Source: Prolixibacteraceae bacterium
Lineage (GTDB): Bacteria > Bacteroidota > Bacteroidia > Bacteroidales > Prolixibacteraceae
Direction of reading: 5' to 3'
DNA: 40,623 nt
Assembly (NCBI GenBank): GCA_027859005.1
Contig: JAQIBQ010000518.1
Location: 1-40,623, forward strand
Shown: piece after piece, positions 1-40,623 of the stretch
Layout of the letters: every line of letters starts with the position of its first letter
Numbering within the stretch: position 1 is the first letter of the stretch
Made by a program: the position numbers and the translations under genes
Notes under the pieces: model-generated
Told to the model about the DNA's origin: nothing
What the model saw: the letters and a program-made list of their open reading frames with translations, nothing else
The model's database searches: none

Positions 1-129
1 ACAGTTGAAGAAGCAGTTGTTGTTGAAGAAGTAGAAGAAACAGCTGAAGTAGTTGAAAATACTACTGAAGAAACTCCTGCTGTTGAAGAAGCTCCTGAAA
101 AGGGCGCTGATGACAAAAAAGAAGAGTAA
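1..129 (+). CDS. 3' end of an unidentified gene with an acidic C-terminal tail
   Basis: The first 42 codons are open in frame 1 and end at TAA (127-129); the start lies outside the window. The visible peptide is almost wholly Glu, Val, Ala and Thr with a terminal lysine/glutamate cluster (ending ADDKKEE), a low-complexity acidic tail with no recognisable fold. Bacteroidota ribosomal protein bS16 and a few other abundant proteins carry such alanine/glutamate-rich tails, so bS16 is one possibility, but nothing visible proves it. A strong palindromic terminator follows at once, consistent with a well-expressed gene. Confidence 0.6.
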   Translation, partial: TVEEAVVVEEVEETAEVVENTTEETPAVEEAPEKGADDKKEE

Positions 130-140
130 TTCATTACTAT

Positions 141-190
141 ACTTTACAAAAAAAAGGTTGACTATATAGTCAACCTTTTTTTTGTAAAGT
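141..190. terminator. Bidirectional intrinsic terminator, 50-bp perfect palindrome
   Basis: The 50 bases from ACTTTACAAA to TTTGTAAAGT are a perfect inverted repeat centred on GACTATATAGTC. The A8 and T8 runs give a U-tract on either strand. It lies between two convergent genes (the acidic-tail gene and the response regulator) and can terminate both. Confidence 0.88.
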
Positions 191-199
191 ATTTTTCTT

Positions 200-583
200 T
201 TATGACGCTGCTGAGGAATTCAAATAATTATTGATCCGTTCAATTAATGCTTTTGAATGAATAGGTTTCATAATATAATCATCCATCCCTGCTTCCAAAC
301 ATTTTAATTTTTGGTCTCTGAACATATTTGACGTTATTGCAAATATGGGAGTTCTATGTTCTTTCTCCATTTCACGTATCTGTTTTGTAGTTTCAATACC
401 ATCTAACTCTGGCATATGAATGTCCATTAAAATTAAATCGTATTTACTTTGTTTGAACTTATTAATTGCTGATAAACCATTACTGGCAAAATCAATTTCA
501 AAAAATCCGTCTAAACTATACTGTAATAATAGTTTATTACCCGAATTGTCATCAACAACAAGAATTTTACGCTTAACAGTCAT
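200..583 (-). CDS. Receiver-only response regulator (CheY-like)
   Basis: This 127-residue protein is a single REC domain with no output domain. It shows the acidic pair D11-D12, the phospho-acceptor D54 in LILMDIHMPELDG, the switch threonine T84 and the lysine K106 in IMKPI. The TSN-MF and AGMDDYIMKP signatures resemble receiver domains of hybrid histidine kinases more than chemotaxis CheY, so it may be a phosphorelay intermediate. No kinase is adjacent, so its partner is unknown. The start is an ATG. A -7-like element (TACTTTTG read on the minus strand, 628-635) lies about 45 bp upstream. It converges on the palindromic terminator. Confidence 0.88.
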   Translation of the reverse strand: MTVKRKILVVDDNSGNKLLLQYSLDGFFEIDFASNGLSAINKFKQSKYDLILMDIHMPELDGIETTKQIREMEKEHRTPIFAITSNMFRDQKLKCLEAGMDDYIMKPIHSKALIERINNYLNSSAAS

Positions 584-627
584 TAAGTGGTTTTATATTT
601 ATTATGATTTTAATTTACTCTCGAAAA

Positions 628-635
628 CAAAAGTA
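628..635 (-). promoter_or_regulatory. Candidate -7 element for the receiver protein gene
   Basis: Read on the minus strand this is TACTTTTG, matching the Bacteroidota -7 consensus TAnnTTTG. It would give a leader of roughly 40 nt. No clear -33 TTG is seen, so support is moderate. Confidence 0.4.
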
Positions 636-671
636 CAACCATTCTACTTAAATGTAAATAGCATAAAATGT

Positions 672-679
672 TAAATTTG
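672..679 (+). promoter_or_regulatory. Candidate -7 element for ettA
   Basis: TAAATTTG matches TAnnTTTG. Transcription would begin near 685, exactly where a 9-bp hairpin (685-708) starts, so the mRNA would carry a 5'-terminal stem-loop. No convincing -33 element is visible. Confidence 0.4.
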
Positions 680-684
680 AAGTT

Positions 685-708
685 TAAATCATCTTTCTTG
701 ATGATTTA
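685..708 (+). promoter_or_regulatory. Leader hairpin upstream of ettA
   Basis: TAAATCATC and GATGATTTA pair perfectly around the loop TTTCTT. There is no U-run after it, so it is not a terminator. It may stabilise the 5' end of the mRNA; its function is inferred only from position. Confidence 0.4.
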
Positions 709-752
709 TAAATGAAATTATTCTTATTCAGAAATAAAAACAAGACAAAAAC

Positions 753-2441
753 ATGAGTGACGATAAACAAATAATATTTTCGATGTGGAAGGTGAGTAAA
801 GTCTATCCACCTCAAAAACAAGTTATAAAAGACATTTCTCTATCATTCTTCTTAGGAGCAAAAATTGGTATAATCGGATTAAATGGTTCTGGTAAATCAA
901 CTTTGTTAAAGATTATTGCTGGTGTAGAGAAATCTTACCAAGGTGAAGTTGTTTTCTCTTCAGGTTATTCGGTCGGTTATTTAGAACAAGAACCTCAACT
1001 CGACGATTCTAAAACTGTTATTGATGTAGTTCGAGAAGGTGTTCAGGAAGTGATGGATATTCTTAAAGAATACGAAGAGATTAATAAAAGCTACGAGCTG
1101 CCTGAAGTATATGAAGATGCTGAAAAGATGGAAAAGATGATGAACCGTCAGGCAGATCTTCAAGAAAAGATAGATCAAACCGATGCATGGAACATTGATA
1201 ATAAGTTGGAGCGTGCCATGGATGCATTGCGTTGTCCTGATGGCGATGAAAAGATCTCAGTTCTTTCAGGAGGAGAACGTCGTAGAGTTGCTTTGTGCCG
1301 CTTGTTGCTGCAACAACCCGATATTTTGCTTTTAGATGAGCCAACCAACCATTTAGATGCCGAATCGGTTCAATGGCTTGAAATGCACCTACAACAATAT
1401 AAAGGGACTGTTATAAGTATAACACACGATAGGTACTTCTTAGATAATGTAGCTGGATGGATTTTAGAACTTGATCGTGGTGAAGGAATTCCTTGGAAAG
1501 GTAATTATTCTTCTTGGCTCGATCAGAAAACAAAACGCATGGCTCAAGAAGAAAAAGGGGTTTCGAAACGACGTAAAACATTGGAGCGAGAGTTGGAATG
1601 GGTGCGCATGAGTCCAAAAGCGCGTCATGCTAAATCGAAAGCTCGTCTAGGTGCATATGAATCATTAATGAATGAAGATGTTAAGGAACGTGAGCAGAAA
1701 TTAGAACTTTTCATCCCAAACGGACCTCGGTTAGGACAGCATGTGATTGAAGCAAATGGAGTTTCAAAGGCATACGGTGAGAAACTTCTTTTTGAGGATC
1801 TTGAATTTATACTCCCACCCAACGGTATTGTTGGTATTATAGGCCCTAACGGTGCTGGTAAAACAACTTTGTTCCGAATGATTATGGAAATGGTGAAAGC
1901 AGATAAAGGTACTTTCAGTGTGGGCGAAACAGTGGTGCTTGGCTATGCCGACCAATCACACACCGACATCGATCCAGAGAAAACAGTTTACCAAGTTATT
2001 ACTGGTGGACAAGATGAAATAATGGTGGCAGGACGTATGTTGAATGCACGTGCCTATGTGTCTAAATTCAACTTTGGTGGTGCCGATCAGGAGAAAAAAT
2101 GTGGTGTGCTTTCGGGGGGTGAGAGAAATCGCTTGCATTTAGCCTTAACTTTAAAAGCAGAAGCAAACGTATTGTTGCTCGATGAGCCGACTAACGACAT
2201 TGATGTAAATACCCTACGTGCATTAGAAGAAGGATTGGAAAATTTTGCTGGTTGTGCCGTTGTTATTTCTCACGACCGTTGGTTCCTCGACCGAGTTGCC
2301 ACTCATATTTTAGCTTTTGAAGGCGATTCTCAGGTGAAATTCTTTGAAGGTTCTTTCTCTGAATATGAGGAAAATAAAAAGAAACGATTGGGCGATTTAA
2401 CTCCTAAGAAGATAAAATATAAGAAACTGATAAAAGATTAG
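753..2441 (+). CDS. ettA: ABC-F ATPase, energy-dependent translational throttle EttA
   Basis: This 562-residue protein has two ABC nucleotide-binding domains and no membrane segment, the layout of ABC-F translation factors. Domain 1 has Walker A GLNGSGKST (42-50), signature LSGGERRRVA (about 170) and Walker B ILLLDEPTNHLD. Domain 2 has GPNGAGKTT (about 364), LSGGERNRLHLA (about 452) and LLLDEPTNDID. The inter-domain linker is rich in Arg and Lys, as expected for the P-site tRNA interaction motif. Length and the second signature agree with EttA (about 555 aa in E. coli) rather than Uup or antibiotic-resistance ABC-F proteins. Known family role: binds the ribosomal E site and gates the first elongation steps according to ATP/ADP. 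A hairpin without a U-tract follows the stop codon. Confidence 0.93.
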   Translation: MSDDKQIIFSMWKVSKVYPPQKQVIKDISLSFFLGAKIGIIGLNGSGKSTLLKIIAGVEKSYQGEVVFSSGYSVGYLEQEPQLDDSKTVIDVVREGVQEVMDILKEYEEINKSYELPEVYEDAEKMEKMMNRQADLQEKIDQTDAWNIDNKLERAMDALRCPDGDEKISVLSGGERRRVALCRLLLQQPDILLLDEPTNHLDAESVQWLEMHLQQYKGTVISITHDRYFLDNVAGWILELDRGEGIPWKGNYSSWLDQKTKRMAQEEKGVSKRRKTLERELEWVRMSPKARHAKSKARLGAYESLMNEDVKEREQKLELFIPNGPRLGQHVIEANGVSKAYGEKLLFEDLEFILPPNGIVGIIGPNGAGKTTLFRMIMEMVKADKGTFSVGETVVLGYADQSHTDIDPEKTVYQVITGGQDEIMVAGRMLNARAYVSKFNFGGADQEKKCGVLSGGERNRLHLALTLKAEANVLLLDEPTNDIDVNTLRALEEGLENFAGCAVVISHDRWFLDRVATHILAFEGDSQVKFFEGSFSEYEENKKKRLGDLTPKKIKYKKLIKD

Positions 2442-2448
2442 TGGAAAG

Positions 2449-2475
2449 GATTCCATCCATTAGGTGGATGGAATC
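2449..2475 (+). terminator. Hairpin just downstream of ettA
   Basis: GATTCCATCCA and TGGATGGAATC form an 11-bp perfect stem with a 5-nt loop, eight bases after the ettA stop. There is no T-run after it, so it may be a weak terminator or an mRNA 3'-end stabiliser. Its outer arm (AAAGGATTCCATC) recurs in the terminator at 13329-13373. Confidence 0.55.
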
Positions 2476-2521
2476 ACTAATCCTATCTATTGAATTCAAT
2501 GATCACATCCACGATAAAAAA

Positions 2522-2978
2522 ATGGCTTTGTATAATGGAGCCGATGTACGCAGAATAAATCATGCACTTAAAGTTTATGGATTTGCAAGTTGTGTTGCAC
2601 GCAGAGAAAACTGAAAGATGAAGAAATTATTGTAGTAGATTTAGCCTCAATATTGCACGATATTGGAATTAAAGAAGCCGAGCTTAAATACAATTCGTGT
2701 AATGGACATTATCAAGAGATTGAAGGACCTCCTGTTGCTCGGCCCTTACTTCCTGATGTGATCTGAAACCAGCGATTTTGGAAGGAGCTTGTTACTTGAT
2801 TGAGAACCATCATCCGTATCAAAAAATTGATGGATTGGACTTTCAGGTTTTGGTTGAAGCCGATTTTCTCGTAACTATATTTGAGAAGATCATAAGTGAA
2901 CATTCAATAAGAAATATTCGTGATACATATTTCAAAACAAACACTGGTGCACTTTTTCTTGAAAGTATGTATCTGTAA
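2522..2978 (+). pseudogene. HD-domain phosphohydrolase, broken by two frameshifts
   Basis: Three consecutive reading frames together encode one HD-superfamily protein of about 150 residues. Frame 1 (from ATG 2522) gives DVRRINHALKVYGFA and stops at TGA 2612. Frame 2 carries the metal-binding LASILHDIGIKEAE segment and EIEGPPVARPLL and stops at TGA 2764. Frame 3 carries the ENHHPYQKIDGLDFQVLVEADFL segment and ends at TAA 2978. These segments follow each other in the order expected for a single HD-domain enzyme, so the gene has been inactivated by small indels near 2605 and 2762. The ORF track shows only the last piece (2778-2978). Sequencing error is possible for one indel, less so for two. 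Confidence 0.82.
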
Positions 2979-3113
2979 TCCGATTCGAAGTAGGAATAGA
3001 TTATCTATCTCAGTAACTTTTTTAGGATCATTATTTCAAGGAAGAAAACTTCTCCTGATTTAGTTAATTATTTTTTTGTACTTTGATGGTTTTAATACCA
3101 AAGTATAATCGAT

Positions 3114-3950
3114 ATGAAACGTCTATTTCAATTTAGCCTATCTTTACTGATTTTATCTTTATTCATATTTGCTGGTTGTAACCCGTCTCAGAAAAAAACG
3201 GCCAAAAATAATACTAAAAAGCTAGAAGAAACCAATGCATTCAATCTGACAAGTGTAAAAGATGAAATAGTTGATCTGGTTGTTGAATTATCAAAATCGG
3301 AAGACATTGTGCCCATGTTGAACGAAGCAGGTGCTTCCTATATTTTTGATTTAACTGTGCCTCTCGAAAATGTTGAAAAGATGCTCACGCAAAGTCAAAT
3401 GAGTTTTTTCTGGGGAATGGTTGTTTTCGATATGTTTTATGCCAATGTGTACAAACGTGATGATGTGCTTTTATCGGTATCGGAGATGGAGTATAAGTTT
3501 AAAATGGATCTAGGACTTGAAAAAGAACTTGCAAAACTTGAGCGCTACAATAAACGGATTAAAACGAACGAAGGGAATCCAGATTCTATTAAAGCGATTA
3601 TTGATGAATCATCGGATGAGTGGTTTGCCGATATGTCGTCAAACCATCTCGATATACTGGTATATTCTTTTATCGGGAACAACGTTGAAGCCTTATATGT
3701 CTTAACGCAACTAACTTTATTGGCTAATAATAATGCTGAATTATTGACAATTATAAACGAGCAGAAAGGGCACATTTCCACACTTTTCTCATTGCTCGAA
3801 CTAGTTTCTCAAGATGAGAATATTGAACCGTATTTTGATGATCTTGAAAAGGTGGCCAAACTATTTGAGGAAAAAACGGTAATTACCGAAACCGAATTAG
3901 CCGAAATTACTCCACTGATTGAAACGGTTAGGAATAAGATGATGAACTAA
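3114..3950 (+). CDS. Lipoprotein of unknown function
   Basis: A 278-residue protein with a lipoprotein signal: MKRLFQF, a hydrophobic stretch and the lipobox IFAGC with C22 as the lipidated cysteine. The rest is largely helical and acidic, with leucine-rich segments after residue 150 and no motif I recognise. It would be periplasmic, anchored to the inner or outer membrane. The neighbours (HD pseudogene, lysA) do not suggest a function. ATG 3114 is the natural start because the signal peptide begins there. Conserved hypothetical. Confidence 0.8.
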   Translation: MKRLFQFSLSLLILSLFIFAGCNPSQKKTAKNNTKKLEETNAFNLTSVKDEIVDLVVELSKSEDIVPMLNEAGASYIFDLTVPLENVEKMLTQSQMSFFWGMVVFDMFYANVYKRDDVLLSVSEMEYKFKMDLGLEKELAKLERYNKRIKTNEGNPDSIKAIIDESSDEWFADMSSNHLDILVYSFIGNNVEALYVLTQLTLLANNNAELLTIINEQKGHISTLFSLLELVSQDENIEPYFDDLEKVAKLFEEKTVITETELAEITPLIETVRNKMMN

Positions 3951-4065
3951 ATAGTTATATCATTAATTTAAACGATACTATTCCTAAATGCCGAAATCGA
4001 ATAAGAGCAATTGTCCTGATTAGTTTTGACCTTGGAGTTAGTTTAATGAAATAAAACAATACCAA

Positions 4066-5226
4066 ATGATTCAACCAAAATACATCAACCACTTTAAAGC
4101 CCTTGAAACTCCTTTTTATTTTTACGATTTAGAATTGCTTCGAGAAACACTTCAAGCCGTGAAAGCCGAATCGTCTAAATATGGTTATCACGTGCATTAT
4201 GCTTTAAAAGCCAATAACGATGAAGCTGTTGTTAAAACTATTGCCAATGCAGGTTTTGGTGCTGATTGTGTTAGTGGCAATGAGGTGAAATATGTTAATG
4301 ATATTGGAATACCAGGAAAAATGATTGCTTTTGCTGGTGTGGGTAAAACCGATAAGGAAATAAAGGAAGCTTTAGAAATTGGGATCTTTAGTTTTAATTG
4401 TGAATCAATTCCTGAAATTGAAGCAATCAATGAGCTGGCAGGAGAGTTTGGAAAAGTGGCTCCTGTGGCCATTCGAATTAATCCGAATGTCGATGCCAAA
4501 ACTCACAAGTACATTACAACTGGTTTAAGCGATAACAAATTTGGAATTAATCACTGGGATTTCGACAAAGTGGGACGCGCTTTAAAATCATTACCAAATA
4601 TAAAACTCACTGGAATCCATTTTCATGTGGGTTCTCAAATAACTGATATTTCGGTTTTTGAAAAATTGAGTCTGAAGGTTAATAAAATTCAGGACTGGTT
4701 TTCGAATAATGGATTTGAATTAGAGCACATTAATTTGGGCGGTGGCTTAGGTATTGATTATAAAAACCCTCAAGAGAATATGATTCCTGATTTTAGTCGT
4801 TACTTTAAGGCAGTTCATGATAATATCATTCTAAAACCAAACCAACAATTGCATTTCGAATTGGGACGTTCATTGGTGGCTCAATGTGGTCATTTAGTAA
4901 CAAAAGTTATTTTTCTTAAGAAAGGTGTAGAAAAACAATTTTTGATTGTTGATGCTGGAATGAACGATTTAATCCGTCCGTCATTGTATCAGGCTTTACA
5001 CGAAATAAGTAGCTTAACTTCCAATAAGCAAGAAGAAAAGTACGATGTAGTTGGGCCTATTTGTGAATCGGCCGATGTGTTCCGTAAAGATATTATGTTG
5101 CCAGCAGTTGATCGTGGTGATCTAATTGCGATACACTCTGCTGGAGCTTATTGCCAAGTAATGGCTTCGACTTACAACATGCGCAATTTGATTAAATCAT
5201 TCAATAGTGATGAATTGAGTCGATAG
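4066..5226 (+). CDS. lysA: Diaminopimelate decarboxylase
   Basis: This 386-residue fold-type III PLP decarboxylase converts meso-diaminopimelate to L-lysine, the last step of lysine synthesis, in the cytoplasm. PLP would bind K48 in HYALKAN. The barrel shows the HFHVGSQ strand (about 190), the glycine-rich phosphate loop NLGGGLGIDY (about 225) and, in the C-terminal beta domain, the GPICESAD motif, whose cysteine and glutamate contact substrate across the dimer, followed by the AGAYCQVMAS tyrosine motif. Carboxynorspermidine and ornithine/arginine decarboxylases share the fold, but CESAD with AGAY fits LysA best. No other lysine genes are adjacent. ATG 4066 gives the normal N-terminus. Confidence 0.92.
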   Translation: MIQPKYINHFKALETPFYFYDLELLRETLQAVKAESSKYGYHVHYALKANNDEAVVKTIANAGFGADCVSGNEVKYVNDIGIPGKMIAFAGVGKTDKEIKEALEIGIFSFNCESIPEIEAINELAGEFGKVAPVAIRINPNVDAKTHKYITTGLSDNKFGINHWDFDKVGRALKSLPNIKLTGIHFHVGSQITDISVFEKLSLKVNKIQDWFSNNGFELEHINLGGGLGIDYKNPQENMIPDFSRYFKAVHDNIILKPNQQLHFELGRSLVAQCGHLVTKVIFLKKGVEKQFLIVDAGMNDLIRPSLYQALHEISSLTSNKQEEKYDVVGPICESADVFRKDIMLPAVDRGDLIAIHSAGAYCQVMASTYNMRNLIKSFNSDELSR

Positions 5227-5623
5227 TTTTTAAGCGTGAATTCGATCTAAGTATTTTAGTTAGCTTGTGATTTGCCTTCAACTAAATGATACTGTTTTTT
5301 TGATCATGAATCATTAAGTCAAATAGTCAATTGTGAAAATATAGATATAGTCTCAAAAAATGTCTTTTTCCCAATAACCAATTCTTCGTCAGTATATTTA
5401 TATCTGGTAAATTATAAATTAATGTCTGAATTACAGTCTTATACTATCTGTTGGTATATCGAACAAGCGTTAATTAAATTTATTCCTCAATCGATTGAGA
5501 AAAATAATATGCCATTTTTTATCTAGATGTTCATTTAATTTTACACCCAATAACTAAATTTTTCCTCTTCTTGTTTAATGTTTTTTCCTAATTTGCTTGT
5601 ATTGTAAAACAACAAAATTCAAC
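5227..5623. other. 397-bp intergenic region upstream of GH43
   Basis: AT-rich, with no credible ORF. It holds one notable signal, the 14-bp perfect palindrome CTCAATCGATTGAG (5486-5499, listed separately). No convincing TAnnTTTG promoter was found; CTAATTTGC at 5589 is a near match. There is no clear terminator after lysA. Confidence 0.6.
5486..5499. promoter_or_regulatory. Candidate LacI-family operator upstream of GH43
   Basis: CTCAATCGATTGAG is a perfect 14-bp palindrome whose core CAATCGATTG fits the general LacI-family operator pattern AAnCGnTT. It lies 125 bp before the GH43 ATG and shares the central CG and AA/TT half-site core with the stronger site in front of lacI (17729-17742). 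Binding by the local LacI protein is inferred. Confidence 0.5.
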
Positions 5624-7261
5624 ATGGGTAAAACATTTTTCTCTACAATTGCAATTGCAATTTTGTTTCTGTTCGCTTGTTCATCAAAAAGCAATTCAAT
5701 AAGTAAAACGATAATACCAGAAACATACGAAAATCCAATTCTTCGAGGTTTTTATCCCGACCCTTCGATATGTAAAGTAAACGATGATTACTACATGGTG
5801 AATTCATCCTTTGAATGGTTCCCTGGAGTTCCAATATTTCAGAGTAAAGATTTGGTGAATTGGAAACAAATTGGACACGTGCTTGATCGACCAGGTCAAT
5901 TGCAAATTACAGAAGGAATGGCTGCTTCAAGAGGTATTTTTGCACCTACTTTACGATACCACGAAGGGTTGTTTTACATGATAAGTACCTGTGTAGCGTG
6001 TAATGGTAATTTCTTTGTAACTGCTGAAAATCCTGCAGGACCATGGAGTGATCCTGTTTGGATTAATACTCCGGGTATTGATCCAACCTTCTTTTGGGAC
6101 GACGATGGAACGTGTTGGTATATTGGAGCACACAACATTTCTGGCAAGCGTGAATGGGATGGTCAAAATGGTGTATTTATTCAGCAATTCGATTTAGAAA
6201 AGAAAGAGCTTATTGGGGAACCTGTTCAAGCTACATTTGGTCATGCCACAAATGCAGTATGGGGCGAAGGTCCTCATGTGTATAAAATTGATGGACGCTA
6301 CCTACTAATGATTGCCGAAGGAGGTACAAGTTATGATCATGCAATCACTGTTTTCGAAAGTGATAAAATTAATGGGAAATATGTTCCTTCAACAATAAAT
6401 CCAGTATTAACACATCGACATTTGGGTCACAACTATCCAATATTTGCTGTAGGTCATTGTGATTTTGTTCAAACGCAAAACAACGAATGGTGGGCGGTTA
6501 TGTTAGCTGTTAGAACTTGTGATGGAATGAATTTATTAGGCCGTGAGACTTATCTCGTTCCAATGGAATTTGAAAACAGTTGGCCATTATTTAACCGTGG
6601 AGTTGGGAAAGTTCAGTTTGAAGAGCAACGTCCTAATCTACCATGGACACCAGTTGTGCAATATCCTGTTCGAGATGAATTTGAGAATGGCGAATTAGCG
6701 ATGAAGTGGGTGTTTTTGCGCACTCCTTATGAAAACTGGTACGAGATAGCAGATAGTAAAATTACAATCGATCTGCGTCCTCAAATGATGACTAAACTTG
6801 AACAACCATCATTAGTGGCTCAACGGATTACTGAATTTAATTTCGAAGCTTTTACGAAAGTAAATTTTAAAGCCAATGCTGATAACGAAGAAGCTGGGTT
6901 TGTTGCCATTTATAACAACATGCGCAATTTCCGATTGGTTAAAACATCTGTAAACGGTAAATCAATGGTTCAATTAATTCGAGTTAAAGTAGGTCAGGAA
7001 AAATTGGTAGCTACCAAGTCGGTGGATGAAGAAGAAATTGTACTTGGAGTAAAAGCCAATAATTTAAAATACCAGTTTTATTTTGGTAAAGATAAAGCAT
7101 CTTTAAAACCAATCGGCGATGTTCAGGACGCAACGGTTAATGCAAGCCAAAGTGGTATTGATTTTACAGGACCTATGGTTGGTTTTTATGCAAGTAGTAA
7201 CGGTCTTCAGTCAACAAATAAAGCCGTTTTTGATTGGTTTGAATACAATGATTTACGCTAA
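5624..7261 (+). CDS. GH43 family lipoprotein, beta-xylosidase/alpha-L-arabinofuranosidase type
   Basis: The track starts at a TTG (5597); ATG 5624 is preferred because it opens a lipoprotein signal (MGKTFFSTIA..FLFAC, cysteine 19). The mature protein is a five-bladed GH43 propeller (about 35-330) with the three expected acids: the base Asp in GFYPDPS, the modulator Asp in GIDPTFFWDDDG and the acid Glu in WGEGPHVYK. It is followed by a concanavalin-like beta-sandwich (about 345-545, ending AVFDWFEYND) of the kind found in beta-xylosidases. At 545 aa it fits two-domain GH43 xylosidases/arabinofuranosidases. It would act on xylo- or arabino-oligosaccharides at the membrane surface. First gene of the hemicellulose island; a palindromic operator candidate lies 125 bp upstream and a terminator follows. 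Confidence 0.9.
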   Translation: MGKTFFSTIAIAILFLFACSSKSNSISKTIIPETYENPILRGFYPDPSICKVNDDYYMVNSSFEWFPGVPIFQSKDLVNWKQIGHVLDRPGQLQITEGMAASRGIFAPTLRYHEGLFYMISTCVACNGNFFVTAENPAGPWSDPVWINTPGIDPTFFWDDDGTCWYIGAHNISGKREWDGQNGVFIQQFDLEKKELIGEPVQATFGHATNAVWGEGPHVYKIDGRYLLMIAEGGTSYDHAITVFESDKINGKYVPSTINPVLTHRHLGHNYPIFAVGHCDFVQTQNNEWWAVMLAVRTCDGMNLLGRETYLVPMEFENSWPLFNRGVGKVQFEEQRPNLPWTPVVQYPVRDEFENGELAMKWVFLRTPYENWYEIADSKITIDLRPQMMTKLEQPSLVAQRITEFNFEAFTKVNFKANADNEEAGFVAIYNNMRNFRLVKTSVNGKSMVQLIRVKVGQEKLVATKSVDEEEIVLGVKANNLKYQFYFGKDKASLKPIGDVQDATVNASQSGIDFTGPMVGFYASSNGLQSTNKAVFDWFEYNDLR

Positions 7262-7331
7262 TCTTGTTATTTGAGAATATGCAATTAATGATACTATTGT
7301 ATACAAATTGAACATGTTTGAATTACATATT

Positions 7332-7358
7332 AACCTTGGCTTTTGTCAGGGTTTTTTC
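7332..7358 (+). terminator. Intrinsic terminator after GH43
   Basis: AACCTTG and CAGGGTT form a 7-bp stem (one G-U pair) around GCTTTTGT, followed by TTTTCATTTTT. It separates GH43 from GH27, suggesting that GH27 has its own promoter. Confidence 0.6.
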
Positions 7359-7517
7359 ATTTTTGAATAGTATCGATCCATTTTTTAAATCTATTTGTAT
7401 CGATCCCAGTTTTACACTAAACAAAACTTGTCATTGTAATTCGTTTTAAATACTTAGTTGAATTAATAGATATGGCTTGCTTAAGTGCAACATTTACCCC
7501 TTTAATCAATAAAGAAT

Positions 7518-7530
7518 TGCAACGTTTGCA
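7518..7530. promoter_or_regulatory. Candidate LacI-family operator variant upstream of GH27
   Basis: TGCAACGTTTGCA has the same half-sites (TGCAA/TTGCA) as the operator in front of lacI but with a 3-bp instead of a 4-bp spacer. It is 87 bp before the GH27 ATG. Binding by the neighbouring LacI regulator is inferred; the odd spacing lowers confidence. Confidence 0.4.
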
Positions 7531-7616
7531 GGTTTGATAATACTATAATATTCCCAAATTTGTTTTATTATAATTTCAAAGTGAAACTATTATGAAATCA
7601 TTATAAAAAACAGAAG

Positions 7617-8831
7617 ATGAGAAAAATTGTATTGAGTTTATTGGCTGTTTTATTTGTATTAACAGCGAGTGCTCAAAAATATCCTGGTTTAGCCGATACT
7701 CCTCCTATGGGATGGAACAGTTGGAACATTTATGCTTGTGACATAACTGAGCAGTTGGTGCGAGAAGTAGCAGATGCAATGGTCGATCGTGGTTTAAAAG
7801 AAGCAGGTTATGAATATGTTGTAATTGACGATTGCTGGCATGGCGAACGTGATAGCTTAGGTTTTATCACTGACGATCAAGAAAATTTTCCATCGGGAAT
7901 TAAAGCATTGGCCGATTATGTTCATTCATTAGGTTTAAAATTTGGAATTTATTCCGATGCTGGTTGGACTACTTGTGGTGGACGCCCTGGAAGCCGTGGA
8001 TACGAATACCAAGATGCATTAAAATATGCCGAATGGGGAGTAGATTATTTAAAATACGACTGGTGTGCAACCGATAATGTAAATGCAAAAGGGGCATACG
8101 ATACCATGTTAAGAGCTTTAGCAAAAGCCGGTCGACCAATTTTATTTAGTATGTGCGAATGGGGTGATAACAAACCCTGGTTGTGGGCCAAAGACATTGG
8201 ACACATGTGGCGTACGACTGGTGATATTTACGATGATTTTTATGGTGAAGACGATCACGGTACTTGGTCGTCGTGGGGTATTTTGAATATTCTCGATATG
8301 CAAGATGGACTTCGCGAATATGCTGGACCAGGACATTGGAACGATCCTGATATGATGGAAGTTGGAAACCATGGGTTATCAGTTAACGAAAGCCGTGCTC
8401 ATTTTGCCATGTGGTGCATGATTGCTTCTCCGCTTATTGCCGGAACCGACATTCAAAATGCAAGCGAAGAAACAATAGAAATTCTAACGAACGAAGAAGC
8501 CATTGCAATTAATCAAGACCTATTGGGAATACAAGGATTCAAACATTCAAAAACTGATAGTCTTGAGGTTTGGTACAAGCCATTGGCAGAAGGAGATTGG
8601 GCCGTTTGTTTCTTAAATAGAGATTCAATTTCAAAAGAAATAAATTACGATTGGAAAGCTACTGTAGTTAAAGATGACTTTGCCAAACGTAATGCCAATT
8701 TTGCCAATACTACCTATGAAATAAGAGATGTGTGGAAGCATAAGAACCTAGGTAAAACAAAAAGAGCTTTAAAAACAACAGTGCCGGGTCACGACGTTTT
8801 AATGCTTCATTTATCCAACATCGAAAAATAA
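7617..8831 (+). CDS. GH27 alpha-galactosidase, secreted
   Basis: A 404-residue protein with a cleavable Sec signal peptide (MRKIVLSLLAVLFVLTASAQ). The GH27 (beta/alpha)8 barrel begins with TPPMGWNSWN (28-37). The nucleophile is D148 in YLKYDWC and the acid/base is D203 in MWRTTGDI, with R199 positioned as in human alpha-galactosidase A. WNDPDMMEVG (241-250) is the later conserved family motif. A short beta-sandwich domain closes the protein. It should remove terminal alpha-galactosyl (in some family members alpha-N-acetylgalactosaminyl or beta-L-arabinopyranosyl) groups from hemicellulose side chains in the periplasm. The start is supported by the signal peptide. A terminator-like stem precedes it and a short GC hairpin follows. 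Confidence 0.93.
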   Translation: MRKIVLSLLAVLFVLTASAQKYPGLADTPPMGWNSWNIYACDITEQLVREVADAMVDRGLKEAGYEYVVIDDCWHGERDSLGFITDDQENFPSGIKALADYVHSLGLKFGIYSDAGWTTCGGRPGSRGYEYQDALKYAEWGVDYLKYDWCATDNVNAKGAYDTMLRALAKAGRPILFSMCEWGDNKPWLWAKDIGHMWRTTGDIYDDFYGEDDHGTWSSWGILNILDMQDGLREYAGPGHWNDPDMMEVGNHGLSVNESRAHFAMWCMIASPLIAGTDIQNASEETIEILTNEEAIAINQDLLGIQGFKHSKTDSLEVWYKPLAEGDWAVCFLNRDSISKEINYDWKATVVKDDFAKRNANFANTTYEIRDVWKHKNLGKTKRALKTTVPGHDVLMLHLSNIEK

Positions 8832-8887
8832 TAATTAATAATATTTGTTGGGAATCCAATCCTAACTCCATCCAACATAACCAAATC

Positions 8888-8908
8888 ACCCCGGCATTTT
8901 GTCGGGGT
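8888..8908 (+). terminator. GC-rich hairpin downstream of GH27
   Basis: ACCCCG and CGGGGT pair around a 9-nt loop, followed by TATTTCAC. The stem is short and the T-run weak, so it is a possible terminator of GH27. Confidence 0.45.
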
Positions 8909-8990
8909 TATTTCACGAAAATAAATACAAGTCATTTTCTTAATCATTATAATTTTGTTCTTTCGTAAGAATACAATTTAGTTCGTTCTG

Positions 8991-9026
8991 ATAGAGATTT
9001 ATATCGGTTTCACACTTAATCTCTAT
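8991..9026. promoter_or_regulatory. Inverted repeat upstream of GH9, possible regulator site
   Basis: ATAGAGATT (8991-8999) and AATCTCTAT (9018-9026) are perfect inverted copies, about 90 bp upstream of the candidate -7 element. They could bind a dimeric regulator such as the local HTCS or form an RNA stem. No further evidence. Confidence 0.3.
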
Positions 9027-9112
9027 TATGGTATGAAAATATTCACAAGATTGCTTTACAAATAATACCCTCATTAAAGTGATATGATCAACCTTTAGAT
9101 AAATTACACACC

Positions 9113-9120
9113 TATTTTTG
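9113..9120 (+). promoter_or_regulatory. Candidate -7 element for the GH9-GH31 operon
   Basis: TATTTTTG matches TAnnTTTG; CTTTAG about 16 bp upstream is a poor -33. It would leave a leader of about 140 nt before the GH9 ATG. Confidence 0.4.
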
Positions 9121-9263
9121 TATCTGGTTCAGAATAGTCAGACATTTATGGGTAGTATTATAAATTAACCTATTTAACGATCAAAAATCGAAAGAGTATT
9201 TATCAAGGAAACATTGAATTGATTCTATGTTTTTGATTTTCGTTTGACAAAAATTTAGAACAC

Positions 9264-10895
9264 ATGAAAAAAATCTTTTTTTTATTTTTAGTACTGCTGG
9301 CATCGGTAGTTTTAAACTTAGCCAATGCAAGTGTATTTCATTTTAACACATTGGGGTATTTGCCCAATGAACCAAAAGTAGCTTCAATTTCAAAAAGCTT
9401 TGAATCTTTTGAATTGATTAATGTTGAGACTAATTCTTCTGCTTTTAAAGGTGAAGCAAAAGGGCCTTATGGACAGGAAGATGTTAAAACTACGGTTTGG
9501 TTGGCTGATTTTTCATCAGTAACATCAAATGGAACCTACCATTTGAAACTTAATACTGGAGAAACTTCCTCCAATTTTAATATTGCCAACGATGTATACA
9601 ACTTTGCCTTTAAAACAGCCATGCGTGGTTTTTATTTGTGGCGTTGTGGATCAGCAGTTGAAGGTGACCATAACAACGATAATTTTGAACATGAAATTTG
9701 TCACATGCAAGACGGTTGGCTCGATTCAATTGGTATTGCCGATCAACAAAAAGACGGTACAGGTGGCTGGCACGATGCGGGTGATCATGGCAAATACATT
9801 GTTAATGCTGGAATAACTGTAGGTATGATGTTTATGGCTTGGGATCAGTTTAACGAGCAATTGAACGACTTTGATTTTGACTTGCCCGAAACTGCTTCAG
9901 GGTATCCTCAGTTTTTAAAAGAATTAAAATGGGAATGCGACTGGATTTTAAAAATGCAGTATGCAGATGGATCGGGTAGAGTAAGCCACAAACTTACCCG
10001 TCAGAGTTTCTCAGGTTTTATTATGCCCGAAGACGATGTTGAAAAAAGATATTTTACTGATTGGAGTACTGCAGCTACAGCCGACTTTGTTGCAATGATG
10101 GCACAAGCAGCCCGATACTTCAAACCCTACGATAAGAAATACGCCAAAAAATGCCTGGAGGCTGCTAAAATTAGTTACAAGTTTTTGCAAGATAATCCGG
10201 AGCACAAACGTTTTTCTCAACATTTTAGAACTGGAGGTTACCAATCACACGATGCCGATGATCGTATATGGGCTGCAGCCGAAATGTGGGAAACTACGGG
10301 TGAAAAACAATTTCTTAAGGATTTTGAACTACGCTTAGATGCTTTAGAAGATATGGTTGATGAAAATTGGGATTGGGGCAATGTGAAAAATATGGGTGTT
10401 TTTACTTATATTTTATCTGAACGAAAAGGTAAAAACCCAGCTTTACTTGAAAATGCAAAAACATCGGCAATTCAAATTGCTAATTCTATAGTCGCAAAAA
10501 GTGAGGATGATGTTTTCAATCGTCCATTTGGAGGAAAATATTATTGGGGATGTAACGGTACCATTGTTCGACAAGTATTAAACTTGTATGTTGCCAATGA
10601 AATTCAACCCAATGCTAATTATAAAACAACATCGCTCGATGCTATACACCACATTTTTGGACGGAATGTGTATGCTCGTTCCTTTGTTACCGGATTAGGA
10701 AATAATCCACCAATGAATCCACATGATCGACGTTCGGGAGCCGACAATGTTGAAGCACCATGGCCTGGCTACCTTGTTGGTGGAGGTCAGAATGCTACCA
10801 ATTGGGTAGACGAAGAAGCAAGCTATTCAACCAACGAAATAGCCATTAATTGGCAGGCAGCATTAGTTTATGCTTTAGCTGGATTTGTTGAGTAA
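9264..10895 (+). CDS. GH9 family beta-glycanase (endoglucanase/cellobiohydrolase type)
   Basis: A 543-residue secreted protein. A signal peptide (MKKIFFLFLVLLASVVLNLANA) is followed by an Ig-like CelD N-terminal domain (about 24-108, HFNTLGYLPNEPKVA) and a GH9 (alpha/alpha)6 barrel (about 112-540). Catalytic features visible are GGWHDAGDHGKY with D171 and D174 (D174 the likely base), the NPHDRRSGADN substrate loop and the acid E525 in YSTNEIAINWQAALVYALA. Family members cut beta-1,4-glucans; some act on xyloglucan or mixed-linkage glucan, and with GH31 alpha-xylosidase next door xyloglucan is a reasonable inferred substrate. It heads a two-gene operon with GH31 (56-bp gap). Confidence 0.92.
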   Translation: MKKIFFLFLVLLASVVLNLANASVFHFNTLGYLPNEPKVASISKSFESFELINVETNSSAFKGEAKGPYGQEDVKTTVWLADFSSVTSNGTYHLKLNTGETSSNFNIANDVYNFAFKTAMRGFYLWRCGSAVEGDHNNDNFEHEICHMQDGWLDSIGIADQQKDGTGGWHDAGDHGKYIVNAGITVGMMFMAWDQFNEQLNDFDFDLPETASGYPQFLKELKWECDWILKMQYADGSGRVSHKLTRQSFSGFIMPEDDVEKRYFTDWSTAATADFVAMMAQAARYFKPYDKKYAKKCLEAAKISYKFLQDNPEHKRFSQHFRTGGYQSHDADDRIWAAAEMWETTGEKQFLKDFELRLDALEDMVDENWDWGNVKNMGVFTYILSERKGKNPALLENAKTSAIQIANSIVAKSEDDVFNRPFGGKYYWGCNGTIVRQVLNLYVANEIQPNANYKTTSLDAIHHIFGRNVYARSFVTGLGNNPPMNPHDRRSGADNVEAPWPGYLVGGGQNATNWVDEEASYSTNEIAINWQAALVYALAGFVE

Positions 10896-10951
10896 TGCTC
10901 ATGTGGGGGTTATGTAGAAATGAATTGATAAAACTATTAATTATATAATCT

Positions 10952-13315
10952 ATGAAAAAGAATTTTTTAAAAATGGGAATCGTCTTTTCAATAATGGCAA
11001 TGGTTATGCCGTTGAAAGGACAAATTCAACAAATGGGAACGTTGAATGAACCTGTCGATATTAGTGTCGATTTCAAAAGTTTTACAAACACCTACTATTT
11101 TGCCAATGAATTAAAGGATTTCGATCCTGTAACGGCATCGGGTAAAGTGGAATATTTGCGTCATGAATATTCAACACGCCAGGCTTTCAATAACATGTTG
11201 GCTTCATTAGTACCAGTAGAAGCAAATGAGTTTCCAGGTATTGAATACGAAGCAAAACCAAATTTACCGTTCGACATCGATTTTGTTTCACCTCGAACAG
11301 TGAGAATAAGAATGAACAGTGGTTCTGATTACACAAGCGACGATCCTTCGTTGATGTTGGTAAATGGAACTGCTCCTAGCGATGATTCTTGGAAATATTC
11401 AGCTGTTGAAGGCGGTCATAAATATTCCAACGAATTTGGTAGTATTACTGTTTTGGAAAATCCATGGAGAGTTGAACTTAGAGACGAGAACGGAAAGCTA
11501 CTAACTAGTACCAACCATGCTTCCGATAACCTTGATAAAACTTATACGCCAGTAATGCCGTTTAGTTTTGTGCGTCGTGCTTCGGATTATTCACGTAGCT
11601 TTTCAGCAACTATGTCGCTTACCCCCGATGAAAAAATCTTTGGATTAGGCGAATCGTATACTAACTTTAATAAACGCGGTTCGAGTGTTGTTTTGTATAC
11701 CGACGATGCCAATGGAATTCAAAACGAATCAATGTATAAACCAATTCCATTTTACATGAGTAGTAATGGTTATGGAGTTTTTATGCATACTTCAACACCA
11801 ATTACTTGTGACTTTGGTAAATATTTCAGCGGCGTTCAACAACTAATGATTGGCGACGAAACACTTGATCTATTTTTCTTCCTTGGCGAACCTAAAGAAA
11901 TATTGGATGCGTATACCGATTTAACAGGAAAAGCAGCAATGCCACCACTTTGGTCTTTTGGATTCTGGATGAGTAGAATTACTTATTTCTCAGAAGATGA
12001 TGGTCGTACAGTTGCTAAAAAGTTGCGTGAGAACAAGGTTCCATGCGATGTAATTCATTTCGATACTGGTTGGTTTGAAACCGATTGGCGTTGTGATTAT
12101 AAATTCTCAGAATCACGTTTCGATGATCCGAAGAAAATGATTAGCGATTTAAAAGACGAAGGTTTCATGACTTGCTTATGGCAATTGCCTTATTTCGTTC
12201 CTAAAAACTCTCTATTCAAAGAAATTGTTGAGAAAGGCTTGTATGTAAAAAATGCAAAGGGAAATCTTCCTTACGAAGATGCTGTACTCGACTTCTCGAA
12301 TCCTGAAACAGTAAAATGGTACCAAGCAAAAATTGCTGGTTTATTAGAATTAGGTGTTGGTGCAATTAAGGTCGATTTTGGTGAAGCTGCTCCACTAAGT
12401 GGATTGAAAGCTTCGGGTAAAACGGGTTTTTACGAGCACAATTTGTATCCTTTGCGTTACAATAAAACGGTTTCCGATATTACTCAAAAAGTAAATGGCG
12501 AACGTATTATATGGGCGCGTAGTACATGGGCCGGAAGTCAGCGTTATCCATTACATTGGGGAGGCGACCCAGCCAATACCAATACATCAATGGCTGCAGG
12601 TTTACGTGGCGGTTTGTCAATTGGTCTTTCAGGATTCACTTTCTGGAGTCACGATATTGGTGGTTTTGTTCAAGCTTGTCCCGAAGATTTATATGCACGT
12701 TGGACTCCTTTCGGGATGCTAACTTCTCATACACGTAGTCACGGTGCGCCACCAACAGAACCTTGGGAATACAGTAAAAATTTCCTAAATGGATTCCGCG
12801 ATGCAACCAACATGCGTTACGAGTTAATGCCTTACATTTATGCACAAGCAAAATATTCATCGGAAAATGGATTGCCAATGTTGCGTGCATTATTTGTAGA
12901 ATATCCTGAAGATCCCGGTGCTTGGTTAGTCGATAATCAGTACTTATTTGGATCCGACATATTAGTAGCACCTTTGTTTACAAGTGTTACTTCCCGCGAT
13001 GTTTATTTGCCGGGTAAAGGCAATTGGATCGATTACCAAACAGGTAAATCTTATGCTGCTGGTTGGAATCACATCGATGCAGGTGCAATACCAATTGTAA
13101 TGTTGGTAAAAGAAGGTGCTGTGATACCTCACATTAAATTAGCTCAATCTACTCGTTTTATGGATTGGTCTAAAATTGATTTGAAAGTGTACGGTGAAGA
13201 AGGTAAAGGATTAATTTGCTTGCCTTCCGATAATGAATTGAAAACCCTTGAAGTAAAAGGTGGCGTTTTAGTTAGCAACCCTACTGAAGGAACAACATAC
13301 AAAGTAATCAAGTAA
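10952..13315 (+). CDS. GH31 family alpha-xylosidase/alpha-glucosidase
   Basis: A 787-residue secreted enzyme with a signal peptide (cleavage probably near PLKG-QIQQ). The N-terminal beta-sandwich (about 30-320) precedes the (beta/alpha)8 barrel (about 330-650). The nucleophile is D475 in AIKVDFGEAAP and the acid/base is D539 in LHWGGDPANTNTSM; FTFWSHDIGGF follows. KVDFGE is close to the KTDFGE of YicI-type alpha-xylosidases, and the 64-residue spacing between the two acids agrees with that group. It should release alpha-xylosyl units from xyloglucan oligosaccharides; alpha-glucosidase activity cannot be excluded. It follows GH9 in the same operon and ends at a strong bidirectional terminator facing the HTCS gene. 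Confidence 0.9.
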   Translation: MKKNFLKMGIVFSIMAMVMPLKGQIQQMGTLNEPVDISVDFKSFTNTYYFANELKDFDPVTASGKVEYLRHEYSTRQAFNNMLASLVPVEANEFPGIEYEAKPNLPFDIDFVSPRTVRIRMNSGSDYTSDDPSLMLVNGTAPSDDSWKYSAVEGGHKYSNEFGSITVLENPWRVELRDENGKLLTSTNHASDNLDKTYTPVMPFSFVRRASDYSRSFSATMSLTPDEKIFGLGESYTNFNKRGSSVVLYTDDANGIQNESMYKPIPFYMSSNGYGVFMHTSTPITCDFGKYFSGVQQLMIGDETLDLFFFLGEPKEILDAYTDLTGKAAMPPLWSFGFWMSRITYFSEDDGRTVAKKLRENKVPCDVIHFDTGWFETDWRCDYKFSESRFDDPKKMISDLKDEGFMTCLWQLPYFVPKNSLFKEIVEKGLYVKNAKGNLPYEDAVLDFSNPETVKWYQAKIAGLLELGVGAIKVDFGEAAPLSGLKASGKTGFYEHNLYPLRYNKTVSDITQKVNGERIIWARSTWAGSQRYPLHWGGDPANTNTSMAAGLRGGLSIGLSGFTFWSHDIGGFVQACPEDLYARWTPFGMLTSHTRSHGAPPTEPWEYSKNFLNGFRDATNMRYELMPYIYAQAKYSSENGLPMLRALFVEYPEDPGAWLVDNQYLFGSDILVAPLFTSVTSRDVYLPGKGNWIDYQTGKSYAAGWNHIDAGAIPIVMLVKEGAVIPHIKLAQSTRFMDWSKIDLKVYGEEGKGLICLPSDNELKTLEVKGGVLVSNPTEGTTYKVIK

Positions 13316-13328
13316 TTGATTTTTTATT

Positions 13329-13373
13329 AAAAAAGGATTCCATCTCTATTTTAAAGATGGAATCTTTTTTTTT
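13329..13373. terminator. Bidirectional terminator between GH31 and HTCS
   Basis: GATTCCATCT/AGATGGAATC form a 10-bp stem with a 9-nt loop, flanked by an A6 run on the left and a T9 run on the right, so it works for both convergent genes. Its arm AAAGGATTCCATC also occurs in the hairpin after ettA. Confidence 0.88.
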
Positions 13374-13387
13374 GTTGACATATATAA

Positions 13388-16300
13388 CTATTCAATTTCT
13401 TCTTGTTCTCTTTTATTTTTAATGGCTTGTACATATTCGGTTGGGGTTTTCCCAAACTCTTTACTGAAGCATTTACTGAAGTATTTAGGGTCGCTAAATC
13501 CAACCATGTAGGCAACTTCGGCAATTTGGAAATGTTCCTTTTCTAATATTTGAGCAGCTCTTTTTAGTCGGTGGGTTTTCACAAATTCTACTAATGACAT
13601 TTTGGTTAACGATTTCACTTTTTTAAGTACCGTTGAATGGCTAAGGTTCATTTTCTCAACCATTGCAGTAACATCAAAATCGGCTTCAGATAAATGCTCG
13701 TCAATCACCTCATTCATTTTTGTAAGAAACTTCTCGTCGTTCGAAGAAATTTGAATATCGCGTGGTTGTAGTAATATTTGTTTGCTAAATATATCAACCA
13801 GAAGTTTGCGTGTTGAAAGCAATTGTTCTATTTGTGATTTAAGTACGTCAATTTTAAAGGGTTTGCTAACGTATAAATCGGCACCACTTTTATACCCTTC
13901 TATTTTTGCTTCGTCGGCAGCTTTTGCAGTTAAGAGTATAATGGGAATGTGTCTTGTTTTGTCGTTTTGTTTTAAATTCTGGCACAATTCAATGCCATCT
14001 GTATTGGGCATCATCACATCCGAAATAATTAGTTTAGGTAGAATTTCAAGTGCCTTCTCGCAACCTTTTTGTCCATCGTACGCAACACTTACGTTGTAAT
14101 TTTCGGAAAGGTTGCGTGCAAGGTAGTCGCTCAGATCTTTATCGTCTTCGACCACTAACAACGAAGGTAAGTCTTTGCTTTTTCCTTCATTTATATTTGA
14201 ATTGCTTTGGTGCTCAAAATCTTCGGTCAAATTATTTAAAGCCGTTTCAGGGTGTATGGTTTGAGCCGCAATCTGACTTTCTTTTACATGTTCATCGCCA
14301 ACAGGTAAATAGAATGTAAACGTAGAGCCTTCGCCTATTTTGCTGTGGGTTTCGATTTTACCTTTCAATAAATCGATGTATTCTTTTACAATTGATAACC
14401 CAATTCCTGAGCCTGCTAACTCCTTTTTAGGTTTATGTTTGCTTTGGTAAAAACGGTGGAAAATGGTTTGTATTTCGTCGCTTGGTATGCCAGGCCCGGT
14501 ATCCGAAACTTCAATGCAATACCATTGTTTATTTTCTTTTGACTCTTTCTTTTTCCAACGTTCAATTTTACTCGTTTCTGGGACATGTTTGAAAATGCGA
14601 ATCGTAATTTGTCCTTTCGAAGGAGTAAATTTGTACGCATTCGAAATTACATTGTATATAGCTGTAGTTAACAATTCTGAATCGACCCAAAATTTTTCAT
14701 CCTCGTTAAGTTCTGAATTAAAACGTAGGGTAATTTCTTTATTCAGCGCTTTTTGAAGGAAGAAACCTGTAATTTCCTTTAAAAATTTAACCACATTCAC
14801 TTCAGAGTATTGAGGCTCAATTCCACCTTTGTCAATTTTTCGAAGTTGTAATAATTGGTTGGTTAGTTTTAATAAACGATTGACGTTTTTAGAGACCAAT
14901 TGTAGACTGTTTTTTGATTTTTCATCAATGTTTCCTTTTGAAATTACATCTTCTAAAGGGTTGCTGATGAGCGTTAATGGAGTTCTGATTTCATGCGAAA
15001 TATTGGTGAAGAATCGCATTTTAGCTTCGGTATTTTCAATCAAATTTGAACGTTCAATGTGCTCAATTAATAATCGGTTTTTATCGGATACCCCAATTAG
15101 TGTATAGCGGCGGAAAAGTAGCAGCCCAATTACAGCGATCGCCAAATAAATGGCATATGCCCAAGGATGACGCCAGCTTGGTGGGTTAACTTCAATTATA
15201 AGTTCATTTGGTTTTTCGTTCCAAATTCCATCGTTATTCGAAGCTTTCACTTGAAAAATATAATCGCCTTCCCATAGGTTTGTATACGTTACTGTATGTT
15301 CATTTGCGTTTAAATACCTCCATTCATCGTTAAATCCTAGAAGGCGATAGGCATAGTGTACACCTTCAAGATTCGCGAAATGCATGGCTGAAAACCCCAA
15401 CGAAAATTCTTTATGTTTGCTGCTAAGTGTAATTTTTTCGGCTAAGGAAATATCTTTTTCTAGAATTACTTTGCCGTTCACTTTTTGCTTGGGCATTACA
15501 ATTGTATTCGATACTTTGAGGGTAGAAATTACTGTATTTGAAGGTTTCGTATTGCTTGTAATTTCAGAAGGGGAGAAGAACGATAATCCGTTAACTCCGC
15601 CAAAAAATAATTTGTTATCTGGCGATGAATAAAAAGCATTGGAATGGAACTCGTTACTTTGGAGGCCATCGTTTGAGTTGTAGTTTTTGAATGTGTTGGT
15701 GTTTTTATTGAACATTGAAAGGCCTTTGGTAGTACTAATCCAAAGGTTTCCATCTCTGTCTTCTTCTATTCCATAAATTAGATTTGCAGCAAGTCCATCG
15801 GCCTCGGTGTACGATTCAAATTTAGCTCTACCTTTTTGTAATTCTTTTAAGGCTAGGGGGTCGGAATATAAATCAAGTCGGTTTAATCCACCACCTGTTC
15901 CAATCCAGATAACATCTTCTGAATCTTGGAATATACAATAAACATCGTTATGTAAAATGCTTTTATCTGAATCGTGTTCAAAGGAAATAAAGTTGTTGTA
16001 GCCTTGTTTAATTAATTCAAGAGGAATAATATTTAATCCACGCCCTTTTGTTCCTACCCACAAATTTCCTCTGTTGTCGTCAAAAATAGAGAGGATAACG
16101 TTGCCACTTAATGTACGTGAGTCGTTAGGCTGATTGGCGTATAAGTTGATTGTATCTTTCTTCGTGTCGATAATTCCAAGACCTTTTCCCCAAGTACCTA
16201 CCCAAATACTTTGCTCTCTATCTTGATGAAGTGCAAAAGGATAACCTCCAGTGTAGTATTGTTTGAAACCTAAATCCTTTCGATATGCTACTAAGCTATT

Positions 16301-17644
16301 GGAGGCAGTTCCAATCCATAATATGTCTTTTTTATCGAGCAGTAATGATATTATTTCGCTTGATGAACGGCCATCACTGTTAGGAATTTCAGGTATATGA
16401 TCAGTAATTATTGTATTGTCGGGTAGGAATTCGAGATAGTTTAAACCATTATAGGCGGCTCCCACCCATACAATATTGTCTTTTCCAGTAATTGCAGTTA
16501 TTAAATTTGATGTGAGGTTACGTCCTGCATTTGAATTATTTTCAAGGTGGTTGAATTTCTTTCTAAATAAATCGAGAGTAACAACACCACGGCTTTCGGT
16601 ACCTAACCATAATACACCCGATCTGTCGATAAGCATTGAGTTAATAATATTATCGCCTAGTTTATTCGACATTGTTTCGTCGTTATTGTATACGGTAAAA
16701 GCTCCATCATTATTGAATGTAATTAAACCCGAACCGCGAGTTGCAACCCACATATTTCCATTGCTATCACATTTTAATCGTTCAATCCAGTTGGCATTTA
16801 ACTTTTTCCATTTAGGATTTGAATTATTGAAAAAATACTTTGAAGTAATTTCTTCACCTTCAATTGTGAGTTTAGCTAATCCTTCTGAAGTTGCTACCCA
16901 TAAGTAGTTGTTGTGATCCCATTCAAGTGCATTTACTTTTGCTTGTATCAGGCTTTCTATGTTCACTTGAGTAAACGATAAATCCTTCGATCTAAAAATG
17001 AAAAGACCTTTAAACGTTCCAATTAAATACGTTTGATTTTGGATCTGTTTTATGGTTATCGCAGAATACATTTCTCGATCGAATGGTAGGATTGAACCTT
17101 TTGGATCGAGGTAAACAGATTTTTTAGAAATATTTGTAAATGTATAACTGAATTTTTTTGATGAGTTTGGAATACCTTTGAATAATCCTTGTGTGGTGCC
17201 TACCCAAATCGATCCATCATCACATTGTTCAACAAAACTTACCGTACCATCGGGCGTTTTAAGATTATCGTAGCGTATAAATTTATTTTCTTCTTTAATA
17301 AATAAATTCAATCCACCTCCACGAGTACCAACAAATAGATTTCCGAGAGAATCTCCAGAAAGGAAAATTATCTCGTTGTTACTAATTGAATTGGGGTTAT
17401 TAAGTTCATTTTTATAGGTCGTAAAGTTATATCCATCCATGCGGTTTAGGCCATCTTTTGTTCCTAACCAAATAAAACCTTGTGCATCTTGAGTAATTGA
17501 AAGTACCGACGATTGAGATAAACCCTTGTGAGTAGAATAGGTATTGAAACGCAAATTTGAAAAAGTTTCTTTTTCAATTCCAAATACAGTAGTTGAAATA
17601 ATGATTAGTACAACAAATGCTAGTAAGGTTTTGACTTTTGACAT
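13388..17644 (-). CDS. Hybrid two-component system regulator (HTCS): sensor kinase, receiver and AraC output in one protein
   Basis: A one-protein signalling chain of 1418 residues from ATG 17644 (the track's TTG at 17674 is rejected because it overlaps the -7 element and ATG 17644 opens a clean signal sequence, MSKVKTLLAFVVLIIIS). Order: periplasmic two-component propeller repeats (about 30-735; many FIWLGTKDGLNRMDG-like repeats), Y_Y_Y domain (about 740-815), membrane helix (about 825-845), HisKA with the phospho-histidine in ISHEIRTP (about 884), HATPase with DTGPGIP and GSGIGLSIV, REC (about 1165-1280, phospho-Asp in LIISDVMMPNTDG) and AraC-type HTH (about 1310-1415). Known role: senses glycan fragments in the periplasm and activates polysaccharide utilisation genes. 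Target genes here are inferred to be GH43/27/9/31. Confidence 0.95.
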   Translation of the reverse strand: MSKVKTLLAFVVLIIISTTVFGIEKETFSNLRFNTYSTHKGLSQSSVLSITQDAQGFIWLGTKDGLNRMDGYNFTTYKNELNNPNSISNNEIIFLSGDSLGNLFVGTRGGGLNLFIKEENKFIRYDNLKTPDGTVSFVEQCDDGSIWVGTTQGLFKGIPNSSKKFSYTFTNISKKSVYLDPKGSILPFDREMYSAITIKQIQNQTYLIGTFKGLFIFRSKDLSFTQVNIESLIQAKVNALEWDHNNYLWVATSEGLAKLTIEGEEITSKYFFNNSNPKWKKLNANWIERLKCDSNGNMWVATRGSGLITFNNDGAFTVYNNDETMSNKLGDNIINSMLIDRSGVLWLGTESRGVVTLDLFRKKFNHLENNSNAGRNLTSNLITAITGKDNIVWVGAAYNGLNYLEFLPDNTIITDHIPEIPNSDGRSSSEIISLLLDKKDILWIGTASNSLVAYRKDLGFKQYYTGGYPFALHQDREQSIWVGTWGKGLGIIDTKKDTINLYANQPNDSRTLSGNVILSIFDDNRGNLWVGTKGRGLNIIPLELIKQGYNNFISFEHDSDKSILHNDVYCIFQDSEDVIWIGTGGGLNRLDLYSDPLALKELQKGRAKFESYTEADGLAANLIYGIEEDRDGNLWISTTKGLSMFNKNTNTFKNYNSNDGLQSNEFHSNAFYSSPDNKLFFGGVNGLSFFSPSEITSNTKPSNTVISTLKVSNTIVMPKQKVNGKVILEKDISLAEKITLSSKHKEFSLGFSAMHFANLEGVHYAYRLLGFNDEWRYLNANEHTVTYTNLWEGDYIFQVKASNNDGIWNEKPNELIIEVNPPSWRHPWAYAIYLAIAVIGLLLFRRYTLIGVSDKNRLLIEHIERSNLIENTEAKMRFFTNISHEIRTPLTLISNPLEDVISKGNIDEKSKNSLQLVSKNVNRLLKLTNQLLQLRKIDKGGIEPQYSEVNVVKFLKEITGFFLQKALNKEITLRFNSELNEDEKFWVDSELLTTAIYNVISNAYKFTPSKGQITIRIFKHVPETSKIERWKKKESKENKQWYCIEVSDTGPGIPSDEIQTIFHRFYQSKHKPKKELAGSGIGLSIVKEYIDLLKGKIETHSKIGEGSTFTFYLPVGDEHVKESQIAAQTIHPETALNNLTEDFEHQSNSNINEGKSKDLPSLLVVEDDKDLSDYLARNLSENYNVSVAYDGQKGCEKALEILPKLIISDVMMPNTDGIELCQNLKQNDKTRHIPIILLTAKAADEAKIEGYKSGADLYVSKPFKIDVLKSQIEQLLSTRKLLVDIFSKQILLQPRDIQISSNDEKFLTKMNEVIDEHLSEADFDVTAMVEKMNLSHSTVLKKVKSLTKMSLVEFVKTHRLKRAAQILEKEHFQIAEVAYMVGFSDPKYFSKCFSKEFGKTPTEYVQAIKNKREQEEIE

Positions 17645-17671
17645 ATAAGTTGTTTTAAAAAAATGAACTAA

Positions 17672-17679
17672 CAAAGATA
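17672..17679 (-). promoter_or_regulatory. -7 element of the HTCS gene
   Basis: On the minus strand it reads TATCTTTG, a full match to TAnnTTTG, about 28 bp before ATG 17644. This gives a short leader and decides between the two possible starts. No clear -33 TTG. Confidence 0.6.
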
Positions 17680-17728
17680 AAGAATTATAAGAGAGTAATA
17701 AGCCTAAAGATAAAATGAATAAGTTTCA

Positions 17729-17742
17729 TGCAACCGATTGCA
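17729..17742. promoter_or_regulatory. LacI-family operator overlapping the lacI promoter
   Basis: TGCAACCGATTGCA matches the LacI-family consensus TGnAAnCGnTTnCA at every fixed position; only positions 6 and 9 break the dyad. It overlaps the -33 TTG (17738-17740) of the lacI promoter and lies 50 bp from the divergent HTCS -7 element, so a bound repressor could silence its own operon and affect the HTCS. The binder is most simply the adjacent LacI protein (inference). Confidence 0.75.
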
Positions 17743-17769
17743 GATAATAAAAGTGTTTGTGTATATTTG
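17738..17769 (+). promoter_or_regulatory. Promoter of the lacI-GH67-uxuBA operon
   Basis: TTG (17738-17740), a 21-bp spacer and TATATTTG (17762-17769) fit the Bacteroidota -33/-7 promoter. Transcription would start near 17775, about 20 nt before the TTG start codon of lacI. Confidence 0.7.
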
Positions 17770-17794
17770 CTTCGTTTTATCATTAGAATGAATT

Positions 17795-18808
17795 TTGAGT
17801 AGAGAAGTAACTATATACGATATTGCAAAAGAACTTAATCTATCGGCATCTACTGTTAGTAGAGCCCTTAAGGATAATCCTGCAATTAATAATGAAACCA
17901 AGAAACGTGTCAGATCTTGTGCTGAAAAAATGGGGTATCGGAGCAATACATTTGCAAGTAACCTACGTACACAACGAACGAACACAATTGGTGTAATTGT
18001 ACCTCGACTTGATAGTAACTTTATGTCGGCATGTTTGGCAGGTATGGAAGAAGTTGTTAACGACAAGGGGTATAATATGATTATCACCCAATCGCATGAG
18101 TCATTAGCAAAGGAGGCTCAAAATGCAATAACAATGTTCAATAATAGAGTTGATGGCGTAATTGCTTCTTTAACCATAGAGGATAATAATATTGATCATT
18201 TCAGTCGATTTAAAGATAAAAATGTGCCAGTTGTTTTTTTCGACCGAGTACCAGAGAAAACAAATAATGCTTGTTTTGTAATTGAAAATCATAAAGCGGC
18301 TTATACTGCAACAAAGCATCTGATTGAGCAAGGCTGTAAAAACATATTGCATCTAACACTCAAAACAAAATCAAATGTTTACCTCGACCGAATTGAAGGT
18401 TTTAAAACAGCTATTAATGAGGCAAATTGTAGTGGCGATATAGTTTATTTGGAGAGTTTGAATTTAGAATTTGGCGAAAAAATAATTCCTCAAATTCTAA
18501 AAAGGAAGGAGCAACCCGATGGTATTTTTGTTGCTAACGATATGGCTGCAGTTGGCTGTCTATTGGCTCTTCAAAAAGAAGGCATTAACGTTCCAAATGA
18601 TATTGCAATTGTTGGTTTTAACAACGATCCTGTATCTACCATTGTGCATCCTCAACTAACTACAATTTCTTATTCTGGTAAAGATGCAGGTATTCTGGCA
18701 GCTAAAAGTTTAATTGATTATTTAAACAACGAGAGTGAGGAAGGAAGTTCAAAAAAGGTTGTACTCAATACTCAATTGATTGAGAGAGCTTCATCAAAAA
18801 GAAAATAA
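17795..18808 (+). CDS. LacI-family transcriptional repressor
   Basis: A 337-residue LacI/GalR regulator. The N-terminal HTH with hinge helix is clear (VTIYDIAKELNLSASTVSRALKDNP, residues 5-29), followed by a periplasmic-binding-protein-like effector domain (about 60-330; IGVIVPRLDSNF, DGIFVANDMAAVGCL, VGFNNDP). The start must be TTG 17795 (or ATT 17792): a stop (TGA 17789-17791) closes the frame just upstream, and the nearby ATG 17788 opens only a four-codon ORF (MNFE) in another frame. Next in the operon is GH67, 19 bp downstream, then the uxuB-like and uxuA genes, so the inducer is probably a glucuronate-pathway or xylo-oligosaccharide compound (inference). An operator-like palindrome overlaps its own promoter. 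Confidence 0.92.
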   Translation: MSREVTIYDIAKELNLSASTVSRALKDNPAINNETKKRVRSCAEKMGYRSNTFASNLRTQRTNTIGVIVPRLDSNFMSACLAGMEEVVNDKGYNMIITQSHESLAKEAQNAITMFNNRVDGVIASLTIEDNNIDHFSRFKDKNVPVVFFDRVPEKTNNACFVIENHKAAYTATKHLIEQGCKNILHLTLKTKSNVYLDRIEGFKTAINEANCSGDIVYLESLNLEFGEKIIPQILKRKEQPDGIFVANDMAAVGCLLALQKEGINVPNDIAIVGFNNDPVSTIVHPQLTTISYSGKDAGILAAKSLIDYLNNESEEGSSKKVVLNTQLIERASSKRK

Positions 18809-18827
18809 ACCTAAAAAATATACACAA

Positions 18828-20972
18828 ATGAAAAGCTTTAAGTTTTTGTCGCTTTTTATCATAGCGATATTATCTTTTTTACTTTGTAATGCTGAAGATG
18901 GTTACGATCTTTGGTTAAGGTATGTTCCTATTGAGAATGCTCAACTTTTAAGTAGCTATCAAAGTAAATTGCAAAGTGTTGCTGTAACCGGTAACTCATC
19001 AACATGCAATGTAATTAAAGATGAAATAGCTAAAGGCTTCTCAGGACTGTTAAAACTCGACATTGAAGTTTCAGATACATGGGACAAGCAAAGTATACTG
19101 ATAGGTACTTCTGCTACTTCTACTGAAATAAGTCAATTGAATATTACCAACGATCTTTCAAATGAGGGATATGTAATTTCAACTCAGGAAATAAATAATA
19201 CTAAAAGCATAGTTATAGCAGCAAAAACCGATGTGGGTACTTTGTATGGTACTTTTCATTTTTTAAAACTTTTGCAAACGAATCAATCAATCGACAATTT
19301 AAATATTGTTGAAAATCCTAAAACAACACATCGATTATTAAATCATTGGGACAACCTTGATCGAACAGTTGAGCGTGGATATGCTGGATTCTCAATTTGG
19401 GATTGGCATAAATTGCCAGACTATATCGATCCTCGATACAAAGATTATGCTCGCGCAAATGCTTCAATTGGAATTAACGGTTCGGTAGTTAGTAATGTAA
19501 ACTCAAATGCATTAATACTAACGCCTCAGTATTTGAATAAATTAAATGGTTTGGCTAAAGTTTTTCGGCCCTATGGAATAAAAGTATACTTAACAGCTCG
19601 CTTTAGTGCACCTATTGAAATTGGTGGATTGAAAACGGCCGATCCATTAAACAGAGAAGTTCAGCAATGGTGGCAATCAAAAGTGGATGAAATATATTCT
19701 ATCATTCCCGACTTTGGTGGTTTCTTGGTTAAAGCAAATTCCGAAGGTCAACCTGGGCCTCAAGATTACGACCGGTCACATGCCGATGGTGCCAATATGT
19801 TGGCAAAAGCAGTAGGTAAATATGGTGGTGTTATAATGTGGAGAGCTTTTGTTTATAGTCATGAAGTGCCAGACGATAGAGCCAAACAAGCCTACGCAGA
19901 GTTTAAACCACTTGATGACGAATTTATGGACAATGTTTTTGTTCAAACAAAAAATGGTGCCATCGATTTTCAACCACGCGAACCATTTCATCCTTTGTTC
20001 GGTGCTCTCAAAAAAACACCGATTATGATGGAATTTCAAATCACGCAAGAATACCTTGGTTGTGCTACACACTTGGTTTATTTGGCTCCACTCTATAAAG
20101 AAGTGTTAGATGCAGATACCTATGCCAAAGGAAAAGGGTCAACGGTTTCGAAAGTAATTGATGGTTCACTTTATAACCATAAATATTCAGGAATGGCTGG
20201 CGTTTCAAACATAGGAAACGACAGAAACTGGACCGGTCACCCCTTTGCTCAATCGAACTGGTATGCATTTGGTCGTTTGGCCTGGAATCCCGAATTAACT
20301 TCTGAAAAAATTGCTGATGAATGGTTGCGAATGACCTTTACCAATAATTCAACTTTTATTCAAACAGTAAAACCTTTAATGTTGAATTCACGCGAATCTA
20401 CAGTGAATTATATGACTCCACTTGGACTCCATCATCAAATGGCTTGGGATCATCATTGGGGACCTGGCCCTTGGGTGAATATTGGTCGTCCAGACTGGAC
20501 TTCGAAATATTACCATCGTGCCGATTCTCTTGGTATTGGTTTTGATCGTTCTTCTACTGGAAGCAATGCTACTGAACAATATTTTCCAGAAGTACGCGAT
20601 CGATTTAACAATGTTGAAACTTGTCCTGAAGAATTTTTGTTATGGTTCCATCATTTGCCTTGGGATTATAAAATGAAATCGGGAAATAGTTTATGGAACG
20701 AACTCTGTGAAAAGTATTATCAGGGTGCTGCCGATGTTCAACAAATGCAGAGAGATTGGGATAGCATTGAAGCTTTGGTTGACGAAGAACAATATGATCA
20801 TGTAAAACAATTGCTTGCAATTCAGGTAAATGAAGCTATTTGGTGGCGTAATTCAATGTTGTTGTATTTTCAACAATACTCAAAGTTGCCTATTCCAGAG
20901 AAGTATGAAAAGCCAACTAAAAGCTTAGAATATTATCAAAATTTAAAATTCCATTTTGTGCCGGGTATCTAA
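18828..20972 (+). CDS. GH67 alpha-glucuronidase
   Basis: A 714-residue secreted enzyme starting at ATG 18828; the track's earlier start (18780) lies inside lacI and is rejected because the signal peptide MKSFKFLSLFIIAILSFLLCNA begins at the ATG. Three GH67 domains are present: N-terminal alpha/beta (about 25-165), the central barrel (about 170-490) and the C-terminal helical domain. Catalytic residues align with the Cellvibrio enzyme by motif and spacing: E306 in VKANSEGQPGP (acid) and D380 (KNGAIDFQPREP) plus E408 (QITQEYLG) as the base pair, 74 and 28 residues apart. It removes (4-O-methyl)-glucuronic acid from the non-reducing end of xylo-oligosaccharides. It feeds the next two genes, which process the glucuronate route. 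Confidence 0.95.
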   Translation: MKSFKFLSLFIIAILSFLLCNAEDGYDLWLRYVPIENAQLLSSYQSKLQSVAVTGNSSTCNVIKDEIAKGFSGLLKLDIEVSDTWDKQSILIGTSATSTEISQLNITNDLSNEGYVISTQEINNTKSIVIAAKTDVGTLYGTFHFLKLLQTNQSIDNLNIVENPKTTHRLLNHWDNLDRTVERGYAGFSIWDWHKLPDYIDPRYKDYARANASIGINGSVVSNVNSNALILTPQYLNKLNGLAKVFRPYGIKVYLTARFSAPIEIGGLKTADPLNREVQQWWQSKVDEIYSIIPDFGGFLVKANSEGQPGPQDYDRSHADGANMLAKAVGKYGGVIMWRAFVYSHEVPDDRAKQAYAEFKPLDDEFMDNVFVQTKNGAIDFQPREPFHPLFGALKKTPIMMEFQITQEYLGCATHLVYLAPLYKEVLDADTYAKGKGSTVSKVIDGSLYNHKYSGMAGVSNIGNDRNWTGHPFAQSNWYAFGRLAWNPELTSEKIADEWLRMTFTNNSTFIQTVKPLMLNSRESTVNYMTPLGLHHQMAWDHHWGPGPWVNIGRPDWTSKYYHRADSLGIGFDRSSTGSNATEQYFPEVRDRFNNVETCPEEFLLWFHHLPWDYKMKSGNSLWNELCEKYYQGAADVQQMQRDWDSIEALVDEEQYDHVKQLLAIQVNEAIWWRNSMLLYFQQYSKLPIPEKYEKPTKSLEYYQNLKFHFVPGI

Positions 20973-20973
20973 A

Positions 20974-21105
20974 TTTTCTCCCAACTCTCTGAAGGGGGAG
21001 TTAGGAGAGGGTGAATAGAACTCTTTTCAATGGAATATTAGAATGGTTACAATAATTTAGTAGTAATTTTTAAAGTCCCCTTTAGGGGATATAGGGGTAA
21101 AGAAA
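20974..21105 (+). repeat. Two GC-rich hairpin repeats between GH67 and the SDR gene
   Basis: TCTCCCAACTCTCTGAAGGGGGAG followed by TTAGGAGAGGG (20978-21014) and AAAGTCCCCTTTAGGGGATATAGGGG (21071-21096) are two related C-run/G-run stem-loops in a very AT-rich genome. They resemble intergenic repetitive elements scattered through Bacteroidota genomes. They may attenuate or stabilise the operon mRNA. Confidence 0.55.
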
Positions 21106-21930
21106 ATGAGTTATATCGATACGCTTTTTGCGTTAGAAGGGAAAGTTGCAGTAATCACTGGTGGAGGAGGCGTATTGGCTTCAGAAATTGGAAGTGGATT
21201 ATCAAAAGCAGTTGTTAAAATTGTGTTTTTAGATATTAACGAAGAAGCTGCAGTTGAAGCTGCAAATCGTATCGTAGAAAAAGGTGGCGAAGCAACAGGC
21301 TTAAAAACAAATGTACTTGAATTAGATGCCCTCAAGGCAACCCGAGATGTTGTACTTGAAAAATACGGGAAGGTAGACCTCTTGTTGAATGCCGCTGGAG
21401 GAAATATGCCAGGAGCAACAATTTCTCCTGATAAAACGATATTCGATTTAGATGTTTCTGATTTAGATAAGGTAACAAGTTTGAATTTCAATGGGACTGT
21501 TTTGCCTTCAATGGTATTTGGCGAAGTAATGGCAAACCAACGCTCAGGTAATATCATTAACATTTCGTCGATGGCAGCTTTACAGTCTATTACACGGGTG
21601 GTTGGCTATTCTGCAGCCAAAGCTGCAGTTTCAAACTTTACATCGTGGATGGCCATGGAACTGGCATTGAAATTCGAAGGATCGGTTCGTGTAAATGCTA
21701 TTGCACCTGGATTCTTTATTGGCAATCAGAACAGAGCCTTACTTACTAATCCCGATGGATCTTATACCGAACGAGGACAGCAAGTAATTAATAAAACTCC
21801 AATGGGACGTTTTGGAAAAGCTAACGAATTGGTTGGTGCAATCATGTTTCTAAGTAGCGAAGCGGCAACTTTTGTAACGGGTGTAGTTTTACCAATTGAT
21901 GGTGGTTTTAGTACCTATAGTGGAGTTTAA
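21106..21930 (+). CDS. SDR-family D-mannonate oxidoreductase (fructuronate reductase)
   Basis: A 274-residue classical short-chain dehydrogenase with the NAD(P)-binding motif TGGGGVLASEIG (18-29), NAAGG (about 94), the serine of NISSMAA (about 152) and the YxxxK pair in VGYSAAKAA (about 167/171). C-terminal PIDGGFSTY is typical. Directly followed by uxuA and preceded by GH67, it most likely interconverts D-fructuronate and D-mannonate, as the SDR-type UxuB (B. subtilis YjmF-like) does; this is unrelated to the long-chain UxuB of E. coli. The substrate is inferred from context and sequence resemblance; a general sugar-acid dehydrogenase role is the alternative. Cytoplasmic. Confidence 0.85.
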   Translation: MSYIDTLFALEGKVAVITGGGGVLASEIGSGLSKAVVKIVFLDINEEAAVEAANRIVEKGGEATGLKTNVLELDALKATRDVVLEKYGKVDLLLNAAGGNMPGATISPDKTIFDLDVSDLDKVTSLNFNGTVLPSMVFGEVMANQRSGNIINISSMAALQSITRVVGYSAAKAAVSNFTSWMAMELALKFEGSVRVNAIAPGFFIGNQNRALLTNPDGSYTERGQQVINKTPMGRFGKANELVGAIMFLSSEAATFVTGVVLPIDGGFSTYSGV

Positions 21931-21934
21931 AAAC

Positions 21935-21995
21935 AAGTCATTAGCCAATAGTCATTAGAAAATAACTAATGACCATTGACCATTGACCAATGACT
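21935..21995. repeat. Tandem and inverted GTCATTAG/ATTGACC repeat before uxuA
   Basis: The gap holds direct copies GTCATTAG...GTCATTAG, the inverted arm CTAATGAC and tandem ATTGACC-ATTGACC-AATGAC. It can fold into a TCATTAG/CTAATGA hairpin. Such word-like repeats are common between Bacteroidota genes. Its last copy supplies the ATG at 21990 used by the track, so ATG 22002 is the better uxuA start. Confidence 0.6.
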
Positions 21996-22001
21996 AAAAA
22001 T

Positions 22002-23186
22002 ATGAAATTTATTTATTCGTGGCGATGGTTTGGTCCAAACGATCGTATTAAACTTAATGAAATTCGTCAGGCGGGTGCAACTGGAATTGTTTCGGCTTTG
22101 CATCAAATACCTGTTGGCGATGTGTGGTCTAAAGAAGCCATTCTAAATAGAAAGAAAGAAATAGAAGATGCAGGTCTTACTTGGCAAGTAGTGGAAAGTT
22201 TGCCAGTAAGTGAAGACATCAAAAAGATGAGTGGCAACCATTTGCTCCATATCGAAAACTATAAAACATCTATTAAAAATTTGGCAGAATGTGGATTAAA
22301 TACCATCTGTTATAATTTTATGCCAATACTTGACTGGTCTAGAACCAAACTTAAGCTGGATGTTGGAGATGGTACTTATACTTCGGGTTTTGAATTAGCC
22401 ATGTTTGCTGCTTTCGATATTTTCATTTTAGAACGAGAAAATGCCAAAAATGATTATTCAGAAGAGGTAATAGCTAAAGCACAAGAATACCTTTTCAATC
22501 TCGATGATGCGAAAGTTGCAGAATTAAAAGATACTATTTTATACGGATTGCCTGGTTCCTTAGAAGCATATACACTTGAAGAGTTTCGAGCCATGCTCAA
22601 TACCTACAAAGGAATTGATAGACCAAAACTCAAAGCACATTTGAGTTCTTTCCTAAATCAAGTTGTTCCAATTGCTGAAGCTAATAATGTGAAAATGGCA
22701 GTACATCCCGACGATCCACCATGGAATTTGCTAGGATTGCCGCGAATTGTAAGTACCGTTGATGATTTGCAAGAAATTGTTGAAATGATTAAATCACCAT
22801 CGAACGGAATTACATTGTGTACTGGTTCGTTAGGAGTTGGACATTTTAACAAGTTACCTGAAATTGTAAAAGCTCTTGCTCCCAACATTCACTTTGTTCA
22901 TTTACGAAATGTGGTACGAGATAGTGACTTGAATTTTCAGGAAGATACTTTTTTTGAAGGCGATATTGATATGATAGCAACGGTAAAAGAATTGATTAAA
23001 GAAGGGAAACGCCGCGAAGCCGAAACCGGAGAACAATGGGTTGTGCCTTTGCGCCCCGATCATGGTCATCAGATGCTGGCCGATTTGGGTCAAGAAAATT
23101 ATCCGGGATACAGCCTTTACGGTAGAATGAAAAATTTAGCTGAAATTAAAGGCCTTACTTTAGGTGTTATCAATCTGATGAAATAA
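22002..23186 (+). CDS. uxuA: Mannonate dehydratase
   Basis: A 394-residue TIM-barrel metal-dependent enzyme that dehydrates D-mannonate to 2-keto-3-deoxy-D-gluconate in the cytoplasm. The N-terminus FIYSWRWFGPNDRIKLNEIRQAGATGIVSALHQIPVGDVW is characteristic of UxuA. The active-site region shows MAVHPDDPPW, HFVHLRNV, EGDIDM and LRPDHGHQM, with the metal-binding His/Cys/Asp set. The length matches the family (about 390-400). The start is set at ATG 22002 because the in-frame ATG 21990 belongs to an intergenic repeat. Last gene of the lacI-GH67-SDR-uxuA run; a hairpin follows. UxaC and KDG kinase, needed to complete the pathway, are not in this window. Confidence 0.95.
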   Translation: MKFIYSWRWFGPNDRIKLNEIRQAGATGIVSALHQIPVGDVWSKEAILNRKKEIEDAGLTWQVVESLPVSEDIKKMSGNHLLHIENYKTSIKNLAECGLNTICYNFMPILDWSRTKLKLDVGDGTYTSGFELAMFAAFDIFILERENAKNDYSEEVIAKAQEYLFNLDDAKVAELKDTILYGLPGSLEAYTLEEFRAMLNTYKGIDRPKLKAHLSSFLNQVVPIAEANNVKMAVHPDDPPWNLLGLPRIVSTVDDLQEIVEMIKSPSNGITLCTGSLGVGHFNKLPEIVKALAPNIHFVHLRNVVRDSDLNFQEDTFFEGDIDMIATVKELIKEGKRREAETGEQWVVPLRPDHGHQMLADLGQENYPGYSLYGRMKNLAEIKGLTLGVINLMK

Positions 23187-23202
23187 AATATTTTTTTATT
23201 TT

Positions 23203-23233
23203 TTCGGGAAGAGTACATTTGCTTCTTCCCGAA
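23203..23233 (+). terminator. Hairpin after uxuA
   Basis: TTCGGGAAGA and TCTTCCCGAA form a 10-bp perfect stem with an 11-nt loop, 17 bp after the stop. There is no T-run after it, so termination would be weak or Rho-assisted. Confidence 0.6.
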
Positions 23234-23475
23234 GAATTTATACCATTTACCACAATGAATGAGCCATATTCTTTCATTCTTTTGGGTTTATGCTTCGTTA
23301 AAAATATCGCCGTAGCTATGGCTATGCCTATGTTTTTTGCCTAGTCTAAACCCAAAATATCTAAAACAATTTATAGCTCATTTATTATCGCAAATGGTAT
23401 TACTTCAATATTTGTGGTTTTGTAATTATAAGTTTGAATTACTTACTTATCATTCTGAAATGAAACCATACAACC

Positions 23476-24181
23476 ATGAAAACACTTCTACTATTCGATT
23501 CTTATTTTGGGAATACCGAGAAAATTGCTAGAGCAATAGCTGAGGCATTTATTGCTGAATCAGATTTTGTAATTAAACGAAGCAGCGATGTAACTGCCAA
23601 TGAGCTTTACGACTAACCTGAGTTCGATTTAAATTTTCGAATTCAGATTGAAATAAAAAGCTGATATACAAGGCATTTTTTTAAGGAATAGCGAGCTATT
23701 GCGAAAAAAAATAACGTAGGAGATCAGGTTTTTATTCAAAGATTAGATTTTATCGCTTATAAACAGCAATCTTCTTCCTGTAAATCACTATTTCTAAGCG
23801 TTCTGAATCAAAAAATTTACGTCGAACTCAGGTTGCTATCAACTCTTAATAGTAGGTTCCCCCACAAGAGGTTTTCAACCCACAGAAGGTATTGCCAAAT
23901 TGATTAAAGCAATACCCAAAGACGCACTTCGAGAAATCAAAATTGCGGCTTTTGATACTCGTATTGCACTAGAAACAATCAATTCAAAGGTTTTAAAGAA
24001 AATAGTACATACTGGAGGTTATGCTTCAAAACCTATTGCCAAAAGATTAGTAAAGAAAGGAGCGCAACAAATTGCTGAACCGGAAGGTTTCATCGTGTTA
24101 GATAACGAAGGACCACTAAAAGAAAATGAACTTACTAGAGCAAAGGCTTGGGGAAAATCAATTTTAGAAAGCTGCAGTTAA
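23476..24181 (+). pseudogene. Flavodoxin-family gene interrupted by a MITE
   Basis: The 5' part (ATG 23476) reads MKTLLLFDSYFGNTEKIARAIAEAF..NELYD and stops at a TAA created by the inserted element. After the 220-bp element the same frame resumes with YQLLIVGSPTRGFQPTEGIA and runs to TAA 24181. Deleting the element plus one CTA copy restores a 160-residue flavodoxin with the FMN phosphate loop (SYFGNTEKIA) and the GSPTRG loop. The track ORF 23900-24181 is only its tail. Its stop codon overlaps the stop of the convergent helicase gene by 3-4 bases. The protein is presumably lost, unless the tail is separately translated. Confidence 0.9.
23615..23834. mobile_element. MITE-like non-coding insertion with 32-bp terminal inverted repeats
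   Basis: The termini AACCTGAGTTCGATTTAAA (left) and its right-hand inverse ending TCGAACTCAGGTT match in 27 of 32 positions (23615-23646 against 23803-23834). A CTA triplet flanks both sides (23613-23615 and 23836-23838) and fits a 3-bp target duplication that, when removed, restores the flavodoxin frame. The interior has no ORF but an off-centre hairpin (AATAGC-GA-GCTATT at 23687-23700 within AAAAAGCTGAT/ATCAGGTTTTT). It must be mobilised by a transposase elsewhere; the IS family is not identified. Confidence 0.88.
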
Positions 24182-25413
24182 CGTTTCTTCTTTTTCTTCT
24201 TCTTCCTTATTGATACCGATTCTGCTTCGTCTTTTAAAAGCATTTGCCAGTTATCGTTATGCTCATTGGTAAAGTCAATAGTTTCAACGTAATCCGATTT
24301 GCTAATTTCCAGTTCATCGATCGAACCACCAATGTATTTTTCAATGTCAGCAAGTAATTCTTTTTCTTCTGTGCTACAGAATGAAACAGCATTTCCCTTT
24401 TGATTGCCACGTCCGGTTCTACCAACACGGTGAACATAGTTTTCATCTTTATCAGGTAAGTCGTAATTCACTACAAAATCTACATTTGGAATATCAATAC
24501 CACGAGCACTAACATCGGTAGCAACCAACATTTTTACTTCACCTGTACGAAAAGCATTCATGGCTTCGTCACGTTCTGTTTGAACTTTATCGCTGTGAAT
24601 AGTAACGCTGGTAATATTTACACGTTGCATAGCTTTTAGAACTCTTTCGGCTCGAACTTTTGTACGTACAAAAACCAAAATTTTACTCTCTGGGTTTTCG
24701 TTTACCATTCTTTCAAGGAAAAAACGTTTGTCGTCCATTTCAATGTGCGCCACATGGTGGGTTACATTTTTTGAAACCGGATTTTTAGGTGAAATCTGAA
24801 TTCGAATAGGGTTGTTAACCAATGAATACGCCAACTTCTTAATTTTGGGACTTATAGTTGCCGAGAAATAAAGTGTTTGACGCTTTTTGGGCAAGTATTT
24901 AATTAGGTCCATTATGTCTTTATAAAAACCTAAATCGAGCATTTGATCTGCTTCGTCAATTACCAATATTTCGGCTTTCCATAAATGCAGGTGTTCTTGA
25001 TTTACTAAGTCGAAAATACGGCCAGGAGTTGCAACCAATACATCAACTCCTTCTTTCAGTTTTTTAATTTGTGGTTCTTGATCTACTCCGCCAATTATTA
25101 CCGTTGAGGTAATCCCAGTGTTTTTTGCTAAGGCATTAAATACGCCATTAATTTGCTTTGCTAATTCGTGAGTTGGAGCCATAACCAAACATCGAATTCC
25201 ATCTTGCTTTTTCTTATTCTGTATTAAAATGTCTAAAATTGGAATAACAAAAGCAGCAGTTTTTCCTGTTCCTGTTTGAGCAATAGCAAGCACATCCTCG
25301 CCATCTATTACATGTGGAATTGTTTTATACTGGATATCGGTTGGGCGTTTAAAATTAGCGATTTCCAAATTTTTCTTTAGCTGTTCGGCTAAACGATAGG
25401 CTTCAAACTTCAT
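24178..25413 (-). CDS. DEAD-box ATP-dependent RNA helicase (RhlE-like)
   Basis: A 411-residue two-domain RecA-like helicase. The Q motif is FKRPTDIQ (21-28), motif I AQTGTGKT (45-52), motif II DEAD (153-156), motif III SAT in LYFSATISP, motif V VATDVSARGIDIP and motif VI HRVGRTGR. A lysine-rich tail (RKKKKKKKR) ends the protein and probably helps RNA binding. Motif Ia reads APTHELAKQ instead of the usual PTRELA, an unusual Arg-to-His change. Role: cytoplasmic RNA or ribonucleoprotein remodelling, often cold or ribosome related. The ATG start (25413) gives a standard N-terminus. The stop overlaps the flavodoxin pseudogene stop in TTAA. Confidence 0.93.
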   Translation of the reverse strand: MKFEAYRLAEQLKKNLEIANFKRPTDIQYKTIPHVIDGEDVLAIAQTGTGKTAAFVIPILDILIQNKKKQDGIRCLVMAPTHELAKQINGVFNALAKNTGITSTVIIGGVDQEPQIKKLKEGVDVLVATPGRIFDLVNQEHLHLWKAEILVIDEADQMLDLGFYKDIMDLIKYLPKKRQTLYFSATISPKIKKLAYSLVNNPIRIQISPKNPVSKNVTHHVAHIEMDDKRFFLERMVNENPESKILVFVRTKVRAERVLKAMQRVNITSVTIHSDKVQTERDEAMNAFRTGEVKMLVATDVSARGIDIPNVDFVVNYDLPDKDENYVHRVGRTGRGNQKGNAVSFCSTEEKELLADIEKYIGGSIDELEISKSDYVETIDFTNEHNDNWQMLLKDEAESVSIRKKKKKKKR

Positions 25414-25754
25414 AGTGTAATTTTCTGCCGCGAAGATACAACTTCCTATATTAAAAGATGCAGCTAATTTACCTGTTTGTACAAAAGGATTATATCGGTT
25501 TAATTGTGAGAGATAGCTGCTGTCTTTTTTTATACTAAAAACTGCTTGTTCGTCTATATTTCACTGCTAATTGTCGGCATTTACTTGTGCTGAAGGTAAA
25601 TTTATATTAGTTGACTTACACGAATTTAAATGTTGACCATTGATATTATTTGTTTTATCATAAATAAAAATGCATTCGTGGAATAGGCTACGTTATTGCC
25701 CAATAAAAGACAATAAAGTCTTATATTTGTAGTGTAAACGAAAAACAAAAAGAT
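25414..25754. other. 341-bp region between the helicase and the small ORF
   Basis: No ORF is supported. It holds a short terminator-like stem AGATAG-CTG-CTGTCT plus T7 (25511-25531, plus strand) with no identified upstream gene, and the smORF promoter at its right end. The helicase promoter is not clear; TATCTTCG on the minus strand near 25430 is a one-mismatch -7. Confidence 0.5.
25696..25729 (+). promoter_or_regulatory. Promoter of the 29-codon small ORF
   Basis: TATATTTG (25722-25729) is a full match to the -7 consensus. A TTG lies at 25696-25698, 23 bp before it, slightly longer than usual. Transcription would start about 20 nt before the ATG at 25755. Confidence 0.6.
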
Positions 25755-25844
25755 ATGTTATACTTATTAATCGCAGCAGGAATATTTATGGTAGCAGTAG
25801 GTCTTGCTTTAGTCAAAGAGGAAAGAGATAATTCAATTTCTTAA
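25755..25844 (+). CDS. 29-residue predicted membrane microprotein
   Basis: MLYLLIAAGIFMVAVGLALVKEERDNSIS is one hydrophobic helix (residues 1-20) followed by a short charged tail, the pattern of bacterial single-pass small membrane proteins. It is missing from the ORF track because of its length. Support comes from the arrangement: a consensus promoter 25 bp upstream and a strong intrinsic terminator 45 bp downstream form a self-contained transcript of about 170 nt. An alternative is a small regulatory RNA with a chance ORF. No known family is recognised. The tail KEERDN would lie in the cytoplasm or periplasm depending on topology. Confidence 0.6.
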   Translation: MLYLLIAAGIFMVAVGLALVKEERDNSIS

Positions 25845-25888
25845 GTGTAGATAAAAATAATCTAGTGCCGTTTATCGGTCAAACATAC

Positions 25889-25916
25889 AATAGCCCATAG
25901 AAAGGGCTATTTTTTT
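25889..25916 (+). terminator. Intrinsic terminator of the small-ORF transcript
   Basis: AATAGCCC and GGGCTATT form an 8-bp stem around ATAGAAA, followed by a T-run. It is a textbook intrinsic terminator and lies before the convergent anti-sigma gene. Confidence 0.85.
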
Positions 25917-25962
25917 GTTTTTAATTTTTTGGTTAATGCATGATGTCATGAGTCACAATAGC

Positions 25963-26235
25963 CTATTTATTAACTTCTTCTATAATCGTTTCTAATTCTT
26001 CTTTCTTTTTTTCTGATAATTTACTATCCTCATTTACAGAATTTGAACATATTTGTTCCATTAAATCATCTACTACATCGTTGAACTTTGCAAACTGATT
26101 ACAAAACTTACATGCCATTAAATGCATTGATAATTGTGTGCGTTGCATAAGAGAAAGTTTCTTATACTTTTTTATGGAAGTTAATCGTGTAGCTTCGTTG
26201 CAATCAAGCATAATCATGTGCATTAATTTCTTCAT
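25963..26235 (-). CDS. Zinc-binding anti-sigma factor-like protein
   Basis: A 90-residue soluble protein with the zinc anti-sigma signature: C12, then H38-LMA-C42-KF-C45 (HxxxCxxC). A helical acidic C-terminus (SEKKKEELETIIEEVNK) follows. No membrane segment is present. It sits 10 bp downstream of the ECF sigma gene and probably holds that sigma factor inactive, releasing it on oxidative or metal stress; the signal is inferred from the family. ATG 26235 is used; internal methionines at 5, 7 and 9 are alternatives, and the conserved core LDCNEATRLTS begins at residue 10. Confidence 0.82.
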   Translation of the reverse strand: MKKLMHMIMLDCNEATRLTSIKKYKKLSLMQRTQLSMHLMACKFCNQFAKFNDVVDDLMEQICSNSVNEDSKLSEKKKEELETIIEEVNK

Positions 26236-26245
26236 CTTTCTGGTT

Positions 26246-26836
26246 TTAATTCTCCCACTTATTTTTTATACACTCACGCATCTGTAATTTCGCTCGGTGA
26301 ATGATTACCCATAAATTAGACGAAGTGATATCAAGTTCCTTACATATTTCTTTTGAACTAAAATCCTCCAAGTTTTTCATTCTAAAAACTTCAGACCATT
26401 TAAAAGGAAGTAAATCCATGCATACCTTTAAAATTCGCATAAATTCTTCTCGCTCTAATGGTTGATCTGCTGCCTCGTGAAAATTTGTTGGTTCATGACC
26501 TTTTACCCATTCACCACTACTTTTACCTTCGTTGTAGAAAAAATGATCGTTACCTTCTTCGTTATTAATATCGTAGAACTTCGAAGCCATTTTCTTTTCC
26601 TGACTTCGGTAATAGTCGATAATCTTATTTCTTAGGATTGTATACAACCATGTTTTCTCAGAGCTATCACCTTTAAATTTGGGTAAGCTTTTTAATGCAG
26701 AAATGAATGCTTCTTGAACTAAATCTTCGGCAAGTTGATTGTTGTTTACTCGAATTAGAGCAAATCGATACAACTGGTCTGAATATAATTTTACCCAGTT
26801 ATTGGGTTCACAACTATGCTTTTGAATTTGACTCAT
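26246..26836 (-). CDS. ECF-type RNA polymerase sigma factor
   Basis: A 196-residue sigma-70 family ECF factor from ATG 26836 (the track's 26845 is a TTG). Region 2 (about 15-85) contains DLVQEAFISALKSLPKFKGDSSEKTWLYTILRNKIIDYYR, which includes the -10 binding and DNA-melting segments. Region 4 (about 135-190) is VCMDLLPFKWSEVFRMKN..SSKEICKELDITSSNLWVIIHRAKLQMREC, the -35 binding HTH. The linker between them is long and rich in Gly, Glu and aromatic residues (NEEGNDHFFYNEGKSSGEW). It forms a two-gene operon with the zinc anti-sigma protein. The regulon is unknown. Confidence 0.92.
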   Translation of the reverse strand: MSQIQKHSCEPNNWVKLYSDQLYRFALIRVNNNQLAEDLVQEAFISALKSLPKFKGDSSEKTWLYTILRNKIIDYYRSQEKKMASKFYDINNEEGNDHFFYNEGKSSGEWVKGHEPTNFHEAADQPLEREEFMRILKVCMDLLPFKWSEVFRMKNLEDFSSKEICKELDITSSNLWVIIHRAKLQMRECIKNKWEN

Positions 26837-26926
26837 ACTATGCAAGATAATAGCATTCTATAAACAATACAATACGAAAATGTTTTACTACTGTAAAAAA
26901 TCACTTCTTATCCTATTGACTTTAGG

Positions 26927-26934
26927 TATTTTTG
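26927..26934 (+). promoter_or_regulatory. Candidate -7 element for kbl
   Basis: TATTTTTG matches TAnnTTTG and lies 25 bp before the kbl ATG. There is no TTG at the expected -33 position. Confidence 0.45.
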
Positions 26935-26958
26935 AATCAATATTAAAAATGAAAAGCT

Positions 26959-28146
26959 ATGTACGGACAAATAAAAACTGACTTGCAAGAGACTTTAAAT
27001 GAATTAAAGAAACAAGGCTTGTTTAAAACAGAACGTATAATCTCCTCGGCGCAAGGAGCTGAGATTACGGTAACAACAGGTGAGGAAGTTCTTAATTTTT
27101 GTGCGAATAATTATTTGGGTTTAGCAAATAATGAACAAGTAGTAAGGGCTGCTCAAGAAACCATGGGCGAATGGGGATTTGGCTTGTCAAGCGTTCGATT
27201 TATTTGTGGTACTCAACAAATTCATAAAGATCTTGAGCAGAAAGTTTCTGATTTTTTGGGTACCGAAGATACAATTCTTTATTGTGCTGCTTTCGATGCA
27301 AATGGTGGCGTTTTTGAACCATTATTAGGAGACGATAGTGCCATAATTTCTGATGAGTTGAATCATGCTTCTATTATCGATGGTGTTCGGTTGTGTAAGG
27401 CTAAACGATTTAGATACAGACACTCCGATATGGATGGATTGGAAACTTGTTTGATTGAATCGCAGGCTTTAAAGTATAGGATAGTAGTCACCGATGGTGT
27501 TTTCTCTATGGACGGTGATATTGCAAATTTGAATGCAATATGTGATTTGGCTGAAAAGTATGATGCTCTGGTTCTGGTTGATGATAGTCATGCTACAGGA
27601 TACATTGGAAAATCAGGAAGAGGAACTCATGAGCATTGTAATGTTATGGGGCGAGTGGATATTATTACGTCGACTTTTGGAAAAGCATTAGGTGGAGGAA
27701 ATGGTGGATTTACATCGGGCAAAGCAGAAATTATTGAAATGTTGCGTCAGCGTTCACGTCCATATTTGTTCTCAAATACACTGGCCCCAGCTACTGTTGG
27801 AGCTAGTATCAAGGTGTTAGAGATGTTGTCTGAATCGGTCGAACTTCGTAACCAAACCATGCAAAATGCCAAATTATTTCGTGCTAAAATGGAAGCTGCT
27901 GGTTTCGATTTAGTGAAAGGAAACACAGCAATTGTACCCGTAATGATTTACGATGCTCCTTTGGCTGTAAAGTTGGCTAACGAATTATTAAAAGATGGAA
28001 TTTATGTAATTGGTTTTGTATATCCTGTTGTTCCAAAAGGGAAGGCTCGTATAAGGGTTCAACTGTCGGCAGCGCACACCGAAGCACATATAAACAAAGC
28101 CGTTGATGCTTTTATTAAAGTTGCTAAAATGCTTGAGATTAATTAA
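26959..28146 (+). CDS. kbl: Glycine C-acetyltransferase (2-amino-3-ketobutyrate CoA ligase)
   Basis: A 395-residue PLP-dependent alpha-oxoamine synthase. It cleaves 2-amino-3-ketobutyrate with CoA to glycine and acetyl-CoA, completing threonine breakdown after threonine dehydrogenase. The PLP lysine is K242 in TSTFGKALGGGNGG, close to E. coli Kbl (K244). SDELNHASIIDG, VTDGVFSMDGD and VDDSHATGYIGKSGRG are the family's cofactor motifs. The N-terminus (MYGQIKTDLQETLNELKKQGLFKTER) and length match Kbl rather than AONS or serine palmitoyltransferase. No tdh gene is adjacent. A hairpin covers its stop codon. Confidence 0.94.
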   Translation: MYGQIKTDLQETLNELKKQGLFKTERIISSAQGAEITVTTGEEVLNFCANNYLGLANNEQVVRAAQETMGEWGFGLSSVRFICGTQQIHKDLEQKVSDFLGTEDTILYCAAFDANGGVFEPLLGDDSAIISDELNHASIIDGVRLCKAKRFRYRHSDMDGLETCLIESQALKYRIVVTDGVFSMDGDIANLNAICDLAEKYDALVLVDDSHATGYIGKSGRGTHEHCNVMGRVDIITSTFGKALGGGNGGFTSGKAEIIEMLRQRSRPYLFSNTLAPATVGASIKVLEMLSESVELRNQTMQNAKLFRAKMEAAGFDLVKGNTAIVPVMIYDAPLAVKLANELLKDGIYVIGFVYPVVPKGKARIRVQLSAAHTEAHINKAVDAFIKVAKMLEIN

Positions 28147-28171
28147 AATTAGAATTGAATTTTAATCTCAA
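28133..28171 (+). terminator. AT-rich hairpin overlapping the kbl stop codon
   Basis: TTGAGATT-aatt-AAAATT pairs with AATTTTAATCTCAA around AGAATTG, with one 4-nt bulge. No T-run follows, so it is only a possible terminator. Confidence 0.4.
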
Positions 28172-28281
28172 ATTTGTTAAAACTTGCAAATAATTTAAAA
28201 ATAATCCTCTTTTATTTTGAACATTCGGATAATTTATTCAAAATTTGAGCTCGTTAGATAAAGCACTTAAATTCAATTGCG

Positions 28282-28506
28282 ATGATTAGTTTAAAAGAAA
28301 AAAAATTGTATCGAGTTCTTCGAAATGTAGGAATAAAAAGAACATTTATTAAAAAAGCTCGTTCAATTGAGGATTTATATTTAGACGATTTTGATTTCCG
28401 TTTACTCGTTTTCTATTTTGAAAATGAATTCAATGTTCGACTAAAAAAGAATGATATTAAAATTCTAACAACACTTCCTGCATTTTATCAATACGTTGGT
28501 AGGTAG
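28282..28506 (+). CDS. Small acyl-carrier-protein-like protein lacking the carrier serine
   Basis: A 74-residue protein. From residue 27 its pattern LYLDDFDFRLLVFYFENEFNVRLKKNDIKILTTLPAFYQYV follows the acyl carrier protein fold: helix II region, the EEF(G/N) segment, and the terminal TL..FYQYV helix. Where ACPs have the phosphopantetheine-bearing DSL motif, this has DDF, so it could not carry the prosthetic group. The N-terminal 25 residues are very basic. It is a single-gene unit with its own terminator between kbl and a peptidase gene. Function unknown; the ACP relation is from pattern reading only. Confidence 0.6.
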   Translation: MISLKEKKLYRVLRNVGIKRTFIKKARSIEDLYLDDFDFRLLVFYFENEFNVRLKKNDIKILTTLPAFYQYVGR

Positions 28507-28536
28507 TTGTATATACTTTATTGAATTAAAAAATTT

Positions 28537-28571
28537 ACATCCCTGTTATTCAAAGTAGCAGGGATGTTTTG
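28537..28571 (+). terminator. Intrinsic terminator after the ACP-like gene
   Basis: ACATCCCTG and CAGGGATGT form a 9-bp stem with a 13-nt loop, followed by TTTTGTTTT. Confidence 0.8.
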
Positions 28572-28679
28572 TTTTATCCTTTTTTTTTATGAGCAACATT
28601 ACATGATCAATTCATAACTATAATCGTTCATTTTTTTTAACTTGTGAACTGTTTATTTAAAAATCGGATAATTAAATAC

Positions 28680-29996
28680 ATGAAAAGTATGAGATTAATA
28701 TACTGGGTTGGGTTAAGCATTGTTATTTTATTTTCACAATCGTCATTGTATGCTCAAATAAGTGACTTTCAAAAACAACTTGAGTCATTACCCGAAGTTA
28801 ATTCGGTAACAAAAATTGAACATAATCCATACTTCATAGATGCATATGAGATTATGGTTGAGCAATTCCTCGATCATAGTAACCACCAGGCAGGCAAATT
28901 CGAACAGCGCGTTATTCTATCAAATTTTAACAAGTACAGTCCGGTTGTATTTGTTACCGAAGGTTACAGAGCGGGTTATGCTCTTAAAAGTTCTCATATA
29001 AATGAATTGAGTAAAATTCTGGAAGCAAATCAGTTGGTAGTCGAACATCGTTACTTTGGAAAATCGGTGCCTGATAATAAAAACTGGGAGTATTTGTCGA
29101 TCAAAAGTGCTACAGATGATTTGCATCGCATAAAGAAAATATTTGCAGGCATATACAACAATAACAACAAATGGATTGCTACAGGAATAAGTAAGGGAGG
29201 ACAGAACACCTTGGCCTATAAAGCCTATTATCCAACTGATATGGATATTTGGATTCCTTATGTTGGTCCGGTTAATTTTGGTGTTGAAGATGCTCGAATG
29301 GAAAAGTTTATCGATAAAGTGGTTGCCAATAAGGATTGTAGAAGTAAAGTGGAAGATTTTCAACTTGAAGTTCTTAAGAATAGAGCAAAAATTCAACCCT
29401 TAATCGATAGTTTAATTAAAGCCGAAGGCTATACTTTCTCTATCTCGAATGAAGAGGTTTTGGATTATTGTGTATTGGAATACTCTTTTTCTTTTTGGCA
29501 GTGGGGACACAAAAGTTCAGAGATACCTGCTGATTCACTTAGCGCACAAGAGAAATTCGACTATCTAATGTCTATTAGTAGTCCCGATTATTTTGCTCTT
29601 GAAGAACTTGAACCTATCAAGCCTTTCTTCATTCAAACCTTAAAAGAATTTGGTTATTACGGTTATAATACAAAACCTTTTGAACCCTATCTGAAAATTG
29701 AATCAGCTGAGGATTATATTGAAGATGTATTTCTGAACACTGAACCTGATTTTAAATACAGTAAAAAAACATCAAAATTTATTAAGAAAGCTATTCAGAA
29801 AGATGGTGCAAATGTTTTGATGATTTATGGTGAATACGATCCTTGGACAGCAGGTGGTATTGTTCCCAAAAAAAGAAGTAAAGCAGTACGATTTGTTAAA
29901 CCTAGAGGTTCTCACCGCACACGAATTAACAACATGTCGTATGCTCAACGTTCACAAATATACATGCTTTTAGAAACTTGGTTGGAACAAGACTAA
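28680..29996 (+). CDS. Secreted serine peptidase of the S37/S28 type (PS-10-like)
   Basis: A 438-residue alpha/beta-hydrolase. The ATG at 28680 is chosen over the track's GTG (28644) because it opens the signal peptide MKSMRLIYWVGLSIVILFSQSSLYAQ. The oxyanion region FVTEGYRAGY and VEHRYFGKSVPD are shared with S28/S37 peptidases. The nucleophile is the Ser of ATGISKGGQNT (G-x-S-K-G-G), the Asp is in MIYGEYDPWTAGG and the His in PRGSHRTRI. These families remove Pro-containing di- or tripeptides from N-termini, so it likely acts on peptides in the periplasm. The stop codon overlaps that of the convergent aminopeptidase P pseudogene. Confidence 0.85.
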   Translation: MKSMRLIYWVGLSIVILFSQSSLYAQISDFQKQLESLPEVNSVTKIEHNPYFIDAYEIMVEQFLDHSNHQAGKFEQRVILSNFNKYSPVVFVTEGYRAGYALKSSHINELSKILEANQLVVEHRYFGKSVPDNKNWEYLSIKSATDDLHRIKKIFAGIYNNNNKWIATGISKGGQNTLAYKAYYPTDMDIWIPYVGPVNFGVEDARMEKFIDKVVANKDCRSKVEDFQLEVLKNRAKIQPLIDSLIKAEGYTFSISNEEVLDYCVLEYSFSFWQWGHKSSEIPADSLSAQEKFDYLMSISSPDYFALEELEPIKPFFIQTLKEFGYYGYNTKPFEPYLKIESAEDYIEDVFLNTEPDFKYSKKTSKFIKKAIQKDGANVLMIYGEYDPWTAGGIVPKKRSKAVRFVKPRGSHRTRINNMSYAQRSQIYMLLETWLEQD

Positions 29997-31381
29997 TAGG
30001 AACGTAAAGCTTCAATTTCACTAATTTCCATTGGCTTTTTACGTCCGAGTACTCTTGATGTTTTTTTCGTAATTAGGTAATCTTGTTCAATACGAACACC
30101 ACCAAAACCCATGTACGATTTCAACTTTTTGTAATTAATGAAATTGCTTAATTTATTTTAGGACTTCCACTGTTTTATAAGTTCAGGAATGAAATAAATT
30201 CCAGGTTCAATGGTCATTACATGCCCTGTTTTTAAATCTTTAGCAAAACGAAGTGATTTTAAGCCAAATTGTGTGCTTTTTGTTTCTCCTAGGTTGTACC
30301 CTACATTTAGTTCTCCAAGATCTTCCATGTCGTGTACATCAAGCCCCATCATATGTCCTAATCCTGTAGGGAAGAACATTGCATGAGCACCAGCTAATAA
30401 AGCATCTTCAGTATTTCCATGAGTTAATCCAAGGTCTTTTAGTCCATCGAAAATAATGCGAGCAGCCTCAAAATGAACATCGCGGAAAGCAATGCCTGGT
30501 TTCAGCATATCTGCCGTTTTGAGATGTGCATCTAATACAATCTGGTATATTTCTCTTTGTTTACGTCTGAATTTAGGCGAAATGGGGAAGGTGCTGGTTA
30601 GATCTCCAGCATAATGCATGGGCGTTTCTGCGCCAGCATCCAGTAGGAATAATTGACCTTTTTTCAATACATTACCGTGGTAATGGTTGTGTAGTACTTC
30701 ACCATTAACTGTCGCAATAATAGGGAAAGATGTTTGTCCTTCGCGTTCTAAAGCTATTTGAGTAACCTTTGCAGCAACATCTGCTTCCTTCATTCCTGGC
30801 CTTGCATATTTCATTCCTGCAATGTGCATGTCAACACTTAAATTTACCGCTTTGTCGATTTCGATAATTTCTTCGTTGTCCTTAATTTCACGTTGAGCAA
30901 CAACTATTTTTACCAATTCTTCCGACGATTTACCGGTAAATTGATCGGGGCGAATGTTTAGTAAGCGTAAAAGTTTAATTTTATTTTCGGGACGGTAAGG
31001 TGGTAGATAATGGATGTTTCTACCAGCAGCATTTGCTTCACGTAGAATTGTGAAAAGTTTAACCATTGGAAGAACCTCTGAAATGCCAACCATTTCAGCT
31101 TCTTCACTGATAGTTGTTTTATTTCCCATCCAAACAATATCATCCATGCTTAACTCATCGCCAAAAATTATTTCCTGTCCGCTATCTAAATCAATAACTG
31201 CAGCAAGCGATGGCCTGTCTATCCCAAAATAATAAAGAAATGAACTGTGTTGCCTAAAAGGATAGGTATTGTCTAAATAATTCATTGGAGATTCTTCATT
31301 CCCTAAAAAGAGAATAATACCCGAATCCATTTTCTCTTTCAAAACGGACCTGCGCTGTATGTATAATTGTCTACTAAACAT
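29993..31381 (-). pseudogene. Xaa-Pro aminopeptidase (aminopeptidase P, M24B) with an in-frame premature stop
   Basis: The N-terminal 407 residues (30158-31381) are a normal PepP-like protein: the N-terminal domain, then M24 motifs with metal ligands in LLDAGAE, AGDLTSTFP, TGLGHMMGLDVHD and MTIEPGIYF. A TAA at 30158-30160 follows ELIKQWKS. Reading through in the same frame gives 54 further residues (NKLSNFINYKKLKSYMGFGGVRIEQDYLIT...) to TAG at 29993, a proper aminopeptidase P end. The fifth metal ligand, the Glu in GFGGVRIEQ, lies after the stop, so the truncated enzyme should be inactive. A single G-to-T change (GAA to TAA) would explain it. Read-through or sequencing error are alternatives. 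Full length would be 462 codons. Confidence 0.85.
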
Positions 31382-31671
31382 TGTTTTTTATTTTGAAACT
31401 CAAAAATAATGTATTTATGGTTGAACTATTAATAAAAGAGGAATAAAATGGTAATTTTTGGGTTAATTTGCTTTTTCTGAAAATTTTATGCTTTTGTTAC
31501 GTTCTGGTTTTCAATAATTATTATCAGTAAGCTTGTTAAATTAATTTTCATTGGCTATTGTCCTTTTATAGAATTCAATAATACATCTTTAATTTCTGTA
31601 TTTTTTGATTTGTTCTTAAAAGGCACAATATTTGTCAAATACGAGTTCTTTTAATTCAAAATACATAATAT
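31382..31671. other. 290-bp divergent intergenic region
   Basis: Lies between the aminopeptidase P pseudogene and the NtrC-like gene. AT-rich without ORFs. The only signal noted is AGGCACAATATTTGTC (31621-31636), a near match to a sigma-54 promoter and also close to the -7 consensus. Confidence 0.5.
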
Positions 31672-32835
31672 ATGCCCAAAATATTAGTAATCGACGATCA
31701 ACGAGCAATACGAAATACCCTTAAAGATATTTTAGAATACGAGAAGTATCAGGTTGATTTAGCTGAAAATGCAATCCAAGCCCAAGCTATAGTTAAAGGA
31801 AATGAGTTCGATATTATTTTATGTGATATTAAAATGCCCGAAATGGACGGATTGGAGTTGTTGCCAATTTTATTAGAAACTCACCCCGATACTCCAGTCG
31901 TTATGATTTCTGGTCATGGTAATATTGACACTGCTGTTGAGGCAATAAAAAAAGGAGCTTACGATTTTATTGAAAAACCCCTAGATTTAAACCGATTACT
32001 TATTACCATTCGCAATGCAATGGATAAGTCGAATTTGGTCTCCGAAACAAAAACACTTCGTAAAAAAGTAAATCAAAAATTTAATATAGTAGGAGAATCG
32101 GAAGCAATTTCGAATATTTTGGTGATGACAGACAAGGTTGCACCAACCGATGCTCGAGTTTTAATTACTGGTGCAAATGGAACTGGGAAAGAATTGGTAG
32201 CCCGTAGATTGCACGATTTTAGTAACAGGTCTGCTGGTCCATTTATTGAAGTAAATTGCGCTGCTATTCCGTCGGAATTAATCGAAAGTGAACTTTTTGG
32301 ACACGAAAAAGGAGCATTTACTTCGGCCAACAAACAGCGTAAAGGAAAATTTGAACAAGCCGAGGGTGGAACACTTTTTCTCGATGAAATTGGCGACATG
32401 AGTTTATCTGCTCAAGCAAAAGTATTGCGTGCTTTACAAGAAAATGTAATTACTCGTGTTGGAGGCGATAAAGCTATAAAAGTGAATGTTCGGGTTATTG
32501 CTGCTACAAATAAAGACCTGCAAAAAGAAATAGTAGAATCGAATTTCAGAGAAGATTTATACCATCGTATTAGTGTAATACTCATTAAAGTGCCATCTTT
32601 AAATGATCGGATTGAAGATATTCCAATTCTTGGAAGCTACTTTGTTGAGCAAATATGTGGTGAATACGGAATGCCTCTGAAAACCCTAACTCCCAATGCT
32701 ATTAAAGCATTACAGCAAATAGAATGGACCGGTAATATTCGAGAATTTAGAAATGTAATTGAACGCTTAATTATTTTATGTGGAAACGAAATTACCGATA
32801 CCGATGTGAAAACATTTGCACAACCGATGAAATAA
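31672..32835 (+). CDS. NtrC-like response regulator with sigma-54-type AAA+ domain, no DNA-binding domain
   Basis: A 387-residue protein with an N-terminal REC domain (D8-D9, phospho-acceptor D52 in LCDIKMPEMDG, K in FIEKPLD) and an AAA+ domain (about 145-370; Walker A GANGTGKE, Walker B GTLFLDEIGDM, sensor RVIAATNKD). The loop that touches sigma-54, normally GAFTGA, reads GAFTSA. The protein ends soon after the AAA+ helical lid (ERLIILCGNEITDTDVKTFAQ), so the usual Fis-type HTH is missing; about 60-80 residues are absent compared with NtrC. It may act from solution or regulate without sigma-54. The start ATG gives a standard REC N-terminus. No kinase is adjacent. Confidence 0.92.
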   Translation: MPKILVIDDQRAIRNTLKDILEYEKYQVDLAENAIQAQAIVKGNEFDIILCDIKMPEMDGLELLPILLETHPDTPVVMISGHGNIDTAVEAIKKGAYDFIEKPLDLNRLLITIRNAMDKSNLVSETKTLRKKVNQKFNIVGESEAISNILVMTDKVAPTDARVLITGANGTGKELVARRLHDFSNRSAGPFIEVNCAAIPSELIESELFGHEKGAFTSANKQRKGKFEQAEGGTLFLDEIGDMSLSAQAKVLRALQENVITRVGGDKAIKVNVRVIAATNKDLQKEIVESNFREDLYHRISVILIKVPSLNDRIEDIPILGSYFVEQICGEYGMPLKTLTPNAIKALQQIEWTGNIREFRNVIERLIILCGNEITDTDVKTFAQPMK

Positions 32836-32857
32836 TTTTCAGGCAAAGCAAAGATAG

Positions 32858-32890
32858 AAAGATCTTCATTAACCGAAGATCTTTTTTTTT
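32858..32890 (+). terminator. Intrinsic terminator after the NtrC-like gene
   Basis: AAAGATCTTC and GAAGATCTTT form a 10-bp perfect stem with a 7-nt loop, followed by a T-run. Confidence 0.88.
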
Positions 32891-32992
32891 TAGTTCAAAC
32901 ATCGCATTTGATCCAACTAACTATTTCCTAATTCGAGCTACATTTTGTTTATTTGTGCTGATTTAGACCGATCGTAAAATAATAATCGAAGA

Positions 32993-35257
32993 ATGAAGAA
33001 AAATCTAACTGCCGTTTTGCTATTGTTAGCATTTACATCAATTATTGTTTTTTCAATTTTTAAACCCGTGATTCAACATCCCAATAGTTACCTCTTTTCA
33101 CATGGGGGCGATGCGGTTAAAAGCTATTATAATTTCTCCTATAATTTAAAATATGGTGAAGGAATCAAGCACAAGGGAATTAATTATCCTTATGGCGAAC
33201 ATTTGCAATACATCAATTCTCATCCTTTTCATACTGCCGTTTTAAAACCAATCAGCAAAATTTTACCCATTTCGAATTATGGCGTTGCTATTTTAAATCT
33301 TTCGATGATTTTGTCTCTTATTGCTGCTGTTCCTTTTTTGTTCCTTATTCTAAGGAAATACAATTTACCCATTTGGTATTCATTTATTGTTGCATTAATC
33401 ATACTCTTTCTTTCACCCCAACTAGATCGAATCAAGGGGCATTTTGAAATGGTGTACCTGTTTTTCATTCCCATGTTTTGGTATTTACTAATTCAATTTC
33501 GAGAAGGAAAAAGGCCATGGCTTTGGGGTATTCTACTCGTTCTTTCTGGTTTAATTGGTGGATTTACAAGTGCTTACTTTGTTGCGTTTTATGCCATCTT
33601 ATTAATTTCGGTTGTAATGGCTGATGGTTGGAAGAATAGAAAAAATTTAAAAAATTATTTAAAGCCTGGACTAACATTATTGTTTATGGCAGTTTTACCT
33701 TTGCTTGTTGTAAAGGGCTTAGTCTCTATAACCGATTGGGCTACTGATAGACCCTATAATCCTTGGGGCTTTTATGTTTTTCATGCCAATCCTTTTAGCG
33801 TTTTTCTACCCCCAAATGAAGCACTACGAGAAATTTTAAGCAAATGGTTTAGCATAAGGTATCGGTGGGAAGGACGATCGTACGTTGGAGCTCCGGCTAC
33901 TATGTTGGCACTTTCATTGGTATTGTCTTTTGTATATCGAATCGTTAAAAGAAAGAAATCGATCTCATTTGTTACCAATCCTCAATTGAATACTTTTATG
34001 TTTGGAGCTACATTAATTCTCTTATTCTCAATGTGTTTCCCATTTAAATGGGGTTTTGGATTTTTACTTGAATTATTGCCGCCGGTAAAACAATTTAGAG
34101 CTTTAGGTCGTTTTGCGTGGATATTCTACTATGTGTTTACGGTATATGCGGCCTACTATTTCTATCAGTTATTTTTGAAATTGAAAGAAAAGGGAATGGA
34201 GAAATTTTCGATGATGTTTCTTTTATTGATACTAGGTTTTTGGTCGGTTGATGCAGCAGTGAATGCCAAAAAAAGCTTCAATGGAATTTTTCTTCAAAAT
34301 GAAACCCTTAAAACGTCAAGCATTTCATACCAACATATGTTCCAAGAGGCGCAAATTGAGCCTGACGAATTTCAAGCCATTTTCTTTTTGCCATTTGCTA
34401 ATACCTCAGGCGATAAATTGCTATTTGAACAGGGGTTGAAAAAAGCTTTTGGCGAAGCAATGAAATGCTCGTATCATACAAAATTGCCTTTAATTCAAAG
34501 TTTCTCGCCACGGTTACCATTTTCAAATGCTTTAAGCACCATACAGTTGTTGGCCGACTCTACAATTCGGAAAACTCGTCTCGACGATATGAACGAGAAA
34601 CCCATTTTAATGGTAATTACTGATGAGAGATTAACTAAAAAGGAAAAATGGTTAAAAAATCATTCCGAAGAATTGTTGAACAGGGATGGTGTTACTTTTG
34701 CCAAATTATCACTTGATGTATATCACAATAGTTATAATAATTGGCTTGCTTATACCGATTCTCTTAAATCAACATTACTTGGTACGGAATATCTGAAAGC
34801 CGATGTAGAACTTGCTAAAATATACTCCAAAAACTTTGAAGAGGATGAAGCAGAAAATGTTTTTACGGGCAATGGTGCATTGTTTAAACGAAGACATTCA
34901 GTTGAAATATTCAACGAAGATTTTTCGGCCTTAGGGTATAGTGGTACTTACGAGCTGTCTTTTTGGTTGTTCTTCGACGACAGAATGTACGACATGCCGC
35001 AAGCAAAAATACATATCTATAAATCCAATGGCGATTTTTTTAAAACCATTCGTTTAAATAACCGACATATTCATAACGTATATAATAGTTGGGTGAGGGT
35101 TGAGCAAAAAATAACTATTGAAGAAGGTTTGCGCTATAAACTTGAACTAAATGGTAAATACATAACCATTGATGAATTGCTATTTAGACCAGTAAATAGT
35201 AATGTTTTAACGAGTGATGCGTCGGGTAATCAATTATTTAATAATTTTCCTTTGTAA
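32993..35257 (+). CDS. Large polytopic membrane protein with a C-terminal beta-sandwich-like domain
   Basis: A 754-residue protein. The first 420 residues hold roughly ten hydrophobic helices (from LLLLAFTSIIVFSIF to MMFLLLILGFWSVDA) with the long, interrupted arrangement of GT-C glycosyltransferases or YfhO-type membrane proteins; an early loop has GGDAVKSYYNF. The rest is soluble, and the last 100 residues (YELSFWLFFDDRMYD...WVRVEQKITI..YKLELNGKYITIDELLF) look like a carbohydrate-binding-type jelly roll. No named family is certain. It is followed 12 bp later by an MBOAT gene and then an SGNH-like gene, which suggests that it makes, presents or senses the polymer they modify. Confidence 0.75.
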   Translation: MKKNLTAVLLLLAFTSIIVFSIFKPVIQHPNSYLFSHGGDAVKSYYNFSYNLKYGEGIKHKGINYPYGEHLQYINSHPFHTAVLKPISKILPISNYGVAILNLSMILSLIAAVPFLFLILRKYNLPIWYSFIVALIILFLSPQLDRIKGHFEMVYLFFIPMFWYLLIQFREGKRPWLWGILLVLSGLIGGFTSAYFVAFYAILLISVVMADGWKNRKNLKNYLKPGLTLLFMAVLPLLVVKGLVSITDWATDRPYNPWGFYVFHANPFSVFLPPNEALREILSKWFSIRYRWEGRSYVGAPATMLALSLVLSFVYRIVKRKKSISFVTNPQLNTFMFGATLILLFSMCFPFKWGFGFLLELLPPVKQFRALGRFAWIFYYVFTVYAAYYFYQLFLKLKEKGMEKFSMMFLLLILGFWSVDAAVNAKKSFNGIFLQNETLKTSSISYQHMFQEAQIEPDEFQAIFFLPFANTSGDKLLFEQGLKKAFGEAMKCSYHTKLPLIQSFSPRLPFSNALSTIQLLADSTIRKTRLDDMNEKPILMVITDERLTKKEKWLKNHSEELLNRDGVTFAKLSLDVYHNSYNNWLAYTDSLKSTLLGTEYLKADVELAKIYSKNFEEDEAENVFTGNGALFKRRHSVEIFNEDFSALGYSGTYELSFWLFFDDRMYDMPQAKIHIYKSNGDFFKTIRLNNRHIHNVYNSWVRVEQKITIEEGLRYKLELNGKYITIDELLFRPVNSNVLTSDASGNQLFNNFPL

Positions 35258-35269
35258 GGGGTAACGTTT

Positions 35270-36682
35270 ATGCTTTTTAATTCACTTCAGTTCATTTATT
35301 TTCTGCCCATTGTTATCATTGGATACTTCTTGCTTCCGCATAAATTCCGTTGGATATTGTTGTTGCTTGCCAGTTACTATTTTTACATGTGTTGGCGTGC
35401 CGATTATATTATATTGATAGTTGTTTCAACATTAATCGATTTTTTTGCTGCTCGAAGAATGGGACAGCATACAGAGCGGAAACGACGGAAAAAATATTTG
35501 ATACTCAGTTTGTTTACCAACCTTGGTTTGTTGGGGACTTTTAAATATTTTAACTTTTTCACCGAGAATATAAATCAGCTATTTGAGTATTTTAATGTGG
35601 CCTCGCAAATTCCGGCACTAAATTTATTATTACCAGTTGGAATTTCGTTTTATACCTTTCAAACATTGAGCTACTCAATTGATGTATACTATGGTAAAAT
35701 AAAACCCGAAACACACTTGGGCCATTTTGCCCTTTATGTATCCTTTTTCCCCCAATTGGTTGCGGGACCCATTGAACGTTTCGATCGTTTGTCGCCTCAA
35801 TTGAAAGCGAAGCACAATTTCAGTTATGAAAATCTTGCCAACGGATTACGTTTAATCTTGTATGGATTATTCATCAAAATGGTTATTGCCGATAATCTTT
35901 CGGTGTATGTCGATCAAATTTATAAAGCCCCCGAGGCCTTTAGTTCATGGGGGTTGCTTACTGGAGTCTCATTGTATTCATTTCAAATTTATAGCGACTT
36001 TTATGGTTATTCTACCATTGCAATAGGAAGCGCACTTATAATGGGTATTCGAATAATGGACAATTTCAAAACTCCGTATTTGGCTCGAAGTGTGAGTGAA
36101 TTCTGGGAACGATGGCATATTTCTCTTTCAACCTGGTTCCGTAGTTATTTGTATTTCCCGTTAGGCGGAAACCGTGTTAAAAAGTACCGTTGGATGATCA
36201 ATATTTTTATTGTATTTGCGGTAAGTGGTTTATGGCACGGTGCCAATTGGACTTTCATTATTTGGGGGGCTATGTGGGGGATTCTTTATTTAGTTGAGAA
36301 CCAGCTAAACAAGCTGTTCAAATTTCAAAAAATTGCCAAAGAGTGGTCGCTACGTCATTTTATTATGGCAACCAAAATATTTGTGATTTCAACTGTTGCT
36401 TGGATATTTTTCCGAAGTCAAAGTTTTTCTGAAGCCATGACCATTTTGAAAAACATTGTAACAAATACAAACGTTGAAAAGCAGTTGAATGTAGAACCCC
36501 GTATACTTTTATTACTGGGCTTATTTATCTTTTCCGATATTTTTCTATTTAATAATCGTTTCGACAAGTGGAGTGCAAAACAAAATGTTGTTTTACGATG
36601 GGTGATTTACGCTTTTCTCTTGTTTTCGATTATTGTGTTTTCGGGTGTTGAAGATTTTCCGTTTATCTATTTTCAGTTTTAA
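35270..36682 (+). CDS. MBOAT-family membrane O-acyltransferase (AlgI/DltB-like)
   Basis: A 470-residue polytopic membrane enzyme. The N-terminus MLFNSLQFIYFLPIVIIGYFLLPHKFRWILLLLASYYFY and the motifs LPVGISFYTFQTLSYSIDVYYGK, QLVAGPIERF, EFWERWHISLSTWFRSYLYFPLGGNR and SGLWHGANWTFIIWG (conserved His about 322) define the AlgI branch of MBOATs. It passes an acyl group (commonly acetyl) across the membrane for attachment to an extracytoplasmic polymer by a partner protein. The likely partner is the SGNH-like protein encoded next. It starts 12 bp after the previous stop, so the two are cotranscribed. Confidence 0.95.
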   Translation: MLFNSLQFIYFLPIVIIGYFLLPHKFRWILLLLASYYFYMCWRADYIILIVVSTLIDFFAARRMGQHTERKRRKKYLILSLFTNLGLLGTFKYFNFFTENINQLFEYFNVASQIPALNLLLPVGISFYTFQTLSYSIDVYYGKIKPETHLGHFALYVSFFPQLVAGPIERFDRLSPQLKAKHNFSYENLANGLRLILYGLFIKMVIADNLSVYVDQIYKAPEAFSSWGLLTGVSLYSFQIYSDFYGYSTIAIGSALIMGIRIMDNFKTPYLARSVSEFWERWHISLSTWFRSYLYFPLGGNRVKKYRWMINIFIVFAVSGLWHGANWTFIIWGAMWGILYLVENQLNKLFKFQKIAKEWSLRHFIMATKIFVISTVAWIFFRSQSFSEAMTILKNIVTNTNVEKQLNVEPRILLLLGLFIFSDIFLFNNRFDKWSAKQNVVLRWVIYAFLLFSIIVFSGVEDFPFIYFQF

Positions 36683-36789
36683 AGAATGAAACGAACATGA
36701 TTTTTTTTATCTTAAAATAGACACACAAAAATGATTAAAACTCATCGGGATTTCCATGAGTTACCATAAAAAATAAATAATTTAAACGA

Positions 36790-38289
36790 GTGAATAATTT
36801 TAAAAAAATAGGAATAAGAATAGTTGTTGTAATCACTTTATTAGTCGGTTTCAATTTCATTTATCAATACCTGTTTTATGAAAATGATGTAAAAAAGGAA
36901 GCATCGATAATTGAAATTTTACCTGAACCGAGTGATAGTGCTCAGATCCTTTATTTTGCTGAATCGTCGAACTTTACTTCCCATAAATTCGATGTCGATA
37001 AGCGAAGCATCAGTGAAATTATTGCTGCTTATTATCCTGCCAAAAAGCTGATTGATGTTGACAAAGGGGCCTTACACAGTGGGATTTACAAGGTTCTGTT
37101 AGGAAATATTCCTGAAGAAAATCAGATTGAAACCATAATTGTGACTTTGAATTTACGATCGTTTGGTGCCGATTGGATTTATTCGAAATTGGAAACATCG
37201 CTACAAAAAAGTATTGTACTTATTCAACCCAATTTGCCTTTGTTAAACCGCATTCAGTTATCCTTCAAAGGCTACGATGTAAAGACCAATAAGGAAAGGC
37301 ATGAACAAGTTATAAGGCATTGGAAAAGGGATAAATTGAACTTTCCTTATGACTTTAAATACACGAATGCCCTCGATTGGGAAAAAGGAAAAAACAACGA
37401 GGGCTTTTGGTTCGATAATGGAGATAAAGATTACGCTAAAACGGCATTGGCTTGTCATTACATTAAATCGTATGGATTTTCGATTGATGAAAACAAGAAT
37501 CCTCGAATTAAAGATTTTGATGATATCGTAGCTTATTGTCAAGCCAGGAAGTGGAATGTTGTTTTTAACTTAATGGCTGAAAATACTGAAAAAGCAAACG
37601 AGCTAGTTGGTTCTGATTTGATATTCTTAATGAGACGGAATCGCGACTTCCTGGTTGATCGGTATTCAAAAAAAGGAGTTATAGTTGTCGATAATTTAGA
37701 AGATGTAGCTACACAGTATTACATCGATCAGAATTGGACTACAGAACATTATACCGAAGAAGGTCGATTGAAAATTGCAGCTACAGTTGCCGATAGCCTT
37801 AAGCTTCTTTATGCAAATGAATACCAACAGATTTCTGAGCCTGAAATAATTCAAGCTAGTTATTTTACAAATTCATGTGAGAATAATACGACTTGGCAAA
37901 ATATAAATACATTATCGAATGAGCAGGCTTTTGATGGCATGTACTCAAGTAAAATAAATATGGACCAACCATACAGTATTACATTTGAGAGAGCACTGAA
38001 GTTTATTCCCGATTCAACAAAGAATAAAGTACTGGTTAATTTCAAGGCACTACGTACAATTGAGCATTCAGCAGTTAAAGTTGTTCTTGAGTTGCAAGGC
38101 GATTATGTTCAGCCTAAATGGTTGGTTCAGAATTTAAATGAGTCAGAACCCAATTGTTGGGTAGAGCATGTCTATCAATTCGATTTAACAGAAACAGATC
38201 TTCGCTCGTATAACCTGATTAAGATTTATTGTTCTAATAAATTAGAAGCATCGACCTTTATTGATAGTTGGGAACTCATTTTTGAATAA
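36790..38289 (+). CDS. Membrane-anchored SGNH/DltD-like partner of the MBOAT protein
   Basis: A 499-residue protein with one N-terminal membrane helix (residues 8-28) and a periplasmic body. The start must be GTG 36790, since the frame is closed 10 bp upstream by TAA and there is no ATG. Block I ILYFAESSNFTSH (about 53-65) puts Ser59/60 at the SGNH nucleophile position, and TTEHYTEEGRLKIAA (about 316-330) supplies the late histidine. The layout matches DltD/AlgJ-like proteins that complete MBOAT acyl transfer. The last 140 residues look like another beta-sandwich (NKVLVNFKALRT..VKVVLELQGDY..SWELIFE). Assignment rests on context plus weak motifs; substrate and acyl group are unknown. Confidence 0.7.
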   Translation: MNNFKKIGIRIVVVITLLVGFNFIYQYLFYENDVKKEASIIEILPEPSDSAQILYFAESSNFTSHKFDVDKRSISEIIAAYYPAKKLIDVDKGALHSGIYKVLLGNIPEENQIETIIVTLNLRSFGADWIYSKLETSLQKSIVLIQPNLPLLNRIQLSFKGYDVKTNKERHEQVIRHWKRDKLNFPYDFKYTNALDWEKGKNNEGFWFDNGDKDYAKTALACHYIKSYGFSIDENKNPRIKDFDDIVAYCQARKWNVVFNLMAENTEKANELVGSDLIFLMRRNRDFLVDRYSKKGVIVVDNLEDVATQYYIDQNWTTEHYTEEGRLKIAATVADSLKLLYANEYQQISEPEIIQASYFTNSCENNTTWQNINTLSNEQAFDGMYSSKINMDQPYSITFERALKFIPDSTKNKVLVNFKALRTIEHSAVKVVLELQGDYVQPKWLVQNLNESEPNCWVEHVYQFDLTETDLRSYNLIKIYCSNKLEASTFIDSWELIFE

Positions 38290-38349
38290 CAATCATACAG
38301 CATAATTCATTTAGTTTTGCTAATTTACACTTTAAATCTTAGCTAAACC

Positions 38350-40572
38350 ATGTCGCATTCTATTCGAAATCCTAACGCAAAATTTGGCACATTGCCAGTA
38401 TTCCTTACTGCATTATCCACCATTTTAGGCGCAGTACTGTTTTTACGGTTTGGTTGGGCTGTTGGTCAAGTTGGCTTTTGGGGAGTTATTGGAATTGTCC
38501 TCCTTGGTCATCTTGTAACTATTCCAACAGCAATGGCAGTTGCTGAAATTGCCACTAATCAGAAAGTACAAGGTGGTGGAGCTTATTTCATTGTGTCTCG
38601 TTCGTTTGGTTTAAATATAGGTGCCGCAATAGGAATTGCGTTGTATTTTGCCCAAGCAATAAGTGTTGCGTTCTACATAATTGCTTTTGGAGAAGCATTT
38701 GAACCTGTTGTGCGGTGGTTGTCTGAAAACACTTTTTTAAATTACTTCGATCGAAGGTTTATTACCTTGCCAGTTATGGCCGCCTTAACGGTTTTAATGC
38801 TAACACGTGGTGCTAATGTTGGGATGAAAGCTTTGTATTGGGTTGTTGCAATTTTACTTACATCGTTGGCTCTTTTCTTCGCTGGTAAATCTGAAATTGC
38901 TCCCGAAAGTATTAGCTTTACCACTCGTATTCTTGAAAATGAAAATTTCTTCTACGTTTTTGCTATTGTATTTCCTGCTTTTACTGGATTAGCTGCTGGT
39001 CTTGGCCTTTCTGGTGATTTAAAGCATCCTGAAAAATCTATTCCAAAAGGAACCATTTGGGCAACTATTGTTGGATTAGTGGTCTATATTTTTTTAGCCT
39101 ACAAATTCACCATTTCAGCTACTCCAGATGAATTGGTAAACGATCAGTTCGTAATGAGTAAGATTGCTGTTTGGGGGCCAATAATTCCAATTGGTTTAGC
39201 AGCAGCATCAATCTCTTCGGCTTTGGGATCAATTATAATTGCACCGCGTACTTTACAAGCCATTGGTGCCGATGATATTTTTCCAAATGAAAAACTTAAT
39301 TTATGGTTTTCCAAAGGTCGATTACATGATAATGAACCTATAAATGCTTCAATTATTACAGTGATAATTGCTTTTGCTTTTGTGGCAATAGGCGATGTGA
39401 ATTTTGTGGCCGAAATCATATCCATGTTTTTCATGATTACTTATGGTGCTATATGTTTAATCTCATTATTGGAGCATTTTGCTGCCGATCCGGCCTATCG
39501 ACCAACCTTTCATTCAAAATGGATCATTTCATTGATTGGTACTATTTCGTCGTTTTGGTTAATGTTGAAAATGAACCTTCCGTATGCTGTTTTGGCACTC
39601 TTTTTAATGGGAATAATTTATTATTTCATTACCAATAAGAAAAAAGAAAAAACGGGGTTAAATAAACTATTCCGCGGAGTAATATTTCAATTGAGTAGGG
39701 AGCTGCAAATCTTTGCACAACGAGCCGATCGTGAAGACCGCGAAATTAGTTGGCGACCATTTGCAATTTGTATCTCTGAAGATACATTTAAACGTCGATC
39801 GGCATTTGACATTATGCGTTGGCTCTCGCATCGATATGGTTTTGGAACTTATATTCATTTTATAAAAGGACGTTTGAATAAGATCACTAGCGATGAGTCT
39901 AAGCATAGCTTAGATCGATTGCTTAAGCTCGCCAAAGGAAACAAAAGTCGTGTTTATCTCGATACCATTATTTCACCTTCCTATACATCAGCAATAGCCC
40001 AGGTAGTGCAATTACAAGGTTTTTCAGGAAGAGGAAACAACCTCATTCTTTTTGAATTTTCACGTTCGAAGCCCGATGCATTAGAAGATGTGCTTCAAAA
40101 TTACAACATGCTGGGTTCATCGGGTTTTGATATCTGTATCTTGAATACAAGCCAAAAAGGATTCGGATATCATAACGAAATTCATATTTGGATAAAACCC
40201 GACGATTATCGAAATGCAAACTTGATGATATTGTTGGCTTTTATTTTAATTGGTCATCCCGATTGGAAAAGAGGATCAATTAAGATTTTCTCTCTTACTC
40301 CGTTAAGCGAAAGGGAAAAACGATATGAAAAAATTACATCACTTATTAAAGAAGGACGAATTCCAATTAGTTCAACAAATGTTGAAATGATACCTTTTGA
40401 TCCTACCCAAGATCGTAATGAAGTGATTGGCTTAAAGTCGTTAGATGCTGACCTCACGTTGATAGGCTTTAACGCAAATACAATTCAAAAAGGGATTGAT
40501 GAATTTGTTGGGTACAAAGATTTTGGAAATATTCTGTTTGTATCTGCCAATAAAGCCAAAGTCATAAAATAA
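38350..40572 (+). CDS. SLC12-like cation/chloride cotransporter (APC superfamily)
   Basis: A 740-residue inner-membrane transporter. The N-terminal 440 residues contain about twelve hydrophobic helices; the first, TLPVFLTALSTILGAVLFLRFGWAVGQVG, is the hallmark of SLC12 (Na-K-Cl/K-Cl) transporters, and QGGGAYFIVSRSFG and AGLSGDLKHPEKSIPKGT follow. The C-terminal 290 residues are cytoplasmic and resemble the SLC12 C-terminal regulatory domain in position and size. Bacterial members are thought to move K+ or amino acids with Cl-; the substrate here is not determinable. A lone gene, start ATG 38350. The last 50 bp of the window after it contain a 14-bp palindrome but no gene. Confidence 0.9.
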   Translation: MSHSIRNPNAKFGTLPVFLTALSTILGAVLFLRFGWAVGQVGFWGVIGIVLLGHLVTIPTAMAVAEIATNQKVQGGGAYFIVSRSFGLNIGAAIGIALYFAQAISVAFYIIAFGEAFEPVVRWLSENTFLNYFDRRFITLPVMAALTVLMLTRGANVGMKALYWVVAILLTSLALFFAGKSEIAPESISFTTRILENENFFYVFAIVFPAFTGLAAGLGLSGDLKHPEKSIPKGTIWATIVGLVVYIFLAYKFTISATPDELVNDQFVMSKIAVWGPIIPIGLAAASISSALGSIIIAPRTLQAIGADDIFPNEKLNLWFSKGRLHDNEPINASIITVIIAFAFVAIGDVNFVAEIISMFFMITYGAICLISLLEHFAADPAYRPTFHSKWIISLIGTISSFWLMLKMNLPYAVLALFLMGIIYYFITNKKKEKTGLNKLFRGVIFQLSRELQIFAQRADREDREISWRPFAICISEDTFKRRSAFDIMRWLSHRYGFGTYIHFIKGRLNKITSDESKHSLDRLLKLAKGNKSRVYLDTIISPSYTSAIAQVVQLQGFSGRGNNLILFEFSRSKPDALEDVLQNYNMLGSSGFDICILNTSQKGFGYHNEIHIWIKPDDYRNANLMILLAFILIGHPDWKRGSIKIFSLTPLSEREKRYEKITSLIKEGRIPISSTNVEMIPFDPTQDRNEVIGLKSLDADLTLIGFNANTIQKGIDEFVGYKDFGNILFVSANKAKVIK

Positions 40573-40623
40573 AAATTAAGGTTTTTTAATTTATTCGAAT
40601 AAACGATTACTTCATTTTAGTGT

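Follow-up and report, generated by a model that had tools for sequence, protein, structure and literature searches.

Self-repression of its own operon by a LacI regulator is a well-known, ordinary arrangement. Ravcheev and colleagues predicted autoregulation for 72% of LacI-family regulators (PMC4052901), and the sites of this family lie mostly 30–140 bp upstream and are usually even palindromes centered on CG (PMC4052901). UxaR, UxuR, and KdgR form a Bacteroides clade (PMC4052901), and the reconstruction for B. thetaiotaomicron includes a LacI-type UxuR (BT1434) for glucuronate together with a uxuRBA operon (PMC3878776). A LacI-type UxuR2 has also been predicted in Algoriphagus marincola HL-49 (PMC5507952).

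We analyzed a 40,623-nucleotide stretch of DNA from a Prolixibacteraceae bacterium (GenBank assembly GCA_027859005.1, contig JAQIBQ010000518.1), hereafter the window, in which a lacI gene is encoded with uxuB and uxuA, as in the UxuR group. The same combination, with predicted control of glucuronate use, characterizes Bacteroides UxuR (BT1434) and its uxuRBA operon (PMC3878776, PMC4052901), to which the window lacI is likened by gene context. In contrast to Bacteroides uxuRBA, the window operon has a GH67 gene, the operator recurs at a SusCD-GH115 set, and a hybrid two-component system (HTCS) gene is divergent from lacI. A. marincola HL-49, a member of the Bacteroidetes outside the genus Bacteroides, likewise has a LacI-family protein, UxuR2, for the regulation of hexuronate genes, a likeness by description; the UxuR2 regulon, unlike that of the window, includes a TRAP transporter and GH109 (PMC5507952). 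As in autoregulated local LacI repressors, the operator lies over the regulator's own promoter, 30–140 bp upstream of the start (PMC4052901), but the divergent neighbor here is an HTCS, which is a Bacteroidetes-type sensor-regulator. The main finding thus adds one more autoregulated LacI-type, UxuR-like case to those known, with the less usual hint that, in related species, the predicted site also lies inside the promoter facing the neighboring sensor-kinase gene.

The lacI Operon

The lacI gene (17795..18808, plus strand) encodes a LacI/GalR-family regulator of 337 aa, and its start was set at the TTG at 17795, the in-frame codons before it being ATT and TGA. The protein combines an N-terminal LacI helix-turn-helix (HTH) (PF00356, 43.9 bits for a cut-off of 27) with a C-terminal periplasmic-binding-protein-like sensor domain (PF13377, 95.6 bits; PF00532, 83.7 bits), which is the architecture of the LacI/GalR family, and among solved structures CcpA proteins come closest to it in sequence. 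It is followed on the same strand by genes for a GH67 α-glucuronidase (18828..20972; PF07488, PF07477, PF03648), a uxuB-type D-mannonate oxidoreductase of the SDR type (21106..21930; NF006132, above cut-off), and the mannonate dehydratase UxuA (21990..23186; TIGR00695, PF03786), while uxaC is absent from the window operon. Throughout the genus, contigs of sufficient length show the same order, lacI-GH67-uxuB-uxuA, and so does genome G032, where a GH10 xylanase gene comes next. TTG or GTG is the lacI start in six of the seven congeners, an in-frame ATG lying just upstream in L017, and ATG is the start in two sister-genus copies (L023 and L024). Non-ATG starts perhaps keep repressor levels low.

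The genome contains five lacI genes. One of the others belongs to a second hexuronate cluster (L108; G000:C76:7000-14000), in which this related lacI is found together with uxaC, a PfkB-family kinase, a KDPG-type aldolase, and a second uxuB and uxuA. The operators of this C76 cluster, TGTAAACGGTTGCA and TGCAAACGTTTGCA, are centered differently from that of the window, and cross-binding between the two systems could occur. Within the window itself, a flavodoxin-like reading frame at 23477–24180 is split by an element of about 215 bp (about 23621–23838) with inverted ends (CCTGAGTTCGA/TCGAACTCAGG). Partial copies of this element on contigs C157, C40, C17, C539, and C129 of the same genome make up a pattern as expected of a small mobile repeat.

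A Conserved Predicted Operator over the lacI Promoter

An earlier note, made from the sequence of the window, had described an exact match to the LacI operator consensus at 17729..17742. The match is there (TGCAACCGATTGCA, no strand assigned), and it is an even palindrome centered on CG, as is usual for operators of the LacI/GalR family. What did not hold up is the general consensus as specific evidence. The genome scan that the note had proposed returned 25 sites for it and 7 for a reversed control, and the general consensus was therefore discarded as unspecific, since matching it alone carries little information. The specific form TGCAAYCGRTTGCA, in contrast, occurs twice in this genome and its reversed control not at all. 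In eleven close genomes there are 0–3 copies per genome and none of the reversed control, and in the family 100 of 140 genomes have the motif, again with zero for the reversed pattern. As for TGNAANCGNTTNCA, a pattern scan of the window finds a single exact match, the copy at 17729–17742, when 0.12 per window are expected by chance in first-order random sequence.

The site overlaps a recognizable promoter. A TTG at 17738..17740 (plus strand), within the distal half-site of the operator, corresponds to the −33 element of the lacI operon promoter, and 21 bp further on TATATTTG (17762..17769, plus strand) corresponds to its −7 element; both were assigned from the orthologous gaps, and the pair matches the Bacteroidetes −33/−7 consensus (PMC7366714; PMC9723704). 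The predicted operator covers the −33 element of the lacI-GH67-uxuBA promoter, as had been claimed, and each of the nine orthologous gaps has a promoter of the form TTG-(19-22)-TAnnTTTG that overlaps the operator.

Phylogenetic footprinting lends this arrangement strong support. Most congener assemblies are fragmented and incomplete. The lacI orthologue was located in six other genomes of the genus (L017–L022; 60–67% identity), and exact TGCAAYCGRTTGCA precedes lacI in all six, as well as in two sister-genus genomes (L023 and L024). The distance from operator to first lacI codon is 58–78 bp in all of the orthologous gaps checked, in the genus and in L023/L024. When the seven congener gaps (window included) are anchored on the operator, pairwise identity is 93% in the operator versus 39–43% in the flanks. 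Named relatives, Pontibacter and Albibacterium among them, likewise have the exact operator in the lacI gap, and 14 more distant genomes carry the motif 44–80 bp before a related lacI (about 40–45% identity), whereas the site was not found in the lacI gap of L025, a paralogue with 50% identity. Absence of the motif from orthologous lacI gaps was what the note had named as counting against its reading, and the motif is present in all of those checked. We conclude that 17729–17742 is a real, strongly conserved predicted operator of the LacI type and not a chance match, and the conserved placement over the regulator's own promoter argues strongly for the negative autoregulation of lacI-GH67-uxuBA that had been proposed.

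The Predicted Regulon and Its Control

A second exact copy of the operator in this genome (C239:5639) lies upstream of genes for a SusC-like receptor, SusD, and GH115, and a one-mismatch site (C239:3275) lies upstream of a GH3 gene. In three sister-genus genomes the site is found upstream of a CE15-type glucuronoyl-esterase-like gene (called by Pfam in two genomes and by N-terminal likeness only for L094), and in G034 the operator also faces a GH43 gene. The genes linked to the operator (GH67, uxuBA, SusCD-GH115, glucuronoyl esterases, and GH43) therefore point to the use of glucuronoxylan and glucuronate. The window contains another palindrome, CTCAATCGATTGAG (5488–5501), about 95 bp before a GH43 gene, which has the same CAATCGATTG core as the operator and differs from it at both ends. 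The orthologue of this GH43 gene in G034 adjoins the operator itself.

We consider, with a probability of about 0.88, that a UxuR-like LacI protein acts as a local repressor of glucuronoxylan and glucuronate use, with the site as its primary operator, through which it would repress its own operon. Control of this glucuronoxylan-sugar operon by LacI through the site is almost certain on the genomic evidence. Binding, the inducer, and repression rather than activation are predictions, the direction of control being deduced from operator position only. When no inducer is present, a LacI dimer on 17729–17742 would cover the −33 element and block transcription of lacI-GH67-uxuB-uxuA. An inducer arising from the breakdown of 4-O-methyl-glucuronoxylan or glucuronate would then release LacI. 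The SusC-SusD-GH115 set elsewhere in the genome would probably be repressed by the same protein, and possibly also the adjoining GH3 gene.

The HTCS Side of the Gap

The gap runs from the ATG of the HTCS gene at 17644 (minus strand) to the TTG of lacI at 17795 (plus strand). The HTCS (13388..17644, minus strand) has a sensor propeller (Reg_prop), Y_Y_Y, HisKA, HATPase, receiver, and AraC HTH domains in one chain, as identified with Pfam, which is the make-up of this class. The best candidate for the −7 element of its promoter, TATCTTTG (17672..17679, minus strand), is the nearest full box and lies 49 bp from the operator edge, in line with the 50 bp that had been given for the distance to the divergent HTCS promoter. 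A degenerate sequence facing the HTCS, TATCTTTA (17705..17712, minus strand), which is 18 bp from a TTG inside the operator, is a putative −7 candidate.

Counting the window, six congeners have enough sequence to show the neighboring gene, and in each of them the HTCS gene is divergent from lacI; L022 is cut off by its contig end. In other genera, the named loci with long flanks showed no HTCS beside the orthologous lacI. That the two types of regulator rarely share a gap, as the note had stated, is roughly right: among 37 lacI genes from nine genomes, 2 have a divergent HTCS gene (the window and G077), and in one further case (G069) a lacI is followed by an HTCS gene in tandem. The G077 pair (L106; G077:C1:4271400-4273600) is unrelated, with 38% identity for LacI and 31% for the HTCS, and its gap has no TGNAANCGNTTNCA site. 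We rejected the idea that LacI/HTCS pairs generally share an operator, this only other divergent pair found being without the motif.

Alternative Readings of the Site

A chance match to a loose consensus, which the 25 genome-wide matches (7 for the reversed control) would allow, has a negligible probability in view of the footprinting and of the reversed-pattern controls in 140 genomes, and we rejected it. It is also very unlikely that the site is bound mainly by another LacI paralogue, for instance the protein encoded next to uxaC on C76. With five lacI genes in the genome and related operator sequences on C76 there would be candidates for this role, but TGCAAYCGRTTGCA tracks the orthologue of the window lacI across genera at a fixed position, and the C76 operators have different A.CG.T centers (AACGTT and AACGGT). 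More weight falls on how far control from the site extends. The somewhat favored possibility, at little better than even odds, is that it serves lacI-GH67-uxuBA only and that the HTCS gene is adjacent as a matter of genomic neighborhood. Neither the sequence nor the position of the operator changes where lacI diverges from GH95 (L023) or GH43 (L024), and named relatives, in which the divergent gene is usually SusC-like or uxuBA/uxuA, have related sites before lacI. Furthermore, two gaps (L047 and L050) contain an additional site toward the divergent gene, and the window gap has no counterpart of it.

What control of the lacI operon only leaves unexplained is a conserved −7 box facing the HTCS next to the operator. 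In five of the seven congeners (L018–L022), a TAnnTTTG box is found 9–11 bp from the operator, so that there the operator would cover the −33 regions of both divergent promoters. L023 and L024, whose divergent gene does not encode an HTCS, have no such box. The chance of an abutting box is 0.2–0.7% per gap, or about 2e-11 for at least five of seven if the gaps were independent, a rough guide only, since the gaps descend from a common ancestor and the offset window was picked with the data already in view. These observations, together with the constant presence of an HTCS gene beside lacI in the congeners, speak for joint control, in which LacI on 17729–17742 would also repress the HTCS gene and tie a cytoplasmic sugar-acid signal to an outer sensor. 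Joint control would extend the best explanation rather than oppose it. Against it, the window species and L017 have a degenerate box close by, their full −7 boxes lying 49 and 79 bp away, respectively, the HTCS-facing −33 is weak, only two of the five congeners having a complete TTG at the correct spacing, and there is a single operator, LacI-proximal here and positioned as in gaps without an HTCS. The direct link between repressor and HTCS that the note had proposed is consequently plausible for the genus and no more than suggestive for this species.

Discussion

The likely regulator, its operator, and a small regulon (GH67, uxuBA, SusCD-GH115, and possibly GH3) can now be assigned to glucuronoxylan use in an uncharacterized genus of Bacteroidota. 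For the genus, we tentatively consider, at less than even odds, that a single LacI operator between overlapping back-to-back promoters serves to repress the HTCS gene along with the sugar-acid operon. Damping of the HTCS gene by the operator is possible in the genus because, in most congeners, the operator lies inside the promoter facing it. If real, such a link would be a direct wire from a cytoplasmic sugar-acid repressor to an HTCS, of which no described case was found in the literature searched, and a cytoplasmic sugar-acid signal would set the level of the sensor for the use of outer polysaccharides.

Follow-up and report, generated by a model that had tools for sequence, protein, structure and literature searches.

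The chemistry by which MBOAT proteins and their SGNH partners move acyl groups is already known from the PatA/PatB and DltB/DltX/DltD systems, and the FXYXXF motif, together with the role of its tyrosine as an acyl shuttle, has been demonstrated experimentally for PatA and DltX (PMC12148441). PatA and PatB are encoded by two genes, the first product being an MBOAT with a catalytic histidine and a C-terminal FXYXXF tyrosine shuttle and the second a membrane-anchored SGNH protein (PMC12148441), while in the Dlt system of teichoic acid D-alanylation the motif is found on DltX. The combination of an SGNH protein with a carbohydrate-binding module (CBM) is also known, from the AlgI/AlgX system, where the partner of the MBOAT ends in a module that is thought to guide alginate (PMC4148444). 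Note that the AlgX/AlgJ and DHHW families have a circularly permuted order, H-S-G-N (PMC9487903). Finally, the combination of a GT-C enzyme with a CBM is known from the arabinosyltransferase EmbC, a polytopic protein that binds its acceptor through a lectin-like module at the C terminus (PMC3044687).

A locus that shares features with each of these systems is carried on a stretch of 40,623 nucleotides from a member of the Prolixibacteraceae, which is called the window here; the hairpin, the three genes, and their parts located below are on its plus strand. Gene A (32993..35257) encodes a polytopic protein of 754 amino acids, gene B (35270..36682) an MBOAT O-acyltransferase of the AlgI/DltB/PatA type of 470 amino acids, and gene C (36790..38289), which starts with a GTG codon, a protein of 499 amino acids predicted to be a membrane-anchored SGNH acyltransferase with a C-terminal CBM-like domain. 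The open reading frames confirmed that the three genes are adjacent and codirectional, with gaps of 12 bases between A and B and 107 bases between B and C, and a permease gene, D, follows 60 bases after C (38350-40572). A promoter and terminator scan identified a terminator-like hairpin with a 12-pair stem and a T-run (32856..32886) between an upstream NtrC-type regulator gene and A, and A, B, and C probably start a new transcription unit, with this hairpin upstream of A. The GC3 values were 0.31-0.37 in A-B-C against 0.25-0.29 in the neighboring genes, by which measure a clear foreign signature was not found, and an Rfam search of the window gave no match.

The assignment of the middle gene product as an AlgI-type MBOAT, made in an earlier note on this DNA, was borne out by its match to PF03062 in Pfam (E 6.7e-30). 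The protein is also DltB-like, matching TIGR04091 with an E-value of 6.6e-46, which is below the equivalog cut-off, and among solved structures DltB was the closest (E 3e-37). The MBOAT catalytic histidine is H323, located within the sequence WHGANWT (36236..36238), and the extreme C terminus, FIYFQF (residues 465-470; 36662..36679), corresponds to the FXYXXF acyl-shuttle motif and includes Y467. Both H323 and Y467 were invariant across 17 relatives, and FXYXXF was the ending of nearly all relatives with a complete sequence in the neighborhood survey. The same genome encodes two further MBOATs that also end in this motif (FIYFRF and FMYLKF). Unlike the Dlt system, the motif is here fused to the MBOAT rather than being carried on a DltX, and neither a Dlt carrier nor a Dlt ligase was detected among the window open reading frames tested.

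A structural model of C, built on 51 sequences, had a pLDDT of 93.3 and comprised a membrane helix, an SGNH core of the alpha/beta/alpha type, and a C-terminal beta-sandwich. The N-terminal membrane anchor (residues 2-28; 36793..36873) is a helix in the model and appears as one hydrophobic segment in homologues. The SGNH core (residues 53-344; 36946..37821) has S59 as its predicted nucleophile, together with N121, R123, D313 or E319, and H320; in the 51-sequence alignment S59 and H320 were invariant and N121 and D313 nearly so. In the model S59 follows the first strand (53-57), N121 follows the third (115-120), and H320 precedes the last helix. A Foldseek search placed the DltD structures 3bma, 6pfx, and 7dxm among the best PDB matches of the core, in keeping with the earlier description of C as an SGNH/DltD-like protein. 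In contrast to DltD itself, however, C gave no Pfam match at E-values up to 1, the DltD family PF04914 included, and the structural matches to DltD cover the core only. A sequence-profile search of the PDB with C returned weak, unrelated matches only. Membership of the AlgX or DHHW families was ruled out by the order of S59 before H320 together with the lack of a Pfam match.

The remainder of C (residues 350-499; 37837..38286) is a confidently modeled beta-sandwich that resembles CBM16 and CBM22, as judged from the model, Foldseek, and profile searches. Foldseek matched this tail to 4xup (9.3e-7) and 2zey (1.5e-6), representing CBM22 and CBM16, and a profile of the tail also matched the CBM22 structure 4xup at an E-value of 2.1e-6. 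Its most conserved positions are W457 and D492. The pair B-C therefore resembles AlgI/AlgX in combining an MBOAT with an SGNH protein whose C-terminal part is of the carbohydrate-binding type, but AlgX is permuted whereas C has the canonical order with S before H, and C would therefore be an independent combination of SGNH and CBM. The resemblance to PatA/PatB extends to the two-gene layout, the catalytic histidine, the C-terminal tyrosine shuttle motif, and the membrane anchor of the SGNH protein; what sets B-C apart from that pair is the CBM-like sandwich at the C terminus of C and the location of the genes in a glycan locus.

The product of gene A had been described as a polytopic protein of unknown family. 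This holds for Pfam and NCBIfam, in which the window protein has no family and 29 members of the A family gave no GT-C match; NF052503 (the VP0952 biofilm family) matched 3 of the 29 relatives weakly, the best at E 1.4e-4. Profile comparison, on the other hand, showed A to be GT-C-like: its core aligned with a PMT_2-type family profile over 330 columns with a probability of 78.7%, while other GT-C-like families reached 1.9-27% and non-GT-C controls (MBOAT, permease, and others) 0.2-0.5%. GT-C enzymes are expected to have a conserved acidic residue after the first helix, and D40, in the first outer loop after the first helix of A, was conserved in at least 90% of the 29 sequences. A profile search of the PDB with A gave only a chance ribosomal match (E 0.09), and the membrane part of a structural model of A, made from a four-row alignment and with a pLDDT of 47, had no fold match among the listed matches. 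On this comparison of profiles A is probably a GT-C-type glycosyltransferase, and it is better read as such an enzyme of a variable glycan locus than as a component of the acylation machinery. A would then resemble EmbC in having a polytopic core followed by a CBM-like module, but it differs in that no similarity to the solved GT-C structures could be detected in its sequence and in that its model is of low confidence.

The C-terminal domain of A (residues 611-733; 34823..35191) was identified by aligning its profile with that of the C tail using hhalign, which gave a probability of 94.7% and an E-value of 6.3e-8 over 117 columns. When close A orthologues alone were used the probability was only 43.4%, while the decoys (eight profiles with shuffled columns, the tail in reverse, and nine segments from elsewhere in A) scored 0.1-0.4%; a stretch of A that partly overlaps the tail reached 30.8%. 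In a plain HMM search with the A tail, the best matches outside the A family were proteins with the C-tail domain. CBM_4_9 weakly matched 8 of 32 A tails (best 0.003), and a PDB search with the A-tail profile found nothing. Seven strands span residues 637-733 in the model of A, whose top PDB matches, all short of significance (E 0.015 or worse), were for the most part jelly-roll domains and in many cases CBMs. W658, W700, and D727 are the most conserved positions. Homology between the tails of A and C is thus well supported at the level of sequence profiles, and a jelly-roll fold is likely for the tail of A. The earlier observation that both flanking proteins end in beta-rich domains is consequently right, with certainty for C from its confident model and, as a likely case, for A from remote homology and a low-confidence model, and it is stronger than originally claimed, because the tail of A is a remote homologue of the sandwich in C.

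The relationship between the three genes was studied by a neighborhood survey in two directions. A search for gene A covered 140 genomes from the family to which the window belongs, and comparison of the neighborhoods yielded 22 orthologue loci besides the window (sharing 40-65% identity, with a few truncated at the end of a contig); relatives of C were sought at the order level (20 loci) and in public genomes (80 loci). In 76 of the 80 public loci and in all 20 order-level loci, C is immediately preceded on its 5' side by an MBOAT gene, and one of the order-level loci has a single MBOAT followed by two tandem copies of C; the four public loci without an MBOAT before C look like contig edges or problems of open reading frame calling. 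By the motifs, the modeled fold, and this pairing, B-C belongs to the MBOAT-SGNH acyltransferases, and acyl transfer is predicted for it. Within the family of the window one other clear relative of C was found, again paired with an MBOAT and near a distant paralogue of A. Viewed from A, B-C adjoins none of the other 22 orthologues: A directly abuts the permease gene D in 10 of them, and in others different glyco genes fill the slot where B-C sits in the window. Viewed from C, a homologue of A is present in only two of the 80 public loci, both distant, and the permease D in none. It follows from the survey that B-C is a two-gene cassette in a variable locus. The three-gene MBOAT cassette that had been proposed is rejected on these data, the question of whether A is conserved next to the MBOAT having come out against it, with B-C occurring without A in nearly all of the MBOAT-paired public loci. 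The best reading is that the variable locus normally runs from the regulator through A, with or without other glyco genes, to D, and that B-C has been inserted.

Tail-bearing genes do gather near A. Of the 27 tail-domain genes counted by hand in the genomes that have an A orthologue, 12 (C among them) are no more than about 5 kb away from A, and a simple binomial gives about 3e-24, a value that overstates the clustering because shared ancestry is ignored. An alternative is a single complex of A, B, and C dedicated to acylation, in which A presents or flips a glycan, B and C acylate it, and both tails bind the same chain. The common strand, the short A-B gap, the hairpin upstream of A, the homology of the two tails, and the clustering around A loci are all consistent with such a complex, but the near absence of A from C loci and the complete absence of B-C from the other A loci make it very improbable. 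The description of the locus as a dedicated surface-polymer acylation system is accordingly retained for the pair B-C as an acylation pair and not for a three-gene system.

The distribution of the tail domain was explored by searching the C-tail profile among the fetched loci, where it found 52 proteins; since the choice of order-level loci was based in part on the tail, counts of its carriers are not frequencies. Besides other C proteins, the carriers include polytopic enzymes that contain it up to three times (for example, one GT22-like, L136, and one PMT_2-like, L042), a fusion of Acyl_transf_3 with a sulfatase (AT3-sulfatase; L129), CotH-kinase/beta-helix proteins (L037, by test, and L153, by reading), and stand-alone proteins whose signals are lipobox-like. 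Single members of the tail family matched CBM_4_9 weakly (best 1.6e-4), while the window tails of A and C taken singly did not match it. Across a tree built from 90 C cores, well-supported branches account for at least nine changes of the tail label. The tail is absent from 32 of these 90 proteins and is dispensable for the pairing of B with C. It is a mobile domain, occurring on SGNH proteins, GT-C-like enzymes, the AT3-sulfatase fusion, and CotH-type lipoproteins, as well as alone. The tails of A and C share with CBM4/9, CBM16, and CBM22 a jelly-roll fold, a likely one in the case of A, and remote sequence similarity, but they are found on membrane enzymes that build or modify glycans and not on secreted glycoside hydrolases.

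The earlier suggestion that the beta domains hold the polymer is supported, by analogy with AlgX (PMC4148444) and EmbC (PMC3044687), as something these tails may do. We doubt, while taking the idea seriously, that they are instead protein-protein docking or structural modules that share the jelly-roll fold and do not bind sugars. Some of the PDB matches with the same fold have non-sugar roles, stand-alone copies occur in unrelated gene neighborhoods, and the conserved W and D residues may be structural; however, carbohydrate-binding modules make up many of the best matches, and most of the carriers that could be identified are enzymes of glycans or the envelope. A bolder proposal is that one swappable CBM-like module serves in Bacteroidota as a shared adaptor to the same cell-surface polymer. 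This would cover glycosyltransferases, O-acyltransferases, sulfatase/AT3 fusions, and surface lipoproteins, and, if it were true, swapping the tail domain would set the polymer on which a modifying enzyme acts. We consider it unlikely; the stand-alone lipoproteins with this domain have housekeeping genes as neighbors, so there need be no single polymer to which the domain binds.

One interpretation of these data, and the one we think likely, is that B and C form a two-protein O-acyltransferase for a periplasmic glycan that is gripped by the tail of C, and that A is a separate GT-C glycosyltransferase of the variable glycan locus. B would use H323 to bring an acyl group, which is most likely acetyl supplied by acetyl-CoA, through a membrane pore and load it onto Y467 of its C-terminal FIYFQF. 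The acyl-tyrosine would then hand the group to S59 of the membrane-anchored C, whose S59/H320 site, with D313 or E319, would place it on the periplasmic glycan while the CBM-like tail holds that glycan near the active site. The CBM-like tail of A probably has the same role of gripping an acceptor, and A and B-C may even act on one glycan. The glycan could alternatively be peptidoglycan, with B-C an O-acetyltransferase of the PatA/PatB kind whose place beside A is accidental. The motif and the two-protein layout are those of PatAB (PMC12148441), C has the canonical order from S to H, and across relatives B-C is tied to no fixed glycan operon. However, the tail, being CBM16/22-like, suggests a polysaccharide, the two other FXYXXF-ended MBOATs of the genome could serve peptidoglycan, and the locus in relatives is full of glycosyltransferase-type genes, leaving a peptidoglycan substrate with a low probability in our estimation.

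What is new here is a family of SGNH partners to which no Pfam entry matches, in which a non-permuted core is joined to a CBM16/22-like tail, and a tail superfamily that C has in common with GT-C-like proteins and with further envelope proteins surrounding this locus. A widespread MBOAT-SGNH pair of the Bacteroidota is thereby identified, with an SGNH partner that stands outside the Pfam families, and a mobile CBM-like domain is seen to link membrane enzymes of a single locus, some building glycans and others modifying them. This domain may offer a way into the question of how modifying enzymes in the periplasm select the polymer they act on, for which there have so far been single cases such as AlgX and EmbC.

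The probable jelly-roll module at the C terminus of gene A (a polytopic, probable GT-C-type glycosyltransferase), here termed the CBM-like domain, was also located near the N terminus of CotH-kinase/beta-helix proteins in three loci. These were assigned by Pfam in L037 (12678-15653), by reading in L153 (5480-8551), and by size and place in L047 (12996-15971); gene A lies close to those of L037 and L047. The domain forms the tail of a 1211-residue Acyl_transf_3-sulfatase fusion (L129:4254-7886), which an MBOAT-SGNH gene pair adjoins. Three tandem C-terminal copies were observed in a 931-residue polytopic protein (L143:5876-8668), and two copies in L135, L141 and L149. Two same-class genomes, at L251 (G599:C11) and L252 (G693:C3), each displayed a cluster of four matches to the domain, the majority within short open frames.

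A methyltransferase-GT2 fusion was identified by Pfam at L071:5561-6967 and a similar protein by reading at L037:7786-9195, the products being 469-470 residues long; gene A adjoins in one genome and an MBOAT-SGNH pair in the other. A Sphingobacteriaceae record carries two distant paralogues of gene A side by side (L234:14591-19035), with an MBOAT-SGNH pair nearby.

Elsewhere in the window, consecutive genes for a GH67 alpha-glucuronidase, a short-chain dehydrogenase and a D-mannonate dehydratase (18780-23186) constitute a cluster for glucuronate/glucuronoxylan use.
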